Shown: positions 1 through 64,000 of the stretch, one piece after another | Position numbering within the stretch: the first letter of the stretch is position 1 | How the letters are laid out: every line of letters starts with the position of its first letter | From: an uncultured Chryseobacterium sp. | GTDB taxonomy: Bacteria > Bacteroidota > Bacteroidia > Flavobacteriales > Weeksellaceae | Assembly: GCA_913778085.1 (NCBI GenBank) | Contig: CAJYXJ010000040.1 | Span: forward strand, 62,001-126,000 | DNA: 64,000 nt | Reading direction: 5' to 3' | Program-made: the position numbers and the translations under genes | The notes under the pieces: generated by a model | Told to the model about the DNA's origin: nothing | What the model saw: only the letters and a program-made list of their open reading frames with translations | Database searches by the model: none

Positions 1-1470
1 ACTTCCGAAATCGGAGCAGGAACTATCGGAATGGATGACGGTGTTCACACAGCCGGTCTTGAAGGCGCTTTCTCAAAATATTTAAGAGGTACCGATGGCA
101 AAAGGCTGGAGCAAAGAATCAATTCCTCCCAATGGAAACCGATCGACTTCTGGAAAGTACAGGAACCTATTGACGGTGAGGATGTTTACACCACTTTGGA
201 CCTGAGAATCCAGGATATTGCCCATTCGGCACTGCAGAAACAGCTCATAAATTTTGAGGCAAAACACGGTACCGTAATCGTGATGGAAGTCGCAACCGGG
301 AAAGTGCGTGCAATGGTCAATTTAAGAAGGAATGACGACGGCGAGTATGTAGATTCCTACAACTATGCCCTTAAAGACAATATCGAGCCGGGATCCACTT
401 TCAAAACCATCTCGCTTCTGGCAGCAATGGATGACGGCTTTATCGACGAAAACACCACAGTAGATGTAGGAAATGGAGTCTGGGTATATGCCAAGCAGAG
501 AATTTCGGATGGCCACGGCCACGGAATTTATGACATCAGTGATGTGCTCGCCAAATCCAGCAACGTAGGTTCCGCCAAGCTGATCACAAAATATTACGCC
601 GAAAAGCCGCAGATTTTCCTGGACCATCTGAAACGCTGGAAACTTTTCGACAAGATGGACATCGAACTGCCGGGCATCACCAAACCAAGGTTTGTAACCC
701 CGGAAAGCAAAAGATGGAATCCTGCCGCCTTGGCATCGCTTGCCTATGGATACGCTTCCAACATCAATCTGTTGCAGCTGGCCACTTTCTATAACGGGGT
801 CGCCAATAACGGTAAAATGCTGAAACCGCTTTTCATCGATAAAATTATGAAAGACGGAAAAGTATCCTATACGGCCAAACCTGAAGTGATGGTCAGCAAA
901 ATGGCTTCTGAAAAAGCCATCAGAATGATGACCAACGCCCTTACCAAAGCGGTGGAAAAAGGAACGGCAAAAAGTATTTTCACACCCAATTTAAAAATGG
1001 CAGGAAAAACGGGGACCGCCCGTTTTGAATACTGGCTGCCCGGCCCAATGAAGTACCGTGCGTCATTCGCAGGCTTCTACCCTGCCGACAATCCGAAATA
1101 CACCTGCTACGTGATGATCAGTGAACCGAATACAGCAAAAGGTTTTTACGGAGCTACAGTTGCCGCACCGGTATTTAAAGAAATTGCAGGAAAAACTTTC
1201 CTGAAGACCCCGCAGAATGTTGAAAAAGAAATGCTGGTCGACAAAAAGGTAAACCTTAATAAAATGGTTGAACCGAATGTAAAAGTCGCTGTTACCAATA
1301 AACAGATGCCTAATGTGGTAGGATTAATCGGTAAAAACGTAATCCCCCAGCTGGAAAACCTGGGATACCGGATCGATTACAAAGGCGTTGGCAGGATTAC
1401 GGAACAGTTTCCGACGGAAGGAACGACTATCAGTAAAAACCAGAGGATTTACTTATCCCTGCAGAACTAA
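1..1470 (+). CDS. ftsI: Penicillin-binding protein (FtsI/PBP3-like transpeptidase), 3' part
   Basis: The reading frame is open from the first base, so the gene begins outside the window and only about 489 codons are visible. The transpeptidase domain shows all three active-site motifs: STFK with the acylated serine (codon at 394), SSN (556-564) and KTG (1006-1014). The last ~60 residues look like one PASTA domain (MPNVVG onward), which binds muropeptide or beta-lactam-like ligands in other proteins. The enzyme cross-links septal peptidoglycan in the periplasm. Its position directly before murE is that of ftsI in dcw clusters. A PBP2-type or SpoVD-type name is possible, but the division context favours FtsI. 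Confidence 0.9.
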   Translation, partial: TSEIGAGTIGMDDGVHTAGLEGAFSKYLRGTDGKRLEQRINSSQWKPIDFWKVQEPIDGEDVYTTLDLRIQDIAHSALQKQLINFEAKHGTVIVMEVATGKVRAMVNLRRNDDGEYVDSYNYALKDNIEPGSTFKTISLLAAMDDGFIDENTTVDVGNGVWVYAKQRISDGHGHGIYDISDVLAKSSNVGSAKLITKYYAEKPQIFLDHLKRWKLFDKMDIELPGITKPRFVTPESKRWNPAALASLAYGYASNINLLQLATFYNGVANNGKMLKPLFIDKIMKDGKVSYTAKPEVMVSKMASEKAIRMMTNALTKAVEKGTAKSIFTPNLKMAGKTGTARFEYWLPGPMKYRASFAGFYPADNPKYTCYVMISEPNTAKGFYGATVAAPVFKEIAGKTFLKTPQNVEKEMLVDKKVNLNKMVEPNVKVAVTNKQMPNVVGLIGKNVIPQLENLGYRIDYKGVGRITEQFPTEGTTISKNQRIYLSLQN

Positions 1471-1542
1471 AATTGAGTCCCGGAAGGACAATTGGAAACA
1501 GAATAGGATAAAAAAGAATATTAAAAGATAAAGCATAGATAC

Positions 1543-3003
1543 ATGCAGCTAAATGAATTATTAAAAAGAATCCCGGTACTGGAAATCCTTGGCACTGACA
1601 GCCCGGAAGTTTCCGGATTGGTTTTCGACAGCAGAAAAGTAACGGAAAACTCTTTATATATCGCGATGAGAGGAACCGTTGTGGACGGACATTCATTTAT
1701 TGCCGCATCAGTGGAAAAAGGGGCAACAGCCATTGTCTGTGAAGAATTCCCGGAGCATACGGATGAAAGTGTAACGTATGTGAAAGTAAAGGATTCTTCC
1801 AAAGCTTTAGGACAGCTGGCTTCCAATTTTTACGGGAACCCTTCCGAAAAACTAAAACTGATCGGAGTAACGGGAACCAACGGCAAAACCTCCGTTTCCA
1901 CTTTGCTATTTGACGTTTTCAAAAATTTAGGTTACGATTCCGCTTTATTATCTACAGTTGAAATCAGAATTGCCGATCAGGTGATTCCTGCAACCCATAC
2001 GACGCCGGATGTCATTACCATCAATAAAATCCTTGCTCAGGCGGTAGAAGAAGGCTGTGAATTTGCCTTCATGGAAGTAAGCTCCCACGGCATCGCCCAA
2101 AACAGGATCGAAGGGCTCCATTTTTCAATAGCCGGTTTCACGAATCTTACCCACGACCATCTGGATTACCATAAAACATTCGACGGATATTTAAAAACGA
2201 AAAAAAGATTTTTTGATGAACTGGACACCACAGCAGTGGCCATAACCAACGTCGACGATAAAAACGGGAACGTCATGCTTCAGAACACAAAGGCTGTTAA
2301 AAAGTCTTACGCGATGAAAACCATGGCCGATTATCACGGGAAACTCCTGGAAGTGGACTTCAACGGAATGCTGCTGAATTTCAACGGAAAAGAATTCTGG
2401 ACAACCCTGACCGGAAAATTCAATGTTTATAATCTGTTACTGGTATTCGGGATTGCCTCGGAACTTGGCTTTGAGCAGGAAGAAATCCTTCAGGCGATCA
2501 GTCAGCTGAAGAGGGTTTCCGGAAGGTTTGAAACCTTCAAATCGGACGGCGGGATTTTCTTCATCGTCGATTACGCCCACACTCCGGATGCCCTGGAAAA
2601 TATTCTGGACAGCATCAACGATATCCGGACTAAAAACGAAAGATTAATTACCGTATTCGGTTGCGGCGGCGACAGGGATCATGCAAAAAGACCTGAAATG
2701 GGAAATATTGCCACGAAAAAATCCACATTGGCCATCATTACGTCGGACAACCCGAGAACAGAGGATCCGGCAGCGATTATTAAAGAAATTGAAGCAGGCG
2801 TGGAACCTCAGAACTTCAGCAAATACACATCGATCCCGGATCGGAAAGAAGCCATTAAAATGGCCATCAAATTTGCTGAGCCGAAAGACATTGTTCTCGT
2901 AGCAGGAAAAGGACATGAAAACTATCAGGAAATCAATGGCATAAAGCACCATTTTGATGATAAGGAAACAATTAAGAAATTATCACAATTAATGGGAAAA
3001 TAA
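1543..3003 (+). CDS. murE: UDP-MurNAc-L-Ala-D-Glu:meso-diaminopimelate ligase
   Basis: A 486-residue cytoplasmic Mur ligase that adds the third residue of the stem peptide to UDP-MurNAc-dipeptide with ATP. The P-loop GVTGTNGKTS lies near residue 109. A DNPR motif (SDNPRTEDP, about residue 403) is the signature of ligases that choose meso-diaminopimelate over lysine, as expected for a Gram-negative wall. Length is normal for the family. The gene starts at the ATG 72 bases after the ftsI stop. The next gene begins directly at its stop codon (TAA then ATG), so the two are surely cotranscribed. Confidence 0.96.
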   Translation: MQLNELLKRIPVLEILGTDSPEVSGLVFDSRKVTENSLYIAMRGTVVDGHSFIAASVEKGATAIVCEEFPEHTDESVTYVKVKDSSKALGQLASNFYGNPSEKLKLIGVTGTNGKTSVSTLLFDVFKNLGYDSALLSTVEIRIADQVIPATHTTPDVITINKILAQAVEEGCEFAFMEVSSHGIAQNRIEGLHFSIAGFTNLTHDHLDYHKTFDGYLKTKKRFFDELDTTAVAITNVDDKNGNVMLQNTKAVKKSYAMKTMADYHGKLLEVDFNGMLLNFNGKEFWTTLTGKFNVYNLLLVFGIASELGFEQEEILQAISQLKRVSGRFETFKSDGGIFFIVDYAHTPDALENILDSINDIRTKNERLITVFGCGGDRDHAKRPEMGNIATKKSTLAIITSDNPRTEDPAAIIKEIEAGVEPQNFSKYTSIPDRKEAIKMAIKFAEPKDIVLVAGKGHENYQEINGIKHHFDDKETIKKLSQLMGK

Positions 3004-4395
3004 ATGAAAGCAAAGAATAAAATAAGTCCTGAAAAATATATTGTTACAAAATCGAGGTCTCTTGAAATAGACCGGTGTTATCTTGTCGGAGATGTTGAGA
3101 TAGGAAAACTGCAGGTTATTATTTCCAGAAAGCATAAGACGGGAAATATTACGGCAGGATTCTATCTTGTTGATCTCTGGTGCATGGGAATAAAAGATTC
3201 ATTCTTCGATTTCAATCTTACCGAATCCGATTTTGGCTTGCTTCTGGAAAGCTTGTATGACCGTGCCGATCTTACTGAAGTAGATTACGTACAGGCACAC
3301 AACATTATTTATGCTGCCTACGAATATGCCCTGAATCTGGGAATAAAGCAAAGCCCCGTTTTTGAAAAAACGACAAAATATTTATTGGAAGAAGATAACG
3401 ACGATATTCCGCTGATTGAAATAGAATGTGGAAGAGACGACAGGCCATTTTACCAGCAAGGCGGTGAATCGGCTGCTGAAGCCAGTAAAGTTATCAGAAC
3501 GCTGGAGAAAAGTGTAGGAAAAGGCGGCTTCGATTATCAGTTGATAGCTGAGAATTCTTTTGAAAAAGAAGACTTTCTCGACAGATTAAAATTGATCGAG
3601 ACAGAAGACATTCTTAAAGGACTAGAGTCGATGATGGATATCCAGAAAAAATATGAAGCCTGTACATTGGAAGAACTGCAACAAGAATATCTTACCTTTT
3701 CTTCCGAAGAAAGACTCAATCCTGAACAGGCTGCTTTTAATAATGCTTTTTTGGTTAGGGATGCCCTGGAAAAATTTTACAGCAATGGGGAGAACTATCC
3801 TGAAAGCTGGAATCAGATTCTCGGCCTTACAGTAGATAGCGAATACATTACCTCTTCTTTATTGGGCGATTATACGGCAGCGATTTCGGAAAAAGATGAG
3901 CAATACTTTTCCGAATGCATCGATGTGATTATAGAAATTTCCGGTAGCGACACTACTTCAGTAAAAGAATCAGAAAATGCACTGCAGTATGTTGAGGAAA
4001 ACTACCCGGATCTGGCATTTACCCAATATGTAAAGGCTAAAATAAACGGAAATACGGATTGGGAGCCGTTCATCCAAAACTATCCGGAGTATTCTATCTT
4101 TAAACTGGAAAACCATTTTGAAAAAGGGGACTCTGTAGATCAAATAGATCTGAAATCCATTTTTAGGAACATGCGGAATATTTCTAGCTATGAAGCTTTT
4201 GTACTGCTAAAAATTCTTTTACAGGAAATTGATAAAAATCAAATTCTGGAAGAATTGATTTCATTTGGAAACCTGATCATAAAAATGGATCTTTTCGATT
4301 CGGAAGCCTCTAAGCTCATGTGGGAATCCGAGGCAAAAAAAATACAGGTCATCGAAAAATATGTAATGGAAAAAATTGTACCCCGCAATAAATAA
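3004..4395 (+). CDS. Uncharacterised protein inserted between murE and mraY
   Basis: A 463-residue, acidic, apparently cytoplasmic protein with no signal peptide or membrane segment. The N-terminal ~130 residues carry a compact segment (ISRKHKTGN, then FYLVDLWCMGIKD) that resembles a Bacteroidota family of unknown function with a conserved G-x-Y-LVD-x-x-C-x-G-x-KD pattern. The remainder is mainly predicted helix and could be repeat-like. The ATG follows the murE stop with no gap, and mraY starts 30 bases downstream. It is visibly richer in A/T and in AAA/GAA/ATT codons than the mur genes on each side. I do not know its function. Its placement suggests it is cotranscribed with the wall genes, not that it acts in wall synthesis. 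Confidence 0.8.
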   Translation: MKAKNKISPEKYIVTKSRSLEIDRCYLVGDVEIGKLQVIISRKHKTGNITAGFYLVDLWCMGIKDSFFDFNLTESDFGLLLESLYDRADLTEVDYVQAHNIIYAAYEYALNLGIKQSPVFEKTTKYLLEEDNDDIPLIEIECGRDDRPFYQQGGESAAEASKVIRTLEKSVGKGGFDYQLIAENSFEKEDFLDRLKLIETEDILKGLESMMDIQKKYEACTLEELQQEYLTFSSEERLNPEQAAFNNAFLVRDALEKFYSNGENYPESWNQILGLTVDSEYITSSLLGDYTAAISEKDEQYFSECIDVIIEISGSDTTSVKESENALQYVEENYPDLAFTQYVKAKINGNTDWEPFIQNYPEYSIFKLENHFEKGDSVDQIDLKSIFRNMRNISSYEAFVLLKILLQEIDKNQILEELISFGNLIIKMDLFDSEASKLMWESEAKKIQVIEKYVMEKIVPRNK

Positions 4396-4425
4396 GCTGG
4401 TATCAAACGTAAAACAGAGAAAGAA

Positions 4426-5667
4426 ATGTTATATTATCTATACGAATATCTAACCCACCACGGCATCCACGTTCCAGGACTGGGACTGCTGAGATACATC
4501 TCGTTCCGTGCCGGAATGGCGGTTCTGTTTTCCCTGACCATCGCTCTGGTGTTTGGTAAAAGAATCATCAACTACCTGCGGGCGAAGCAGATGGGCGAAC
4601 TGGTTCGTGATCTCGGGCTGGACGGACAAAAACAGAAGGAAGGAACGCCAACCATGGGAGGACTGATTATCATTCTCGCCACCCTGATACCCGTGCTGCT
4701 TTTCACAAGAATTACCAATGTCTACATTGTTCTTCTGATTGTTTCGGTCATCTGGATGGGTGCGATCGGCTTCCTGGACGATTATCTAAAGAAAATCAAA
4801 AAAAATAAAGACGGGCTCAGCGGTAAATTCAAGATTGTCGGGCAGGTCGGCTTGGGACTCATTGTGGGCGTAACCATGTATTTCCATCCTGACATTACGG
4901 TAAAAAGAAAATACTCCGATGCCAAGGTTGTGAACAGGAACAATGTGGAACAGAACTTTATGCCTACCGAAAAAATCGCGGTATCCACCGTTCCTTTTGC
5001 CAAAAATAACGAATTCGATTACAGCGGGATGCTCTTCTGGATGAATGACAAAGACGCTCACGAATGGGCCTGGATTGTCTTTATCCCGATCGTTATCTTT
5101 ATTGTAACGGCTGTTTCAAACGGAGCCAATATTACCGACGGGATCGACGGGCTTGCAGCCGGAACCAGCACGGTGATCCTTCTGACCCTCGGTTTGTTTG
5201 CCTACCTGTCCGGAAACATTATTTTTGCAGATTACCTGAACATTATGTTCCTTCCCAACATGGGGGAAACCACCATTTTCGTAGTTGCCATGGTGGGTGC
5301 CGTCATCGGATTTTTCTGGTACAATACCTATCCGGCCCAGGTTTTTATGGGCGATACGGGAAGTCTGATGATCGGAGGCGTTATTGCCGTACTGGCGATT
5401 ATTTTAAGAAAAGAACTGATGATCCCTGTGCTGTGCGGAATTTTTCTCATTGAGAATATTTCCGTAATGCTTCAGGTCGTCGTTTTTAAATACAGAAAAA
5501 GAAAATTCGGGCTGGAATATGCCCAGAACAACAGGCTGTTCAGGATGTCTCCTCTGCATCACCATTATCAGAAAGGCGGCTTTCATGAGAGCAAAATAGT
5601 AAACAGAATGATCATTATCGGTGTCATGCTGGCGATTGTCTGCCTGATTACGCTGAAAATGAGATAA
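4426..5667 (+). CDS. mraY: Phospho-N-acetylmuramoyl-pentapeptide transferase
   Basis: A 413-residue integral membrane enzyme that transfers phospho-MurNAc-pentapeptide to undecaprenyl phosphate, giving lipid I. Seen in sequence: the DDYLKK motif (paired Mg-binding aspartates), [12 protein letters not shown] on the cytoplasmic face and the HHHYQKGG motif near the C terminus, with about ten hydrophobic helices. It is about 50 residues longer than the usual ~360. The extra length is a polar stretch at roughly residues 160-205 (between VTMYFHPD and DKDAHEWAW) in the middle of the membrane domain. Long MraY forms are, to my knowledge, common in Bacteroidota. Confidence 0.96.
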
Positions 5668-5728
5668 AAACTAATTTAAAAACTGGATTATTTACTACTA
5701 AATTATTCAGCCATTAAATCAAAATGAT

Positions 5729-7063
5729 ATGAAAATAGTTGTTTTAGGAGGAGGAGAAAGTGGTTGCGGAGCGGCCTATCTGGCAAAAAAGAAGGGCATG
5801 GAAGTCTTTCTTTCGGATAAAGGCGCCATTAAAGACCATTACCGACAGTTCCTAACGGATAACGAAATTGAATTTGAAGAAGGAAGCCATGATGAAGAAA
5901 GAATTCTCGATGCCGACTGGATCGTGAAGAGTCCCGGCATCCCTAAAAAAGCTGACATGATCCAGAAGATCCAGGAGAAAGGCATCAGGCTTTCCTCTGA
6001 AATCGAATTTGCTTCGGAATTTACCGATGCCAAGATCATTGCCATCACCGGAAGCAACGGAAAAACAACAACCACATCCCTGATCTACTACATTCTGAAA
6101 AATGACGGATTGAATGTAGGCCTGGGCGGAAATATCGGGTACAGCTTTGCCAGACAGGTAGCTGATGAAAACCATGAATATTACGTACTGGAAGTGAGCT
6201 CCTTCCAGTTGGATGATATTCAGAATTTCAGGCCGTACATCTCTTTGCTGCTGAATTTGTCACAGGATCACCTGGATCAGTACAATTATAACTATGAGGA
6301 ATATGCGCTGGCTAAATTCAGGATTGCTGAAAACCAGGAGAATGACAACTTTTTCATCTATAACAAAGATGATGAAATGAGCAAAAATATTCTCGAAAAA
6401 TTAGAGATAAAAGCCAAAATGATTCCTTTTTCTACCAAAGAACATCTGGCTGAAGGAGGTTTCATCGATGAAGACAGGATAGAGGTAAAGCTGAAGGACG
6501 ATTTCTCTATGAAGATTGATGAACTATCGCTTCTAGGAAACCACAATGTAGCAAACAGCTTAGCGGCATCTATTGCCGGTAAGATCCTGGAGATCAATAA
6601 CGACAGCATCAGGAATTCGCTGATGACTTTCCAGGCGGTAGAACACAGGCTGGAGTTGGTAACTGAAGTTGATGGCGTAAAATACATCAATGACAGCAAG
6701 GCTACCAATGTGAATGCCACTTATTATGCCTTGGAAAGTATGAAAACCCCGACTGTATGGATTGTAGGAGGCGTGGACAAAGGAAACGACTATACTGAAA
6801 TAGAAGAATTAGTCAGAAGGAAAGTAAAGGCTATTGTCTGCCTGGGAATTGATAATGATAAGATCATCAATTTCTTCAAAGACAAAAAAGAATTTATTTA
6901 TGACACCTCAAGCATGGAAAAAGCAGTGGAAATTTCAAAATCTCTTGCCCAAAAAGGCGATACGGTTTTATTATCTCCATGCTGTGCCAGCTTTGATTTA
7001 TTTAAAAGCTACGAAGACAGGGGCCGTCAGTTTAAAAATGAGGTATTAAAAGAAATCCGCTAA
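5729..7063 (+). CDS. murD: UDP-N-acetylmuramoyl-L-alanine:D-glutamate ligase
   Basis: A 444-residue Mur ligase adding D-glutamate to UDP-MurNAc-L-alanine in the cytoplasm. The N-terminal Rossmann-like domain starts VVLGGGESGCGAA. The ATP P-loop GSNGKTTTTS is near residue 110. NLSQDHLDQY and the C-terminal domain (NDSKATN, IVGGVDKGNDY) are typical of MurD. It lies 61 bases after mraY and 22 bases before ftsW. The start chosen is the ATG giving the GGGESG nucleotide-binding motif at the very N terminus, as is normal for the family. Confidence 0.96.
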   Translation: MKIVVLGGGESGCGAAYLAKKKGMEVFLSDKGAIKDHYRQFLTDNEIEFEEGSHDEERILDADWIVKSPGIPKKADMIQKIQEKGIRLSSEIEFASEFTDAKIIAITGSNGKTTTTSLIYYILKNDGLNVGLGGNIGYSFARQVADENHEYYVLEVSSFQLDDIQNFRPYISLLLNLSQDHLDQYNYNYEEYALAKFRIAENQENDNFFIYNKDDEMSKNILEKLEIKAKMIPFSTKEHLAEGGFIDEDRIEVKLKDDFSMKIDELSLLGNHNVANSLAASIAGKILEINNDSIRNSLMTFQAVEHRLELVTEVDGVKYINDSKATNVNATYYALESMKTPTVWIVGGVDKGNDYTEIEELVRRKVKAIVCLGIDNDKIINFFKDKKEFIYDTSSMEKAVEISKSLAQKGDTVLLSPCCASFDLFKSYEDRGRQFKNEVLKEIR

Positions 7064-7085
7064 ACAACCATAGCGAACATTAAGT

Positions 7086-8324
7086 ATGAACGGACAGGAC
7101 ACAGAAAGCAGATTTGAATTTCTAAAGGGTGATAAAGTGCTTTGGATGGTCATTCTTGTGATCTCCATCTTCTCTATCTTCCCTGTATATTCCGCAAGTT
7201 CAAATCTCGAATATATTGTAAATAACGGGACCACCACCGGTCACGTCATCAAGCATATGTTCTTTGTAGTCCTGGGATTGGGAATCATGAGGGTGGTTGG
7301 AATGATCAAGTACGAATACATCGGGAAGCTCAGCAGTATTCTGCTCGGCTTAATGGTTGTTTTACTTATTGTTACCATGTTCACGGGACAAACCATCGAC
7401 GGGGCCAGTGCCTCACGCTGGCTGAAAATACCCGGTACACCGATTTCCTTCCAGCCTTCCTCATTCGCTTTTCTGATGCTGATTATTTACCTGTGCCGGT
7501 ATTTAACCAAAAAAATCACCCGTGAACGGCTTCCCATAGAAAATATCATGTACATTTTCGGGCCGATCCTGCTTGTTTTTGTCCTGGTAGCGAAAGATAA
7601 CGGATCCACTGCCTTGATGATCCTGATGGTTTCTGTAATCGTACTGGTTATCGGACAACTGCACTGGAAATACATTGCCGGATTTATCTCTGCATCGTTC
7701 ATTGCCATCGTATTATTTTTAGTCGTTGCTCTGAATACCAACCTCATCGGAGGAAACCGGGTGCACACCTGGATGAGCCGGATTGAAACTTTTACCTCAA
7801 GCAAAGCCAAGACGGCCGATGTAGATGACGAAAGCGTAAAAGCCAAAAACTATCAGGTCATGCAGGCCAAAGCTGCCATCGTTCACGGAGGAATTACCGG
7901 AATGGGGCCTGGAAAAAGTGCTTTAAAACAAATGCTTCCCCAATCTGCATCCGATTTTATCTTCGCGGTGATTGTAGAAGAATATGGCGTTATAGGAGCG
8001 GTATTTTTAGTCAGCCTGTACTTAATTATGATCATCCGGATTGTGATGATCGCCAGCAAAATGCCCGCCTTTTTCGGGTCGCTGCTGGTACTCAGCCTCG
8101 GGGTGATGATTTTTGTACAGCTTTCGGTAAATATTGCCGTTGCCGTCAACCTGATCCCGGTAACCGGGCAGCCGCTGCCGCTGATCAGCTACGGAGGAAC
8201 CTCGATGTTGGTGACGTACCTACAGCTGGGAATTATTTTAAATATCAGCTCCAGAATACAGATCTACGATGAAGAAGGAATGGGTAAGAAACAGAGCATT
8301 GCAGAAATAAATGATATTGCATAA
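7086..8324 (+). CDS. ftsW: FtsW/RodA-family septal glycosyltransferase
   Basis: A 412-residue SEDS-family membrane protein with about ten transmembrane helices. SEDS proteins polymerise lipid II into glycan strands, and FtsW does so at the septum with FtsI. The signature near the C terminus (NLIPVTGQPLPLISYGGTSM) is nearly canonical. The long extracytoplasmic loop between residues ~225 and 265 (RIETFTSSKAKTADVDD) precedes the conserved QAKAAIVHGGITGMGPGKS segment. The position between murD and murG argues for FtsW and not RodA. Confidence 0.95.
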   Translation: MNGQDTESRFEFLKGDKVLWMVILVISIFSIFPVYSASSNLEYIVNNGTTTGHVIKHMFFVVLGLGIMRVVGMIKYEYIGKLSSILLGLMVVLLIVTMFTGQTIDGASASRWLKIPGTPISFQPSSFAFLMLIIYLCRYLTKKITRERLPIENIMYIFGPILLVFVLVAKDNGSTALMILMVSVIVLVIGQLHWKYIAGFISASFIAIVLFLVVALNTNLIGGNRVHTWMSRIETFTSSKAKTADVDDESVKAKNYQVMQAKAAIVHGGITGMGPGKSALKQMLPQSASDFIFAVIVEEYGVIGAVFLVSLYLIMIIRIVMIASKMPAFFGSLLVLSLGVMIFVQLSVNIAVAVNLIPVTGQPLPLISYGGTSMLVTYLQLGIILNISSRIQIYDEEGMGKKQSIAEINDIA

Positions 8325-8398
8325 GGAATTCCAAACAACGATTAAGAGGATAAGATAAAAACTTATCAAATAAAATAAATAAATTTTGATCAAATAAA

Positions 8399-9517
8399 AT
8401 GAACAGCCATCCAGCCAATAGCCAGCAGCCAAAAGCCATCCGTGTTCTATTATCGGGAGGAGGAACGGGGGGACATATCTTTCCGGCCATTGCTATTGCC
8501 GATGAGATCAGGAAAAGATATCCGGATGCCGTCTTCCTTTTCATTGGGGCCAACGGCAAAATGGAAATGGAAAAAGTTCCGCAGGCGGGGTACAACATCG
8601 AAGGAATCGACATCGCCGGGATCAACCGTGGCAATATGCTGTCGAATTTAGGTTTGCCTTTCAAAATTTTAAAAAGCCTGTCGCGATCAAAGAAGATCAT
8701 TAAAAATTTTAACCCGGATTTTGCTATCGGTACCGGAGGTTTTGCCAGCGGACCGGCTCTGTATGAAGCCAGCAAACTGGGCATCCCGATTTTTATCCAG
8801 GAACAAAATGCCCACGCCGGTGTCACGAACAAAATTTTAAGCAAAAAAGCAAAAGCCGTATTTACCGCCTATCCGAAAGTGGAAGGCTTCCCGGCTGACA
8901 AAATAAAATTCCTCGGTAACCCAATCCGTGAAAATATTGTTTCGGGAATGCAGGATACTATTCTTGCTAAAGAGAAAATGGGACTTGCCAAAGATAAACT
9001 GACTATTTTATCGGTCGGAGGATCTCTGGGTTCGAGAACTTTAAACAACGGTTGGAAAGACAATCTGGAAGACCTAAAAGAAAGAGACTACCAGCTGATC
9101 TGGCAGACCGGGAAACTGGACTACAGCGAACTGTCTTCCAGCCTCCGGCTCCCAACTTCCATCCAACTGAAAGAATTCATCAAAGACATGGAAACCGCCT
9201 ATTCCGCAGCGGATGTAATCGTTTCCCGTGCGGGTGCCATCGCTATTTCCGAACTGGCCGTAGCACAGAAGCCGGTTTTGCTGGTTCCTTTCCCGTTTGC
9301 AGCGGAAGATCATCAGACCAAAAATGCGATGACCCTGGTGGAAAAAAATGCCGCCCGGATGGTGAAAGATACCGAAATGAAAGACCAGTTCTGGAATACG
9401 CTCACAGAGATCTGTGATGATGAAAAATTAAGGAGAGAAATGTCCGGCAATCTTAGCTATTTTGCTAAACCACATGCCGCAAAAGAGATTGTAGACGAGA
9501 TTTTTAAAGTGATTTAA
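8399..9517 (+). CDS. murG: UDP-N-acetylglucosamine:lipid I GlcNAc transferase
   Basis: A 372-residue peripheral membrane GT-B glycosyltransferase that turns lipid I into lipid II. Seen: the GGGTGGHIFPA motif at residues ~18-28, the second loop GSLGSRTLN and the donor-site segment SRAGAIAISELAVAQKPVLLVPFP. The first ~13 residues before the conserved start (IRVLLSGGGTGG) are encoded by a short AGCC/CCAGCC-type repeat and are probably a non-conserved extension. There is no other in-frame ATG close enough to serve. The upstream 74 bases (8325-8398) are A/T-rich with a repeated TCAAATAAAAT. Confidence 0.95.
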   Translation: MNSHPANSQQPKAIRVLLSGGGTGGHIFPAIAIADEIRKRYPDAVFLFIGANGKMEMEKVPQAGYNIEGIDIAGINRGNMLSNLGLPFKILKSLSRSKKIIKNFNPDFAIGTGGFASGPALYEASKLGIPIFIQEQNAHAGVTNKILSKKAKAVFTAYPKVEGFPADKIKFLGNPIRENIVSGMQDTILAKEKMGLAKDKLTILSVGGSLGSRTLNNGWKDNLEDLKERDYQLIWQTGKLDYSELSSSLRLPTSIQLKEFIKDMETAYSAADVIVSRAGAIAISELAVAQKPVLLVPFPFAAEDHQTKNAMTLVEKNAARMVKDTEMKDQFWNTLTEICDDEKLRREMSGNLSYFAKPHAAKEIVDEIFKVI

Positions 9518-9525
9518 GTATATAG

Positions 9526-10176
9526 ATGTCAAACGAATTATCAGTATATAGAAAATTCATTTACAAAGATGATGCTTTAGAATTGGCAAAAATTCTGGAA
9601 GAGAATCATTTTGTATATGAGCTTACGGATAACTCTTCAAAATTAGATTCAAGTTTCGGAGGAGATATCAATACGAAGCAATATGAATTAAAAATCAGGA
9701 AAGATGATTTTATTGAGGCTGAAAAAATTGAAGAGATGCTTGTAAAAAAAGATCTTGAAAATGTAGCAGAAACCTATCATCTTTTTGATTATTCTGATGA
9801 AGAACTCATCGAAATTGTAACAAAAAAAGATGAATGGAATAAGTTTGACTATTTGCTTGCTCAAAAAATATTAAAAGAAAGAGGAAAAGAAATAAACCCG
9901 GAACTCTTAAATGCTATCAATAAACAGAGACTTGACAGTCTTTCAATACAGGAAGAAAGTCCTGTTTGGCTAATAATCATTGGATATGTATCCGCCTTCT
10001 TTGCGGGGTTCCTGGGCATATTTATTGGTGGTTATTTAATGTATTATAAAAAAGCTTTGCCAAACGGAGACAGAATTTATGGATTCAACAGAAATGACAG
10101 GAGTCATGGCCAAAATATCCTTATCATCTCTGCAATAGCATTTTTTGTGTGGATCGGATTCAGGCTTTTTAATTAA
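9526..10176 (+). CDS. DUF2007-like small membrane protein between murG and murC
   Basis: A 216-residue protein of unknown function. The N-terminal ~70 residues (VYRKFIYKDDALELAKILEE, then the KQYELKIRKDDFIEAEKI region) resemble the DUF2007 putative signal-transducing fold, in which a compact alpha/beta unit precedes the rest. Residues ~150-175 and ~195-213 are hydrophobic and should form two membrane helices, the first containing FFAGFLGIFIGGYLMYY. It starts 8 bases after murG and ends 10 bases before murC, so it is cotranscribed. Base composition is more A/T-rich than the flanking mur genes, as in the other uncharacterised gene of this cluster (3004-4395). Confidence 0.75.
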   Translation: MSNELSVYRKFIYKDDALELAKILEENHFVYELTDNSSKLDSSFGGDINTKQYELKIRKDDFIEAEKIEEMLVKKDLENVAETYHLFDYSDEELIEIVTKKDEWNKFDYLLAQKILKERGKEINPELLNAINKQRLDSLSIQEESPVWLIIIGYVSAFFAGFLGIFIGGYLMYYKKALPNGDRIYGFNRNDRSHGQNILIISAIAFFVWIGFRLFN

Positions 10177-10186
10177 CAGATATAAA

Positions 10187-11560
10187 ATGAACAATTTAAA
10201 TACATATCAGAATTTTTACTTCGTTGGAATCGGGGGTATCGGGATGAGTGCGCTGGCACGGTATTTCCATGCTTCGGGCAAAAAAGTTTTGGGCTACGAT
10301 AAAACCAATACCAAACTCACGCAGGCCCTCATGAGCGAAGGAATCGATATCGTTTTTGAAGATGTTATTAACGAAAAAATTACCGCGCTTCAAAAAGAGG
10401 AAACCCTGGTAATCTATACCCCGGCCATCAAGATGCTGGGAATCTTGGATTATTTTAATGACCGTCAGTTTGAAGTATTGAAGCGGGCAAAAGTGTTGGG
10501 CCTGATTACGGAGAACACCGAATGTATCGCCGTTGCCGGAACCCATGGAAAAACAACGACGTCTACCCTGGTTTCCCACCTGTGTAAAGAAGCCGATCTG
10601 CCATTTTCATGTTTCCTTGGAGGAATTTCCGAGAATTTTAAATCGAATTTCCTGTACAATGGCTCTCAATATGCTGTGGTGGAGGCCGACGAGTACGACC
10701 GAAGTTTCCTGAACCTTTCACCGGATTGGGCCGTGATCACTTCTACCGATGCCGATCACTTGGATATTTACGGCGATAAAAATACCATTGAAGAAGGTTT
10801 CAGACAGTTTGCCGCCCTGGTTCCAAACGATAAACAGCTGTTTGTGCGTAAAGGAATCGAAATCGGAAGACCGTCCCTAACTTATGCAGTCAACGAAGAA
10901 GCCGACTATTACTCAGATAACCTGAGAATGGAGGGCGACCAGATTTATTTTGACTTTCATACATCTGATGAAACCGTCAAAGATTTCATCTGGGAAATCC
11001 CTGGCATCCACAATGTTGAAAATGCGACCGTGGCCCTGGCCATCCTTCATAACTTAGGCGTAGATTTCGAAACCTTGAAGAAAGCAATCGCCAATTTCAT
11101 GGGGATTAAAAGAAGATATACCAAGCACCGCTATCCGAACGGTAAAATATACATCGACGATTATGCGCACCACCCTACGGAAATTAATGCCGTACTGGGA
11201 TCGATCCGTACATTTTACCCCGACCGGAGACTGCTGGTTGTTTTTCAGCCGCATCTCTTCAGCCGGACACGTGATTTTGCCGACGGATTTGCCGAAAGCC
11301 TCAGCCGCGCAGATGAACTGATTTTACTGGATATCTATCCCGCGAGAGAACTTCAGGAAAATTTTAAAGAAATTACTTCCGATTGGTTGTTAAAAAAAGT
11401 AACTTTAAATAAAAAGGAAATTTCAACATTAAGTGAAGCTTTCCAAAAGATAAAAGAAAAAGATTTCGACATCCTTCTCACTGTAGGCGCAGGAAACATC
11501 GACACCCTGTATGATCCGATCTGTGAGTGGATGAATGGAACACAGAGTGCACAGAGATAA
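10187..11560 (+). CDS. murC: UDP-N-acetylmuramate:L-alanine ligase
   Basis: A 457-residue cytoplasmic Mur ligase that adds the first stem-peptide residue. Seen: N-terminal FVGIGGIGMSALARYF nucleotide-binding motif, P-loop AGTHGKTTTS, EADEYDRSFL and DDYAHHPTEI. The start at 10187 (ATG) is chosen. A TTG at 10145 in the same frame would add 14 residues that overlap the preceding gene and lie before the family's normal start. The last residues (GTQSAQR) are not MurC-like: they are encoded by a CACAGAG repeat that belongs to the left inverted repeat of the GxxExxY cassette. Confidence 0.96.
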   Translation: MNNLNTYQNFYFVGIGGIGMSALARYFHASGKKVLGYDKTNTKLTQALMSEGIDIVFEDVINEKITALQKEETLVIYTPAIKMLGILDYFNDRQFEVLKRAKVLGLITENTECIAVAGTHGKTTTSTLVSHLCKEADLPFSCFLGGISENFKSNFLYNGSQYAVVEADEYDRSFLNLSPDWAVITSTDADHLDIYGDKNTIEEGFRQFAALVPNDKQLFVRKGIEIGRPSLTYAVNEEADYYSDNLRMEGDQIYFDFHTSDETVKDFIWEIPGIHNVENATVALAILHNLGVDFETLKKAIANFMGIKRRYTKHRYPNGKIYIDDYAHHPTEINAVLGSIRTFYPDRRLLVVFQPHLFSRTRDFADGFAESLSRADELILLDIYPARELQENFKEITSDWLLKKVTLNKKEISTLSEAFQKIKEKDFDILLTVGAGNIDTLYDPICEWMNGTQSAQR

Positions 11561-11601
11561 ATAAGAATTGTATCACAAAGCCGCTTCGCTTATAAAAGAA
11601 G
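11538..11601 (+). repeat. Left inverted-repeat arm, overlapping the murC 3' end
   Basis: Begins at GAACACAGAGTGCACAGAG inside the last codons of murC, runs over its stop codon and ends with CACAAAGCCGCTT-C-GCTTATA and AAGAAG. It pairs with 12023-12084. The CACAGAG doublet resembles repeats I associate with GxxExxY genes in several phyla (recollection, not checked). Confidence 0.65.
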
Positions 11602-11632
11602 AGTACCGGTAACGAAATTATAAAACACATAA

Positions 11633-12015
11633 ATGAATGAAAATGAAATTGCAAAAATTATTGTTGATGCAGGTTTAAAAGTTCATAGAAGTCTTGGACA
11701 AGGATTATATGAAACAGTTTATGAGCAATGTCTTGAATATGAATTATTAAGCAGAGGATTATTTGTTGAAAGGCAGAAATTCCTTTCAATACAATATGAA
11801 AATCTAAAAGTATTGAATGCATTTAAAATTGACCTGCTAGTTGAAATAAAGTGGTAATAGAAATTAAAGCACAAGAGAGTCTTGACAATTATCATAATGC
11901 CCAACTTTTAAATTATTTAAAACTGGGAAATTATAAATTAGCTTTATTATTAAATTTTAATTCTAAACTTTTTAAGAACGGAATTAACAGAATAATAAAT
12001 GGATACATAAAATAG
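11633..12015 (+). pseudogene. GxxExxY protein gene broken by a one-base deletion
   Basis: Residues 24-30 read GLYETVY, the motif that names the family. The first frame (11633-11857) ends prematurely after DLLVEIKW. A second frame from about 11848 continues VVIEIKAQESLDNY, then NAQLLNYLKLGNYK to a stop at 12013-12015, which is the normal C-terminal half (IDLLVENKVVIEIKA in intact members). Adding one A at the GAAAT near 11843-11847 would restore a ~127-residue protein. The family is small and its function is not established; a nuclease-like fold has been suggested. Composition is strongly A/T-rich compared with murC and ftsQ. The lesion may be real or an assembly error in a short A run. Confidence 0.85.
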
Positions 12016-12022
12016 CCGTTAG

Positions 12023-12084
12023 CTTCTATAAGCAAAGCGGCTTTGTGAAACTAAAAAAGAAAAAGCTTAGTGAACTTCGTGCTC
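12023..12084 (-). repeat. Right inverted-repeat arm, directly upstream of ftsQ
   Basis: Begins CTTCTATAAGCAAAGCGG, continues CTTTGTG, and ends GTGCTC 12 bases before the ftsQ ATG. Its reverse complement matches the left arm at 11538-11601: near-identical in the inner 21 bases, degenerate in the outer 20. It therefore supplies most of the leader of ftsQ. Confidence 0.65.
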
Positions 12085-12095
12085 AAAAAAAGAAA

Positions 12096-13064
12096 ATGAA
12101 AAATAAATACAGAATATTAAAAATTGCCGTCACTGTAATCCTTCTTGGGTGCCTGTTGAGTTTTTCGTTAAAGAAATTCAGTGGCCAGAAGATTACGGAC
12201 AATAAGATTTCTGTAAAAATGAATGAAAAAACCCCGGTGTACTTCATTGATGAAAAAGATATCCGGGAAATTGTAAAAAAGGAAAATCCTTCCGGAAAAG
12301 TGGGTGATCTGGATATCCCGGCATTAGAAAAGAAAATCAACAATCTTCCGGCGGTAGACAGTGCCAATGTCTATTTGAACCTTAACGGAAAGCTGAACCT
12401 GGACATCAAGCAGAGGGTTCCGGTATTCCGGCTGAATAAAGAAGGAAGAGATTTTTATGTGGATGAAAAAGGAGTGGAATTCCCGATCTCGAAAACCTAT
12501 TCGCATCCATGCATGCTGGTGACCGGAAATGTACAGAAAGAGGAATATGAAAAACTCGCCGAGCTGGTTGAGAAAATCGATAAGGATGATTTCAGCAGAA
12601 AATATTTCATCGGGATCTCCAAAGACCGCAGCGGAGATTATAATCTTCTGACCAGCGAAAGCAATTATAAGGTAGAAATCGGCGATCTGGAAAATATTGA
12701 TTTTAAAGTAAAAGGCTTTAAAACCTTTGTCGAAAAATACTTGGTATATCAGGATCCGGAAAAGTACAGCATGGTTTCCGTGAAATACCAGAATCAGATC
12801 GTAACGACGCTGAATCCTTATTTTAAAGAAAACGACAGCGTCCTGCAGGCCGGAAACAAAGAACTGGCAAAAGCACCCGTAGCTGCCGTAAAAAAAACGG
12901 ATGCTCAACCCAAATTAACAGAGAATAAAATCAGCTCTACTCAGGCAAAGCCTAAGGAAAGCATAAAGAAGAAAACGGTAACCAAGCCACAAAAAACTAA
13001 AAAGCCAGAACAAAAACCTACGGCTGTGAAGCCGAAGAAAAAAGCAACCGTTAAAATAGAATAA
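12096..13064 (+). CDS. ftsQ: Cell division protein FtsQ (POTRA-type)
   Basis: A 322-residue bitopic inner-membrane protein: basic N terminus, one membrane helix (about residues 8-25, IAVTVILLGCLLSF), a POTRA-like region (VYFIDEKDIREIVKKE, then the AVDSANVYLNLNGKLNLDIKQRVPVFRL segment) and a beta domain. FtsQ links the cytoplasmic and periplasmic parts of the divisome. The last ~60 residues are a Lys/Pro/Thr-rich tail that is probably disordered. ATG at 12096 is preferred over the in-frame GTG at 12045, which lies inside the right inverted repeat and adds only a poly-Lys stretch. Position before ftsA supports the call more than residue identity does. Confidence 0.88.
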   Translation: MKNKYRILKIAVTVILLGCLLSFSLKKFSGQKITDNKISVKMNEKTPVYFIDEKDIREIVKKENPSGKVGDLDIPALEKKINNLPAVDSANVYLNLNGKLNLDIKQRVPVFRLNKEGRDFYVDEKGVEFPISKTYSHPCMLVTGNVQKEEYEKLAELVEKIDKDDFSRKYFIGISKDRSGDYNLLTSESNYKVEIGDLENIDFKVKGFKTFVEKYLVYQDPEKYSMVSVKYQNQIVTTLNPYFKENDSVLQAGNKELAKAPVAAVKKTDAQPKLTENKISSTQAKPKESIKKKTVTKPQKTKKPEQKPTAVKPKKKATVKIE

Positions 13065-13083
13065 AAAATCAAATCGATATAAA

Positions 13084-14475
13084 ATGGAAAATCAAGAGTA
13101 TTCAGTAGGTCTGGACATCGGGACAACGAAAATTGTCGCGATTGTCGGAAGGAGGAATGCACACGGGAAAATAGAAGTTCTAGGTGTAGGAAAGGCGAAA
13201 AGTCTTGGGGTTCACAAAGGGATTGTGAATAATATTTCGCAGACCATTAATTCAATTAAGGCTGCAGTGTCAGAGGCACAGTCCAGTGCAGGCGTTCCGA
13301 TCCGTAAAGTAACGGTGGGAATTGCAGGAAAACACATCCGTTCTCTGCAGCACTCGGATTATATTATGCGTGAGCACCCCGACAAGTTTATTACAGATGA
13401 TGACATTGAAGCGTTAAAAGACCAGGTCAAGAAGCTGGTCATGCTTCCCGGTGAAGAAATTATCCATGTTCTTCCCCAGGAATATAAAGTGGATTCCGAA
13501 GGCGAAATTCAGGAGCCTGTCGGGATGCATGGCAAACGTCTTGAAGCCAACTTCCATGTGGTAGTCGGGCAGATGGGCAGCATCCGCAATATTGCCAGAT
13601 GTGTCCGTGAAGCAGGACTGGAAATGGAAGCCCTTACCTTAGAACCGCTGGCATCTTCAGAAGCGGTTCTTACCAAAGAAGAAAAAGAGGCCGGTGTGGC
13701 CATTGTAGATATCGGTGGCGGAACTACGGATATTGCGATCTTTAAAGACAATATCATCCGTCATACCTGTGTAATCCCTTATGGCGGCGGCATTATTACG
13801 GAAGACATCAAAGAAGGATGCTCTATTATTGAAAAACATGCCGAGCAGCTGAAAGTAAAATTCGGTTCCGCGGTTCCGGAACTGGAGAAAGACAGTACCT
13901 ATGTTACCATTCCGGGGCTTCACGGAAGACCGGACAAAGAAATTTCTTTAAAGACCCTCGCACAGATTATTAATGCACGGGTAGAAGAGATCCTTGAGAT
14001 GGTAAATACTGAATTAAAAGCCTACGGCGCCTTTGAACAGAAGAAAAAGCTGATTGCCGGAATCGTGCTGACGGGTGGCGGATCCAACCTGAAACACCTC
14101 AGACAGCTTGCCAATTATACCACCGGTTTCGACAGCCGTATAGGTTTTGCCAATGAGTATGTGGCGAATGATAAAAATCAGTATCTTAAAGGCCCGGAAT
14201 TTGCTACTTCGATCGGGTTATTAATGGAAAGCTTAAAGATCCGCGACAAAAAGCAGAATGCCGAAATGCAGCAGCCTGTGGAAGAGGAAGTTCAGCCACA
14301 GCCGAAAGCAGATACGGTAGCCATTCCGGCAGAAGCGGTGCAGCAGGTACAGCAGCCGGAATCTGTTCAGCCGGTGGAAACCGTAAGCGAGCAGCAGCAG
14401 AAAAGAGCAGCAAAACTGACTTTCGGGCAGTCGCTGATGGAAAAAGTGAAAAAATTTTTTGAGGAAGTAGAGTAA
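13084..14475 (+). CDS. ftsA: Cell division protein FtsA
   Basis: A 463-residue actin-like ATPase that tethers FtsZ to the membrane. Seen: the phosphate-1 motif VGLDIGTTKIVAIVG at residues ~8-22, the 1C domain after it, phosphate-2 VAIVDIGGGTTDIAIF (about residue 202) and the adenosine loop IVLTGGGSNLK. The C terminus has a Gln/Pro/Val-rich linker (~residues 395-440), then an amphipathic end (FGQSLMEKVKKFFEEVE) of the kind that inserts in the membrane. It lies 19 bases after ftsQ and 79 before ftsZ. Confidence 0.97.
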   Translation: MENQEYSVGLDIGTTKIVAIVGRRNAHGKIEVLGVGKAKSLGVHKGIVNNISQTINSIKAAVSEAQSSAGVPIRKVTVGIAGKHIRSLQHSDYIMREHPDKFITDDDIEALKDQVKKLVMLPGEEIIHVLPQEYKVDSEGEIQEPVGMHGKRLEANFHVVVGQMGSIRNIARCVREAGLEMEALTLEPLASSEAVLTKEEKEAGVAIVDIGGGTTDIAIFKDNIIRHTCVIPYGGGIITEDIKEGCSIIEKHAEQLKVKFGSAVPELEKDSTYVTIPGLHGRPDKEISLKTLAQIINARVEEILEMVNTELKAYGAFEQKKKLIAGIVLTGGGSNLKHLRQLANYTTGFDSRIGFANEYVANDKNQYLKGPEFATSIGLLMESLKIRDKKQNAEMQQPVEEEVQPQPKADTVAIPAEAVQQVQQPESVQPVETVSEQQQKRAAKLTFGQSLMEKVKKFFEEVE

Positions 14476-14554
14476 ATTATAAATGAGAAGTGATAAGATG
14501 TGAATGATGCCTCAATTATCATGAATCTATTATTAATTATTAAAAAGAAAAGTT

Positions 14555-16453
14555 ATGGAAAATATAGGTACACAGGGATTTTCATTTGATTTGCCAAAGG
14601 GAAATTCGTCGATCATCAAGGTAATCGGTGTAGGAGGCGGCGGAAACAATGCACTCAAGCACATGTACGAGAAGGGGATTCACGGGGTAGATTTCGTGAT
14701 ATGCAATACGGATGCACAGACTTTAGATAATAACCCGGTAGCCAACAAGGTACAGTTGGGAACTACCATTACCGAAGGCCTTGGTGCCGGTGCAGACCCA
14801 GAAGTGGGAGAAAAATCTGCAATCGAAAGCATCGAAGACATTAAAGCAGCTATGGGCCAGAACACCAAGATGGTGTTCATCACAGCCGGAATGGGCGGCG
14901 GAACCGGAACCGGTGCTGCTCCTGTAATTGCTAAAGTGGCAAAAGACATGGGCATCCTGACGGTAGGAATCGTTACCGTTCCTTTCAGCTTTGAAGGCAA
15001 AAGAAGGCTGGAGCAGGCTGAAAACGGCCTTGATAAATTAAGAAATAATGTTGACTCACTGATTGTCATCAACAACGATAAATTAAGACAGCAATTCGGG
15101 AACCTTGGCTTTAAACAGGGATTCTCGAAAGCCGATGAGGTTTTAACCAATGCCGCGAAAGGGATGGCAGAGGTAATTACCGGTTATTTTGATGTAAACA
15201 TCGACTTTAGAGATGCCAAATCCGTATTGCAGAATTCCGGAACGGCATTGATGTCTACCGGGATTGCGTCCGGTGAAAATAAAGCCGAAGAAGCGGTGAG
15301 AAAGGCATTGGATTCTCCGTTGCTGAACGATAATAAGATTACCGGGGCCAAAAATGTGCTTTTGCTGATCAGAAGCGGCGCAGAAGAAGTGACCATGGAC
15401 GAAATCGGGGTGATTATGGATCATATCCAGAAAGAAGCAGGACACACGGCCGATATTATTTTCGGGGTGGGTGCTGACGAAGAGCTGGGAGATTCCGTAA
15501 GCGTACTTGTAATTGCCACAGGTTTTTCAAATGACAACAAGAAGTTTGCAGGCCCTACTGAAAAGATCAAGATCAGCCTGAACGACAGCCTGGAGTCTCC
15601 GAAAGAATCGCCTTTTAAAACAAGAGATGAGAGAGCTTCTTCTTCCGATAACAACTATGATTTCGGAGGAAAAAACCTTTTCAGACTGGACGACGAAGAC
15701 AACGATATGCCGCAGTTCGGAAGCACAGCTACTGAAAAAAAAATGACTATTGGCAGCGAAGAGACTAGGACCGAAATAAAATTCTTTGATAAAGAGGAAG
15801 ATACGCATAATCCGGCCCAGCAGTGGAGAAAAGACGAAGAACAGGAATCTTTCAGCCTGTTTTCAGTAGATGAGGAATCTGAGGATCCGAATGACCTGGA
15901 AATCGAATCCTTTACTTTCGATTTTGACAGCAAAAAGGATGAGCCGCAGCAAAACAACTCCTTCAGCAACTCTTATACGGAGGACAAGCCTGTGGAATTC
16001 AGCTTTTTTGTAAACGAGCCGAAGAATGAGCCGAAATCTGATTATGGCCAGCCAAAAGCGGAATTTAATACTTCAAATGAAGTCAATCAGCTGACGGAAG
16101 AACCGCTTCAGAAGGTGGAACATTTCTTCCAGCACCTGAAAGAAGAACCGGTAGTTGAAAATAAAACGGAAACACCGACTCCTAAACCGGCTGAAGAAGA
16201 GTTTACCTTTGTGAATAAAACCGTTGACCAAGAGAGAGTCATGGAAAGAAGAAACAAGCTGAAAGAATTCAATTCCCGCTACCAGAGTTTTGACAGCTCC
16301 AGCGAATTTGAGTCCGTTCCGGCTTTTAAGAGAAAGAACATTTCGATTGAAGGAAATAATGCTTCAGACCAGAATATTAATACCTATTTGTCTGACAACA
16401 ACGGAAACATGCAGATCAGAGAAAACCGGTTCTTGAATAAAGACGTAGACTAA
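14555..16453 (+). CDS. ftsZ: Cell division protein FtsZ with long C-terminal linker
   Basis: A 632-residue tubulin homologue forming the Z-ring. The GTP-binding signature GMGGGTGTGAAP is near residue 110, and the T7-loop region (NVDSLIVINNDKL, then GFSKADEVLTNAAKGM) is intact. The globular part ends near residue 330. The remaining ~300 residues are acidic, Asn/Ser/Glu-rich and probably disordered, ending in a short conserved-looking peptide (IRENRFLNKDVD) that would dock FtsA. Long FtsZ linkers occur across Bacteroidota. A RBS-like AAAAGAAAAG stretch precedes the ATG. Confidence 0.97.
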   Translation: MENIGTQGFSFDLPKGNSSIIKVIGVGGGGNNALKHMYEKGIHGVDFVICNTDAQTLDNNPVANKVQLGTTITEGLGAGADPEVGEKSAIESIEDIKAAMGQNTKMVFITAGMGGGTGTGAAPVIAKVAKDMGILTVGIVTVPFSFEGKRRLEQAENGLDKLRNNVDSLIVINNDKLRQQFGNLGFKQGFSKADEVLTNAAKGMAEVITGYFDVNIDFRDAKSVLQNSGTALMSTGIASGENKAEEAVRKALDSPLLNDNKITGAKNVLLLIRSGAEEVTMDEIGVIMDHIQKEAGHTADIIFGVGADEELGDSVSVLVIATGFSNDNKKFAGPTEKIKISLNDSLESPKESPFKTRDERASSSDNNYDFGGKNLFRLDDEDNDMPQFGSTATEKKMTIGSEETRTEIKFFDKEEDTHNPAQQWRKDEEQESFSLFSVDEESEDPNDLEIESFTFDFDSKKDEPQQNNSFSNSYTEDKPVEFSFFVNEPKNEPKSDYGQPKAEFNTSNEVNQLTEEPLQKVEHFFQHLKEEPVVENKTETPTPKPAEEEFTFVNKTVDQERVMERRNKLKEFNSRYQSFDSSSEFESVPAFKRKNISIEGNNASDQNINTYLSDNNGNMQIRENRFLNKDVD

Positions 16454-16460
16454 AAAAATA

Positions 16461-16533
16461 TAACAATGTAGAAATGTACCAATGTAACAGTACCCATTAT
16501 CCTTTAATGAACTGTTATATTGATACATTGTTA
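16461..16533. repeat. Imperfect inverted repeat between ftsZ and yqeY
   Basis: The left part (16461-16491) reads TAACAATGTA, then CCAATGTAACAGT. The right part (16511-16533) reads ACTGTTATATTGATACATTGTTA, whose complement is the same text shortened by about 8 bases. A hairpin of ~22 base pairs with a bulge could form between the two genes. It lacks a clear T run and is better read as an intergenic repeat than as a terminator. Confidence 0.55.
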
Positions 16534-16543
16534 AATTAAAAAC

Positions 16544-16990
16544 ATGAGTTTAGAAAATACCATAAACGAAGCTATAAAAACAGCCATGAGAGCTAAGGAC
16601 AAAGTGGCCCTGGATTCTCTCCGTGCTGTAAAATCCCAGATACAATTGCTGAAAACGGAAACCTTAGGTGCGGAAGTTTCGGCAGAGCAGGAAATCGCCA
16701 TTCTTCAGAGAATGGTTAAACAACGTAAGGACTCTTACGAGCAGTTTTCCGCACAAGGAAGGAACGATCTTGCCGAAGTGGAAGAAGCCCAGATGAAGAT
16801 CATCGAGCAGTTCCTGCCGAAACAGCTTTCCGCAGAAGAACTGGAAGCTGAAATGAAAAATATTATAGTTGAAACCGGCGCTGAATCTTTGAAAGATTTA
16901 GGAAAGGTGATGGGAGCAGCATCAAAATCTTTAGCCGGAAAATCGGATGGCAAAAGCATTTCCGAGATGGCAAAAAAGCTGCTCTCCTAA
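16544..16990 (+). CDS. GatB/YqeY domain protein
   Basis: A 148-residue cytoplasmic protein with the YqeY fold, related to the C-terminal tRNA-binding part of the GatB amidotransferase subunit. Seen: ALDSLRAVKSQIQLLKTE, then the basic helix RMVKQRKDSYEQFSAQGR, EQFLPKQLSAEELE and DLGKVMGAASKSLAGKSDG, all typical. Length is normal. The cellular role of stand-alone YqeY proteins is unclear. It is the last gene of the dcw run and is followed by a strong hairpin terminator. Confidence 0.92.
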   Translation: MSLENTINEAIKTAMRAKDKVALDSLRAVKSQIQLLKTETLGAEVSAEQEIAILQRMVKQRKDSYEQFSAQGRNDLAEVEEAQMKIIEQFLPKQLSAEELEAEMKNIIVETGAESLKDLGKVMGAASKSLAGKSDGKSISEMAKKLLS

Positions 16991-17078
16991 TTTGATTGAT
17001 AAATGATGACTGATTCATCATTGCAATCCTATTTATTTATTGTTGGATATTCAACCTTTGCATATCGATTTGATTAAA

Positions 17079-17114
17079 GAAGCCCGGAATTTTTAAGTTC
17101 CGGGCTTCATTTTT
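17079..17114 (+). terminator. Intrinsic terminator after the yqeY gene
   Basis: Stem GAAGCCCGGAA (17079-17089) pairs perfectly with TTCCGGGCTTC (17098-17108), loop of 8 bases, followed by A then TTTTT. It closes the dcw transcript. Confidence 0.85.
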
Positions 17115-17342
17115 GTGTTCAGATTTCATTTAATGATCCACTTATCATTTCACAATTAATCATACAAATGAAATGGAGGGAAATGGTAAACATTTTTTCA
17201 TGGTCCATTGTTTTCAGAATCATTTCAAATTTACTAATATTTTCAATTCATTAACGAATTAAATTCATTAAAAATAAAAAATCATTAAACAATTAATACC
17301 CAATGGATTTTATTTAATAAAAACACCGATAGTTTTTATGTA

Positions 17343-17373
17343 TTGATGAAAAGCAGAGAATTCCTTAAATTTG
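17343..17373 (+). promoter_or_regulatory. Bacteroidota-type promoter of the bacilliredoxin gene
   Basis: TAAATTTG (17366-17373) fits the -7 consensus TAnnTTTG. TTG at 17343-17345 is a -33 candidate with a 20-base spacer. The ATG follows 22 bases after the -7 element. The rest of 17115-17342 is A/T-rich with no other signal seen. Confidence 0.6.
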
Positions 17374-17394
17374 TATCTTACAAAAAACAAAAAT

Positions 17395-17805
17395 ATGTAT
17401 CCACAAGATTTAGTAATGCCGATGAAGGCTGAACTTACAGATAAAGGCTTTGAGGATCTGACCACACCGGCTCAGGTAGAAGAAGCATTAAAACAATCAG
17501 GAACTACCCTTTTGGTGATCAATTCCGTATGCGGATGTGCAGCGGGAGCGGCAAGACCGGGTGTTGTATATTCTTTGACAGGAGATAAGAAACCAGACCA
17601 TTTAACAACTGTTTTCGCAGGTTTCGATACGGAAGCTGTAGTGGAAGCGAGAAAGCATTTGGCGCCGTTTCCTCCAAGCTCTCCCTGTGTAGCGCTTTTC
17701 AAAGACGGTGAACTGGTTCACATGCTGGAAAGACACCACATTGAAGGAAATCCTGCGGGTGCTATCGCTGCCAACCTTCAGGCTGCTTATGACGAGTACT
17801 GCTAA
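17395..17805 (+). CDS. BrxA/BrxB family bacilliredoxin
   Basis: A 136-residue thioredoxin-fold protein of the YphP/YqiW (DUF1094) family. The redox motif is CGC within NSVCGCAAGAARPG (about residue 46), which replaces the CxxC of thioredoxin. In Bacillus these proteins remove bacillithiol from oxidised proteins; many Bacteroidota also carry the family. ATG at 17395 is chosen. The in-frame TTG at 17371 overlaps the promoter. The gene stands alone, with its own promoter and terminator. Confidence 0.92.
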   Translation: MYPQDLVMPMKAELTDKGFEDLTTPAQVEEALKQSGTTLLVINSVCGCAAGAARPGVVYSLTGDKKPDHLTTVFAGFDTEAVVEARKHLAPFPPSSPCVALFKDGELVHMLERHHIEGNPAGAIAANLQAAYDEYC

Positions 17806-17826
17806 GAACAAAACTTTAAATATCGA

Positions 17827-17856
17827 GACCGCTGCAAAATTTGCAGCGGTCTTTTT
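17827..17856 (+). terminator. Intrinsic terminator after the bacilliredoxin gene
   Basis: GACCGCTGCAAA pairs with TTTGCAGCGGTC across 17827-17851, followed by a run of five T. Confidence 0.88.
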
Positions 17857-18001
17857 GTTCGGGATAATAAGGAATATATTTTCGCACTGATAATGATTTA
17901 TCTTTAACCGATTTGATGGATCGTACTTAAAACGCGTGATAAAACACCGTAAAATTTGCATTTTTACTTCAGAAAAAATTCCCAGAAAATCCAAATATTA
18001 T

Positions 18002-18009
18002 TATATTTG
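18002..18009 (+). promoter_or_regulatory. -7 element very close to the GH3 start
   Basis: TATATTTG matches TAnnTTTG. The ATG of the GH3 gene is at 18015, so initiation ~6 bases past the element would give a leaderless or nearly leaderless mRNA. No convincing -33 element at the usual distance. Confidence 0.4.
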
Positions 18010-18014
18010 TTGGA

Positions 18015-19529
18015 ATGGCAACGAAAGCACTTTTCAATACTGTGGTCAATTGGTTTATCCGCCAGCGGATCGATCAGATACAGAATTTCATGGATCATCC
18101 TATTGAAACACAGAAGGGTATTTTATTTTCCCAGCTGTTTCATGCCGAAGATACGGAATACGGAAAAAAGTACGGTTTTAATTCCATTTCGAGTTATCAG
18201 GACTTTAAAAACAAAGTTCCGATTGTTACCTACGAAGAAATGGAGCCGTATATTGAAAAAGCACGACAGGGACAGAAGGACGTCAGCTGGCCCGGCTACA
18301 TCAAGCATTTCGCCAAATCTTCCGGTACGACGAACGCCAAAAGCAAATTTATCCCGATTTCAGCGGAAAGCCTTGAATATTGCCATATGAAGGCAGGAAA
18401 GGATATGGTTTCGATTTATGCCAACAATCATCCCGAAAACCAGCTTTTTAACTATAAAAATCTACGGTTGGGCGGAAGCTCAGAACTGTATGCCGACTTT
18501 AACACCAAGTTCGGTGACCTGTCGGCCATCCTGATCGACAATCTTCCGTTCTGGGTAGAAGTTACCACCACACCAAGCAAGAAGGTTTCCCTGATGGGAG
18601 AATGGGAAAGTAAGCTCAGAGCCATTACTTCCGAAGTGAAAAATGAAGATGTAGGAAGCATCCTGGGGGTGCCCAGCTGGATGATGGTGCTTTTGCAGCG
18701 GGTATTAAAGGAAACGGAATACAACAATATTTCTGAACTGTGGCCGAACCTGGAGGTTTTCTTCCACGGCGGCATCAGCTTTAAGCCGTACCGCGAGCAG
18801 TACAAACAGATCATCGGGAAAAACATCAATTATTACGAGATTTATAATGCCTCCGAAGGTTTCTTCGGGATCCAGGACCGGTCTAACAGCGACGAGATGC
18901 TCCTGATGCTGGACTATGGCATTTTCTACGAATTCATCCCGATGGATCAGTTCCACTCCTCTAATCCGAAAGTCATCAGCATTGAGGATGCTGAAGTAGG
19001 AAAAAACTATGCGATGGTTATTACCACCAACGGCGGCTTATGGAGGTACCTGATTGGCGATACCGTTATGTTTACTTCCACCAACCCATTCAGAATTAAA
19101 ATTACGGGCCGGACGAAGCATTACATCAATGCCTTCGGAGAAGAGCTGATGATCACCAACGTGGAATCTGCCCTTACCAAAGCCTGTGAGGAAACCAATG
19201 CGGCTGTTTCCGACTTCACGGGCGCCCCTGTTTTTATGAGGGAAAATGAAAGCGGTGCTCACGAATGGATTTTTGAATTTTGTAAAAAACCGGATGACCT
19301 CGATCGTTTTACGGATATTTTCGATAGTCATCTGAAATCCATCAATTCGGATTATGAAGCAAAGCGCTATAACAACATTACACTGAAAAGACCGATCGTG
19401 CATATTGCCAAGCCTAATCTTTTCTACTGCTGGCTCGAATCCAAAGGAAAACTCGGCGGGCAGAATAAAGTCCCTAGACTGAGCAACGACAGAGAATACA
19501 TCGATCCTTTGCTGGAAATGAACCGATAA
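18015..19529 (+). CDS. GH3 auxin-responsive-promoter family protein
   Basis: A 504-residue protein of the GH3 branch of the ANL superfamily. Plant members join amino acids to hormones through acyl-adenylates; the substrate of bacterial members is generally not known. Seen: an ATP-binding motif 1 region SSGTTNAKSKFIPIS (about residue 97), a mid segment YNASEGFFGIQ (motif 2 type) and the LWRYLIGDTVMFTS segment with the adenylate-binding aspartate. Full length for the family. Alone between two terminators. No carrier protein or partner gene is beside it. Confidence 0.9.
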   Translation: MATKALFNTVVNWFIRQRIDQIQNFMDHPIETQKGILFSQLFHAEDTEYGKKYGFNSISSYQDFKNKVPIVTYEEMEPYIEKARQGQKDVSWPGYIKHFAKSSGTTNAKSKFIPISAESLEYCHMKAGKDMVSIYANNHPENQLFNYKNLRLGGSSELYADFNTKFGDLSAILIDNLPFWVEVTTTPSKKVSLMGEWESKLRAITSEVKNEDVGSILGVPSWMMVLLQRVLKETEYNNISELWPNLEVFFHGGISFKPYREQYKQIIGKNINYYEIYNASEGFFGIQDRSNSDEMLLMLDYGIFYEFIPMDQFHSSNPKVISIEDAEVGKNYAMVITTNGGLWRYLIGDTVMFTSTNPFRIKITGRTKHYINAFGEELMITNVESALTKACEETNAAVSDFTGAPVFMRENESGAHEWIFEFCKKPDDLDRFTDIFDSHLKSINSDYEAKRYNNITLKRPIVHIAKPNLFYCWLESKGKLGGQNKVPRLSNDREYIDPLLEMNR

Positions 19530-19532
19530 AAC

Positions 19533-19558
19533 AAAACCGCAGATATCCTGCGGTTTTT
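19533..19558. terminator. Bidirectional terminator between GH3 gene and lipoprotein operon
   Basis: AAACCGCAG (19534-19542) pairs with CTGCGGTTT (19548-19556), loop ATATC. It has T on the + side and A before it, so it can stop both converging transcripts. Confidence 0.85.
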
Positions 19559-19565
19559 CCTTCTG

Positions 19566-19934
19566 TTATTTTTTTAAGTCTTCTTTCAGCTTTCTGGCGC
19601 CTTCTTCTACTTTTGAAGCCCCTTTGGCTGCGGCATCTTTCACATCCTGGCCTGCTTTATGAAGATCCTCTTTCGCTTTATCTGCAGTAGCATCAATTTT
19701 ATTTTTTGCTTCTTCTGCAGCATTGTCGATTTTCTTTCCGGTTTCATCAATTTTTGCCTGGGCGTTTTTTTTTGCCTGGTTAATCTTAGCGGTGTCAACC
19801 CCTACCCCTGTTTCGGTAGTCGTGGTAGTAGTTACGGTTCCGTCAGCGTTTTCCACCTTTTCCGTCTTTGTAGATTTTGCACATGATACGGCTACTGCGG
19901 CGATCATAAGTCCTGATAAAATGCTTTTTTTCAT
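19566..19934 (-). CDS. Small lipoprotein with charged coiled-coil repeats
   Basis: A 122-residue protein with signal peptide and lipobox (AVAVSC, cysteine ~18), so probably outer-membrane or periplasmic. After a Thr-rich stretch (TVTTTTTTETG) it consists of Lys/Ala/Asp/Glu 11-mer-like repeats (AKNKIDATADKAKEDLHKAG style) resembling LEA/apolipoprotein helices. No enzymatic motif. It lies 33 bases after another lipoprotein gene and is probably the last gene of the mutL operon. A stress or envelope role is plausible but only an inference. Confidence 0.8.
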   Translation of the reverse strand: MKKSILSGLMIAAVAVSCAKSTKTEKVENADGTVTTTTTTETGVGVDTAKINQAKKNAQAKIDETGKKIDNAAEEAKNKIDATADKAKEDLHKAGQDVKDAAAKGASKVEEGARKLKEDLKK

Positions 19935-19967
19935 ATGTATTGAAATTTTTAAAATGTATTCTGTGTA

Positions 19968-20324
19968 TTATTCTGTTTTTGCTTCACCGGTAGGGGTTTC
20001 AGCAGTTTTCGCCTTGTTCTTTTCCTCTGCTTTTTTTTCTTCTTCCGCTTTTTTCTTATTATCTTTTTCCAATTCTTCCTTCAATTTTTTTTCCTGTTCC
20101 TGAAGCTTTAAAGCTTCTTTTACGGAATCCCGGTATTTCTGTGAAGACATCCTGATCTGCCTTACCACATCGATTGAAGTGGCTCCATTGGAAAAAGAAT
20201 CGATAGCCGTCGTATCATAATCTGCTTTTGGGCTGTCGGCAGGATACAGATCGGCCGGTTCTTTTTTGGAACAGGACAGCAACAAGGTGGAAAAAACAAA
20301 AGCGGCAAAAAGTAAATGTTTCAT
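19968..20324 (-). CDS. Small Lys/Glu-rich lipoprotein
   Basis: A 118-residue protein with signal peptide and lipobox (TLLLSC). The mature N terminus is Asp/Ser-rich. Residues ~60-110 are a highly charged helix rich in KEL/KKAEEEKK that should form a coiled coil. It starts only 4 bases downstream of the preceding phosphatase-like gene, so it is in the same operon. Function not recognised. Confidence 0.78.
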   Translation of the reverse strand: MKHLLFAAFVFSTLLLSCSKKEPADLYPADSPKADYDTTAIDSFSNGATSIDVVRQIRMSSQKYRDSVKEALKLQEQEKKLKEELEKDNKKKAEEEKKAEEKNKAKTAETPTGEAKTE

Positions 20325-20328
20325 GGAA

Positions 20329-21303
20329 CTAATTTAACAGAAATTCCGCAATTACGGGATAATGATCAGACAATTGTACGGAATTGTCCACTTTATAGCT
20401 TAAAGGGATAATGGATTTTGAGCTGAAAATATAATCAATCCTTAATGGTACTTTATAATCGTGGAAACTGGAGGAATTGCCGTTTCCCGCCGCTAAAAAA
20501 GCATCCTGAAGGTCTTTCCCCAGATTATAATATTCATAGGAATTCGGGACGGAATTGAAGTCGCCCGCCAGGATTACGGGATATGGAGAAAGGTCTACTG
20601 CTTTCCTGATCTTTTTGATCTGATCCTCATGTGCTTTGAAAGTCGGCGTCATATGCGACAGAAGCGTATTTATTTTATTGCCTTCTTTTCCGATGCCTTC
20701 AAACTTAAGCATGGATTTGTGTAAACGGAAAGGCTCCAGATAAACATTGATGATTCTGATCATTTTTCCGTTGATGTCTACATCAGCATAAAAAGAGTTT
20801 CCTCTGGATTTATCGGTAATCAGCTCTTCCTGTCTTACGATTTTGTGCCTGGTTTTCAGAATGACGGAAGGATATTTTACCATATCCTGTTTTAAGGCGC
20901 GATTGGTATCTTTTTCCTGCACCAGAATAATGTCTGCATTCTGATCCGTAATGTACTTCTTTACTTTCTCCCATCCCGATTCACCATATTTAACATTGAA
21001 GGTAATTACCTTAATGTCTCTTACCGACTTTGTATTTTCCGTCTTCGGAGTAAAATTGATCCATCTCCTGATCGGGTTATAAAACAGAAATATTCCCAAT
21101 ACAAAGGCAATGGCAAATTTCTTCCTTTTAACAATCCAAAACAACGTGAAAATGATATACAGGGAGATTAGGTAAGGAAATCCTAAAGACAGAAGATTAA
21201 GAATACTTAAAAGATTAGGGGGTACCCATGCATTCCCTAAGGTACACAGCAGCAAAACAGCGATGGTGATATGAACAAATAACAATATCTGGCTCAGCTT
21301 CAT
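20329..21303 (-). CDS. Endonuclease/exonuclease/phosphatase family protein, copy 1
   Basis: A 324-residue protein: N-terminal block of three hydrophobic helices (residues ~1-90), then an EEP (DNase I-like) domain. Motifs seen: VITFNVKYG (catalytic Asn), ILVQEKD (metal-binding Glu), LAGDFNSVPNSYEY (Asp/Asn pair) and LSDHYPVIAEF (catalytic Asp-His). Start ATG at 21303 is chosen because it aligns with the paralogue (MKLSQILLFVHI against MKIVRLILLLLHI); 18 extra codons upstream are possible. The substrate could be nucleic acid, an inositol phosphate or a phospholipid. The membrane block suggests the domain faces the periplasm. Confidence 0.88.
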   Translation of the reverse strand: MKLSQILLFVHITIAVLLLCTLGNAWVPPNLLSILNLLSLGFPYLISLYIIFTLFWIVKRKKFAIAFVLGIFLFYNPIRRWINFTPKTENTKSVRDIKVITFNVKYGESGWEKVKKYITDQNADIILVQEKDTNRALKQDMVKYPSVILKTRHKIVRQEELITDKSRGNSFYADVDINGKMIRIINVYLEPFRLHKSMLKFEGIGKEGNKINTLLSHMTPTFKAHEDQIKKIRKAVDLSPYPVILAGDFNSVPNSYEYYNLGKDLQDAFLAAGNGNSSSFHDYKVPLRIDYIFSSKSIIPLSYKVDNSVQLSDHYPVIAEFLLN

Positions 21304-21377
21304 GAAAACAGTATAATGGTACCTTGGCAATTTCTGCAAAAATCTTACCATGACCAAAATTTTAACGGTTTTTATGA

Positions 21378-22364
21378 TCAGTTGTCGAGTTTAAAGGTTG
21401 CAACAACAGGGAAATGATCGGAGACCCTAACTGAACGCTCTACTTTATAACTGAGTGCTTTAATTGATTTTGAAGTAAAAATATAATCTATTCTGATCGG
21501 GAATTTATAGTCGTGAAAACTTGTGCCACTTCCACGTCCTGCCGCTAAAAAAGCATCCTGCAGCCCTTCCGAAAGATGATAATATTCGTATGAATTGGGA
21601 ACCGAATTAAAATCGCCTGTCAGGATAACCGGATAAGGCGAATTTTCTACCATCTTATGAATAATATCAACCTGCTCCTGATGCATTCTAAAAGTAGGAA
21701 TCAGCCTTTTGACGATATTTTTTATTTTTCTTTCATCTTCTTCATTATTCCCGTTTAGTCTGACCATTTTTTTTACAAATCCGAAAGACTGCAGATGGAC
21801 ACTCATCAGCCGGTATCTTTTTCCTTTGATTTCCACATCAACCTGTAAGGCCGGATCATCGATTTGTTTATTGTTGATTTTAATAAACTGTTTATCAACA
21901 ATTTTATATTTTGAAAGAATAGTGATATTGCCGAAACTTGCGGTTTCATATCCTAAATATTCATATCCAATCCCATCATCTTCCTGAAGCAGAATAATAT
22001 CTGCACCCGAATTTTTTAAATATTCTTTTACCTCATTTCTTTCACTACCTCCTGTTCTCGTATTGAAAGACATTACTTTGAGATCGGGTACTTCACTTTT
22101 TACTGAAGAATAATTTACCCAACGCAATACCGGATTAAAGAATAGCAATCCCAGTAAAAAGAAGACAAAAGCTCTTTTTTTCCAGCTGATGATCCAGAAT
22201 AGGGTAAGGAATATATATCCGAAAATCAGTCCCGGAAATGCCAGGGAAAGTAAATTGAACCATGGAAAAACCTTTGGGGAAATATAAGCATTGAGGAGCA
22301 TCCCTGTTAAAAGCAGAAAAATTCCTATGTGAAGCAGAAGGAGAATAAGCCGAACGATTTTCAT
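21378..22364 (-). CDS. Endonuclease/exonuclease/phosphatase family protein, copy 2
   Basis: A 328-residue paralogue of the next gene in the operon, with the same plan: three N-terminal membrane helices, then an EEP domain with MSFNTRTGG, ILLQEDD, LTGDFNSVPNSYEY and VSDHFPVVATF. The last ~80 residues are almost identical to copy 1 (for example SFHDYK then RIDYIF), whereas the membrane part has diverged, suggesting an old tandem duplication with conserved catalysis. It starts 8 bases after the rhomboid gene stop. Confidence 0.88.
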   Translation of the reverse strand: MKIVRLILLLLHIGIFLLLTGMLLNAYISPKVFPWFNLLSLAFPGLIFGYIFLTLFWIISWKKRAFVFFLLGLLFFNPVLRWVNYSSVKSEVPDLKVMSFNTRTGGSERNEVKEYLKNSGADIILLQEDDGIGYEYLGYETASFGNITILSKYKIVDKQFIKINNKQIDDPALQVDVEIKGKRYRLMSVHLQSFGFVKKMVRLNGNNEEDERKIKNIVKRLIPTFRMHQEQVDIIHKMVENSPYPVILTGDFNSVPNSYEYYHLSEGLQDAFLAAGRGSGTSFHDYKFPIRIDYIFTSKSIKALSYKVERSVRVSDHFPVVATFKLDN

Positions 22365-22372
22365 TCTAGATA

Positions 22373-23137
22373 TTATTGAGGACCGAACCTATTTAAATGA
22401 TTTCTCCAGATCTTAGCCAAAAAGAATCCTACCAAAGCGCCACCAACGTGTGCAAAGTGAGCAGTCCCGCTATCATTACCACTATAGCCGAGATAAATAG
22501 AAATAACAACGCTAAAGATTAAAAAATGTTTCGCTTTTACCGGAAATGGAATGAATAAAATCTGCATTCTTGCATTTGGAAAAATCGTAGCAAAAGCTGC
22601 TACCACTCCGAAAATAGCTCCTGAAGCTCCTAACAACGGACTGGAAATTATTTTAACAATTTTTCCTACCAGCATTTTCTGATTTTCAATGGATTGTGGA
22701 GACCCTTTCAGTTGCATGTTCGTCCCTGAAAAATAATCGTAAATATTAAATCCTAAATCTTCTAATTGACGGGAAAAAATTTCGATCTGCACAAACTCCC
22801 ATGCATTAAATAAAATATACGCGCCAATTCCACTCAAAAAATAAAGAATTAAAAATCTTTTTCCGCCTAAGATATTTTCAAGAAAAGAAAAATTATACAG
22901 GACAAACATATTAAAAAATATATGCATTACACCTGCACCACCAGAAACCGGCGAATGCATGAACATAGACGTAATAATCTGCCAGGATTTAAAAAAAGGA
23001 GAAAAAGGATAATATGCGGACAACATATAATATAATTCCGGTTTATTCAGAATATAAAGGAAAAAATTGGTTATTATATATACCACGATATTGATAATGA
23101 TAATATTTTTCGTAAGAGGCGGCAAACTATTAAACAT
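22373..23137 (-). CDS. Rhomboid-family intramembrane serine protease
   Basis: A 254-residue polytopic protein with six or seven helices. The catalytic serine lies in GASGAIFG (about residue 192) and the histidine in AHVGGALVG (about residue 234). The HIFFNM segment with the upstream conserved His/Asn is also present. Rhomboids cleave membrane proteins within the bilayer. An insertion (residues ~110-160, EFVQIEIFSRQLEDLGFNIYD) separates helices 3 and 4. It starts 5 bases after mutL, an arrangement that recurs in flavobacteria as far as I recall. Confidence 0.93.
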   Translation of the reverse strand: MFNSLPPLTKNIIIINIVVYIITNFFLYILNKPELYYMLSAYYPFSPFFKSWQIITSMFMHSPVSGGAGVMHIFFNMFVLYNFSFLENILGGKRFLILYFLSGIGAYILFNAWEFVQIEIFSRQLEDLGFNIYDYFSGTNMQLKGSPQSIENQKMLVGKIVKIISSPLLGASGAIFGVVAAFATIFPNARMQILFIPFPVKAKHFLIFSVVISIYLGYSGNDSGTAHFAHVGGALVGFFLAKIWRNHLNRFGPQ

Positions 23138-23142
23138 ATCTT

Positions 23143-24930
23143 CTAAAATTTATTCTTAAAATCATTAAACGGAACCTCGAAGAAACATCTTTTCCCGTCC
23201 GGTAAAAATTCCGGGAAGCCGAGGGCTGTAAAATCCCGGATCAGCTGTTCCGCATCCTTTTTGTATATGAAATCGAACCTGGATTTAGACTGCATCTTGC
23301 TCCACTGGTTCTGATAATGCTGTATGAATTCTTCTTCTGATTTATAGTCGAGGATTTCGAATAGGTTTTCCAGGAATTTCATGACCTGGGTTTCCTTCAG
23401 TCCTTCGGGTACGGCATCAATTCTCAGCACGCTTTCGTGTGCCACGCTCATCTCAAAGCCCAGCTCAGGAAGGTATTTTTTTATCGAGTTGTATTTGGCT
23501 TTCTCGATTTCATTCATATGGTATTCCAGTGAAAAGAGCAGAGAATGGCTGTTTGTAGCGCCCCTTTTTGACGGTTTTGTATTTTCAGACACCCACAGCC
23601 TGTGCATTCTTCCCAGATCCAGCATCAAAGTTTTATCACCTTTGTTAAAGAGCCAGTATCCGTTCGGCAGCCTCATCAGGTCTTCATCAAAATCTTCATC
23701 CTCAAACAGGTTGATCTTCGAAGGTTCCGCTGTAGAAATATTCTGCTGATACATTTCCGTAAGATTGTGGATTTCGGTGTGGGTGATCTCCCGTTCTTCA
23801 AGGAAGGGATTATAATCGCGGTCCACGATAATTTCCGGCATTTTTAATACACCTCCCCCGCCGTTGCTTTTGCTTGGAAAGGTTTTCTGCATCATGCTGT
23901 CCAGCTCGGGGTCCCTTTCAAAATCAAGGCTTGGGGACACGTTATAAATTCCCAGCGATCTTTTGATGGTGGAACGGAGCAGGGCAAAGATCAGATGCTC
24001 GTCCTCAAACTTAACTTCCGTTTTCTGCGGGTGGATATTTACATCAATTTTCTCGGGGTCAAGTTCCAGGAAAAGGAAAAAAGTAGGCGAATAACCCGGC
24101 AGCAGCAATCCTTCAAAAGCTTCCTGCACTGCTTTGTTGAAATAGGCACTTTTAAAATATCTTCCGTTTACGAAAAGGAACTGCTCGCCCCTCGTTTTTT
24201 TAGCCCCTTCTGGCTTTGCTACAAACCCATGAAGCTTACACCAGATAATGTCTTCCTTGATCGGGACCAGCTGCGGCTGAAGCTTTCGTCCGAAAATATC
24301 AACAATCCGCTGCATCTGGCTTCCTTTACGCAGCCTGAACACGGCATCATCATCATGGAAAAGGGAAAACTCCAGATTTTCATGTGCCAGGGCTACTCTT
24401 TGGAATTCATCGATCACATGTCTGAACTCAACGTTATTGTTTTTCAGGAATTTTCTTCTCGCCGGTACATTGTAGAATAAATTCTTTACGAGGAAATTAG
24501 ATCCGTCCGCTGTCTGTACAGGATCCTGAAACTGAAATACGCCGCCTTCAATATAGATATTCGTCCCGATGGTCGCTTCTGCCTGCTTTGTTCTCAATTC
24601 CACCTGCGATACTGCTGCGATGGAAGCCAGTGCTTCCCCACGGAATCCTTTGGTAGCAATTTTAAAAATATCCTCCGTTCCCCTGATTTTTGAAGTGGCA
24701 TGTCTTTCAAAAGCCATTCTCGCATCGGTTTCAGACATTCCCTTACCGTTATCGACGACCTGGATCAGATTTTTTCCGGCATCGCGTATAATCAACTCAA
24801 TTTTGGTGGCTTCTGCATCGATTGCATTCTCCAACAATTCTTTTACGATGGATGCGGGTCGCTGCACGACTTCTCCTGCCGCAATTTGGTTGGCTACATG
24901 ATCCGGTAAAAGCTGAATAATATCTGACAT
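23143..24930 (-). CDS. mutL: DNA mismatch repair protein MutL
   Basis: A 595-residue GHKL ATPase that relays mismatch recognition by MutS. N-terminal motifs are intact: ELLENAIDAEAT, QVVDNGKGMSETD, the KGFRGEALASIAAV lid and GTNIYIEGG. The C-terminal dimerisation domain is diverged: where latent-endonuclease MutL proteins have DQHAxxE..E there is LDLGRMHRLWVSE, and the second metal motif region reads FLPDGKRCFFEVPF. It is therefore probably not a nicking MutL, unless residues are supplied differently. First gene of a - strand operon with the rhomboid protease. Confidence 0.95.
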   Translation of the reverse strand: MSDIIQLLPDHVANQIAAGEVVQRPASIVKELLENAIDAEATKIELIIRDAGKNLIQVVDNGKGMSETDARMAFERHATSKIRGTEDIFKIATKGFRGEALASIAAVSQVELRTKQAEATIGTNIYIEGGVFQFQDPVQTADGSNFLVKNLFYNVPARRKFLKNNNVEFRHVIDEFQRVALAHENLEFSLFHDDDAVFRLRKGSQMQRIVDIFGRKLQPQLVPIKEDIIWCKLHGFVAKPEGAKKTRGEQFLFVNGRYFKSAYFNKAVQEAFEGLLLPGYSPTFFLFLELDPEKIDVNIHPQKTEVKFEDEHLIFALLRSTIKRSLGIYNVSPSLDFERDPELDSMMQKTFPSKSNGGGGVLKMPEIIVDRDYNPFLEEREITHTEIHNLTEMYQQNISTAEPSKINLFEDEDFDEDLMRLPNGYWLFNKGDKTLMLDLGRMHRLWVSENTKPSKRGATNSHSLLFSLEYHMNEIEKAKYNSIKKYLPELGFEMSVAHESVLRIDAVPEGLKETQVMKFLENLFEILDYKSEEEFIQHYQNQWSKMQSKSRFDFIYKKDAEQLIRDFTALGFPEFLPDGKRCFFEVPFNDFKNKF

Positions 24931-25258
24931 AAAAAACGTAAATCAACTTACAAAAATAGTCATTCAAATTAAGAATTAAAACTATAAATGCCTGAATTAA
25001 AATTTAATTATCAACATTTCAACAAAGTGCAGCATGATCCGTTTGCATCAAAACAACCTTGATTACAGCACTTTTCTAAAACACAATCCCCCAATCGCAC
25101 AGGGGCAATCAGAGGATTGATTCACAGCTAGTTTACACAAAATTAATACTGATATTTATATCTCTTAATTAACATTTTCTTCTAATACCTGCAGTTCCGG
25201 TTATGAAAAGGGAAAATCTTATCAACAACTTTCCGCTTTTCCGCTACATTCTGACGGA
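24931..25258. other. Intergenic region upstream of mutL
   Basis: A/T-rich, no gene seen. On the - strand a TATTTTTG (24951-24958) fits TAnnTTTG and would start the mutL transcript ~14 bases before its ATG. The rest shows nothing I can name. Confidence 0.5.
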
Positions 25259-26101
25259 TTACTCATCAAAAACAAGCTTCCTCTTTTTCTGCCCTTCAGA
25301 CACTTTGATTTCCGGAATACCGTGAATTTTATGATATAGGGAAGCAATCAGATTCGGCTTTTTATAAATCTTGCTGTACCTGTATTTGGTATTAAAGTGC
25401 CGTACATGGATTTTATAAGCATCGTAACCGATAACCACCAGTAAACATGCACTGATCACATAAAACACCCTGAATTCAAGGTAATAATAAGTCAATCCTG
25501 AGAAAACCGCTCCCAGCACATAAGAAAGCATAATGCTCATCAGCAGTTTGGCCCTTGCGACCAATTCCCCGTTTTTTCTGAATTCTCTTTTTGTAAACAT
25601 CGAGAATAAAATCCCAAGATCGGTCGTGGTACCGGTAAGGTGGGTGGTTTTTACCGAGAAGTTGGAAATACTTGCCGTGAGACCATTCTGCAGGCCTGTA
25701 GCAAACAGCATCAATGCGACCAGCAATTCGGTTTCCTCCAAGGTTTTCCGGTAATACAGCTGTCCGTAGATTCCTACAAACAAAAGACAGGCAATTTCCA
25801 GAACCAGCGGCATGGCGTGGGCGAAATACTTGCTCTTTTTATTGAAGGTGATCACAATAAAATTCGAGACAAACCCTCCGAAAAAGAACAGGAAAATCCA
25901 CATTCCCACGACCGCTACCTGCGACCAGTTTCCTTTGCTGATTTCTGCAGCAAAAATAGCATAGTGACCGGTGACGTTGGAGGTAAACGAGAGGAATATC
26001 AGAAGGGAGGCAATGTTTATAGTACCCGCCGTAAAGGCAGTCAGCGTCCCCAATCTGATGTTGTCTCCCAACGTCCTGCTGTTACTATAATTCCTTAGCA
26101 T
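25259..26101 (-). CDS. YoaK-like (DUF1275) membrane protein
   Basis: A 280-residue protein with six hydrophobic helices in the first ~230 residues and a basic cytoplasmic tail. Conserved family segments: AFTAGTINIASLL, SNVTGHYAIFA, LFATGLQNGLTASISNFSVKTTHLTGTTTDLG. The DUF1275 family is widespread and its substrate is unknown. Divergence from MFS transporters has been proposed. The gene appears to be alone. A second - strand gene starts 519 bases upstream. Confidence 0.85.
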   Translation of the reverse strand: MLRNYSNSRTLGDNIRLGTLTAFTAGTINIASLLIFLSFTSNVTGHYAIFAAEISKGNWSQVAVVGMWIFLFFFGGFVSNFIVITFNKKSKYFAHAMPLVLEIACLLFVGIYGQLYYRKTLEETELLVALMLFATGLQNGLTASISNFSVKTTHLTGTTTDLGILFSMFTKREFRKNGELVARAKLLMSIMLSYVLGAVFSGLTYYYLEFRVFYVISACLLVVIGYDAYKIHVRHFNTKYRYSKIYKKPNLIASLYHKIHGIPEIKVSEGQKKRKLVFDE

Positions 26102-26125
26102 TTTCTAAATTTTAAAAAGTTGGTA

Positions 26126-26620
26126 TTAAGCTTCCACAAAAATTTCGGCCAGTCTTCCTTTCTCCGGAAGGCGGCCGCGGACTTCAAGAGAAATTTCGCA
26201 GGATATAAGATCTCTGCATTTTTTGATATATGGAATAAGATCGAATTTACCTTTCCCTTTGCTCCTGATCGATGGGGAATAATACGCTTCCTCAATACGT
26301 TCAGCTTTCACGTAATTGTTGAACGTCCGCTGAAAACTGCCGGTGAAGATATCACAGACAATTTTGTTGATCAAATGAGGATATTTATTTTTGATAATCC
26401 CATAAGCATCGCAGAATTCCTTTGGCCTCAGCTTATTGAAAATCGTACTTTTCGTATTGAACAGAAGATCACGGATGGAATCACCCGTATCGTATCCTGA
26501 AACCAAAAGAATATTATATTGATCCCGGTCTTCCGACGCATCTTTTTCCCTCATGACTTTCTTTAAAATATTTAAAGATTCAAGAGAATAATCGGTGGCT
26601 ATTAAAATCGTCTTGGTCAT
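26126..26620 (-). CDS. UspA-like small protein
   Basis: A 164-residue protein whose first residues (TKTILIATDYSLESLNILKKVM) match the start of universal stress proteins, including the ATD nucleotide-binding strand. The remainder (KLRPKEFCDAYGIIKNKYPHL, then the C-terminal EVRGRLPEKGRLAEIFVEA) does not show the GxxGxxxS ATP loop of ATP-binding UspA proteins, so it may be a diverged or non-ATP-binding member. A - strand TAGATTTG (26660-26667) fits the TAnnTTTG element and lies 40 bases before the ATG. Confidence 0.6.
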   Translation of the reverse strand: MTKTILIATDYSLESLNILKKVMREKDASEDRDQYNILLVSGYDTGDSIRDLLFNTKSTIFNKLRPKEFCDAYGIIKNKYPHLINKIVCDIFTGSFQRTFNNYVKAERIEEAYYSPSIRSKGKGKFDLIPYIKKCRDLISCEISLEVRGRLPEKGRLAEIFVEA

Positions 26621-27088
26621 ATTTTTAAGATTTAGGTTCGTTTATCTTTTTCGATAATACAAATCTAGAACGACCAAATTAGAACACCTTTGGAACAGAA
26701 TTAAAATGTGATTAAAGAGATTAAAATGCGATTAGAAAGATGATGTTGGGAATTGATCAGGGCCGAAAGACAGAAGCCGGAGGTTGGGCGTTTTTCTACT
26801 CTTTTTTAAATTAACTCAGAGATTTTCATTCATTTCTCTTACTCTTAATTTCCTGAATTAAATACCCTTTATTTATGTTTATTTAACCTACCCTGTAAAA
26901 CCTTTTCTTAAATTAAATGAATAAAACGATGCTCAATAAATTGATTTTTTTAGGCCAGAATAACTTGTATAACAGTAAAAAATAAATCCAAAATTAACCG
27001 GCTTTCAATATCAAATAAATCGCCACTATCCTTCTGACAGGAAGTACTGATTTACTTCTACTTTTGATACTTTATAAAGCAAAACCGT
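26621..27088. other. Intergenic region between UspA-like gene and histidine kinase
   Basis: No gene seen. Besides the promoter element at 26660-26667, it contains a purine-rich low-complexity patch around 26760-26790 (GAAAGACAGAAGCCGGAGG) similar in style to the repeat that encodes the start of murG. Confidence 0.4.
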
Positions 27089-28504
27089 TTAAATACTTTC
27101 CCTGACCTCCGAATGAGCATTATAAAAATTCGGGAAACGCAATTGCACGGTGGTTCCCTGATTTTCGTAGGAACTTACAATCAGTTCACCCTGATGCATT
27201 CTGACAATATTTCTGGCCAGCGGAAGCCCGATCCCGTATCCTTCATAATTCCCGGTATTGGAAGCACGGAAAAAAGGATCGTAAATCTTATTCATTTCCT
27301 CTTCAGGAATTCCGATCCCGTTGTCTTTTACGATAATGTAAACATCCGTATCGGTAGCGCCGAGCGAAACCTTCACTTGCTGGAAGTTGGAATATTTGCA
27401 GCCGTTCTGGATGATATTTGTTACGGCAAGATGAAGCAGCTGCTCATTACCCTGGACTTTCAGTTTCTTGGGATTATCGGGCAGCATACTGATGTCCAGG
27501 AAAATATTGTTCCGGGAATCAATCCTTCTCAGTGTTTCGATGACATCCCACAGCAGCTGATCGATGCGTACCTGATCCATTTTCTGAATCTTTCCGTCAA
27601 ATCCGGTTTGGGCAATCATCAGGAGTGCCTTAATTTTTTTATCCAGTTTTTCCGCTTCATTCAGGATAATCCCGAGCGTTTCCTTATATTCTTCGTTGGT
27701 ACGGGAAATAGAAAGCGCCACATCCGCTTCCCCCATAATCGACGTTAACGGTGTCCGCAACTCATGGGAAACGTTTCCGATCAGATGATTCTGGGTTTCA
27801 AAAGAGGTTTCGATACGGTTCAGCATGCCGTTAAAGGTATCGACAAGCTCATTCAGCTCTTTATTATCCGGCTGGGATTCAAGCCGAAGGTGAAGGTTTT
27901 CTGAGCTGATCTCCTTTACTTTTCCCGTAATTTTTAAGATGGGCCTGAATAAAGTCTTAGAAAGGTAAAAAGAGAAAATCATACTGAAGAACAGCGAAAG
28001 AACGATGCAGGTGATGAGCGTTCGTTTCAGGAAACCGAGATAATAAACCACATAATGATTCTTAGCCGAGGCAATGGCAATATAATTTTTATTATCATGC
28101 CGGAAGGTCTGCCCGATATAGTAAAACTCTTTATCATTATAATTGGCTTCTCCCTTTTTTACAATATTTTTAAAAAAATAGGCCGGAATATGGATCTTGC
28201 TGGAAATTTTCTGAAAATTGGAATCTGCCGGAATGGCAAAAACATAATCCCGCTCCATCGGAAGCTCTTCGTCATTCAGTCCGTTCAGGATATAATTTTC
28301 CGGAAGATCAAGATCATCCTTTCCTTTTTCGATCTGGATAATGGTGGTGGTACGGATTTTCAGCAGCTCATAAAACCGCTGGTGCGAGAAATTGACAATC
28401 GAAAAATATACCAACCCACTGAACAACAAAATGATGGCAGTAAAAACCAGCATCAGAAGCACCATCGTTTTGGTCTGATTTGTAATTACCCTGTTGATCA
28501 TCAT
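27089..28504 (-). CDS. Two-component sensor histidine kinase
   Basis: A 471-residue inner-membrane kinase. Order: membrane helix (residues ~13-35), periplasmic sensor region of ~125 residues, second helix (~165-185), HAMP linker, HisKA with NVSHELRTPLTSIMG (phosphorylated His near residue 250), then HATPase_c with N box (TNIIQNGCKYS), G1 (VKDNGIGIPEEE), F box and G2 (GYGIGLPLARNIV). The start ATG overlaps the response-regulator stop by one base (TAATG). The stimulus is not evident. Confidence 0.94.
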   Translation of the reverse strand: MMINRVITNQTKTMVLLMLVFTAIILLFSGLVYFSIVNFSHQRFYELLKIRTTTIIQIEKGKDDLDLPENYILNGLNDEELPMERDYVFAIPADSNFQKISSKIHIPAYFFKNIVKKGEANYNDKEFYYIGQTFRHDNKNYIAIASAKNHYVVYYLGFLKRTLITCIVLSLFFSMIFSFYLSKTLFRPILKITGKVKEISSENLHLRLESQPDNKELNELVDTFNGMLNRIETSFETQNHLIGNVSHELRTPLTSIMGEADVALSISRTNEEYKETLGIILNEAEKLDKKIKALLMIAQTGFDGKIQKMDQVRIDQLLWDVIETLRRIDSRNNIFLDISMLPDNPKKLKVQGNEQLLHLAVTNIIQNGCKYSNFQQVKVSLGATDTDVYIIVKDNGIGIPEEEMNKIYDPFFRASNTGNYEGYGIGLPLARNIVRMHQGELIVSSYENQGTTVQLRFPNFYNAHSEVRESI

Positions 28505-29211
28505 TAAGGTTTTTTCAGGACATATCCCATCCCTATTACGGTATGGATCAGTTTACTATCTTCCTTATGATCCAGCTTTTTCCTCAGGTAGTTTACGTAG
28601 ACATCCACTACGTTGGTTCCCAGTTCATAATTCACTCCCCATACCGAATCTAAAATTTCTGCCCGGGAAATAACTTTCTCAGGGTTGTTTAAAAAATACA
28701 AAAGCAGTTTGTATTCGGTTGAAGTAAGCAGAATCTCATCACCTCCCCGCGTAACTTTTTTGGTATAATCATTAAGGATAAGGTCAGAAAACTGGAAAAC
28801 ATATTCACTGTCCGCTTCAGATTCCGCAATTTCCGGAGAGCTTCCATTGCCGCTTCTTCTTAAAAGAGATTTGATCCTTGCCACCAGTTCAATAAATTTG
28901 AAAGGCTTCACCAGATAGTCATCCCCTCCGCTTTCGAGACCGAGAACGATATTTTCCGAAGTTCCCAATGCCGTCAGGAATAAAATCGGAACATGCCGGT
29001 TGGTCTTCCTGATCTCCTTACAGGCATCCAGCCCGTTCATTTCCGGCAGCATAATATCCAGAATCACCAGATCGAAATCATTCGACTGCACCAGCTGTAC
29101 GCCGGTCCGGCCATCAAATGCCACGGAAACTTCGTAGCCGTTTTCCTGCAATCCTTTTTTGATAAAGGACACGACACTGGTTTCGTCTTCGATAAGGATA
29201 ATTTTTTTCAT
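28504..29211 (-). CDS. OmpR/PhoB-type response regulator
   Basis: A 235-residue DNA-binding regulator. Receiver domain: acidic pair in IEDETS, phospho-acceptor Asp in VILDIMLPEMNG (about residue 54), Thr and Lys in FLTALG and LVKPFKF. C-terminal winged helix with LTSTEYKLLLYFLNNPEKVISRAEIL and VDVYVNYLRKKLD. Upstream of and overlapping with the kinase gene. A - strand TATTTTTG (29230-29237) fits the TAnnTTTG element ~19 bases before the ATG, so the pair has its own promoter. Confidence 0.95.
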   Translation of the reverse strand: MKKIILIEDETSVVSFIKKGLQENGYEVSVAFDGRTGVQLVQSNDFDLVILDIMLPEMNGLDACKEIRKTNRHVPILFLTALGTSENIVLGLESGGDDYLVKPFKFIELVARIKSLLRRSGNGSSPEIAESEADSEYVFQFSDLILNDYTKKVTRGGDEILLTSTEYKLLLYFLNNPEKVISRAEILDSVWGVNYELGTNVVDVYVNYLRKKLDHKEDSKLIHTVIGMGYVLKKP

Positions 29212-29280
29212 GTGAAACTTGGACTTTCACAAAAATAGGGAAAAGATAGGAAATGAAATTTTGGATATTCAATAAAATAA

Positions 29281-29307
29281 AAGACTGTCTCAAAATTGAG
29301 ACAGTCT
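29281..29307 (-). terminator. Terminator of the large secreted-protein gene
   Basis: GACTGTCTCA (29284-29293) pairs with TGAGACAGTC (29298-29307). On the - strand it is followed by TTTTATTTTATT. It lies 12 bases after the stop codon of the gene at 29320. Confidence 0.8.
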
Positions 29308-29319
29308 CTTCGCACTAAT

Positions 29320-32300
29320 TTAATTTTTCATGATTTTCTTAACCTTTATTATGTTCCTATTCGTTATTATTTTCATCAGATACTCACCTTTAATTAAGTC
29401 ATTCGTATTAATTGTTTTCTGCAATAAGTTTCCTTGTTTGATAAGTTTACCCGAAATATCATATAACTCATAAGATTTGAGATCTTCTCCTTTAACCGTT
29501 ATGAAGCTGTTAAAAGGATTTGGATATACATCTATGGTAATATCTGCTTTTATATCTGGATTTTTTCCGGAATTATTTTCTGCTGTGCGATTTGTCGCTG
29601 TTGTGATTCCTGTATTAGAGGCTACGCCTAACAGTTGTCCGAATTTCGATTCCTCTTTCACACATCTCACATTCATCGCATTCATCGGATGATTGATAAA
29701 TGAATCATTCATTGATACAAGCTTGGACGAGGTTGGACTGTTTGTCAGAAAAGCCATGTTATAGGCAGTTCCATAAGAGTTAGCAGATCTTAATGTTGCT
29801 GTCCACACTCCTGAAATACCTAGTTTCATAGCCGCAGAAATGGCATCATTATTACTAAAGCCTCTTAATCCTGTTACGGGATAGTTTCCTATTTTATATT
29901 TCAGGTTCGGGTTACTTGTATTATCAGAAATACCAAACTGATATCCATAGACCGTGCTTGCATTTTTAACAGTTTTACCCAGATAATAAGGAACACCTCC
30001 ATTATAAATATCTGTTGGATTTTTAATTTCAAAATCCACTTCCTGTACAATTCCCATACTATGAATTCTAAACGGATCTATCGACGCATTCTTTTTGTAA
30101 AAGCCATTATACCATGGAGAGTTTCCTTTATTGTCATCTAAATGATTCGGATCATTCGGATCATTATCTACGACTCCATTGGATGTATCCGGAACTCTCC
30201 ACCCTGCAGGACAAGGATCAAACACGGATTTAGAAGTAGCATGCCCCCATCTGTCCATCATTTGATTAGGTGTAGAATATAGCCAGTCTTGCCCATAAAA
30301 AGCATCGAGACCTGACCGGTTTGTGTATTTTGTACCCGGAATCATAAAAGCCAAAGGATTTTCTGCAGCATATTTCAGATTATTCATCATTTTCTCTGCC
30401 TTATTAATTCCTACATTACCATAATCTGTATCTCTTCGCCTGATGTATGTATTTTCATAGGCATTTCCTGTAAGTTCAGAAAATGATGAGGGATACAGAT
30501 TTCCATTCGCATCAGGTCCGGATGAAGTCCAGATGCTGTAATTTCCTGTAGTTGCCATTCCATTAGAGACCATTACACCAGGAGTAACAAAGCTAGGTAT
30601 AGGGTCTTTCCTACCCCATTGATACTGCATTCCGGCAGAGCTATTAATCATTGTTAATTCTGCCGGTGTTACAGACTCTGGATTAACAACATTTGGAAAA
30701 GCATCTGCTGCACCAAGATTTCTATCCATGAAGATATTTTTCATTGGCTGAGCTCCGGAATTTGTAAAATTCACATAATTAGCATTAGAAGGCAATAATA
30801 CATCTTCTGTCTGATAAGCAACTTCATCTACATTGGTATTGGTTACCCAGATATGCCAACTCCAGTAAGCGGGAGCAGAAACACTTCCGTTGTGTAATGA
30901 AACTACTGCATTTCCCGATTGATCCGGAGCTACTTTTACCGAGATGTAAGCATCCTTTATATTTTCCTTGCTAGTCGGAGTGTTAATTACTTTGATATTA
31001 GAGACTAACGATCTGTTATCTGCCCAATAAACATTTACTTTAAGACTACTGAAATCACGCATTCCATGATCTGAAAGGTATTGATTATAAACGGAGAACG
31101 CTTTACTAATCGGGATTTTTATTTCCCTTTCTGTAGCTGCTCTGGTAACTAAATATGTATTCGGATCTTTAAGTCCCTCTTTATAATTTACATCCGCTGG
31201 GTTGGTAAAGAAACTGGTAGGGAAATCGTATCCTTTCGCATATTTATCTTCTACACAACGGCACGCCATAGCTCCTGACAAGCCTGTAGATTCGTATGCA
31301 TGGGTATAATATTTACCAATCATATTAGGATACAATGTAGCATCAGGTTTTGATGTAAATTGTCCGGCATCTCCATAAGCATAAAAAAAGTATGAATAAG
31401 GAGTGGATGAAGCAGCAACTGTGGCAGACTGAACAATAATTTCATGGGGATCCTGATGGTAAAAATCACCGGTAGAGCCCACTACATATTTGCCATTACC
31501 CGGATAAACCCCCATATTTCTTGGAAAACTTCCTGAATAGGTATTTGTAAAATCCATACCTAAATTGGAATAAATTTTTACTCCGTTTAAAGCCTGATTA
31601 ATTGTGGTTGGCTTAGTATTAACAAAAGATGCTAAATCATTGGCCGGGCTGCCGGAATCTCTTCCCCACGGAGAAAAAGTATTGCTAACTGTTGTTGCAA
31701 ATGTATTGTTTATATAAGATGGTACTCTCCAGTTATTCGGACAAGGATCATAAGAAGTTTTTGGTTTGTAGGTATTGACAGTACTTCCCGCTGTATTGGT
31801 AGCAAGCTGAGAATTATCTCCCCAAAGATCAGATTTCTTTCTTGTGGCATTATCAGCTCCTATGTTTTGAACAAACCATGCATGTCCGGCTACTACATTT
31901 GTAAAAATAAGGTCTAAAGGATTATTTACAGAATATTTAATGTTGCTATTAAGGTCACTATAAGGCCTCTGCATAGTTGTTATCTTTTCAGTTGTGCCAT
32001 TTCCCGTATAATCATACAAATGTTTCTTTGTACCTATAGTTCCACTGACCTCATATTTTGAGCTATCCTTATATTCAAAGGCCGGAAAAGGATCTTTTCT
32101 TCCCCATTGATACATTAAACCACCGGATTTATCCCAGTCGTATCCTGTAAAATCTCTATTAGTAGCACCAAGATTCCTATCCATCCATCTTGGAGTAAAC
32201 TTCTTTACAACTCCATTTTCTAAATAACTTGCTGTTTCTACACCGGCTCTGACATTTCCATAGGTAACACCATTTGATGGATCGTCTGTAACCCAAACAT

Positions 32301-34002
32301 GCCAGCTCCAAACAATTTTATTATTAATTTTAAATGCTACAACAGCATTTCCTTCACCTTTTGCTTTATTTATCTCTACCTTAATTTTTGCATCCTCACC
32401 GGATCCTTCCATTGAGAGGCTATAATTTGAAGATCGGATAAGACCGGCAACATCTTCCCAGTAAACCTCTGCTGTTGGTGTACCATTAAGGATTGTGGCA
32501 TCATTCAGCAATCCATTCTGATCTTTCCACATTGCGTAGGCTTTCTTCACAGGAATATAAAATCCGTCATTATTAAGATTAGGATCAAAAATATAACTGT
32601 TGGGAGCCAATCTCCAATCTCTTACAGCTGTAACATCTATTTTCCCGTTTAATGTTATTTGTCCACATCCTCCATTTGTAGCGACAGAATAATTAAATGT
32701 ACCTACAGCCGTTGGTGTTCCGCTGATTGTAAAAGTATTGTTATTTATAATTCCTGTAACTCCTGAAGGCAAACCGCTTATAACTACATTTGCAGCATTA
32801 CTAAATGTATAAATAATTGGCAGAATTTGTGTATTTACATCTGCTGTCTGTGTATTAGATCCAGATGATAATACCAAGGAAGCCTGCGGACTTGTTACTA
32901 CATCTATCTTTGCCCTTGAGCTCTCACAGCCATTTACCGCCTGACTTACATAATAGGAAACTGTGCCTGGAGTAGCCGTTGACGGCGTAGGAGCTGAACT
33001 ACTTCCTGCTCCTCCCGCAGCTGTCGTATACCATAACAGTGCTGTTCCTGTTGCAGAAAGCGGAGCAGCTGCTGCATTCTGACAGTAAGCAACAGGGGTA
33101 TTGATTCCAGGTGGATTGGGAGTTGCATTTACGATAACATCTATTTTTGCCCTGTCTCCTTCACAGCCATTAATAGTCTGGCTCACATAATAGGATGTAT
33201 TACCTATACTGGCGGTCGAAGGTATAGGAGCTGCATTACTTCCTGTTCCTCCTGCTGCTGTCGTATACCATAACAAACCTGTTCCAGCTGCAGAGAGCGG
33301 GGAGGCTACTGTATTTTGGCAATAAGTGACAGGAGAATTTACAACCGGGGCAGGACTTGTGCAGGACTGCGGTGTATAGCTCACTAAACCCTGAACATTT
33401 AAGGCATTCGTTACATTTCCATTATTAGTATATAATTTCACTTTTATAATGTATGTTCCGGCAGAAATTTGTTTATTCAAAACTTCGGGGTTCCTGGAGT
33501 TTAGCCAGCCTTTAGCTCCATCACTCATCCATGTTGTCTGTGTTATTAATTCTTCCGTATTAGGAGATACATCGGTCCTAACCAGATAAGCCCAGTTTCT
33601 TACAAAACTTAATGACCGGAAATTAAGTGTCGCGTTAGTCGATCCGCTTGGTATTGTAAAACTTTTGCTATGATAATAGTAATAACCATCTCCGACATAA
33701 GCCCATCCGTCTTTATCCGTAATCCATCTGCTTTGTAAAGCATTGTTTGTTATGGTAAGCGCAGGAAAAGACCATCCGGAATACGTATGCCTGGTTTTTG
33801 TGCCGACTTGTACGGTTTCTCCCGGACGCAGTACAGACCAGTCCGGATCGGCTACTGATGCCCCGTCTGTTATATCCGGTGGCGGAGCGTTCATTAAAGT
33901 ACCATCATCATTTTTTCCGGTACTTAGATCAATTGTTATTGTTTGGGATAGGAAAAACCTATAGGATAACAGCAACAACAATAAAAATAATTTAAATTTC
34001 AT
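29320..34002 (-). CDS. Large T9SS-secreted protein with duplicated FISUMP-like modules
   Basis: A 1560-residue exported protein. Signal peptide at 1-20, a beta-rich head, two Ig-like repeats (~residues 213-375, each with a YCQN and LLWYTTAAGG motif), then two copies of a FISUMP-like module. Copy 1 has WMDRNLGATNRDF (~605), YQWGRKDPFPAF and CPNNWRVPS (~756); copy 2 has FMDRNLGAADAFPN (~1092), YQWGRKDPIPSF and CPAGWRVPD (~1266). Each is preceded by a WxxW-type segment (VWSWHVWVTDD / YWSWHIWVTN). The last ~75 residues are a type A T9SS sorting domain (VYPNPFNSFITVKG then GKLIKQG), so it should be on the cell surface or released. Function unknown; adhesion or surface display is a guess. Confidence 0.85.
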   Translation of the reverse strand: MKFKLFLLLLLLSYRFFLSQTITIDLSTGKNDDGTLMNAPPPDITDGASVADPDWSVLRPGETVQVGTKTRHTYSGWSFPALTITNNALQSRWITDKDGWAYVGDGYYYYHSKSFTIPSGSTNATLNFRSLSFVRNWAYLVRTDVSPNTEELITQTTWMSDGAKGWLNSRNPEVLNKQISAGTYIIKVKLYTNNGNVTNALNVQGLVSYTPQSCTSPAPVVNSPVTYCQNTVASPLSAAGTGLLWYTTAAGGTGSNAAPIPSTASIGNTSYYVSQTINGCEGDRAKIDVIVNATPNPPGINTPVAYCQNAAAAPLSATGTALLWYTTAAGGAGSSSAPTPSTATPGTVSYYVSQAVNGCESSRAKIDVVTSPQASLVLSSGSNTQTADVNTQILPIIYTFSNAANVVISGLPSGVTGIINNNTFTISGTPTAVGTFNYSVATNGGCGQITLNGKIDVTAVRDWRLAPNSYIFDPNLNNDGFYIPVKKAYAMWKDQNGLLNDATILNGTPTAEVYWEDVAGLIRSSNYSLSMEGSGEDAKIKVEINKAKGEGNAVVAFKINNKIVWSWHVWVTDDPSNGVTYGNVRAGVETASYLENGVVKKFTPRWMDRNLGATNRDFTGYDWDKSGGLMYQWGRKDPFPAFEYKDSSKYEVSGTIGTKKHLYDYTGNGTTEKITTMQRPYSDLNSNIKYSVNNPLDLIFTNVVAGHAWFVQNIGADNATRKKSDLWGDNSQLATNTAGSTVNTYKPKTSYDPCPNNWRVPSYINNTFATTVSNTFSPWGRDSGSPANDLASFVNTKPTTINQALNGVKIYSNLGMDFTNTYSGSFPRNMGVYPGNGKYVVGSTGDFYHQDPHEIIVQSATVAASSTPYSYFFYAYGDAGQFTSKPDATLYPNMIGKYYTHAYESTGLSGAMACRCVEDKYAKGYDFPTSFFTNPADVNYKEGLKDPNTYLVTRAATEREIKIPISKAFSVYNQYLSDHGMRDFSSLKVNVYWADNRSLVSNIKVINTPTSKENIKDAYISVKVAPDQSGNAVVSLHNGSVSAPAYWSWHIWVTNTNVDEVAYQTEDVLLPSNANYVNFTNSGAQPMKNIFMDRNLGAADAFPNVVNPESVTPAELTMINSSAGMQYQWGRKDPIPSFVTPGVMVSNGMATTGNYSIWTSSGPDANGNLYPSSFSELTGNAYENTYIRRRDTDYGNVGINKAEKMMNNLKYAAENPLAFMIPGTKYTNRSGLDAFYGQDWLYSTPNQMMDRWGHATSKSVFDPCPAGWRVPDTSNGVVDNDPNDPNHLDDNKGNSPWYNGFYKKNASIDPFRIHSMGIVQEVDFEIKNPTDIYNGGVPYYLGKTVKNASTVYGYQFGISDNTSNPNLKYKIGNYPVTGLRGFSNNDAISAAMKLGISGVWTATLRSANSYGTAYNMAFLTNSPTSSKLVSMNDSFINHPMNAMNVRCVKEESKFGQLLGVASNTGITTATNRTAENNSGKNPDIKADITIDVYPNPFNSFITVKGEDLKSYELYDISGKLIKQGNLLQKTINTNDLIKGEYLMKIITNRNIIKVKKIMKN

Positions 34003-34352
34003 TTTTCATGTATTAATTTTTACTACTCTGTTGAAGGATTTTCGTTTACTCCTTTTATTTAAAAATTATCAGACCTGCTTTTTATTTTTCCAATAAATAA
34101 ATCCCTGTAAATTCGGAGAATATTCTTTTTTTTGACAGTATATATTTCATCTTTCAAACCTATTGAAACTTTACTCAAAATAAAATCAAAGGTTCACCAT
34201 ATTTATAAATCTGCAATTCAAATTCATAAATAAAAATATATTTTATCAATAGGTACTTACATAATCAATACGTATTAAACCACCTTATTTTTTTCATCCG
34301 GGCTACATATGTGTACATCCAATTTTTACTAAATTTGAAAACAAAAACACTT
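34003..34352. other. Divergent intergenic region with promoter of the TPR/AraC regulator
   Basis: A/T-rich and without a gene. TAAATTTG at 34330-34337 fits the TAnnTTTG consensus and lies 15 bases before the regulator's ATG. A promoter for the - strand secreted protein must lie here too but I could not pick it out. Confidence 0.5.
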
Positions 34353-36017
34353 ATGAATCAGAAAAAAATACTTCTAATATTTTTCTTCATTTCATTGAAA
34401 ATATACTCTCAGAGTACATCTGATCTAAGACTTTCGCTTGAGATTGACAGCCTGATCAAAAAAGATCAATGGAATCTTGTGCATTATAAACTAAGTAATG
34501 AAAACATAAAATTTAAGAGGCTTTCAAATTATAATATAAAATATGATTTATTAATTAGAATCGATTCCGCAACTGTTTTATATGAAAATGGGAAATTTTC
34601 AGATGCTGAAAAATCTGTTCTGCATTTTCTGGATTTAATTCAAAAAAACAAAAAAAAGATAACCTGTTCTTATTATGAAACATTAAAACACTTGGCTATA
34701 ATAAGGCTATTTTATATTGAAAAAAGAAAAGGGAATACAGCAAAAGCCCTAAGGTATATACATGAGTTATCCAAAGGCATGAATCCGATCTACAAAAAGA
34801 AACAACTGATATTTTTTGCAACGGCTTATGTCGATATAAGGAACTATACGAAAGGAATTGAACTGCTTGATATGCATCTGAATGATATTCGATATGACAC
34901 AGAAAACAAACTTTATCCAGTGTTCTTAAAAGCAAAAGAAACGGCTACAACATACAATACGAAAAGCGATGCTTTTATAAATTGGTATCAAGACACAGGA
35001 GAAAAAAGATTTCTGGATTCTTCACGGCACAACTATGAAAAAGCTTATTCGCTGATGAAAAACGCGCCCTATTTTTCCGCATATTCAAAAGCTTTATATA
35101 AATACCGAAAAGCACAAACAGCATTGCTGAAAAAACAATACAATCTTTCCTTGTATTTATTTAATGAATGTGAAAAAGATTCAGTATTAATGCAGAAAAA
35201 TTTTTCGAGAGAGGCCGTCTGGCTGGGTAAAGCGGAAATCTTTACAAATCTTAAAAAAAACGATCTGGCATCCTGGTATCTAGGAAAACTTTCCGCTAAT
35301 ATTAATCATAGCAAGTGTTCATATGTAAATAAACTAAAGACATATCATTTGCTAAGTGTGAACTTTGAACATTTGGGCGATATTCAAAATGCTTATAAAT
35401 ATGCAAAACTGAGCTTAGTCGAATTACAAAAAGAAAATATCCAAAAAAATAAAGATTTTTTTTTCCTGGGAATTTTTGAAAAGAACGAAATTGAGAATGT
35501 TTCTAAAGAAATTCTTTCAAAAAGGAATAAAAATATTCTCTTTACTTTCTTATATAGTTTAATAATCTTTATTTTCCTTTATATAATGTATACTCGTTAT
35601 GGTAAGAAAAATAATAAACGGAATGCTGATACTATAACAAATAAGAAAAATACAGCAATATCCGCAATAGAAGAAGAATTAGCTGGCCGTATTCTTATAA
35701 GACTTGAGCAGCTTGAATTAAAAAAAGAGTTTTTATCTAACGATTTTAAACTTGCAAACCTAGCCAAACAACTGAATACCAATACCGCATATCTGTCTCA
35801 AATAATAAATCACTACAAAAGCAAGACCTTTTCTGAATACGTAAATAATCTTCGTATGAACTATATTCTAAAAGAATTGGAAATCAATCCTGTAATCCGC
35901 AAATATAATATTGAGGTAATATCCAGAGAAATAGGATATAAAAGTTGCACAACCTTCATTAAAGTATTTAAACAAAGAACCAAAATGATCCCTTCAGACT
36001 ATATTAAAAGGTTGTAA
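34353..36017 (+). CDS. TPR-containing AraC-type transcription regulator with membrane helix
   Basis: A 554-residue protein. The N terminus looks like a signal sequence (KKILLIFFFISLKIYSQS), followed by a helical, TPR-like region (~residues 30-380), one membrane helix (NILFTFLYSLIIFIFLYIMY) and a cytoplasmic AraC-type HTH domain at the end (FKLANLAKQLNTNTAYLSQIIN, then SREIGYKSCTTFIKVFKQRTKMIPSDY). This one-protein architecture, a periplasmic sensor linked to a DNA-binding domain, is common in Flavobacteria. ATG at 34353 is chosen over one 42 bases upstream because the latter would disrupt the signal sequence and sits on the promoter. It may control the divergent secreted-protein gene. Confidence 0.85.
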   Translation: MNQKKILLIFFFISLKIYSQSTSDLRLSLEIDSLIKKDQWNLVHYKLSNENIKFKRLSNYNIKYDLLIRIDSATVLYENGKFSDAEKSVLHFLDLIQKNKKKITCSYYETLKHLAIIRLFYIEKRKGNTAKALRYIHELSKGMNPIYKKKQLIFFATAYVDIRNYTKGIELLDMHLNDIRYDTENKLYPVFLKAKETATTYNTKSDAFINWYQDTGEKRFLDSSRHNYEKAYSLMKNAPYFSAYSKALYKYRKAQTALLKKQYNLSLYLFNECEKDSVLMQKNFSREAVWLGKAEIFTNLKKNDLASWYLGKLSANINHSKCSYVNKLKTYHLLSVNFEHLGDIQNAYKYAKLSLVELQKENIQKNKDFFFLGIFEKNEIENVSKEILSKRNKNILFTFLYSLIIFIFLYIMYTRYGKKNNKRNADTITNKKNTAISAIEEELAGRILIRLEQLELKKEFLSNDFKLANLAKQLNTNTAYLSQIINHYKSKTFSEYVNNLRMNYILKELEINPVIRKYNIEVISREIGYKSCTTFIKVFKQRTKMIPSDYIKRL

Positions 36018-36120
36018 AAAACTTTTAGACTTTACTGTCATGGCAAAGGTCAATGATCACATAGCTTTAATGCAGCATATTCAAAACATAATGAAAATAT
36101 GCTTTTTTCTCCAGTACATT

Positions 36121-36154
36121 AAAAAACCTCCGTACCAATTAGTACAGAGGTTTT
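36121..36154 (-). terminator. Terminator after tRNA-Leu(CAG)
   Basis: AAAACCTC-C-GTAC pairs with GTAC-A-GAGGTTTT around loop CAATTA (one mismatch); a T run follows on the - strand. Confidence 0.75.
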
Positions 36155-36166
36155 CTACAAATGCTG

Positions 36167-36248
36167 TGCGGATGAAGGGACTCGAACCCCCATGCCTTGC
36201 GGCACCAGATCCTGATTCTGGCGTGGCTACCAATTACACCACATCCGC
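36167..36248 (-). tRNA. tRNA-Leu (anticodon CAG)
   Basis: An 82-nt type II tRNA on the - strand. The acceptor GCGGATG pairs with CATCCGC, the discriminator base is A and CCA is not encoded. The anticodon stem CCAGA/TCTGG encloses loop ATCAGGA, giving anticodon CAG, which reads CUG. The long variable arm (TGCCGCAAGGCA) confirms leucine. Almost the same sequence as the tRNA-Leu(TAG) at 36773-36854 except in the anticodon loop and variable arm. It has its own terminator. Confidence 0.95.
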
Positions 36249-36349
36249 ATTGAAGCGATGCTTCGCTGATGATGCAAATATAGGATTTTTTTAGGAAAAA
36301 TGTAAGCGCATCTTTAAATTTATAAACCCAATACAATAAGTCGCTGATC

Positions 36350-36484
36350 ATGAATAAAAAAGAATTTTGCAGTCTGTTAAAGCTTACGATAAAGCATGTC
36401 AAAAATTTAGTTTGCTTAGGAAAGATGCGTTATTCAGAACATGAAGATTATACTAAAAAGGAAGTTGGGCGAACTTATTATTAA
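36350..36484 (+). CDS. Doubtful 44-residue small ORF between tRNA genes
   Basis: ATG to TAA with a basic, helix-like product (MNKKEFCSLLKLTIKHVKN and so on). It occupies the otherwise empty 36250-36561 gap. No promoter, RBS or known family recognised. It may be a gene fragment or chance. Nothing else is seen in this gap. Confidence 0.2.
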   Translation: MNKKEFCSLLKLTIKHVKNLVCLGKMRYSEHEDYTKKEVGRTYY

Positions 36485-36561
36485 TACACCCCATCAGCGA
36501 ATGACAACCATAAATTAACAGATTGAATGTAAAAGCAATGACAATGCTGGAATATAAAAAC

Positions 36562-36600
36562 AAAAAACCTCCGTAACGAAATCATTACGGAGGTTTTTTT
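36562..36600 (-). terminator. Strong terminator of the Leu-Gly-Leu tRNA transcript
   Basis: A perfect 15-bp stem, AAAAAACCTCCGTAA (36562-36576) with TTACGGAGGTTTTTT (36585-36599), 8-base loop. It starts 2 bases after the 3' end of tRNA-Leu(TAA). Confidence 0.9.
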
Positions 36601-36601
36601 G

Positions 36602-36685
36602 TACCCCGGGCGGGACTTGAACCCGCACGCCAAAAGAGGCACAGGATTTTAAGTCCTGCGTGTCTACCAGTTCCACCACCAGGGC
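36602..36685 (-). tRNA. tRNA-Leu (anticodon TAA)
   Basis: An 84-nt type II tRNA. The acceptor GCCCTGG pairs with CCGGGGT (G-U at the end), discriminator A, anticodon stem CAGGA/TCCTG with loop CTTAAAA, so anticodon TAA for UUA codons. Long variable arm present, no encoded CCA. Third gene in the - strand tRNA transcript. Confidence 0.95.
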
Positions 36686-36693
36686 AGGCGTGG

Positions 36694-36766
36694 AGCGAAA
36701 AACGGGATTCGAACCCGCGACCCCAACCTTGGCAAGGTTGTGCTCTACCAGCTGAGCTATTTTCGC
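36694..36766 (-). tRNA. tRNA-Gly (anticodon GCC)
   Basis: A 73-nt tRNA. The acceptor GCGAAAA pairs with TTTTCGC, discriminator T, D arm GCTCAGCTGGTAGAGC, anticodon stem CAACC/GGTTG with loop TTGCCAA (GCC), T arm GCGGGTTCGAATCCCGT. No CCA encoded. Only 8 bases separate it from tRNA-Leu(TAA). Confidence 0.96.
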
Positions 36767-36772
36767 AAACTG

Positions 36773-36854
36773 TGCGGATGAAGGGACTCGAACCCCCACG
36801 CCTCACGGCACCAGATCCTAAGTCTGGCGTGGCTACCAATTACACCACATCCGC
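36773..36854 (-). tRNA. tRNA-Leu (anticodon TAG)
   Basis: An 82-nt type II tRNA with acceptor GCGGATG/CATCCGC, discriminator A, anticodon stem CCAGA/TCTGG and loop CTTAGGA (anticodon TAG, reads CUA). Variable arm TGCCGTGAGGCG. First gene of the tRNA transcript. Near-twin of tRNA-Leu(CAG) at 36167-36248. Confidence 0.95.
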
Positions 36855-37031
36855 AGTTTTTATTAAGTCGTATTTTAAAGAACTTGTTTCGTTTTCAGTG
36901 GTGCAAAGATAGGACAAATTCTTTTATCTCCAAATTTTTCCATGAAAAAAATTAAAATTTTTACATTTTTTTTTCGGCATACCCTTTATTACGATGGATT
37001 TTATTACTTTTACACCGTTAATTAATATGAT

Positions 37032-37409
37032 ATGGAATTACAAGGAACGGTAAAGAAAATATTTGATCCACAGACTTTTGCAAGTGGCTTTCAGAAGAGA
37101 GAAATGGTTATTTTAACGCAGGAGCAGTATCCGCAGCCGATAAACATAGAATTTTTGTCCGACAAGATTAGTTTACTAGATAATCTAAAAGAAGGAGAAA
37201 ACGTAAAGGTAGGAATCAACATCAGAGGAAGAGAATGGGTTTCTCCTCAGGGTGAAACCAAATACTTCAACTCGATCACAGGATGGAGAGTGGAGAAAGT
37301 TTTTGATAACGGTTCAGAACCTACCCAGGCTGCACCTTCTCAATCTGCTTCCCCGGTTTCTAACGAGAATCCGTTCGCAGGAGATGATGATGACGATCTT
37401 CCTTTCTAA
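37032..37409 (+). CDS. DUF3127 protein with SSB-like acidic tail
   Basis: A 125-residue protein. The first ~95 residues form a DUF3127 domain, predicted OB-fold-like (KKIFDPQTFASGFQKREMVI, then VGINIRGREWVSPQGETKYFNSITGW, the latter resembling SSB and primosomal OB strands). A Pro/Ser/Gln-rich linker follows and then the end GDDDDDLPF. This tip is the hallmark of bacterial SSB proteins (DDDIPF), through which they recruit repair and replication proteins. Binding to single-stranded DNA or to SSB partners is a reasonable inference but not shown. Own transcript between the tRNA cluster and aat. Confidence 0.85.
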   Translation: MELQGTVKKIFDPQTFASGFQKREMVILTQEQYPQPINIEFLSDKISLLDNLKEGENVKVGINIRGREWVSPQGETKYFNSITGWRVEKVFDNGSEPTQAAPSQSASPVSNENPFAGDDDDDLPF

Positions 37410-37430
37410 TTAAAAGATTACCTAAAATAT

Positions 37431-37458
37431 AAATCCTGCTTCTACGGCGGGATTTTTT
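37431..37458 (+). terminator. Terminator after the DUF3127 gene
   Basis: AAATCCTGC pairs with GCGGGATTT (one T-G wobble), followed by TTTTT. The aat start codon is at 37467, immediately after the T run. Confidence 0.7.
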
Positions 37459-37466
37459 TTCCCAAT

Positions 37467-38120
37467 ATGTTCCGATTAGAAGAAAACGAAATTTCATTCC
37501 CTGACCCTGAGATCTATGACGGGCATGAAGGCGTAGTAGCACTCGGCGGAGACCTCTCGATCGAGCGGGTGTGGTTTGCTTATCAGCTGGGCATATTTCC
37601 CTGGTATAATCCCGGGGAAGAGATTCTCTGGTGGTGTCCCGATCCCCGCTTCGTACTGTTTCCTGATGAGCTGAAAGTTTCCAAATCCATGCGGAAAATA
37701 CTGAAACGGAATGTTTTTACATTTTCGGAAAATCAGCAGTTCAGGGAAGTCATTCAAAACTGCCGGGAAATCGGCCGGCGCGGCCAGGACGGAACCTGGC
37801 TTTCGGACGAGCTGATGCAGACGTTTATCCAGCTTCATGAATACGGCCTGGCGAAAAGCGTTGAAGTATGGCAGGAAGGGAAACTCGTGGGCGGATTATA
37901 CGGGCTTCAGATAGGGAACGTATTTTGTGGGGAAAGTATGTTTGCCAAAGTGAGCAATGCTTCAAAAGCAGGATTTATCCATTTCGTGGAAACCCACAGA
38001 AACAGCCTTGAGATCATCGACTGCCAGTCGCACACGGAACATCTGGAAAGCTTTGGAGCACGAATGATCCCCAAAAAAGAATTTTTAAAAATTTTATACG
38101 AAAACAATGAACGCAGATAA
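37467..38120 (+). CDS. aat: Leucyl/phenylalanyl-tRNA:protein transferase
   Basis: A 217-residue cytoplasmic enzyme that adds Leu or Phe from tRNA to proteins starting with Lys or Arg, making N-end-rule substrates for ClpAP. Signature segments: YQLGIFPWYNPGEEILWWCPDPRFVLFP (residues ~32-59), FREVIQNCREIGRRGQDGTWL, SVEVWQEGKLVGGLYGLQIG and GESMFAKVSNASK. Length is normal. Its last 14 bases overlap the next gene in another frame, implying translational coupling. It sits next to leucine tRNA genes, which may be chance. Confidence 0.95.
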   Translation: MFRLEENEISFPDPEIYDGHEGVVALGGDLSIERVWFAYQLGIFPWYNPGEEILWWCPDPRFVLFPDELKVSKSMRKILKRNVFTFSENQQFREVIQNCREIGRRGQDGTWLSDELMQTFIQLHEYGLAKSVEVWQEGKLVGGLYGLQIGNVFCGESMFAKVSNASKAGFIHFVETHRNSLEIIDCQSHTEHLESFGARMIPKKEFLKILYENNERR

Positions 38121-38997
38121 AGAGAAATGGATTCTTTTGGTCGTACTCAGCCTGATCTGGGGCTCTTCTTTTATTTTAATTAAAAAGTCATTAGCCCATT
38201 TCAGTCCTTACCAAGTAGGTGCCCTGCGTGTTCTTATCGCCGGACTTATCCTGATGCCGGTTGCCATTTCCAAATATAAACTTTTTCCGAAAAAACATCT
38301 GAAATGGCTTATTCTGGCAGCTTTTACCGGGAATTTCATTCCGATGTTCCTGTTTCCTATTGCAGAAACAAAAGTGAGCAGCAGCATTGCGGGAATCATC
38401 AATTCAATGATGCCCATCTTTGTAATTATCGTCGGCGCAATAGTCTGGAAGTTTGAAACAACAAAACGGCAGATGACCGGGACCTTTATCAGCTTTTCAG
38501 GAGTTTGCCTCCTGGCTTTCGGCGGAAGCGGCGATGAAGGAGAATTTAAATTGATTCCTATCCTCCTGCTGTTGACGGCTACTTTATGCTATGCCGTCAG
38601 CACCACAACGGTAAAATCTAAACTAATGGAAGTTTCTTCTACCGTACTCTCTGCATTCGTATTTTCTTTCGTGTTGTTTCTGCCATCACTGATCGCGTTG
38701 ATTGGTACCGGTTTTTTTTCTACGTTAAGCCTGGATGAGAACCATCTTACCGGATTGATGTTCGTCAGCCTGTTATCGGTATTCGGAACCGGTCTCGCCA
38801 TGATGATGAACTATCGTTTACTAAAAGTTTCTTCGCCACTATTTGCTTCCACGGTTACCCTGCTGATGCCGATCGTAGCCATCATCTGGGGTGTTCTGGA
38901 CGGCGAAAAGCTTTCAGTGATCCAGTTTTTTGGGGCAGGCATTATCATTGCCGGGCTGATTTTTTTAAGGGCAAAACCGAACACCATACAAAAATAA
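38107..38997 (+). CDS. EamA/DMT-family transporter
   Basis: A 296-residue protein with ten hydrophobic helices arranged as two EamA repeats (first helix WILLVVLSLIWGSSFILIKKSLA, second repeat from ILLLLTATLCYAVSTTTVKSK). The WGSSF motif and the Pro/Gly patterns fit drug/metabolite exporters of the RhaT/YdcZ type. Substrate unknown. The ATG lies inside aat, 14 bases before its stop. Confidence 0.9.
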   Translation: MNADKEKWILLVVLSLIWGSSFILIKKSLAHFSPYQVGALRVLIAGLILMPVAISKYKLFPKKHLKWLILAAFTGNFIPMFLFPIAETKVSSSIAGIINSMMPIFVIIVGAIVWKFETTKRQMTGTFISFSGVCLLAFGGSGDEGEFKLIPILLLLTATLCYAVSTTTVKSKLMEVSSTVLSAFVFSFVLFLPSLIALIGTGFFSTLSLDENHLTGLMFVSLLSVFGTGLAMMMNYRLLKVSSPLFASTVTLLMPIVAIIWGVLDGEKLSVIQFFGAGIIIAGLIFLRAKPNTIQK

Positions 38998-39020
38998 AAT
39001 CCTGCAACTTTGCAGGATTT
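38997..39020 (+). terminator. Hairpin after the EamA gene
   Basis: AAATCCTGCA and TGCAGGATTT form a perfect 10-bp stem with loop ACTT right at the stop codon. The T run is weak (ATATTT). Confidence 0.65.
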
Positions 39021-39081
39021 ATATTTAGGTTTAATCGTTCTAAAAGATTAGTAAAAAAACACTCTGACTAAATTTCCGCTT

Positions 39082-40464
39082 TTATGAATTCCTTTTCTTC
39101 ACTTTAGCCTTCACCTTTTTCACTTCGTCTTTGATGAAAGGATATTTTTTCTGCATATCCGTCACCAGCGAAGGATCAAGTTCCAATGCTTTCTGAAGTG
39201 ATGCAATGCCTTTTTCCTGATCTTTAAGATTGAGGTAGCAATTGCTCAGCTGATAGAATAATTCTGCCCTGTTGTGCGCTTTTACAGCACTCTGCAGAAG
39301 AGTCACGGCTTCTTCATACTCTCCAAGCAGCATCAGTACCTCCGAATAGGCGTACCAGTTATAAAATCTTGTCGGTTCCACATCCACCAATTTCTTCAGG
39401 CAGGAAAGGCTTTCTTCAAACTTTCCGGAATCGATGAACAAGAAGGCCAATCTTTTCTGGTAATCCAGATTGTTTTCATTCAGATGGGTCGCTTCTTTTG
39501 CAAAATGCAGGGCTTCCGTCATTCCGCCCATTTCTTCGTAGATGTACGACTGCTCCATCATGGCCAGATAAAACTGGGGATCTTCCCTCAGGGATTTCTG
39601 AAAAGCATTCAAAGCGACAATAGGCTGTTTTAATGCTTTATAGCAAAGTCCGATTTTATAAAAAGTAAATGCTTTGGTATATTCCAGCTCAAGCATTTCC
39701 TCATAAACTTCAATTGCCTTTTTGTACTGCCCTAATGCTTCGTAACAGGCTGCTTTGTTGGCATAAACTCCAACCGAATTTGAATTGATAGCCAGCAGAT
39801 AATCATAGCCTCTGATGGCTTCTTCATAATTTTTCCTGTTGAAATAAAACTGTCCGTATTCGAACCACGCTATTTCAGAATAGGCGAATTCATCCAGGTA
39901 TTCGTTCAGAAAGGCAATCGCCTCATCACTCTTATTCAGGTCCGCAAAGCACACCATGCAGTTTTCCAGGGAATATTCATCCGTAGGATCTTCTTTCAGT
40001 GCTTTCTTATAATGTTTAAGAGCGTTAAAAGGATCTCCTAAATTTACATATTCATCCGCAATAAAGTTGTGAAGGAAATTTTCTTCTTCCCTCAGTTCTA
40101 ATGCTTTTTTACAAATTTCAATGGATCTTTTAGGGTTTCCCAGATTCGAATAATACTTCGCATAGCACACCAAAAAATCGGTGTTTTCCATAGAAGAGCC
40201 TTTCAGCTCGTCGATCAGTTCTTTCGAAGTAGTATAATCTTCCCATTCCAGCAGGATCTCAAGCTTTTTGATCTTGATATCCAAGGAATTGGGATGAAGC
40301 TTTAAGCCATAATTAACCGCTACATCGGCATAATTAAAATCTCCCAGCTCCAGATAATAAACAATAATGTCTTCCAGTTCTTCTGTATCGAAGTAGAACT
40401 CATCATGGTTATCCATCATTTCTTCGAACTTCTTCACAAGTTCATTTCCAAAATACTCTTCCAA
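39082..40464 (-). CDS. TPR-repeat protein
   Basis: A 460-residue soluble protein, acidic N terminus, made of about ten to eleven tetratricopeptide repeats from residue ~35 to ~440 (for example ALKHYKKALKEDPTDEYSLENC, YKKAIEVYEEMLELEYTKAFTFYKIGLCY) and a basic C-terminal tail (KVKAKVKKRNS). No signal peptide, so a cytoplasmic scaffold is likely. The reading frame starts with TTG at 40464, since no in-frame ATG occurs upstream before a stop. ATG at 40419 is the alternative and would lose 15 residues that look like part of the fold. Confidence 0.85.
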   Translation of the reverse strand: MEEYFGNELVKKFEEMMDNHDEFYFDTEELEDIIVYYLELGDFNYADVAVNYGLKLHPNSLDIKIKKLEILLEWEDYTTSKELIDELKGSSMENTDFLVCYAKYYSNLGNPKRSIEICKKALELREEENFLHNFIADEYVNLGDPFNALKHYKKALKEDPTDEYSLENCMVCFADLNKSDEAIAFLNEYLDEFAYSEIAWFEYGQFYFNRKNYEEAIRGYDYLLAINSNSVGVYANKAACYEALGQYKKAIEVYEEMLELEYTKAFTFYKIGLCYKALKQPIVALNAFQKSLREDPQFYLAMMEQSYIYEEMGGMTEALHFAKEATHLNENNLDYQKRLAFLFIDSGKFEESLSCLKKLVDVEPTRFYNWYAYSEVLMLLGEYEEAVTLLQSAVKAHNRAELFYQLSNCYLNLKDQEKGIASLQKALELDPSLVTDMQKKYPFIKDEVKKVKAKVKKRNS

Positions 40465-40790
40465 TACTTGTATTCTCAGTCAATCAATGTCTGAATATGC
40501 TTACAAACCTCGATAAACTTTTTTAAATTAATTATTACTTCTGAAATTTAAGATTCAAAAGGTATGCAAAGTTGCGAAATTTTTTCGACATTCCTCTTCG
40601 TAAATTTCTATTTTAAAGATAGTAAAAAGAACATTATCCGCAAACCGTTGTGGATAAAAAGAAGGGAATTATCAATAATTTAACGTTTCTATAAAAATAG
40701 ATTATTACAAGATTTAACGACCGGCTGAATTTCTTTTTACAAGTTATGACAATAAAAAGAAAGGTGCTTTTATTCCGTTCTTTTTATTTA
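40465..40790. other. Intergenic region between glmM and the TPR gene
   Basis: Both neighbours are on the - strand. A/T-rich. No gene, tRNA or clear terminator seen, and no TAnnTTTG element I could place with confidence for the TPR gene. Confidence 0.4.
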
Positions 40791-42173
40791 TTAAATCAGG
40801 CTTCTGATTTTTGCAATGATATCATCTCCTAACTGATCTGCCTCTTCCTGGGATTTGGCCTCCGTATAAATCCTGATGATCGGTTCCGTATTGGATTTTC
40901 TGAGGTGTACCCAGTTGTTTTCAAAATCTATTTTTACGCCATCTATGGTAGATACGTCTTCATTCTGATATTCTTTTTCCATTCGGAATAAAATATCGTC
41001 TACGTTGATTTCAGGAGTAAGCTCAATCTTCTTTTTCCCCATAAAATAGCTTGGGTAGCCCGCCCTCAGTTCGGAAACCGTTTTATTTTCTTTTGCGAGG
41101 TGCGTTAAAAACAAGGCCACCCCTACCAATGAATCCCTTCCATAATGAAGATCCGGGTAAATGATGCCCCCGTTCCCTTCACCTCCGATTACGGCATTTT
41201 TTTCTTTCATGAGAGTAACCACATTTACTTCTCCTACTGCACTTGCAAAGTATTCCGAATGATGTCCCAGAGCGACATCCCGTAAAGCACGGCTTGAGGA
41301 AAGATTGGAAACTGACACGCCGTTTTGATGTTTCAGCAAATAATCCGCTACGGCAACAAGAGTATATTCTTCCCCGAACATTTCGCCTTTTTCATCAATC
41401 AAAGCAAGCCTGTCCACATCCGGATCCACAACGATTCCGAAATCAGCACCTTCTTTTTTTACCAGCTCGCAGATGTCGCCCAGATGTTCTTTCAGCGGTT
41501 CAGGATTGTGCGGAAAATGGCCCGTCGGCTCGCAGTATAATTTTACGGTTTCACAGCCCAGCTGATCCAGCAACATCGGAATGGCAATGCCTCCCGTAGA
41601 ATTTACGGCATCCAAAACCACTTTGAATTTTTTTGCTTTAATGGCTTCCGCATCAACCATTGGGAGATGTAAAATCTGCTGAATATGGATATCGAAAGCA
41701 TCATCTCTCGTTTCATACTTTCCGAGGTCATCCACTTCCGCATAGTTGAAATCTTCACTTTCTGCCAGAGCCAATACTTCTGCTCCGTTTTCACCGCTGA
41801 TGAATTCCCCTTTGTCGTTTAATAATTTCAGGGCATTCCACTGTTTCGGGTTGTGGGAAGCAGTAAGGATGATGCCGCCGTCCGCCTTCAGTTCGGGAAC
41901 CATAATTTCAACCGTAGGTGTCGTGGAAAGTCCCAGATCCACCACGTGGATCCCAAGCCCCTGCAGCGTTGCGGAAACTAATGAAGAAACCATCTGTCCT
42001 GAGATTCTCGCATCCCTGCCGATAACCAGGGTCAGGTCTTTTTTATTTTTATTGTTCTGGAGCCAGGTTCCGAATGCCGAAGCAAATTTCACCACATCCA
42101 ATGGGGTAAGGTTATCGTTTACTTTTCCGCCAATGGTTCCGCGGATCCCTGAAATACTTTTTATTAATGACAT
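40791..42173 (-). CDS. glmM: Phosphoglucosamine mutase
   Basis: A 460-residue alpha-D-phosphohexomutase. The phosphoserine loop is TASHNPKQWNALK (about residue 101), the metal-binding loop DPDVDRLAL (~252), the sugar-binding loop GEGNGGIIYPDLHYGRD and the phosphate-binding loop RKSNTEPIIRIYTEA near the C terminus. GlmM converts glucosamine-6-P to glucosamine-1-P for UDP-GlcNAc, feeding the cell-wall pathway at the start of the window. A phosphomannomutase/phosphoglucomutase is the alternative; the GEGNGG loop favours GlmM. Confidence 0.88.
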   Translation of the reverse strand: MSLIKSISGIRGTIGGKVNDNLTPLDVVKFASAFGTWLQNNKNKKDLTLVIGRDARISGQMVSSLVSATLQGLGIHVVDLGLSTTPTVEIMVPELKADGGIILTASHNPKQWNALKLLNDKGEFISGENGAEVLALAESEDFNYAEVDDLGKYETRDDAFDIHIQQILHLPMVDAEAIKAKKFKVVLDAVNSTGGIAIPMLLDQLGCETVKLYCEPTGHFPHNPEPLKEHLGDICELVKKEGADFGIVVDPDVDRLALIDEKGEMFGEEYTLVAVADYLLKHQNGVSVSNLSSSRALRDVALGHHSEYFASAVGEVNVVTLMKEKNAVIGGEGNGGIIYPDLHYGRDSLVGVALFLTHLAKENKTVSELRAGYPSYFMGKKKIELTPEINVDDILFRMEKEYQNEDVSTIDGVKIDFENNWVHLRKSNTEPIIRIYTEAKSQEEADQLGDDIIAKIRSLI

Positions 42174-42186
42174 GATGTTTATTTTA

Positions 42187-43110
42187 TTATTCTACTTCTA
42201 ATATTATGGGCAATCTTAATTTCTGTTTATTGGAAATCCCTCTTATTTTAGGAACTCTGAATTTACCCGGATATCTTTTCACTGTTTTTATAAGCCTTTC
42301 TTTCACTTTATCATCAATAATGTTTTCCGTAGTAACATCAAATATATTACCCGATTCATCTATTGTAATGATCAGTTCCGTAGCATCCGAATAAGATTTT
42401 CGCTGAATTTTTCCGGGGAAATCAAAATGATTTGCGACAAAGCTTCTTAAATCGTTATCTCCTTTTTCAGGATAAGGAATTTCCTGAATTACGGTATAAG
42501 GATATTTTTTTCCTGCCTGCTGGCTGATGCCTTCGGTAAAGATGCCGTCATTGTATTTATCTTCATAGGTGATATCCAGCAACTTCATATACCCCTTCCA
42601 CAATCCGTCTTCTTTTCCATTTTTAAGATTTCCTTCGGAAAAAGAGCCATCATCGCCTTTTAGAGAAATGAATCCATTCCCGTTTTCTACAGACTGTTTT
42701 CCGTCTTCAAACCAAAAACTGAGGTATTCAGGATCACCGTTCGGTGTTGTATAGTTTCCTTCATATTTCATCTGTCCGGTAGGATACCATTTTCTAAATT
42801 CACCCGAAAGCTTATTATCGGTATAATTTTCGAGAGAAGATAATTTACCGTTTTCATAATAATATTTAAATTCTCCCTGCTTGTGAAGATAATGATTATC
42901 GGAATAAGATCCTTCCATCTGTAAAGTTCCGTTTCTATAGTAGTCTTTTACCATATAGAGTCCGTTACTTGTTCCCTCAGGAAGAATTCTGTAGTATTCA
43001 TAAGATCCGGAACATTTTATTTCTTTCCAGTCCATATCATAGCATTTTTTCCGTTGCCCATATAGAAACGGCATTGTGAAAGAAAAAATATACAGAATCA
43101 CTTTTTTCAT
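42187..43110 (-). CDS. Exported MORN/YwqK-like repeat protein with TonB-like C terminus
   Basis: A 307-residue protein with a signal peptide (VILYIFSFTMPFLYG). Residues ~45-190 contain MORN-variant (YwqK-type) repeats: YYRNGTLQMEGSY, YYENGKLSSLENY, WYPTGQMKYEGNY. The last ~70 residues (ATELIITIDESGNIFDVTTE, then LIKTVKRYPGKFRVPKI) resemble the TonB C-terminal fold. ATG at 43110 is chosen over the TTG at 43128. A - strand TAGTTTTG (43126-43133) fits TAnnTTTG and lies 15 bases before it. Role unknown. Confidence 0.75.
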   Translation of the reverse strand: MKKVILYIFSFTMPFLYGQRKKCYDMDWKEIKCSGSYEYYRILPEGTSNGLYMVKDYYRNGTLQMEGSYSDNHYLHKQGEFKYYYENGKLSSLENYTDNKLSGEFRKWYPTGQMKYEGNYTTPNGDPEYLSFWFEDGKQSVENGNGFISLKGDDGSFSEGNLKNGKEDGLWKGYMKLLDITYEDKYNDGIFTEGISQQAGKKYPYTVIQEIPYPEKGDNDLRSFVANHFDFPGKIQRKSYSDATELIITIDESGNIFDVTTENIIDDKVKERLIKTVKRYPGKFRVPKIRGISNKQKLRLPIILEVE

Positions 43111-43208
43111 AAAAGTATTTTTCTGCAAAACTAATGTTTTCAGTTTACCTGCGAAAATTACATTTATTCAAGCGAAAGATGATATTGTTTAATTGAATTT
43201 TAATACCG

Positions 43209-43361
43209 TTAAGAACACCCGCAATCCTTATCGCAGCCGTTTCTTTTGGAGCTGAATTTTTTCGGCGCGAAATTCTTCCTGAGAATCCTGAATAAGGAAT
43301 AGCAGGCGAATGCAACGATAAGCAGAACAATGATGTATTGTAAGATGAGTGAGGTATCCAT
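43209..43361 (-). CDS. FeoB-associated Cys-rich membrane protein
   Basis: A 50-residue protein: one membrane helix (ILQYIIVLLIVAFACYSLF), a basic stretch (RILRKNFAPKKF) and a Cys-rich end (NGCDKDCGCS). Its ATG overlaps the feoB stop codon by one base (TAATG), so it is translated with FeoB. Small Cys-rich or membrane partners of FeoB are known in several phyla (FeoC in enterobacteria, FeoB-associated Cys-rich proteins elsewhere). It is short enough to be missed by standard length cut-offs. Confidence 0.8.
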   Translation of the reverse strand: MDTSLILQYIIVLLIVAFACYSLFRILRKNFAPKKFSSKRNGCDKDCGCS

Positions 43362-45394
43362 TATTTTAAGATCTGATAAGCTATCATCGACACAAAGTAG
43401 GCCAAACCGGTCATCATCGCTACCTGCAGGCCGGTCCATTTCCAGCTTTTGGTTTCTCTGTAGACTACTGCCAGTGTGGAAATACACTGCATTGCAAATG
43501 CATAAAATAAAAGGACGGAAACACCTGTAGCAAAACTGAAGACCTTTTCACCGTTCGGTTTTACGTCACGTCTCATTTTATCGATTACTTTTACTTCGGG
43601 AGCATCATCTTCCAGGCTATATAAGGTAGACATGGTTCCTACGAAAACTTCCCTTGCCACGAAACTCGTCAGAATCCCGACTCCCATTTTCCAATCGTAG
43701 CCCAAAGGTGCAATTACAGGCTCGATGCCTTTACCCATTTTGGCGAGATACGAATGATCAAGTTCCACATTGGTGGCCACAAACTGATCCGGACGCTGTT
43801 TCGGCCCGAAATAGCTCAGGAACCAGATGATGATGCTGACAATGAAAATAATTTTTCCTGCCCCGGTAATAAATTCCCATACCTTACCAATCACCATTTT
43901 GAAGTCGTAGGCAAAAAGCGGTTTTTTATAAGTCGGCAGGTCCATCACCAGATACGTTTTGCCTTTATTTTTAATAAACCTTTTAAGGACGGCAGCAGAA
44001 AATAAGGCTACTAAAAAGCCCAGGAGGTACATTCCCATCAGTACCAACGCTTTGTATTTTATGCCTAAAAAAGAACCGTTCGAAATAATTAGCCCGATAA
44101 TGATGCTGTATACCGGAAGCCTTGCCGAACACGTCATAAAAGGCGTCACAAGGATCGTAAGCAATCTTTCTTTCAGGTTTTCAATATTCCGGGTGGAAAT
44201 GACTGCCGGAATGGCACAGGCCGTTCCTGAAACCAGCGGCACAATACTTTTTCCGTTCAATCCGAATGGCCGCAGCAGCCGGTCCATCAGAAAGACTACC
44301 CTGGCCATATAGCCCGAGTCTTCCAGAAGATACAGGAAATACAACAAGATCCCGATTTGAGGAGCAAAGACCACAATCCCGCCGATTCCCGGAACAATCC
44401 CATTGGAAATCAAAGAATTGATCGGCCCTTCCGGTAAATGCTCGGAAGTAAAGGCTGCCAGCCATGAAAAAAAGCTGTCGATCCAGTTCATCGGATATTC
44501 GGCCAGGAAAAAAACACTCTGGAAAATCACTAACAGGATCATTAGGAAAACAACATAACCCCAGAATTTATGAACCAGGACTTTATCCAGTTTTTCCGTT
44601 AATAATTCTTTGAATTGAGGTTTTTTAGAAATAACATCGGCTAAAATCTTATCAACGTTCTGATATCTTCTTACCGTTTCCTGAACCTGCAGTCTTTTCG
44701 GCACCATGCTTTTAGAATCCGGCTCTTCGATCAAGCCGACAATGGATTCTATTTTGCCAAGGTCCGCTCCCATCGATAGGCTCATCCAGGCTTTATACTC
44801 ATTATTAAAACCTTTATGGGAAGCTATTTTCCGAATAAAATCTTTATGCTCGCTTGGTGTTTCAAAAGAAATCCGGTCTGCTTTTACAAACTCGTTATGG
44901 AGTACTGCTTCTTTGATATCATCAATTCCAACCTGCTCTTTGGCATTGGTCTGAATGATCTTTATACCCAAAGCTTCGGAAAATTTCTGAATGTCAAGCG
45001 TAATCCCTCTTCTTTCTGCCTGATCGATCTGGTTGACTACCAAAATCATCGGGATCCCCAGATCCTGAATCTGTTGAAACAGCAGCAGCCCTCTTTTAAG
45101 GCTTAATGCTTCAAGAATATAAATAACGCCGGCGTAGTTGTTCTGCTCATCGATCAGGAATTTAGAAAAGATCGCTTCGTCTTCGGAACTCGGATAAATG
45201 CTGTAGGAGCCCGGCAGGTCGATAATTTCGACCATTTCGTTTTTATAGGTGTAAGTTCCCGAGTGGCTTGCCACAGTAACCCCGGCATAGTTTCCGGTCT
45301 TCTGTTTTTTGTTGCTTAATGCATTGAAAACCGTCGACTTCCCGACATTCGGGTTTCCGACCAAAAGTACCTGTTTTTTCTGACTGTCCTGCAT
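43361..45394 (-). CDS. feoB: Ferrous iron transporter FeoB
   Basis: A 677-residue inner-membrane Fe(II) transporter. The N-terminal G domain has G1 GNPNVGKST, G2/T around NYAGVTV, G3 DLPGSYS and G4 NQID, followed by a helical spacer and about eleven membrane helices with Gate-type motifs (GTACAIPAVISTRNIEN, PFMTCSARLPVY). ATG at 45394 overlaps the feoA stop by one base (TGATG); a TTG codon before it would add one residue. Middle gene of a tight feoA-feoB-small protein operon. Confidence 0.96.
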   Translation of the reverse strand: MQDSQKKQVLLVGNPNVGKSTVFNALSNKKQKTGNYAGVTVASHSGTYTYKNEMVEIIDLPGSYSIYPSSEDEAIFSKFLIDEQNNYAGVIYILEALSLKRGLLLFQQIQDLGIPMILVVNQIDQAERRGITLDIQKFSEALGIKIIQTNAKEQVGIDDIKEAVLHNEFVKADRISFETPSEHKDFIRKIASHKGFNNEYKAWMSLSMGADLGKIESIVGLIEEPDSKSMVPKRLQVQETVRRYQNVDKILADVISKKPQFKELLTEKLDKVLVHKFWGYVVFLMILLVIFQSVFFLAEYPMNWIDSFFSWLAAFTSEHLPEGPINSLISNGIVPGIGGIVVFAPQIGILLYFLYLLEDSGYMARVVFLMDRLLRPFGLNGKSIVPLVSGTACAIPAVISTRNIENLKERLLTILVTPFMTCSARLPVYSIIIGLIISNGSFLGIKYKALVLMGMYLLGFLVALFSAAVLKRFIKNKGKTYLVMDLPTYKKPLFAYDFKMVIGKVWEFITGAGKIIFIVSIIIWFLSYFGPKQRPDQFVATNVELDHSYLAKMGKGIEPVIAPLGYDWKMGVGILTSFVAREVFVGTMSTLYSLEDDAPEVKVIDKMRRDVKPNGEKVFSFATGVSVLLFYAFAMQCISTLAVVYRETKSWKWTGLQVAMMTGLAYFVSMIAYQILK

Positions 45395-45648
45395 CAATTC
45401 AATTCTTCAACAATAATATAATTGCCTTCTTCTTCACGAAGGGCAATACGGCTTTTCTCGTCACCGAATTCCACATACATCGGTCCGCTGAAAGGCGCCT
45501 GGTACAAGATCCGGAAAGAGGTTTCGGGAAGGAGCCCCATTTCGATGATTTTGTTGGGCATTTTCAGGCTGTCGTTGTCGTACCCCAATATCTTTCCCAA
45601 CTTGTTTTTGGGAAACCCACTCAACTTATGTAAACCTCTATCTTTCAA
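45394..45648 (-). CDS. feoA: Ferrous iron transport protein FeoA
   Basis: An 84-residue SH3-like protein, typical for FeoA: KILGY, then NKIIEMGLLPETSFRILYQAPFSGPMYVEFGDEKSRIALREEE. It is thought to assist FeoB in the cytoplasm. No ATG is present in frame, so the start is taken as TTG at 45648, 20 bases after the TAnnTTTG element. An unusual start, but no other fits the family length. Confidence 0.9.
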   Translation of the reverse strand: MKDRGLHKLSGFPKNKLGKILGYDNDSLKMPNKIIEMGLLPETSFRILYQAPFSGPMYVEFGDEKSRIALREEEGNYIIVEELN

Positions 45649-45668
45649 AGCCAGGATTTTTGTGTCTG

Positions 45669-45700
45669 CAAATATACGCTATTTAAATTTAATCTAAATA
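45669..45700 (-). promoter_or_regulatory. feo promoter with palindromic operator
   Basis: On the - strand, TATATTTG (45669-45676) fits TAnnTTTG. Directly upstream, 45680-45700 is a 21-base palindrome (9 of 10 base pairs match around a central base; half-site TATTTAGAtt on the - strand). It covers the place of the -33 element, the position of a repressor such as a Fur or DtxR-type iron sensor. The regulator's family is inferred. The half-site TATTTAG is shared with the palindrome at 52275-52289. Confidence 0.6.
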
Positions 45701-45713
45701 ACGTTATGCTATG

Positions 45714-45750
45714 AAAAAAATCAACCCAAATGTTTTGCATTTGGGTTGAC
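45714..45750 (-). terminator. Terminator of the small exported-protein gene
   Basis: TCAACCCAAATG pairs perfectly with CATTTGGGTTGA (12 bp), loop TTTTG. On the - strand it is followed by a seven-T run. Almost the same text ends the neighbouring GLPGLI gene (46236-46272). Confidence 0.85.
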
Positions 45751-45771
45751 TTAATATAATTATTTTTAGTT

Positions 45772-46068
45772 TTAAAATCCAGCTTCCGCTAAATTCATGC
45801 ATTTCCCATAGTCAGGAATATAAGGAATTAGTATCTGTGACAGTACACTTTCATAAATAAAACACATCGTAGAAGGAGAAATCAAAATTAAAGCTTTATT
45901 CTTATTAACAATAATTTTGTTTTCTACTTTTTCTTCTTTAAAATTCTTTTTTGCAACTAAAATTTTTTCTTCATTTTTAGATTGATCTGTTTTTACTTTT
46001 GGCTCTTCTGTTTTTGCGAAGGCAAATGCCGATGTCATTAACAATGACGCAATAATAATTTTTCTCAT
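45772..46068 (-). CDS. Small exported protein, function unknown
   Basis: A 98-residue protein with a signal peptide (KIIIASLLMTSAFAFA, cleavage after AFA). The mature part is Lys/Glu-rich (KTEEPKVKTDQSKNEEK) and the C terminus holds two cysteines (MCFIYESVL, then YGKCMNLAEAGF) that could form a disulphide. No family recognised. It has its own terminator and lies between feoA and a GLPGLI gene. Confidence 0.65.
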   Translation of the reverse strand: MRKIIIASLLMTSAFAFAKTEEPKVKTDQSKNEEKILVAKKNFKEEKVENKIIVNKNKALILISPSTMCFIYESVLSQILIPYIPDYGKCMNLAEAGF

Positions 46069-46235
46069 TAGAATTTCGTTTAAATTTTTGTAAAACGAAA
46101 CTATAAAAGGTAAAACAAAAATCCAAATATTATTGCTTATTTATTAAAATCTCATATAAATTTGTATTTTTTCCTAAATAAATAAGAATGAAATAAACTT
46201 AATATTCGTATTTAATGTAAAATATTCACTTAAAA

Positions 46236-46272
46236 AAGTCAACCCGAATACAAAATTGTATTTGGGTTGACT
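46236..46272 (-). terminator. Terminator of the first GLPGLI gene
   Basis: GTCAACCC-G-AATAC pairs with GTATT-T-GGGTTGAC (one mismatch), with TTTTTT following on the - strand. Near-copy of 45714-45750. Confidence 0.82.
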
Positions 46273-46299
46273 TAAATATAATTTAGTTAATATGACTGT

Positions 46300-47205
46300 T
46301 TATTTTTTATTTTTATCTACTACTTCGACCTTTTCAATAGGATTGTCATTTGCATTAAAAAAGTCTTTATATGTTTTTTCCTGTTTTTTTATCATATCTC
46401 CTAATGTTCCATCCATTCCAGGAATTGTTTTAGACATTAATTCTGGGGTGAGATTTGGTCTAATTGAAGCAAATGGATCTTTTTTAAAATCATTGAACAT
46501 TTTCTCAAATTTTTCTTTTGAAAATTCCGATACTTTTAAATTAAGCCCATATACTTTCTCAGCATAAGATAATTCCTCCCAATTCGATACCTTTTTATTT
46601 CCTTGAAGAACCCAAGAATAATTTTTTCCTTCATCTTCAATCTTTACAATTAATCCCGGAAGTCCTGAAAATTTATACGGTCCATCTTGAAAAGGAAGTT
46701 CTGTTGTAAACCATGCCGTCCATTTTCTTCCCCCGAATTCAGTTGTTGCTTTCTGGGCATTGTAAGCACCGATTTTTTCTTTTTCGGTAGAAATTTTCCA
46801 ATTGAATTTTACATTTTCACTATAAGCTATATTAATTGGAGAATTTCCATTCAGTACTCTATCTACATATTGAACTTTTATATCAGGATAAAATTTCACA
46901 ACTTTTTCCGAAAACTTTGGCATTCTCATAGATTTTGACATGTCTTTGAATACTCCTGATTTTTGCATTGCCTCAATCTGAACTTTCATGATAGAATCCT
47001 GAGCAATCATTGTATAATCTCTGTAAACAGATCTGTCTTTTATGATATCAAGAACTGTCATTACTTTATCCAATTTTACAGAATCTTTTTTCGGCTTAAA
47101 CGTCAGTTCATAGAAAAACCGGTTGGCCGTTTCTTTTGAATCATTGTTCTGGGCACTTGCAAATGCAAAAATTGCCATCAGGAATATTGAAAATAGCTTT
47201 TTCAT
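46300..47205 (-). CDS. GLPGLI family protein, copy 1
   Basis: A 301-residue exported protein with signal peptide (KKLFSIFLMAIFAFASAQ). The naming motif appears as SGLPGLIVKIED near residue 178, preceded by WTAWFTTELPFQDGPYKF. GLPGLI proteins are secreted, of unknown function, and usually sit beside TonB-dependent receptor-like genes, as here. ATG at 47205 is chosen over one 30 bases upstream because it starts the signal peptide. Ends in a Lys-rich tail (EKVEVVDKNKK). Confidence 0.88.
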   Translation of the reverse strand: MKKLFSIFLMAIFAFASAQNNDSKETANRFFYELTFKPKKDSVKLDKVMTVLDIIKDRSVYRDYTMIAQDSIMKVQIEAMQKSGVFKDMSKSMRMPKFSEKVVKFYPDIKVQYVDRVLNGNSPINIAYSENVKFNWKISTEKEKIGAYNAQKATTEFGGRKWTAWFTTELPFQDGPYKFSGLPGLIVKIEDEGKNYSWVLQGNKKVSNWEELSYAEKVYGLNLKVSEFSKEKFEKMFNDFKKDPFASIRPNLTPELMSKTIPGMDGTLGDMIKKQEKTYKDFFNANDNPIEKVEVVDKNKK

Positions 47206-47349
47206 TTTAATAAGACTGTTTCTACCATTAGTCAACGTTTTGCCGTTTTTGTTACAGATTTTTTTATTTTATTTTTATCTGTACTTTATTAATTTAATTT
47301 ACAGAAGGACTAAGCTATTCCTGATAACTTCATTTTGGCGTGACCAATA

Positions 47350-47377
47350 AAAAAGGCTGCCCTTTTGGGACAGCCTC
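47350..47377 (-). terminator. Terminator of the beta-barrel protein gene
   Basis: AGGCTG-C-CCC and GGG-A-CAGCCT form a stem around TTTT; on the - strand a TTTTTT run follows. 24 bases after the stop codon. Confidence 0.8.
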
Positions 47378-47400
47378 TTCTTAAGTATATTAAAATCTGT

Positions 47401-50079
47401 TTATTTAAAATTGAATTTTACTGTAAACATTACCTGGCTTGGGCGCAGTAAATATCTTGTAAATGTTGTATTGATTGTATTAATATCGAATGTTTCAAAT
47501 ACTTTCTTATTCGCGATATTCATCCATTTCAGTTCAAAATCGATTTTTTTCTTAGACCAGGTAAACTGATAGGATACATCATAGAATCCGTTATGATACT
47601 TTTGATTTTGCGCATTGGTATTGACCTGGTCCCAGTTGAATCCGATGGTATGGTTTTCAATCGGATAGAAGAATAAGGCCAAATTGTGGTTGAATCCTGT
47701 AGTAGTGGCATTGGAGTTCACATTTCCTTCACTTGTCTGTTTTGTTTTCCTAAAGCTGGCATTGTAATCTATGCTCATCCAGCTGAAATAGGTATTGTTG
47801 AATTTCACACCGAAAGACTGACCGTTGTTTTTATTGGTAAAAGATCGATCATTAAGAAAAGCATCTGATGTAGAAGTCGTATTGTTATAACTTAAGGAAG
47901 CATTCGTCTTGAATTTAGGGAAGTATTTTCCAACCTCTGCAACGTACGTATTCGTCAGCACATGGTTTTCCTGTTCAATATAGCTCATTAAAGTATATCC
48001 TGAAACAATGGTAGGATTGGAGATCAGGTTTCTTCTTGCATCAGAAAATCTGTAGTTGACATTAAAAAACAGATTGTTGAGCGGGTTTCTGTATTCAAGC
48101 CGCGTTCCCGCTGATTTATTGTTATTCTGAGGAATCGGATTTTTTGGGTCCATGGCATTGATTCCGGCCGGACTGGTCATAATCAATCCCGAATATGCGG
48201 TATTAATTTCACCGAAATTATTGTTGATATTGGCATTTGCCGACGCTTTCCAGAAAGACGCAAAGTTATACTGAGCAAAGATACTTGGCTCGAATGTCAC
48301 TTTATTTAACTCTCTTGAAACCAGCCTTACCGGATCATCTGCCTTGATATTGTTGGAATTTACCGGGAAATTAGCATATAACATCCAGGAATCACTTTTA
48401 TAATTTACACCCACGCTTCCGTAAGGAGTTGCCGTTGTATATTTAAGATCATTATAATAACTCTGCCCGTAACCAAAATAGGTTCCTTCTTCCAGCTTTG
48501 TCAATGCAGAATTAAGATCCGTCGTTTTAAAGTTAAATCCCACTTCCGGTGTAAAGGTCCAGCCTTTTTTAGAGAATCCGATATTAGCTGAATGATTGGC
48601 TTCAAAGGTTTTAAGCCTTAAATTCTGTCTTACGGTTTCTGCATAGGGACCTACATTGAATCCCGGGATATCCAGATAAGATGCAGGAGTAACATCCAGG
48701 GTCTGACGGTCGGTCTGATAGCTGATGTAAGACAGAACATTTACCATTTTTTCTTTCCACGGAATAATGGTGCTCAGTGAGTTCTGGAAAGAGGTCGTAG
48801 GCGACTCGAGCGCTTCTTCGCCATGTCTCTGTATTCCTTTATCCGTATCCGTTCTGTCTGCGATCCCTCTGTCTGCATTCCAGTATTGTGAAAAGCTGGT
48901 GGTGTTTTTGAAAAATCCTTTTTTCGCGTTTTTAGTAAAGATCAATTCTCCTTTTGCCTTATCGGTATAAAAATTATTTAAAATATTTACCGTATTGGAC
49001 GTTCCGTTAAAATAATTCTGTTCACTGTAAGATTCTCTTTCCACCGCATTATTTGTGTAGTTTGCATTGGCCTTCAGTTCCCATTCTTTTTTCTTATCAA
49101 TATTGGTCAGGTAATTGGCAGATACATAATGTACATTATTCATCAGATATCTTTTTACCGGAAGATTCGGGGTGCTTGCATTTTCCACATTCAGCCAGTC
49201 GTTCTGGCTGGCATTGATCCTTCTCCCTTCAAACCTGTTCCCGAATGATAAAATATTCCCTTCGTTTTCTACCTGCTCCCCAACATTGTTTGCTTTATAG
49301 TTTACGACCCACTGGCTTTTCTGTCCGAAAAACATGGGAGTAAGCTTAATGTTCCACAACAGTGGGCTGGCTCCTGCGCCGACTTCTCCTCTTCCGGTCA
49401 TAGTCACGGAGTTTTTAAGCTTGATGTTGATGGCCGCCTGATCAGACGGTACTTTGTCCTGTAAAATCTTTACCGGCTGGTGGTTTTCCAAAACTTCCAC
49501 TTTCTGTACCGCATCTTTCGGAAGCGAGTTGTTGATGGTTCCGTAGCCGCCTTCCATTAAGTCTTTTCCGTTGACGTAAAATTTATTGATGGCATTCCCC
49601 TGGTAAAGAATGGTTCCGTCCGTATTTACTTCAATTCCCGGCATTTTCTTCAAAACATCCGCCAGGGTCCTGTCGCTTTTACTGTCGAATGCTTTCAGGT
49701 CGTAAGAAATGGTATCGCCTCTGGCAGTAACCATTTTGGTTTTAAGTTTTACTTCTTTGATCTCCGTAGCTTCCGAATCCATCTTGAAGTTCAGAGTCTG
49801 ATCGCTGTTGCTGATCTGGCGGGTCACCGATTTTTGATTAAAGGCCTTCACCTTTAGATCAACGTTGGATTCTGCAGAAGTGAAGGTTACTTTATATTCC
49901 CCCTTCGAATTGGTAATTCCGTAAGCAAGGATGGCATCCTTTCCCGGCTCTTCCACCGTCACACTTGCACTTGGAATCCCAACCCCGTCTTCATCCGTAA
50001 TTTTCCCCGAAACCGTTTTCTGTGCGAAAGCGATTACAGAGAAAAAAATCATCAGAAATAAAGAAATTTTCGATTTCAT
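47401..50079 (-). CDS. TonB-dependent-receptor-like outer-membrane beta-barrel protein
   Basis: An 892-residue outer-membrane protein. Signal peptide (SLFLMIFFSVIAFAQ), then a carboxypeptidase-regulatory-like domain (VSGKITDEDGVGIPSASVTVEE), a plug-type region (LADVLKKMPGIEVNTDGTILYQGNAINKFYVNG, then DAVQKVEVLENHQPVKIL) and ~650 residues of beta strands ending in Phe-Asn-Phe-Lys, as expected for BAM recognition. No SusD partner is present. Its neighbour is a GLPGLI gene on the same strand, a frequent pairing. Cargo unknown; peptide-related export or import is speculation. Confidence 0.9.
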   Translation of the reverse strand: MKSKISLFLMIFFSVIAFAQKTVSGKITDEDGVGIPSASVTVEEPGKDAILAYGITNSKGEYKVTFTSAESNVDLKVKAFNQKSVTRQISNSDQTLNFKMDSEATEIKEVKLKTKMVTARGDTISYDLKAFDSKSDRTLADVLKKMPGIEVNTDGTILYQGNAINKFYVNGKDLMEGGYGTINNSLPKDAVQKVEVLENHQPVKILQDKVPSDQAAINIKLKNSVTMTGRGEVGAGASPLLWNIKLTPMFFGQKSQWVVNYKANNVGEQVENEGNILSFGNRFEGRRINASQNDWLNVENASTPNLPVKRYLMNNVHYVSANYLTNIDKKKEWELKANANYTNNAVERESYSEQNYFNGTSNTVNILNNFYTDKAKGELIFTKNAKKGFFKNTTSFSQYWNADRGIADRTDTDKGIQRHGEEALESPTTSFQNSLSTIIPWKEKMVNVLSYISYQTDRQTLDVTPASYLDIPGFNVGPYAETVRQNLRLKTFEANHSANIGFSKKGWTFTPEVGFNFKTTDLNSALTKLEEGTYFGYGQSYYNDLKYTTATPYGSVGVNYKSDSWMLYANFPVNSNNIKADDPVRLVSRELNKVTFEPSIFAQYNFASFWKASANANINNNFGEINTAYSGLIMTSPAGINAMDPKNPIPQNNNKSAGTRLEYRNPLNNLFFNVNYRFSDARRNLISNPTIVSGYTLMSYIEQENHVLTNTYVAEVGKYFPKFKTNASLSYNNTTSTSDAFLNDRSFTNKNNGQSFGVKFNNTYFSWMSIDYNASFRKTKQTSEGNVNSNATTTGFNHNLALFFYPIENHTIGFNWDQVNTNAQNQKYHNGFYDVSYQFTWSKKKIDFELKWMNIANKKVFETFDINTINTTFTRYLLRPSQVMFTVKFNFK

Positions 50080-50336
50080 AATTTATTATTTGCTTTATTA
50101 GTTAATAGTTCCTGACTTTTGTTACACCCTTATAAAGATTGTATGAAAAGGGAAAAGTTAAAGCTCGTTTTTATAACTACAAACATAGTTATAATTATTT
50201 AAATCTTACTTTTTATTTTTTTAATCATTTTTCGGCAACAGATGAAAAAAATTCTATGTTTTGGATATTATTCTTTAAAATTCCGGTAGAAAAAGAATTT
50301 TCAGGGTTATTGCTATTTATTCTTTGCCTAATTGTA

Positions 50337-50344
50337 TACATTTG
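50337..50344 (+). promoter_or_regulatory. -7 element of the XRE regulator
   Basis: TACATTTG fits TAnnTTTG and lies 16 bases before the ATG at 50361, which supports that start over the long upstream open frame. Confidence 0.5.
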
Positions 50345-50360
50345 TAAAAAGAATATTACC

Positions 50361-50723
50361 ATGGGAGTAGGAACCAACCTTAAAAGACTCAGAAGCAAAA
50401 CAAAATTTTCCCAGCAGGAAATTGCCGATATGTTGGGATTGGATAGGAATACCTATACCAACTGGGAAAATGAAACCACAGACATCAAATCACAATACAT
50501 TCCTAAACTGGCAGAAATCTTTCAGGTAAGTATTTTAGATCTTTTTGAAGCCGGAAAAAAAGATACTGGTTATAACAAGTTTGAAAATTTTGCTATGAAA
50601 GATAATTCCTCTATTGCTCAAACCGATTTCCAACAAGGTATTATCATCAACATTACCGATTCTGAAGCGGCCAAAATTATCAGTTCCCAACTGGAAGAAT
50701 TGATTAGAAGCCTGAAAAAATAA
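50361..50723 (+). CDS. XRE-family helix-turn-helix regulator
   Basis: A 120-residue cytoplasmic regulator. HTH_3 domain at residues ~5-60 (NLKRLRSKTKFSQQEIADMLGLDRNTYTNWENETTDIKSQYIPKLAEIFQVSILDL), then a short C-terminal part (GIIINITDSEAAKIISSQLEELIRSLKK), likely for dimerisation. The open frame extends to 50139, but the upstream part is hydrophobic, A/T-rich and lies before the promoter element, so ATG at 50361 is used. Divergent from the beta-barrel gene; it could regulate it. Confidence 0.85.
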   Translation: MGVGTNLKRLRSKTKFSQQEIADMLGLDRNTYTNWENETTDIKSQYIPKLAEIFQVSILDLFEAGKKDTGYNKFENFAMKDNSSIAQTDFQQGIIINITDSEAAKIISSQLEELIRSLKK

Positions 50724-50773
50724 GATAATAAATGACTTTTTATATCAATCCATTTTAATTTTAAGAACCTAAA

Positions 50774-51508
50774 TTATTCAAAAGGCTTCAATTCTAAAGG
50801 ATTGTTATTCATCTGTCTGAGCTTTTCAAGTTTTTTCTCAAATTCTTTTGTCTGTTGCACTGGCATTCCCGGAAAGCTTGCTATGGAAAATTCTGAGTTT
50901 TCACGAGCTTTAAGGTAGTTTGATTTACTTAGTTTTTTATAGTTGTTAAGATTAAGCTTTAAAACAATATTCTCTTTTTTCAGATCTTCAATTACAAATT
51001 TGTACTGTCCGGTACTGTCTGAAACTTCAAAAACCAATCCAGGCAAACCTCCGAATTTTACAGGACCAAATGGAAAAGGATATTCTTTAGCAAAATAGGC
51101 TGACCAGTTCCTTCCAAATTTTCTCGCCGTAGCCAGCTGACAGTTAACCCCGTTAATTAACTTTTTCCGATCTTGTATCTTCCAGTCGAATTTTGTGTTT
51201 TCATCATAAGCAATAAGCGTCTGAACATATTGGCCACTTACACTATAAGTATTATTGATGTATAAAAACCTTTCAGGAAAATAACTTCCTATCCCAAAAT
51301 CACCTGTATTTTCAAACTGGTAATTTGTATCTGAAGCAAAATATGAGGAATTATGACCGAAAATAAAAGTAAAGTCTTCGTTCTTTATGTTATTATCTCC
51401 CAGCTGCATCGTCCCCCTGTAATGGGCGGTGAATTCCCCATAAATGGTTTGTGAAAAAGCATAATTTATCAGGTTCAGAGCAAATAAGATTGTTATTAAT
51501 TTTTTCAT
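50774..51508 (-). CDS. GLPGLI family protein, copy 2
   Basis: A 244-residue exported protein with signal peptide (KKLITILFALNLINYAFSQ). The motif reads FGGLPGLVFEVSD near residue 153, preceded by WSAYFAKEYPFPFGPVKF, matching the same block in copy 1. A distant paralogue of 46300-47205. Function unknown. On the same strand and 64 bases downstream of a small secreted peptide gene. Confidence 0.87.
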   Translation of the reverse strand: MKKLITILFALNLINYAFSQTIYGEFTAHYRGTMQLGDNNIKNEDFTFIFGHNSSYFASDTNYQFENTGDFGIGSYFPERFLYINNTYSVSGQYVQTLIAYDENTKFDWKIQDRKKLINGVNCQLATARKFGRNWSAYFAKEYPFPFGPVKFGGLPGLVFEVSDSTGQYKFVIEDLKKENIVLKLNLNNYKKLSKSNYLKARENSEFSIASFPGMPVQQTKEFEKKLEKLRQMNNNPLELKPFE

Positions 51509-51572
51509 AATATGTATATTAATTATAAATGTAAGATAGGAAGACTCCTACCTTACATTATTAAATTAAGGA

Positions 51573-51797
51573 CTAAGGATTCAAATCAATTAAAACTATA
51601 TTTGATTTTGGCACATAGACTCCACATTGATAATAATTATTGTATTGCATGTAGGTTTTTATCTGCTCTGCTGAATAATTATCCGGAAAATTAGCACTCT
51701 GAGTGGTTCCACAAGTCGTATTCCAAGTAACATGAAATATTGCAAACGACAACATTGATAGGCATGTACAGCCTAAAATTAAAATTTTCTTTTTCAT
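51573..51797 (-). CDS. Small Cys-containing exported peptide
   Basis: A 74-residue protein with a hydrophobic N terminus (KKKILILGCTCLSMLSFAIF) and a polar mature part with two cysteines (NTTCGTTQSANFPDNYS, then NYYQCGVYVPKS). Probably secreted, with a disulphide. It could be a lipoprotein if cysteine 9 or 11 is modified, but the site fits poorly. No known family. Probably in one transcript with GLPGLI copy 2. Confidence 0.6.
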   Translation of the reverse strand: MKKKILILGCTCLSMLSFAIFHVTWNTTCGTTQSANFPDNYSAEQIKTYMQYNNYYQCGVYVPKSNIVLIDLNP

Positions 51798-52382
51798 AGA
51801 AATTGCTTTTTTTAATTGTTAATAATAATTTTTCCCGGACTGGCCCTCTTTGTCTAGAATAAGATAACCGATCCGAATGATGCATCATTATGACTTTTTA
51901 AGAAATACATGCTCCGGCAGGACACCAGAGTATGTTTCGCGAATTTCCCATTTGTGTCATACCACAAACCTATGAAGATCATATGAAATATTTTGCATAA
52001 GAAAATCAGCAAATTACGCTGTCTTTTTTAGGTATAAATCACACAATATTAGAGTTATAAAAGTTAAAATTTCTCTTTACAAAATATATTTTGACTGGAT
52101 TTTTTAGTCGATTATTCTTTCCACTGAAAAAAAATTTGTAGAGAAGGAATTTAAACGATAAATTGTTAAGGCTTATTATTTGAATTGATTTGTAGCAAAA
52201 GTCTTTCCTGAAAATCACAAAGCAAGTTGAAAAACAGTACAGGATGCACCTGATAGATTAATTCATTATTTTTTTATTTAGTCTAAATAGGTAAAAATAA
52301 TTTGCATGATAGATTAAAAAAAGCTTAAACACCTTAACATATCTATTTAATTTAATAATTTTGTAACATTAAATTTTAAGAA
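51798..52382. other. Long divergent intergenic region upstream of the JmjC-like gene
   Basis: No gene seen in 585 bases. It contains a perfect 15-base palindrome (52275-52289) and a TAnnTTTG element, TAATTTTG (52356-52363), 20 bases before the ATG at 52383. At 51973-51985 there is also TATGA-AGA-TCATA, a dyad with a 3-base spacer of unknown meaning. Confidence 0.5.
52275..52289. promoter_or_regulatory. Perfect palindrome resembling the feo operator
   Basis: TATTTAG-T-CTAAATA is a perfect 15-base palindrome, 66 bases upstream of the -7 element of the JmjC-like gene. Its half-site TATTTAG is the one present in the feo operator (45680-45700). The spacing between half-sites differs, so a common regulator is only a suggestion. 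Confidence 0.45.
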
Positions 52383-53267
52383 ATGGGAATCAATTTAAAG
52401 CCGATTGATATTGTAGATGATATTACGCAGGATGAGTTCATTGAAAAATATTTAAAGCCACGAAAGCCTGTTGTCATCAAGAACATGGCGAAAAAATGGC
52501 CCGCGTATCAGAAATGGACTATGGAGTATATGAAGGAAGTTGTAGGTGATGTAGAAGTCCCGTTATACGACAGTTCAAAGGCTGACCCTGCCGCTCCCAT
52601 TAATGCGTCCGCTGCAAAAATGAAATTTGGGGATTATATAGACCTGATTCAGCGGGAGCCGACGGATCTCAGGATTTTCCTGTTCGACCCTATAAAATTT
52701 GCGCCGAAACTGCTGGAAGATTATATTTCTCCCAAAGAATTAATGGGTGGATTCTTGGATAAATACCCGAATATGTTTTTCGGAGGACAGGGATCGGTAA
52801 CCTTCCTTCATTTCGATATCGATATGGCGCACATCTTCCATACCCATTTCAATGGAAGAAAACACGTTCTTCTTTTCGACTATAAGTGGAGGGAAAGGCT
52901 TTATCAGATTCCCTACGCAACTTACGCTTTGGAAGACTACGATATTGAAAATCCCGATTTTACCAAATTCCCTGCGCTGGACGGCGTAGAAGGTATTGAA
53001 TGCTTCCTTGAGCACGGCGATACTTTATTTATGCCTACTGGATGGTGGCACTGGATGAAATACCTGGACGGCAGCTTCTCCATATCGCTGAGAGCCTGGG
53101 ACAAATCGTGGGCGGTAAAAGCACACTCGCTGTGGAATCTGACGGTTCAGCGCAAGTTCGATGATCTTATGAAAAAGAATTTCAGGAAAAAATATATGGA
53201 CTGGAAAGAAAAGGTAGCCATCAAAAGAGCTGAGATGGCTCTGAAAAAAGGATTACCCAGAATATAA
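52383..53267 (+). CDS. JmjC/cupin-like Fe(II)-dependent oxygenase family protein
   Basis: A 294-residue cytoplasmic protein resembling factor-inhibiting-HIF-type cupins. The metal-binding triad seems complete: HFDID (His and Asp, about residues 143-145) and the distal His in MPTGWWHWMKY (about residue 221). VTFLHFDIDMAHIFHTHF and RKHVLLF, with Lys for 2-oxoglutarate, are also typical. Such enzymes hydroxylate proteins or small molecules; the target is unknown. Alone in its transcript, followed by a good terminator. Confidence 0.88.
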   Translation: MGINLKPIDIVDDITQDEFIEKYLKPRKPVVIKNMAKKWPAYQKWTMEYMKEVVGDVEVPLYDSSKADPAAPINASAAKMKFGDYIDLIQREPTDLRIFLFDPIKFAPKLLEDYISPKELMGGFLDKYPNMFFGGQGSVTFLHFDIDMAHIFHTHFNGRKHVLLFDYKWRERLYQIPYATYALEDYDIENPDFTKFPALDGVEGIECFLEHGDTLFMPTGWWHWMKYLDGSFSISLRAWDKSWAVKAHSLWNLTVQRKFDDLMKKNFRKKYMDWKEKVAIKRAEMALKKGLPRI

Positions 53268-53273
53268 TCATAA

Positions 53274-53304
53274 AAAAGACGTTTCAAGGGAAACGTCTTT
53301 TTAT
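53274..53304 (+). terminator. Terminator after the JmjC-like gene
   Basis: AAAAGACGTTT and AAACGTCTTTT form an 11-bp perfect stem, loop CAAGGG, then a T-rich tail. Confidence 0.87.
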
Positions 53305-53431
53305 TTACTCATTTAACGTGAATTCCGCCGTATTTAATTATTTTCAGATGATCATTAAAACAAAAGATTGGAATTCAGCTGATTATTTGGGTTTTACATA
53401 TAAAAACGAGTTCTATTTCGAATTCACGTAT

Positions 53432-53710
53432 TTATCTTATAATTTTCTCTTCACCGGCTTTAGCCCGGTTAAAAGCTTCCTCTGCTTCTTCATACAGTAC
53501 CTTCATCGAGATTTCGAAGCCATTGGTCATGAAATAGGTGACATGGCCTTCGACATTAAAACTTAAAAACACAATATGACCGGCATTGATCATCAGTGGC
53601 TGTCCCAAAACTTTTGCTCCTTCCAGTGAATTCGGCTTCCTGATACTTATAACGTAAGACGCTTTAATGGAGATCAAGCCACCCGGTATTGTTTTCATAA
53701 TATAAGCCAT
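53432..53710 (-). CDS. Small hypothetical protein
   Basis: A 92-residue protein from ATG at 53710 (an ATG at 53698 would give 88 residues). The product is well mixed in composition with a beta-like first half (GGLISIKASYVISIRKP, then PLMINAGHIVFLSFNVEGH) and a charged helix at the end (VLYEEAEEAFNRAKAGEEK). No family recognised. It stands alone. No terminator is seen on its side. Confidence 0.5.
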   Translation of the reverse strand: MAYIMKTIPGGLISIKASYVISIRKPNSLEGAKVLGQPLMINAGHIVFLSFNVEGHVTYFMTNGFEISMKVLYEEAEEAFNRAKAGEEKIIR

Positions 53711-53737
53711 CCTGTAATTTTCCGTAAAGTTATTCAA

Positions 53738-54063
53738 ATTAAAGCATATGAAAAAATCCCCAGTACAGACCGAGGATAATCAAAAGTATTAATATTTATA
53801 GTGATTGGTGTTTCTCTGAATCAATAATCAAAAATATTCCCGGATTGCTCCGGGAAATATTTCAGATCCCTTTTGTGTTTATTTTTTAATAGTTGCAGTA
53901 CAGCATTCAACTACTATGCCATGACCGGCTGGTCCCGGAATTTTTTTGTAAATAAATGATTTTTCAGCATATCTATCTGTTCATGTACCACAATTGCAGA
54001 ATATTAATAAAAACGGTACACTTTTAGATTGGGTGATGCTAACACACACTAAAAATATTACTT
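53738..54063. other. Intergenic region with a hairpin
   Basis: No gene. A GC-rich hairpin (AATATT-CCCGGA / TCCGGG-AAATATT, 53832-53862) lies between divergent small genes and has no obvious T run. No TAnnTTTG element was placed with confidence. Confidence 0.4.
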
Positions 54064-54228
54064 ATGAAAACATCTGCACAATCTGAAAACATCAATTCGC
54101 ACTTCAACAGAGAAATAGAACGCCAAAAAGCCATTAAGGCACTGGAAAAGGCAAAGAGCATCAAGAGAAAAGTGGTTTTCCTTCCACAGGGTGCTACCGG
54201 AAACCTTAATTATAGGGATACCTTTTAA
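54064..54228 (+). CDS. Small basic protein (54 residues)
   Basis: A 54-residue product, mostly a charged helix (HFNREIERQKAIKALEKAKSIKRK) followed by VVFLPQGATGNLNYRDTF. The composition is that of a real protein, and a perfect 10-bp terminator begins 22 bases after the stop, which argues for a genuine transcript. No family recognised. It lies just upstream of the Crp/Fnr region. Confidence 0.55.
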   Translation: MKTSAQSENINSHFNREIERQKAIKALEKAKSIKRKVVFLPQGATGNLNYRDTF

Positions 54229-54250
54229 TACTAATCCGATCATCATATAA

Positions 54251-54282
54251 AATAAGCTACCTTTTGAGTAGCTTATTTTTTT
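54251..54282 (+). terminator. Terminator after the 54-residue gene
   Basis: AATAAGCTAC (54251-54260) pairs perfectly with GTAGCTTATT (54268-54277), followed by TTTTT. Confidence 0.88.
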
Positions 54283-54537
54283 ATCATTATTTAATCAAAA
54301 AGAAGGTCCGGTTTTTGAAGCCTGATGAAATTTCGTCTGATAATTTTCAATCTTAAAAAGTTTTAATTCCAATGTAATTAAATTCAGTCTCTATTCACAA
54401 AGGATTTTAATCCGGTGATATCGGTAAGAAAAAATGAAGCAACCACAAGTATTTTGTTCCTGCCGTTGCTTCATTTACAGCCATTGATCAGGGAGATCTC
54501 CGGTGTCAAAACCTGTAGAAATAAGCATCATTGCACA

Positions 54538-55128
54538 TTAATAATAAATTTTTCGGTTTTCTATTTTCAGCTGATGGTTGTTATGCATCTTTTTTATCGC
54601 TCTGATTACGGTTTCCACCCGAAGACCTGTTAAGTTTGCCAGCTGCTGCCTGGTAAGCGGTACCTGGAAAGAATATTTGCTTCCTGTATTCCCTTTAAGA
54701 CCATCCATTACTGTTTTAATTTTATAGCAGGGATCAGGGGAAGAGATATTGAAAAGCATGATATATTTATTGTACAGCCTGTCCGCCAGACAATGCAACA
54801 TTTTGGTACAGGCTTCTGGGTTTTTTGCCAGAAGATTCAGGAAATCCCTTTTGGGCAGCTTCAGAATCCTGCACCGCGTTTTTGCTGTGGCATTGGCAGG
54901 ATAATATTTATCATTAAAAAGAAAAGATTCTCCAAGGCTCTGGCCGTCAGACAGAATATTCTGAGTAAATTCCTTGCCGTCTTCATGATAATTATTCAGT
55001 TCCACAATGCCGCGGATGATCTGAAAATAAAATTTGGGCAGATTCCCTTCATGAAAAACAGTTTCGTTCATTTCATAAGTTTCATAACTTGCGCCATATG
55101 CTAATAAGACATCTTCATCAATTATCAT
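54538..55128 (-). CDS. Crp/Fnr-family regulator, paralogue 1
   Basis: A 196-residue regulator: N-terminal cNMP-binding-like beta-roll (residues ~10-125) and C-terminal winged helix with LTRQQLANLTGLRVETVIRAIKKM. The Arg that holds cyclic-nucleotide phosphate in CRP (in a GELxLxxxxPRxA-type cassette) is absent (LGESFLFNDKYYPANATA), so the ligand is probably not cAMP. No Fe-S cysteines of FNR type. Its recognition helix is nearly the same as that of paralogue 2 (58128-58724), so both likely read the same box. Half-sites TTATGA (55216) and TCATAA (55250) lie upstream. Confidence 0.93.
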   Translation of the reverse strand: MIIDEDVLLAYGASYETYEMNETVFHEGNLPKFYFQIIRGIVELNNYHEDGKEFTQNILSDGQSLGESFLFNDKYYPANATAKTRCRILKLPKRDFLNLLAKNPEACTKMLHCLADRLYNKYIMLFNISSPDPCYKIKTVMDGLKGNTGSKYSFQVPLTRQQLANLTGLRVETVIRAIKKMHNNHQLKIENRKIYY

Positions 55129-55277
55129 ATAATGAATTTAAATGTTAAATAAATGAATATTTTAGCCTAATTATTTTTAATACACGTACAAATAACAAAC
55201 CATATAAACATATAATTATGACAAAAAATACCACATTTTAGGGAATTAATCATAAATAAATGAAAATGAAGAATTGA

Positions 55278-55323
55278 TTATGACATACATCATAAAATTC
55301 AGACATAATCCTTTATACCTTTG
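55278..55323 (+). promoter_or_regulatory. Crp/Fnr box and -7 element (short-transcript promoter)
   Basis: TTATGA-CATACA-TCATAA (55278-55295) is a perfect dyad with the 6-base spacer of Crp/Fnr sites. TACCTTTG (55316-55323) fits TAnnTTTG. The gap is 20 bases, which puts the dyad centre near -42, the class II activator position. The same geometry occurs at 58777-58822 and 60886-60931. Confidence 0.7.
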
Positions 55324-55328
55324 AGATA

Positions 55329-55394
55329 CATCCTTATTCAATTTTTGCACTTATTCTCACTTTAGCCCCTCCTTTCCGCGAGGGGCTTTTATTT
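55329..55394 (+). ncRNA. Candidate small RNA under a Crp/Fnr box
   Basis: From the predicted start (~6 bases after the TACCTTTG element) to the T run at 55390-55394 the transcript would be about 65 nt, with no ORF. It has a pyrimidine-rich single-stranded 5' part (TTATTCAATTTTTGCACTTATTCTC) and ends in a terminator hairpin. A separate promoter for the downstream genes lies beyond it, so it is either an sRNA or an attenuated leader. Confidence 0.4.
55364..55394 (+). terminator. Terminator inside the regulatory region
   Basis: AGCCCCTC (55364-55371) pairs with GAGGGGCT (55380-55387), loop CTTTCCGC, followed by TTTATTT. It separates the upstream promoter from the lipoprotein gene. Confidence 0.85.
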
Positions 55395-55402
55395 CGTGAA
55401 TA

Positions 55403-55448
55403 TTGTGACCCCGTCATAAAACTTTATAATTATTCATTATTAAGTTTG
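55403..55448 (+). promoter_or_regulatory. Promoter of the lipoprotein-cyanophycinase operon with variant box
   Basis: TAAGTTTG (55441-55448) fits TAnnTTTG and is 23 bases before the ATG. TTGTGA-N5-TCATAA (55403-55419) resembles the Crp/Fnr box but with a 5-base spacer, ending 21 bases from the -7 element. It may be a weaker site for the same regulators, or chance. Confidence 0.45.
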
Positions 55449-55471
55449 AGGCAGTCAAATCATTTCATATC

Positions 55472-55672
55472 ATGAAAAAAACCATACTAACAGCATTCCT
55501 GCTGTATACTTTAGCGGCATGTACAAAATCTGAAACCCAGTATACGGAGCAGCAAAACAAAAGAGAAACGGTAAACAACAAAGAATCCGACACCATCCGG
55601 ACCCTGAACGAAGTTTCCGACACGGCTGCTACAGAACAGCACCCTAATAAGCTAAAGACCGATAACGATTAA
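55472..55672 (+). CDS. Short lipoprotein
   Basis: A 66-residue protein with signal peptide and lipobox (LLYTLAAC, Cys ~17). The mature part is hydrophilic and probably disordered (ETQYTEQQNKRETVNN, then EHPNKLKTDND type). No family recognised. The stop is only 15 bases before the first cyanophycinase-like gene, so it is the first gene of that operon. Confidence 0.7.
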   Translation: MKKTILTAFLLYTLAACTKSETQYTEQQNKRETVNNKESDTIRTLNEVSDTAATEQHPNKLKTDND

Positions 55673-55687
55673 ATTGCCGTTTTATTT

Positions 55688-56515
55688 ATGACCCCACAAG
55701 GCAGATTAATTATTATTGGCGGCAATGCGGCAGCTACTCACGAAACAGATCAGGAAATTCCGAAAACATCGTTCCCGGCTTTTGAAATTTTCGGCTTGCT
55801 GCATGATCAGAAAAACGATCGTATCGAAATCATAACGGCATCTTCCGATATGGATGAGCAGACTTCCGCAAAGTATTCGGCGGCATTGCAGCCGCAGGGA
55901 TATACCAACTTCGGTTTTATCCACCTTAAAAACAACCGGGAAGATTATCACCCCCGCATCCTGGCGGCAAAGATTGTTTTCTTTATTGACGACACCCTGA
56001 ACCACTGTGAAACCTTAAAAAATTCATCGCTTACAAAACTGATCTATAAAAAATACCTGCTTGAGGAGGAATTTACAATTGTGGGCATCAATACGGGAGG
56101 TATGTTTATTTCCGGTCAGTTCCTGAACGAAAAGGAGATCCATCCGGGTTTAGGGTTCATTAATAATTGTATCATCTATACCAAATTCAGGCACGGAAGG
56201 CGGTTTAAAAACCTGGTAAAAGCCGTTATTTCTCATCGTGAGTGCCTCGGAATCGGACTGAATGAAGGGATGGCCCTGGTAATCGAAAAAGGATACAAGG
56301 CACAATGCATCAGAAACAGCTTTATGATTGTTGTAAATGCCAAAAACGTAAGAAGAAAAAAACCGAGAAAGGGATTCTCCGTCTATGCAAAAAACCTGAA
56401 AGGGCATATCCTGACCGCCGGTTCTGCACTTAACCTGATTAGCGGGGATCTGATTAAGGAAATGCCATCCGATTACAATTTAAATTTCACCACAGAAATA
56501 CCAGACAATAATTAA
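55688..56515 (+). CDS. Cyanophycinase-like pseudoenzyme (peptidase S51 fold)
   Basis: A 275-residue homologue of the following gene. The fold is conserved (GRLIIIGGNAA at the N terminus, LGFINNCIIYTKFRHGRRFKNLVKAV), but the catalytic serine motif (GTSAGAM in active members) reads GINTGGMF (about residue 135). The FFTGGDQ loop is FFIDDTL, and DTHF has become YTKF. It is therefore unlikely to hydrolyse anything and may bind a ligand or form a hetero-oligomer with its neighbour. The ORF is intact, so it is kept under selection. Ends 11 bases before the active copy. Confidence 0.85.
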   Translation: MTPQGRLIIIGGNAAATHETDQEIPKTSFPAFEIFGLLHDQKNDRIEIITASSDMDEQTSAKYSAALQPQGYTNFGFIHLKNNREDYHPRILAAKIVFFIDDTLNHCETLKNSSLTKLIYKKYLLEEEFTIVGINTGGMFISGQFLNEKEIHPGLGFINNCIIYTKFRHGRRFKNLVKAVISHRECLGIGLNEGMALVIEKGYKAQCIRNSFMIVVNAKNVRRKKPRKGFSVYAKNLKGHILTAGSALNLISGDLIKEMPSDYNLNFTTEIPDNN

Positions 56516-56526
56516 AAATAGAAACT

Positions 56527-57375
56527 ATGATACCGAAAGGACGGCTGCTGATTATCGGCGGTAAAGAAAACAAAGGCGAAGACCACTCCGAAATGGAGAA
56601 AGAAAACAATAATTTCTCTCCCAAGGAAATCCTGAAGTTGCTGGCAGAATCCAAAGACGACCCCATCGAGGTGATTACCACAGCAAGCTCCGAGCCGGAA
56701 GACATGAGGAAAACCTACACGAAAGTATTTAATGAAATCGGCTACACGAATTTTGATTTCCTTGATATCTGTGACGACCAGGTACACTCGGATTTTCATC
56801 TCAAACGGGTGGAAGCTGCCAAAACGGTATTTTTCACCGGAGGCGACCAGAGCAAAATATGCGGAAGTCTGAACCAGTCTGTCCTTACCGATCTCCTGAA
56901 AAGAAAATATCAGGAAGAAGACGGCTTTATGATCGCGGGAACCAGTGCGGGTGCCATGTGTATGCCTAAAATAGTTATTCTGGAAGCGGTAAACGGTGAG
57001 GCCATGCTAGAACATGATATCGAACTGGATACAGGCCTTGGATTTATAGAAAGCTGCATTATCGATACGCACTTTATTCACCGGGCAAGGTTTGGGAGGC
57101 TTGCGCATGCCGTAATTCTTCATCAGGAATGCTGGGGAATTGGTTTAGGGGAAGATACGGCCTTATTGATCGAAGAAGGCTGTAAGGCAACCTGCCGCGG
57201 GTCCGGAATGGCCTGGATTATCAATGCCCGGAATATCGGGCAGACCAATACCCGTACCGTAAAAAAAGGAGCTCCAATTTATGCCGAAAACCTGAAAATC
57301 CATATCCTGACCGACAACTGTAAGATCGATTTCAATTATGATACGTTTGAAGGTACAGGCTCCGGTAAACAATAA
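56527..57375 (+). CDS. Cyanophycinase-like peptidase S51
   Basis: A 282-residue member of the S51 family (cyanophycinase, dipeptidase E). Motifs: FFTGGDQSKI, nucleophile elbow AGTSAGAMCM (Ser about residue 140), LGFIESCIIDTHFIHRARFGRLAHAVI and GIGLGEDTALLIEEG. Cyanophycinase cuts beta-Asp-Arg polymer into dipeptides. Whether this cell makes cyanophycin is unknown: no cphA synthetase or isoaspartyl peptidase is in the window. Another acidic-peptide substrate is possible. Second of a tandem pair; followed by a terminator shared with the opposite strand. Confidence 0.9.
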   Translation: MIPKGRLLIIGGKENKGEDHSEMEKENNNFSPKEILKLLAESKDDPIEVITTASSEPEDMRKTYTKVFNEIGYTNFDFLDICDDQVHSDFHLKRVEAAKTVFFTGGDQSKICGSLNQSVLTDLLKRKYQEEDGFMIAGTSAGAMCMPKIVILEAVNGEAMLEHDIELDTGLGFIESCIIDTHFIHRARFGRLAHAVILHQECWGIGLGEDTALLIEEGCKATCRGSGMAWIINARNIGQTNTRTVKKGAPIYAENLKIHILTDNCKIDFNYDTFEGTGSGKQ

Positions 57376-57378
57376 CGA

Positions 57379-57408
57379 AAAAGGAAACCCAAAATCAGGT
57401 TTCCTTTT
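57379..57408. terminator. Bidirectional terminator between convergent genes
   Basis: AAAAGGAAACC and GGTTTCCTTTT form an 11-bp stem around CAAAATCA, with T on both strands. It lies between the cyanophycinase-like gene and the ferritin-like gene. Confidence 0.85.
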
Positions 57409-57429
57409 ATTATGATGATTGCGTTCTTT

Positions 57430-58041
57430 CTATAATGCCTTGCTGTTAAGGTTGGTATCAGCCACTTTCGTTAAAAGCTCATCGCACCTTTTTTCTTCTT
57501 CCAATGTACTTAGAAGGAGCTTCAGGCAATCGTCTTCTTTCAATACTTTTGCAAAAGCAGCTAATGTTCCGTAGGTGGCGATTTCATAATGCTCTACTTT
57601 TTGTGCAGCGGCAATAATTCCGGCATCCCTTACCGTTCCCGGCTCCGTTTCTTCCATGATGCTTTTGCCTTCATCCAATAGTCCCTGCATGGCATCACAT
57701 TTCTTGGCCTGCGCTTTTTTACCTAAGGCTTTGAAACATGCTTCAAGCCTGTCGATCTGTTCTTCCGTTTCAGTAATATGATTGTCGATTGCTTTTTTAA
57801 GCTTTTCGTCAGTTGCATTCTTCATCATTGTAGGTAATGCCTTTAATAAGGCTTTCTCTGCCCAGTATATATCTTTAAGAGAATCTTCAAAGAGGTCTTT
57901 CAGTTCTTTTGCTGCATCTTTCTTTGCCGGAGTTTTTGTAGCAGAAGTTTTAGCTGTTGCTTTAGCCGGTGACTTGGATGTCGCTTTGGTAGCCGTGGAT
58001 TTCTTGGCAGGTGCTTTCTTAGTGGCTGTTTTGGTTTCCAT
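57430..58041 (-). CDS. YciE/YciF-type ferritin-like protein with histone-like tail
   Basis: A 203-residue protein. The first ~42 residues are an AKP/KTA-rich tail (TKKAPAKKSTATK, then KATAKTSATKTPAKK) like eukaryotic histone H1 or HU extensions, likely to bind DNA. Residues ~45-195 are the YciE/YciF (DUF892) four-helix ferritin-like domain with the usual Glu/His pattern (YWAEKALLKALPTM, AQKVEHYEIATYGTL, LEEEKRCDELL). Family members are linked to stress. The tail is a plausible means of protecting DNA. Gene alone; its promoter is not clear. Confidence 0.9.
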   Translation of the reverse strand: METKTATKKAPAKKSTATKATSKSPAKATAKTSATKTPAKKDAAKELKDLFEDSLKDIYWAEKALLKALPTMMKNATDEKLKKAIDNHITETEEQIDRLEACFKALGKKAQAKKCDAMQGLLDEGKSIMEETEPGTVRDAGIIAAAQKVEHYEIATYGTLAAFAKVLKEDDCLKLLLSTLEEEKRCDELLTKVADTNLNSKAL

Positions 58042-58127
58042 AATATAAATATTTTAGTGTTTGGTTTTGGTAAATCTGCAACTATAAGACCATTTTTACC
58101 TGAACTGCCGAACTGTGGTATCTAAAA

Positions 58128-58724
58128 CTAAACATACACCTTCCTGTTGATGATTTTCAGATAATTCTCTTTTTCCAGCTGTTTTACGGCCCTTACCACC
58201 GTTTCTACCCTCAGGGCGGTAATGGAAGCGATCTGCTGCCGGGTAAGCGGCACCTCATAGGAAAACTTGCTCTGGTCTTCCCTGAAACTTTTATGGTAAT
58301 CAAGCATTCCTTTGATCCTTGTCACCGGACGCAATGAGGAATTGTTTTCCAGCATAATGTATTTGTAATACAGCCTTTCAGATAAAAACTTATTGATGTC
58401 CCTTGAAATCTGCGGATTCTCGTCAAGCAGTTTAATAAAGTCGCTTTTCGGAAGCTTAAGAATGGTGCATTCTTCAAACGTTATCGCATTTACAGGATAC
58501 GTCTGATCGATGAATAAAAGAAGCTCGCAGACACTGAGCCCTGGTTCCAGAATAGCCAGAATAAGCTCTTTGCCTTCCTCATTGTAATGGTTCAGCTTTA
58601 TTCTCCCTTTAACCACCTGATAATAGTATTTGGGAGTTTCACCTTCCCGGAAAATAATATGAGAACGCTGAAGCGTTTCCTGCTCGGCTCCGTAAGCTTG
58701 TAAAAGTTCTTCTGATATCAGCAT
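58128..58724 (-). CDS. Crp/Fnr-family regulator, paralogue 2
   Basis: A 198-residue regulator of the same type as paralogue 1: cNMP-like beta-roll then winged helix (LTRQQIASITALRVETVVRAVKQL). The phosphate-binding Arg is missing here too (VCELLLFIDQTYPVNAIT). ATG at 58724 is used; the further 17 codons upstream (MKIPASMSRIQ) are not in paralogue 1. A perfect TTATGA-N6-TCATAA box lies 80-98 bases upstream, and its geometry points to this gene, suggesting autoregulation. Confidence 0.93.
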   Translation of the reverse strand: MLISEELLQAYGAEQETLQRSHIIFREGETPKYYYQVVKGRIKLNHYNEEGKELILAILEPGLSVCELLLFIDQTYPVNAITFEECTILKLPKSDFIKLLDENPQISRDINKFLSERLYYKYIMLENNSSLRPVTRIKGMLDYHKSFREDQSKFSYEVPLTRQQIASITALRVETVVRAVKQLEKENYLKIINRKVYV

Positions 58725-58776
58725 ATATAAGGGTTTTAAAGATTGGATCCGCGACATTGAAGCCGGAATTTTCAAA

Positions 58777-58822
58777 TAAAATTAGAGGTAAAAAAACGGC
58801 AGTGTTATGATTGAAATCATAA
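58777..58822 (-). promoter_or_regulatory. Crp/Fnr box upstream of Crp/Fnr gene 2
   Basis: TTATGA-TTGAAA-TCATAA (58805-58822) is a perfect dyad. On the - strand TAATTTTA (58784 down to 58777; one mismatch to TAnnTTTG) starts exactly 20 bases after it, the same gap as at 55278. On the + strand a TAATTTG (58848) faces the orphan sdhB-type gene at a less fitting distance. Either or both may be controlled. Confidence 0.6.
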
Positions 58823-58954
58823 AGCAAATTCCTTGCCCTTACGTCCGTAATTTGTCGTATTGCGTAAATTAACTTTATTGTCAGAATATGAGACGGCTCA
58901 TAAAATCATCTGCTTTTTTAACCGTATTTTTAAATCAACCAATCAAAATATGCT

Positions 58955-59723
58955 ATGACTATACGAAAGAATTTAAATCTGACTTTAAAAATCTGGCGGC
59001 AGAAAAAACAGGAAAACAAAAGGGCAGTTTGAAATCTATAAAGTTTCGGATATTTCTACCGATGTTTCTTTCCTGGAAATGCTGGATATTCTCAACGAAC
59101 AACTGATTAGCGAAGACAGGGAGCCGGTGGCCTTCGACCACGACTGCCGGGAAGGCATCTGCGGGATGTGTTCCTTATATATCAATGGCAGAGCCCACGG
59201 CCCGGATACGGGAATTACCACCTGCCAGCTTCACATGCGGATGTTCAGCGATGGGGAAACCATTGTGATCGAACCGTGGCGAAGCGTAGCCTTTCCGGTT
59301 ATCAAAGACCTGATTACCGACCGGAGTACCTTCGACCGGATTATGGCCGCCGGCGGATTTATTTCGATAAACACGTCAGGCAATACACTGGACGCTAATG
59401 CCATCCCGGTGCCTAAAGAAGATGCCGATAAAGCCATGGATGCCTCTTCCTGCATCAGCTGCGGTGCCTGTGTAGCCTGTTGCCCGAACGGGGCAGCCAT
59501 GCTTTTCGTAGGCGCCAAAGTCTCTCATTTTGCCCTGCTTCCGCAAGGAAAGGTAGAAGCCAAAAGAAGGGTGCTGAATATGGTACAGGCGATGGATGAA
59601 GAAGGCTTCGGCAACTGTTCGGTGATCGGCGCCTGCGAAGTGGAATGCCCGAAAAAAATTTCCCTCGACAACATTACGCGGATGAACAGGGAATATATGG
59701 CTGCCTGGCTCGATACGAAGTAA
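58955..59723 (+). pseudogene. sdhB: Orphan succinate dehydrogenase/fumarate reductase Fe-S subunit, frameshifted
   Basis: Read across one frameshift, this is a full-length (~255-residue) SdhB/FrdB. Frame 1: [22 protein letters not shown]. After AAAA at 59018-59021 the frame changes and continues [21 protein letters not shown] to the end, with the [2Fe-2S] cluster ligands ([11 protein letters not shown]), [11 protein letters not shown] and GACEVECPK intact. Deleting one A would restore the protein. No sdhA or sdhC is adjacent, so it is an extra copy or a displaced gene. A translated product could start at a later codon, but would lack the first strands of the ferredoxin domain. Assembly error is possible. 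Confidence 0.85.
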
Positions 59724-60260
59724 AGGATTGCCACAAACGATTCAATATTCGGAAGAAAAGCCTGATGCCACATCAACCTCGGCGAAAAGTTCATAGCCAT
59801 CTCTCCGGAGGATTTTGGTAAGAGTGCGGCTGTTCCGCTGATAGCAATTAAGTAAAAAGTGATCACCTCTCCCGAACACAAGGAAGAGGTAATCTAAAAT
59901 ATCAACTACGAACTATTATTTTGGATCTGATGTTGAAAAAATCATCCGTTTCGGTTATATCTAACCCATCCTATAGATCTGATTAAATTTTTTAACCGCT
60001 TTCTGACCTGCGTATATAAAATATTACCAGTCTTTATTTTTTATCTTTTAAAGAATGAATTTTATTTGTGAAAAGAAGAAAAGCAAATTTATCCTGTTTA
60101 TCATCTATTTTTTATGACACCCATCATACCGGTAGAATTTTACCCTATTTTAAAGCGGTTTATTTGTTGCTGTTTCCTATCGATCCATTTTTTTAATAAA
60201 ACTCCTCAAAACCGAGGAGTTAAAGAAAAGTAAAATGGTCTGAAAAAATTTATAGGTCGT
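59724..60260. other. Intergenic region after the sdhB-type pseudogene
   Basis: No gene with support. One + frame around 59770-59853 reads a protein-like stretch (HINLGEKFIAISPEDFGK, then SAAVPLIAIK, stop) with no start, which may be a gene relic. A hairpin (60200-60221) ends the region. Much of 59900-60180 is A/T-rich and featureless. Confidence 0.35.
60200..60221 (-). terminator. Hairpin after the hypothetical gene at 60261
   Basis: AACTCCTC pairs with GAGGAGTT, loop AAAACC. On the - strand TTTTATTAAAAAA follows. The T run is short, so confidence is moderate. Confidence 0.55.
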
Positions 60261-60863
60261 TTAAAAATCCAGCAGTCCTGCGGCGAGGCTTTTCCAGTGT
60301 ATCTTACTAAATCCGAAAATTCCGCCGATGCCAATGAAGAAATTTCTTATTCTGTCTGAAAAACCGGTATTAAAGTTCGGCCTTTCATTTCTGCCGTAAA
60401 CCCCAACTTTTAATGTGTTGCCTTCTTTTGAGATCAGGAAGTTGGACGTGGCGGCAGCACTGTAAAAATGGGCAATGTTCCCTTGGAATTTGTTCGGTTC
60501 TTTGCAGGGCCTGCACATCATCAGGTATGATTTAACATTGCCGGCGTCTCGGTGTGACAGATTAACGATTTCCACCCAGTCGTAGCCTTTTCCATCACTG
60601 TTTGCGGGGCCGGGGATTTCTATTCTTATCAAATCGCCTTTTTTTGGCACCCGGTCTGCCGGTTTCCCCGAAGAATCGAAATGTCTGAAATCAGCTGATG
60701 CACCTCCTGCATACTCTTTCCATCGATTGATGGAAAAAAAACGCTGTTTGAGAATATCGAATTTCAAATCGATATCTGATTCGGTACACGTCCTGGTACT
60801 TTCACTGTCATGGAATCCGCCTTTCTTCTGAATGGAGACTCCCGGAATCTGCTTCGGCTTCAT
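60261..60863 (-). CDS. Hypothetical protein under a Crp/Fnr box
   Basis: A 200-residue protein with no signal peptide, rich in polar residues and with a Cys pair (MMCRPCKEPNK, ~120) and a Gly/Phe-rich C terminus (FIGIGGIFGFSKIHWKSL). The segment RVPKKGDLIRIEIPGPANSDGKGYDWVEI suggests a beta-rich fold. No family recognised. It has a well-formed promoter: box at 60914-60931 and TAAATTTG at 60886-60893, giving a start site ~17 bases before the ATG. It therefore belongs to the local Crp/Fnr regulon. Confidence 0.7.
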   Translation of the reverse strand: MKPKQIPGVSIQKKGGFHDSESTRTCTESDIDLKFDILKQRFFSINRWKEYAGGASADFRHFDSSGKPADRVPKKGDLIRIEIPGPANSDGKGYDWVEIVNLSHRDAGNVKSYLMMCRPCKEPNKFQGNIAHFYSAAATSNFLISKEGNTLKVGVYGRNERPNFNTGFSDRIRNFFIGIGGIFGFSKIHWKSLAAGLLDF

Positions 60864-61446
60864 AATCTTTTCGTTGTGATGCTTACAAATTTAGAATCCG
60901 TTATCGGAAATTATTATGAGCAGGATCACAATAAGCGGTATAAATCTGCCTTCTTGATTGTAATCATAATTTTTCCCGGTATTAATCACGAATTTCGGGT
61001 TACGGATTCACAAAAAACTTTCCGTCAGCCTAATCTATCATGGAAGGAATGAAACATTTATGAGTATGAAAAAGATTTTTTCTGACAGGCTTGCCCATCA
61101 GAGCGTGCTTTTCGGTAAATGCCGGAGCTTTTACCGGCAGGACTATTCCGGTCGAGATCGGAGCCTATCCTTTATGTTTAGATAAAGATCCGGGCGCCGA
61201 CTATTATCCCTGTTATTTTTATGTTTTGTTATTAAAAAATTTCGAGCATAGAGATTTCAATTTATTCAGATGAAACGATTCATCGGATTATGATGAAGAT
61301 AAAGCTTATCAACAGGTTAAAACGATGGCCGTTTTGCCCGCAGGAACTTATTGAGAATCGGATGAACATTAATAACCACATACCCCGGAGAATGTTTTAT
61401 AAAAAGCATTTCCCGGATTTTTACGTATCAACCAAAAATATTAATT
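60864..61446. other. Intergenic region between hypothetical gene and cinA-type gene
   Basis: Apart from the Crp/Fnr box and promoter (60886-60931), it contains TTGAT-N4-ATCAT at 60954-60967, one base off the classical FNR box, without a -7 element at the right distance. Several short open frames in 61060-61440 overlap each other and show no family; none is supported. Confidence 0.4.
60886..60931 (-). promoter_or_regulatory. Crp/Fnr box and -7 element of the hypothetical gene
   Basis: TTATGA-GCAGGA-TCACAA (60914-60931) has one mismatch to a perfect dyad. On the - strand TAAATTTG (60893 down to 60886) fits TAnnTTTG and begins 20 bases after it. Same geometry as 55278-55323. Points to the gene at 60261-60863. 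Confidence 0.7.
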
Positions 61447-61962
61447 ATGAACCTCCAGAAAGATTTATTAGAATGTATCGGAAACTATCTGCAGGCATCC
61501 GAGGAAACCGTTGCTACCGCAGAAAGCGTTACTGCGGGGTTTTTACAGTTTTCTTTTTCACAGGTCAAGGATGCTTCACAAATTTTTAAAGGCGGAATCA
61601 CCGTCTATACCCTGGAAGAAAAAGTGAAGTTTTTGCAGGTCGACGAAAAGGAAGCAGAAGCCTGTGACTGTGTTTCGCAGAATATTTCAGATACCATGGC
61701 CCTGAATGTGGCAAAATCATTCGGTACCGACTGGGGATTGGCTATTACTGGCTATGCCACCCCGGTTGAGGAATCGGATTTTAAACTCTTTGCCTATTTC
61801 TCGTTCGCTTATCAGGGAGAAGTTGTCCTCTCCCGGAAAATGGATCTGAACTCCAGAAAAGACTCCATCAGCGCCCAGCTGTGCTACAGCGAATTTATGC
61901 TGGAATGCTTTAAGGTGGAAATAGAAAACCAGCAGATCCGGAAAGAAGAAGAGGAATTTTAA
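61447..61962 (+). CDS. CinA C-terminal domain (nicotinamide-nucleotide amidase) family
   Basis: A 171-residue cytoplasmic protein of the PncC/CinA_C family, which hydrolyses nicotinamide mononucleotide to nicotinate mononucleotide. Seen: VATAESVTAGFLQFSFSQV (the usual AES-x-TGG motif with Val and Ala variants), IFKGGITVYTLEEKVKFLQV, and AKSFGTDWGLAITGYATPV. The unusual residues in the first motif leave the activity open. Followed ~190 bases later by the dehydrogenase gene; not clearly an operon. Confidence 0.85.
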   Translation: MNLQKDLLECIGNYLQASEETVATAESVTAGFLQFSFSQVKDASQIFKGGITVYTLEEKVKFLQVDEKEAEACDCVSQNISDTMALNVAKSFGTDWGLAITGYATPVEESDFKLFAYFSFAYQGEVVLSRKMDLNSRKDSISAQLCYSEFMLECFKVEIENQQIRKEEEEF

Positions 61963-62155
61963 ACTAAATCAGGTTATCAGGCCGGGAAAGAGCCCGCATA
62001 CCGGAAGTTTTTCAGCAACGTTTATCAGCGGGACTGATTAAATCAATTTCTTATTTTGAATCCTCACCTTTATTAATCTATTAATAAATTAAATATCAGA
62101 CAATTATATTAAAAAAATACTAACAAACCATTATCAACACCACAAAATATTATCT

Positions 62156-62908
62156 ATGGAAAACCTACAGCTAAAGGACAAAAATGTGTTCATTACCGGA
62201 GCTGCCACGGGCATAGGAAAGGCTACGGCTTTACTTTTTGCCAGGGAAGGCGCTCATATTTCCTTTATTCATTACCATGACCAGGAAGATGCAGAAGCCA
62301 CAAAAAATGAAATTACGGCTTTAGGCAGAAAAGCTTTGTGCTTTGACGGAGATATCAACGATACGGAATTCTGTGAAGCAGCAGTAGCAAAAACCGTTTC
62401 GGAATTCGGGGGAATCGATATTCTGATCAACAATGCCGGAACCCAGTTTCCAACGGAAAGTATTACGGATCTTGAGGAAGAGAACGTAAGGAAAACCTTT
62501 AACTCCAATATCATCGGAATGATCCTGCTGACGAAAGCCGTATTTCCTTATCTGAAACAGGGCAGTTCAGTCATTAATACAACATCAGCAGTTGCTTATC
62601 TCGGGCATGAGGAGCTGGTGGATTATTCGGCAACGAAAGGCGCTATCGTTTCCTTTACACGATCACTTGCTTTACAGGCGAAATCCAAAGGAATCCGCGT
62701 GAACGCCATAGCGCCCGGGCCTGTAGCTACGTCGCTTACGGAAAAAACATTCGGGGAGGAAGAGGATGATTACAGCAAACCGCCCCTGGAGCGCAACGCT
62801 TCCCCGGAAGAAATTGCTTCATGTTTTTTATTTTTAGCAAGCGATGCCGCTGCGCAGATGACCGGGCAGGTGCTGCATCCGAACGGAGGATTAATTGTAA
62901 ACGGATAG
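62156..62908 (+). CDS. Short-chain dehydrogenase/reductase (glucose 1-dehydrogenase/YghA-like)
   Basis: A 250-residue classical SDR. Cofactor loop TGAATGIGKA (~residues 14-23), NNAGTQ motif, catalytic Ser in NTTSAV and Tyr-x3-Lys in VDYSATKGAIVSF, then IAPGPVATSLTEKTFGEE. Resembles the glucose 1-dehydrogenase/YghA branch often linked to stress. Cofactor choice (NAD or NADP) is not fixed by sequence here. The next gene starts 2 bases after its stop, so both are cotranscribed. Confidence 0.92.
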   Translation: MENLQLKDKNVFITGAATGIGKATALLFAREGAHISFIHYHDQEDAEATKNEITALGRKALCFDGDINDTEFCEAAVAKTVSEFGGIDILINNAGTQFPTESITDLEEENVRKTFNSNIIGMILLTKAVFPYLKQGSSVINTTSAVAYLGHEELVDYSATKGAIVSFTRSLALQAKSKGIRVNAIAPGPVATSLTEKTFGEEEDDYSKPPLERNASPEEIASCFLFLASDAAAQMTGQVLHPNGGLIVNG

Positions 62909-62909
62909 C

Positions 62910-64000
62910 ATGATGAACGGAGTTATGATACAATATTTCCACTGGTACCATCCCGGAGATCTGTGGAATGAATTTGCTGACCGGGCAGCCCTTTTAAAGC
63001 AACTCGGCTTCACGGCTGCATGGCTTCCTCCTGCAACCAAAGGCGACCTGGGTCTGGAAGGACGCGGATATGATCTTTATGATCCCTACGATCTGGGTGA
63101 GTTTGACCAGAAAGGCGGAATCCCCACCCGATACGGCACCAAAGAAGAATACCTTAACGCCATTGAAAAAGCCCATGAAGCCGGCATTTCAGTGTATGCC
63201 GATATCGTACTCAACCACAGGATGGGTGGTGATGAGGATGAGCTGATTACCGTTCATCAGGTGGATGAAGAAGACCGGAATAAAGTAATTTCGGAGCCGA
63301 TGGAAGTTGCTGCACGCACCCGCTTCACCTTTCCGGAAAGAAGAGGCAGATATTCGGATTTTATCTGGGACCACCGCTGTTTCAGCGGGATCGACATTGC
63401 ATGGAAAAACGGGAAGAAAATCACCGGGATCTTTAAAATCCACAACGAATACGGTACGGAATGGACGGATGACGTTAGCCATCAGCTGGGAAACTACGAC
63501 TACCTGATGGGTGCCGATGTAGAATACCGCAATCCCCACGTTATCCAGGAAATGAAAAACTGGATCCGCTGGTATTTTGAAACCACCAAAGTTGACGGAT
63601 TCCGGCTCGATGCGCTGAAACATCTTTCTTCCGATTTTTTGAAAGAATGGATCGCCTACATCAAAACAGAAGTGCATCCCGACTGCTATATCTTAGGGGA
63701 ATACTGGAAGGATGATGCAGAAAAAATAGAAACCTTTTCCGATAAGATGGATGAGCTGATCTCCTGTTTTGACGCTCCGCTGCATTATAATTTTTTCAGG
63801 GCATCGGAAGAAGGAAGCGAGTATGACCTAAGTAAGATTTTAACAGGGAGCCTTCTGGAAAAAAAGCCTCTATTTTCGGTTTCTTTCGTGGAAAACCATG
63901 ATACCCAGCAACTTCAGGCGCTGGAATCAACGGTAAAAGACTGGTTCAAACCGTTGGCGTATGCCATCATCCTGCTTTCGGAAGAGGCCTATCCGTGTAT
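62910..64000 (+). CDS. GH13 alpha-amylase, 5' part
   Basis: The gene runs off the window; about 363 codons are visible. No signal peptide, so a cytoplasmic enzyme acting on glycogen or maltodextrin. Conserved regions seen in order: DIVLNH (region I), GFRLDALKH (nucleophile Asp, region II), LGEYW (acid/base Glu, region III) and FVENHD (region IV). Starts with MMNGVMIQYFHWYHPGD, typical of cytoplasmic GH13_5 amylases. Cotranscribed with the SDR gene upstream. Confidence 0.93.
   Translation, partial: MMNGVMIQYFHWYHPGDLWNEFADRAALLKQLGFTAAWLPPATKGDLGLEGRGYDLYDPYDLGEFDQKGGIPTRYGTKEEYLNAIEKAHEAGISVYADIVLNHRMGGDEDELITVHQVDEEDRNKVISEPMEVAARTRFTFPERRGRYSDFIWDHRCFSGIDIAWKNGKKITGIFKIHNEYGTEWTDDVSHQLGNYDYLMGADVEYRNPHVIQEMKNWIRWYFETTKVDGFRLDALKHLSSDFLKEWIAYIKTEVHPDCYILGEYWKDDAEKIETFSDKMDELISCFDAPLHYNFFRASEEGSEYDLSKILTGSLLEKKPLFSVSFVENHDTQQLQALESTVKDWFKPLAYAIILLSEEAYPC

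Follow-up and report, generated by a model that had tools for sequence, protein, structure and literature searches.

A palindromic box at a fixed distance from the -7 element and its probable link to an expanded Crp/Fnr family and to short RNAs in Chryseobacterium

A family of sister Crp/Fnr regulators very probably binds a palindromic DNA site, TTATGA-N6-TCAYAA. The site recurs across Chryseobacterium genomes and seems to turn on the genes of these regulators as well as stress genes and short RNAs. In the reading preferred here, to which we assign a probability of roughly 0.8 on the sequence evidence, the boxes would be the sites of an expanded subfamily with ten close paralogues in this genome, working by class II-type activation in an autoregulatory circuit whose output is rich in short RNAs.

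Boxes and Promoter Elements

The window, that is, the whole 64,000-nucleotide stretch of DNA that was analyzed, contains the three boxes that an earlier note had placed at 55278, 58805, and 60914, each exactly 20 nt from a -7 element of the form TAnnTTTG as that note had claimed, with TACCTTTG and TAAATTTG perfect and TAATTTTA carrying one mismatch. Because two of these boxes are palindromic, the three account for five strand matches in the window, against 0.02 expected by chance. The elements of the boxes at 58805 and 60914 are on the minus strand and point toward minus-strand genes. A variant with a 5-base spacer, 21 nt from its element, was also located correctly; its spacer is 6 bases in 7/7 relatives, so that the copy in the window is one base off the usual site. 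Although every box of the earlier set is present, the set was incomplete, as two more were found, GTATGATGGGTGTCATAA on the minus strand and ATATGAGACGGCTCATAA on the plus strand. The features are as follows.

54538..55128, minus strand: Crp/Fnr paralogue P1
55278..55295, plus strand: box TTATGACATACATCATAA, 20 nt from its -7 element; kept in 7/7 relatives, in one of them with one mismatch
55316..55323, plus strand: -7 element TACCTTTG of the short-RNA promoter
55324..55395, plus strand: short RNA of family B (alignment, family search), about 65-70 nt by its predicted ends, no ATG
55403..55419, plus strand: box variant TTGTGA-N5-TCATAA, 21 nt from TAAGTTTG
55441..55448, plus strand: -7 element TAAGTTTG of the lipoprotein-cyanophycinase operon
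55472..55672, plus strand: ORF of 66 aa for a small lipoprotein-like product, classed as such by eye
55688..56515, plus strand: cyanophycinase-like protein, below the model cut-off
56527..57375, plus strand: cyanophycinase, TIGR02069, above cut-off
58128..58724, minus strand: Crp/Fnr paralogue P2, ATG at 58724, putatively autoregulated
58777..58784, minus strand: -7 element TAATTTTA of the P2 promoter, one mismatch; its final A recurs among homologues
58805..58822, minus strand: box of the P2 promoter, 20 nt from TAATTTTA
58886..58903, plus strand: box ATATGAGACGGCTCATAA upstream of the SdhB-like gene, 21 nt from TATTTTTA; kept in 7/7 relatives
58925..58932, plus strand: element TATTTTTA of the SdhB-like promoter, one mismatch
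59079..59723, plus strand: SdhB-like iron-sulfur subunit of the PRK07570 family; in the window its frame is broken close to the 5' end
60084..60091, minus strand: element TAAATTTG of the fifth promoter
60112..60129, minus strand: box GTATGATGGGTGTCATAA, 20 nt from TAAATTTG
60261..60863, minus strand: uncharacterized protein, 200 aa, with a terminator-like hairpin at 60200-60221
60886..60893, minus strand: element TAAATTTG, promoter of the 60261-60863 gene
60914..60931, minus strand: box TTGTGATCCTGCTCATAA, 20 nt from TAAATTTG

The predicted control by the box of the short RNA, one paralogue, the uncharacterized protein, and the lipoprotein-cyanophycinase operon, as proposed earlier, draws support from conservation. 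The box is kept at the short-RNA, lipoprotein-cyanophycinase, and SdhB-like promoters in the seven relatives, while the box at 60914 is kept in the 3 of 7 whose compared stretch held the gene, which encodes a protein with no match in Pfam or NCBIfam. The promoter at 60112, possibly that of an RNA, is followed at about 142 nt by a weak terminator, with another hairpin beyond; among the relatives a box at the matching place was found only in G033, there with a one-mismatch element, and boxes near this place in other relatives do not demonstrably correspond to it. Small proteins similar to the lipoprotein-like ORF follow the box elsewhere too. The DUF892 gene of the window (57430-58041) has no box in front of it; at another locus (L128) a DUF892 gene sits downstream of a box promoter.

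Spacing across the Genus and the Proposed Mechanism

The description of the regulon as local did not survive wider scanning, as the sites span the genome and the genus; the expected excess of boxes upstream of -7 elements did, both genus-wide and order-wide. In this genome the 18-mer pattern occurs at 12 places, against none for a reversed control, and the shorter pattern TATGAN6TCAYA (61 box orientations) is followed 15-26 nt downstream by eight perfect TAnnTTTG elements, six of them at 20 and two at 21 nt. Over 60 genomes of the genus, 92 of the 150 matches listed are spaced at 20 (54) or 21 nt (38) and none of those 150 at 14-19 or 22-28 nt, the pattern read backwards giving three matches; these 92 promoters, drawn from 38 genomes and with orthologues among them, are not independent. 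At the positions left free by the pattern, position 7 of the box is Y in 85 of the 92, and position 12 is never T. A second peak at 6 nt (44 of the 150 listed) was set apart, as it reflects near-constant sequence before one gene, mostly with A at position 7; this genome's own copy of that site is at C7:11175, with a 125-aa ORF.

The box, its rigid spacing, its conservation, and the paralogues are read directly from the DNA, and from them we infer binding by the paralogues, activation, and the start sites. A paralogue dimer on the box would contact RNA polymerase in the manner of a class II activator, most likely the mechanism in view of this geometry. Measured to the first base of TAnnTTTG, the center of the box is 29.5 or 30.5 nt upstream and would fall at about -40 to -41 if the element is centered on -7, the start position being a projection, so that the inner half-site would occupy the place of a -33 element. 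The position of the box fits such a replacement. In the range 15-25 nt upstream of the element, no TTG occurs in the genus box promoters (0/92) or in family A promoters when box-driven (0/18 versus 5/12 box-less); this absence was downgraded as proof of the replacement, because the fixed half-site fills most of that range and largely forces the result. A -33 motif is described as unidentifiable in RNA-seq data from Flavobacterium johnsoniae in the available text of that report (PMC7366714). The circuit would regulate its own regulator genes. Further predicted targets are small lipoproteins and stress-type proteins (KGG, cyanophycinase, respiratory and redox proteins), and an unusually large share of the output would consist of short RNAs with an intrinsic terminator about 50-110 nt past the -7 element. 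Such targets suggest low oxygen or stationary-phase stress as the signal.

The same proteins might instead bind the box and repress, the site overlapping the polymerase footprint so that promoters stay off until a signal arrives. The site does lie within the region that polymerase would cover, the elements at the P2 and SdhB-like promoters are imperfect, and Crp/Fnr proteins are generally capable of repression. BT4338 of Bacteroides both activates and represses, according to the available portion of PMC6989115. Repression, however, could do without so strict a spacing of 20 or 21 nt, and a half-site where the -33 element would be fits dependence on an activator, which makes this reading unlikely.

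Predicted Short-RNA Output

The output that stands out is RNA. Downstream of 41 of the 92 site promoters a strong terminator is found within 120 nt, compared with 0-1 of 92 in shuffled sequence and 20 of 217 elements without a site. Many box promoters therefore probably yield short transcripts. When the RNA in the window was modeled with promoter sequence left out, the model recovered 19 loci in 18 of the 60 genomes, every one behind a box that has 0-2 mismatches and the 20- or 21-nt spacing; four of the 19 are members not used in building the model, again all behind a box, and are not independent. The terminators and RNA families are read from the sequence, and from them we infer RNA function. 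In the window, the terminator hairpin (55364-55387) is followed by a T-rich stretch, and terminator pairs covary in the family B alignment. The 55324-55395 transcript could be read as an attenuated leader of the lipoprotein-cyanophycinase operon, which it precedes on the same strand and with a terminator at its end. Past that terminator, however, the operon is preceded by a box and -7 element of its own, in the window and in 7/7 relatives, and more family B members occur at other loci, for example near family A RNA genes, so that a leader is quite improbable and a free-standing RNA is preferred.

Several RNA families without obvious shared sequence lie behind the one box. A search of 18 loci against Rfam returned only three tRNAs at the gathering threshold, and in positions 54400 to 62000 of the window the single match up to E 5 was anti-hemB (E 1.8; 17.7 bits against a gathering threshold of 49.5). 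The family A hairpin and T run are present in 53 of 61 copies by a script criterion; among the other eight, L005, L175, L218, L227, and L236 bear a hairpin by eye, and L220, L233, and L261, which do not, may be coding coincidences. The complement of the family A core, CACAAATGATG, occurs at 11 sites, eight of which are the RNA copies themselves, leaving three against two for the control, with no enrichment for a target; a literature search with the core gave only an unrelated match. We give about even odds to a broader proposal, that Chryseobacterium and close genera possess a dedicated RNA arm of the Crp/Fnr network, in which sister regulators act through one box on several unrelated, terminator-ended, trans-acting sRNA families. 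One of these would belong to a multi-copy, family-wide clan with an invariant TTCATCATTTGTGTTTTT module and interchangeable terminators, the box standing over some copies only and the others using box-less TAnnTTTG promoters.

The Crp/Fnr Paralogues and Their Probable Link to the Box

The two Crp/Fnr proteins reported earlier are genuine, both matching PF00027 (cNMP_binding) and PF13545 (HTH_Crp_2) above cut-off, and their recognition helices, LRVETVIRAIKKM and LRVETVVRAVKQL, are indeed nearly equal. As the binders they are too short a list, for the genome has ten close paralogues with similar helices, all sharing E-T-x-x-R, any of which might bind a given site. The cAMP pocket of CRP includes R82 and S83; CRP supplies the best relatives of P2 among solved structures, and its QERSAWV aligns with QTYPVNA in P2, replacing R-S by Y-P. 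Assignment to cAMP-activated CRP fails on this pocket pair and on score (56 bits, where the NCBIfam model for CRP has its cut-off at 266). Assignment to FNR fails on score as well, with 30 bits where the Fnr cut-off is 228. The hallmark of FNR is an N-terminal cysteine cluster carrying a 4Fe-4S center. In the alignment of the ten paralogues no cysteine is invariant and no N-terminal cysteine cluster is seen, which excludes a cluster of the FNR type.

The box is upstream of 17 of 31 P2 homologues, whereas none of the 31 control stretches has it; among the 17, at least L324 has no box except that of the divergent SdhB-like gene, and in the other 14 homologues no box within one mismatch was found. 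Outside family f1, 25 of the 28 genomes that encode a close homologue have a box promoter, compared with 24 of the 219 that lack the homologue. Within f1, 3 of 38 genomes with paralogues have no box promoter, 6 of 11 without a close homologue still have one, and the number of sites follows that of paralogues with a rank correlation of 0.76 (n = 49; 0.49 after genome size), or 0.48 within the genus (n = 29; 0.43 after genome size), values that genome size lowers and that still include shared ancestry. In genus g11 the box promoter begins exactly 13 nt past the homologue's stop codon in 11 of the 16 genomes having the homologue. Similar sites may be read by other regulators as well. The box promoters without a close paralogue, 24/219 outside f1 and 6/11 within, could even point to a palindrome-binding owner outside the Crp/Fnr paralogues, for which the local Crp genes would be merely two targets, but this is very improbable in view of the boxes beside or after paralogue genes and of the TGA-N6-TCA core paired with an E-x-x-x-R helix (aligned to E. 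coli CRP), in which the contacts of E and R typify the Crp/Fnr mode.

Comparison with Known Systems

At class II promoters of E. coli, the CRP or FNR site is near -41.5. The boxes described here share with these systems the palindromic TGA-N6-TCA core, the E and R of the helix, and a fixed spacing that would put the site at about -41 if the element is centered on -7, and differ in being paired with the Bacteroidota -7 element TAnnTTTG; the proteins differ from CRP in the Y-P that replaces R-S and from FNR in that none of the ten has its type of cysteine cluster. FnrS is an FNR-activated small RNA of E. coli, and the likeness lies in a Crp/Fnr-family protein putatively activating a short terminated RNA, whereas here several families lacking an obvious common sequence lie behind one box. 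FopS-type paralogous sRNAs occur in Bacteroides, and family A resembles them, by description only, as a multi-copy sRNA family within Bacteroidota.

Closer in phylogeny is BT4338 (MalR/Cur), a Crp-family master regulator of carbohydrate use in Bacteroides thetaiotaomicron, with the consensus wwwTATGTTnTAnAACATAwww in the available text (PMC6989115). Compared by site consensus, the TATG-N8-CATA frame and the outer half-sites agree, but the inner bases are TT..AA there and A..T here (TATGA-N6-TCATA), so that the boxes do not qualify as BT4338/Cur sites; neither a paralogue set nor a short-RNA output was seen for BT4338 in that text. A predicted CRP/FNR meta-regulon of an anammox community, which used the Bacteroides MalR matrix and included one Flavobacteriales genome, is likewise an in silico regulon of a flavobacterial Crp/Fnr homologue, and differs in that the string TTATGA is absent from its main text, as far as that was available (PMC8510549). 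In the accessible part of a study of Riemerella CrpR1, the terms "binding site" and "Chryseobacterium" are absent (PMC13277301). Among the matches listed in the literature outside subscription papers, no title describes the box and none describes a system of post-transcriptional control for Chryseobacterium and related organisms. Such control would, provided that the short RNAs are real, come with a regulator, its box, and more than one RNA family, and the sharply defined activator geometry offers a way to learn how Crp/Fnr proteins cooperate with the sigma factor. The unexpected part of the regulon is its probable short-RNA output.

Box promoters at the locus

The TTATGA-N6-TCAYAA palindromes that the earlier note had reported at 55278, 58805 and 60914 are present, with five strand matches against 0.02 expected, and in each case a TAnnTTTG-like element does sit at a distance of exactly 20 nt. 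For the latter two the elements are on the minus strand, ahead of minus-strand genes. The variant box at 55403, with its 5-base spacer, is also real; the site has the normal 6-base spacer in all seven relatives across which the region was compared. Two further boxes had been missed. The genes and additional boxes are as follows.

54538-55128, minus strand: P1, a Crp/Fnr paralogue
58128-58724, minus strand: P2, a second Crp/Fnr paralogue, behind the 58805 box
58886-58903: additional box, 21 nt from TATTTTTA, ahead of the SdhB-like gene
59079-59723, plus strand: SdhB-like gene
60112-60129: additional box, 20 nt from TAAATTTG
60261-60863, minus strand: gene behind the 60914 box

The boxes of the short RNA (55324-55395), of the lipoprotein-cyanophycinase genes and of the SdhB-like gene are retained in 7/7 relatives, the element of the last ending in A, not G, in every case. 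The three relatives whose fetched stretch included the 60261-60863 gene all retain its box, and the P2 box keeps its 20-nt spacing in four of seven, with 19 nt in one further. Among 31 P2 homologues from named genomes, 17 have a box with at most one mismatch within 220 bp upstream, whereas the same length of sequence 3' of the homologues has such a box in 0/31; in at least one of the 17 (locus L324) the only qualifying box belongs to the divergent SdhB-like gene. The single element mismatch noted earlier recurs, as TAnnTTTA lies 19-20 nt from the best box in 7 of these 17.

In the window, the SdhB-like frame is broken close to the 5' end; it is open in six relatives, a difference that may reflect an assembly error or a genuine change. 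At 55688-57375 lies a tandem pair of cyanophycinase-type genes, only the second of which exceeds the model cut-off.

Spacing across the genome and genus

In the window's own genome (4.63 Mb, 82 contigs) the full box occurs at 12 places and the reversed control, the pattern read backwards, at none; the shorter TATGAN6TCAYA gives 29 forward and 32 reverse matches (control 6 and 6). By its homologues in named organisms, the window falls within or next to Chryseobacterium. A perfect TAnnTTTG lies 15-26 nt downstream of eight of the 61 box orientations of the shorter pattern, at 20 nt in six and 21 nt in two. When spacings of 5-35 nt were permitted over 60 genomes of the genus, the 150 matches listed, from a larger total, divided into 54 with a spacing of 20 nt, 38 with 21 nt, 44 with 6 nt and 14 with other values, and the ranges 14-19 and 22-28 nt were empty; the reversed pattern gave three matches over the same genomes. 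Such fixation at two adjacent values is what contact between a bound protein and polymerase would require. Repression rather than activation by the box-bound protein is accordingly improbable, since a repressor would accept a wider range of spacing.

The 92 promoters with 20- or 21-nt spacing come from 38 genomes and include orthologues. Box position 7, although unspecified by the pattern, is T or C in 85 of them, and position 12 is T in none; this constraint at unspecified positions lengthens the palindrome.

The 6-nt class looks like one conserved locus and was not counted towards the regulon. Its example in the window's genome (L063, G000:C7:11175) is a conserved TTATGAnnnnnnTCATAAGTTCTTTATTTTTG immediately 5' of a 125-aa ORF, with 6-nt spacing and outside the regulon; sequence of this type makes up 44 of the 150 genus matches listed.

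Crp/Fnr paralogues

Counting P2, 13 proteins of the genome match it at E <= 0.001, ten close and three distant, the nine other close ones at 35-49% identity. All ten close paralogues carry E-T-x-x-R in the recognition helix, the E preceded by V, I or L, compared with R in CRP. Identity of P2 with CRP is ruled out by replaced pocket residues in the alignment to CRP, and of the paralogues with FNR by the lack of a cysteine cluster. Boxes stand upstream of P2, of P1 (shared with the divergent RNA), of three paralogues on contig C14 and, on contig C20, of a same-strand gene run made up of a lipoprotein-like ORF, a pair of paralogues and a KGG protein.

In a search of 296 Flavobacteriales genomes, where the reversed control gave 6 matches, box promoters tend to accompany close P2 homologues (E <= 1e-20). 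Outside the family f1, they occur in 25/28 genomes with such a homologue versus 24/219 without; inside f1, in 35/38 versus 6/11. Box count tracks paralogue count, with shared ancestry not removed, at Spearman 0.76 in f1 (n=49) and 0.48 inside the genus (n=29); allowing for genome size, the partial correlations are 0.49 and 0.43. In genus g11, a box promoter starts exactly 13 nt past the homologue's stop codon in 11/16 homologue-bearing genomes (L237-L247); in L237, the only one whose downstream genes were Pfam-scanned, the promoter is followed by genes for a small protein that matches no Pfam family and for a Bac_globin protein. Activation of the box promoters by the Crp/Fnr paralogues is the best reading of these sequence patterns (probability roughly 0.8), and it is very doubtful that some other regulator reads the box.

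A TATGACATTTATCACA box (L061, G000:C1:9123) has on one side a 793-aa P-type ATPase, CcoI/FixI-like by eye, and on the other a distant Crp/Fnr protein; it lacks the fixed element and possibly belongs to a separate Fnr-type circuit.

Probable short RNA output

A strong intrinsic terminator lies within 120 nt past the element at 41/92 box promoters, compared with 1, 0 and 1 of 92 in dinucleotide-shuffled controls and 20/217 box-less TAnnTTTG elements in the same stretches. Within the window, 55278 is the one promoter of six with a strong terminator; that of 60112 is weak. The window RNA contains no ATG; its alignment with 14 relatives has a near-constant TTTTGCA core and two-sided changes in five of eight terminator pairs. 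A covariance model built on this RNA family without the promoter found 19 loci in 18/60 genus genomes, each preceded by a box with 0-2 mismatches whose distance to an element (0-1 mismatch) is 20 or 21 nt. Fifteen went into the model, mostly located via their boxes, which leaves four others (in G023, G030, G054 and G056) as the independent portion, box-preceded in 4/4; these are homologues, in which promoter and RNA may have been inherited jointly.

Other RNA families have no obvious sequence in common with the window RNA by eye, and the loci tested gave no match at threshold to Rfam small-RNA families. One of them, family A, carries an invariant 18-nt module, TTCATCATTTGTGTTTTT, ahead of interchangeable terminators. 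The module is present in 45/49 f1 genomes and in 0/247 of the remaining Flavobacteriales, against 2 matches for the reversed control; among the matches listed, a genome has at most 10 copies.

L230 and L257-L263: the eight family A copies of the window's genome, none inside the window
L207-L229 and L231-L236: further copies

The TTCATCATTTGTGTTTTT-bearing sequences form a putative multi-copy RNA family. A hairpin and T run follow 53 of 61 distinct copies in the loci covered by script criterion and 58 by eye, and a box lies no more than 150 nt upstream of 19 copies.

Candidate protein targets

A script picked a downstream ORF for 88/92 promoters; many of those behind RNA promoters are short, and probably without meaning. 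The largest cluster is of Crp paralogues (16; 10 of the 12 shown start 440-790 nt downstream), followed by small lipoprotein-like (11), cyanophycinase-type (4) and KGG-like (3) proteins. Pfam confirmed KGG, DUF892, COX1 and SDR domains among representatives, and alpha-amylase-like and alcohol-dehydrogenase-like proteins were named by eye. Together these targets suggest stress or oxygen-limited physiology.

Mechanism and relation to known systems

In B. fragilis and B. thetaiotaomicron, TAnnTTTG is described as centred on -7 (PMC7366714). With the same centring, the box would be centred at about -40 to -41, its inner half-site falling in the -33 region; there is more certainty on where the box lies than on what it replaces, because a -33 motif was not identified in F. 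johnsoniae according to the same paper. Among the open-access papers listed, no title concerns the box, Chryseobacterium Crp/Fnr sites or these RNAs. The BT4338 site of Bacteroides (PMC6989115) has the same half-site frame, TATG-N8-CATA, but its inner bases differ from those of the box. The system is predicted to be a form of class II Crp/Fnr control, with an unusually large RNA output.
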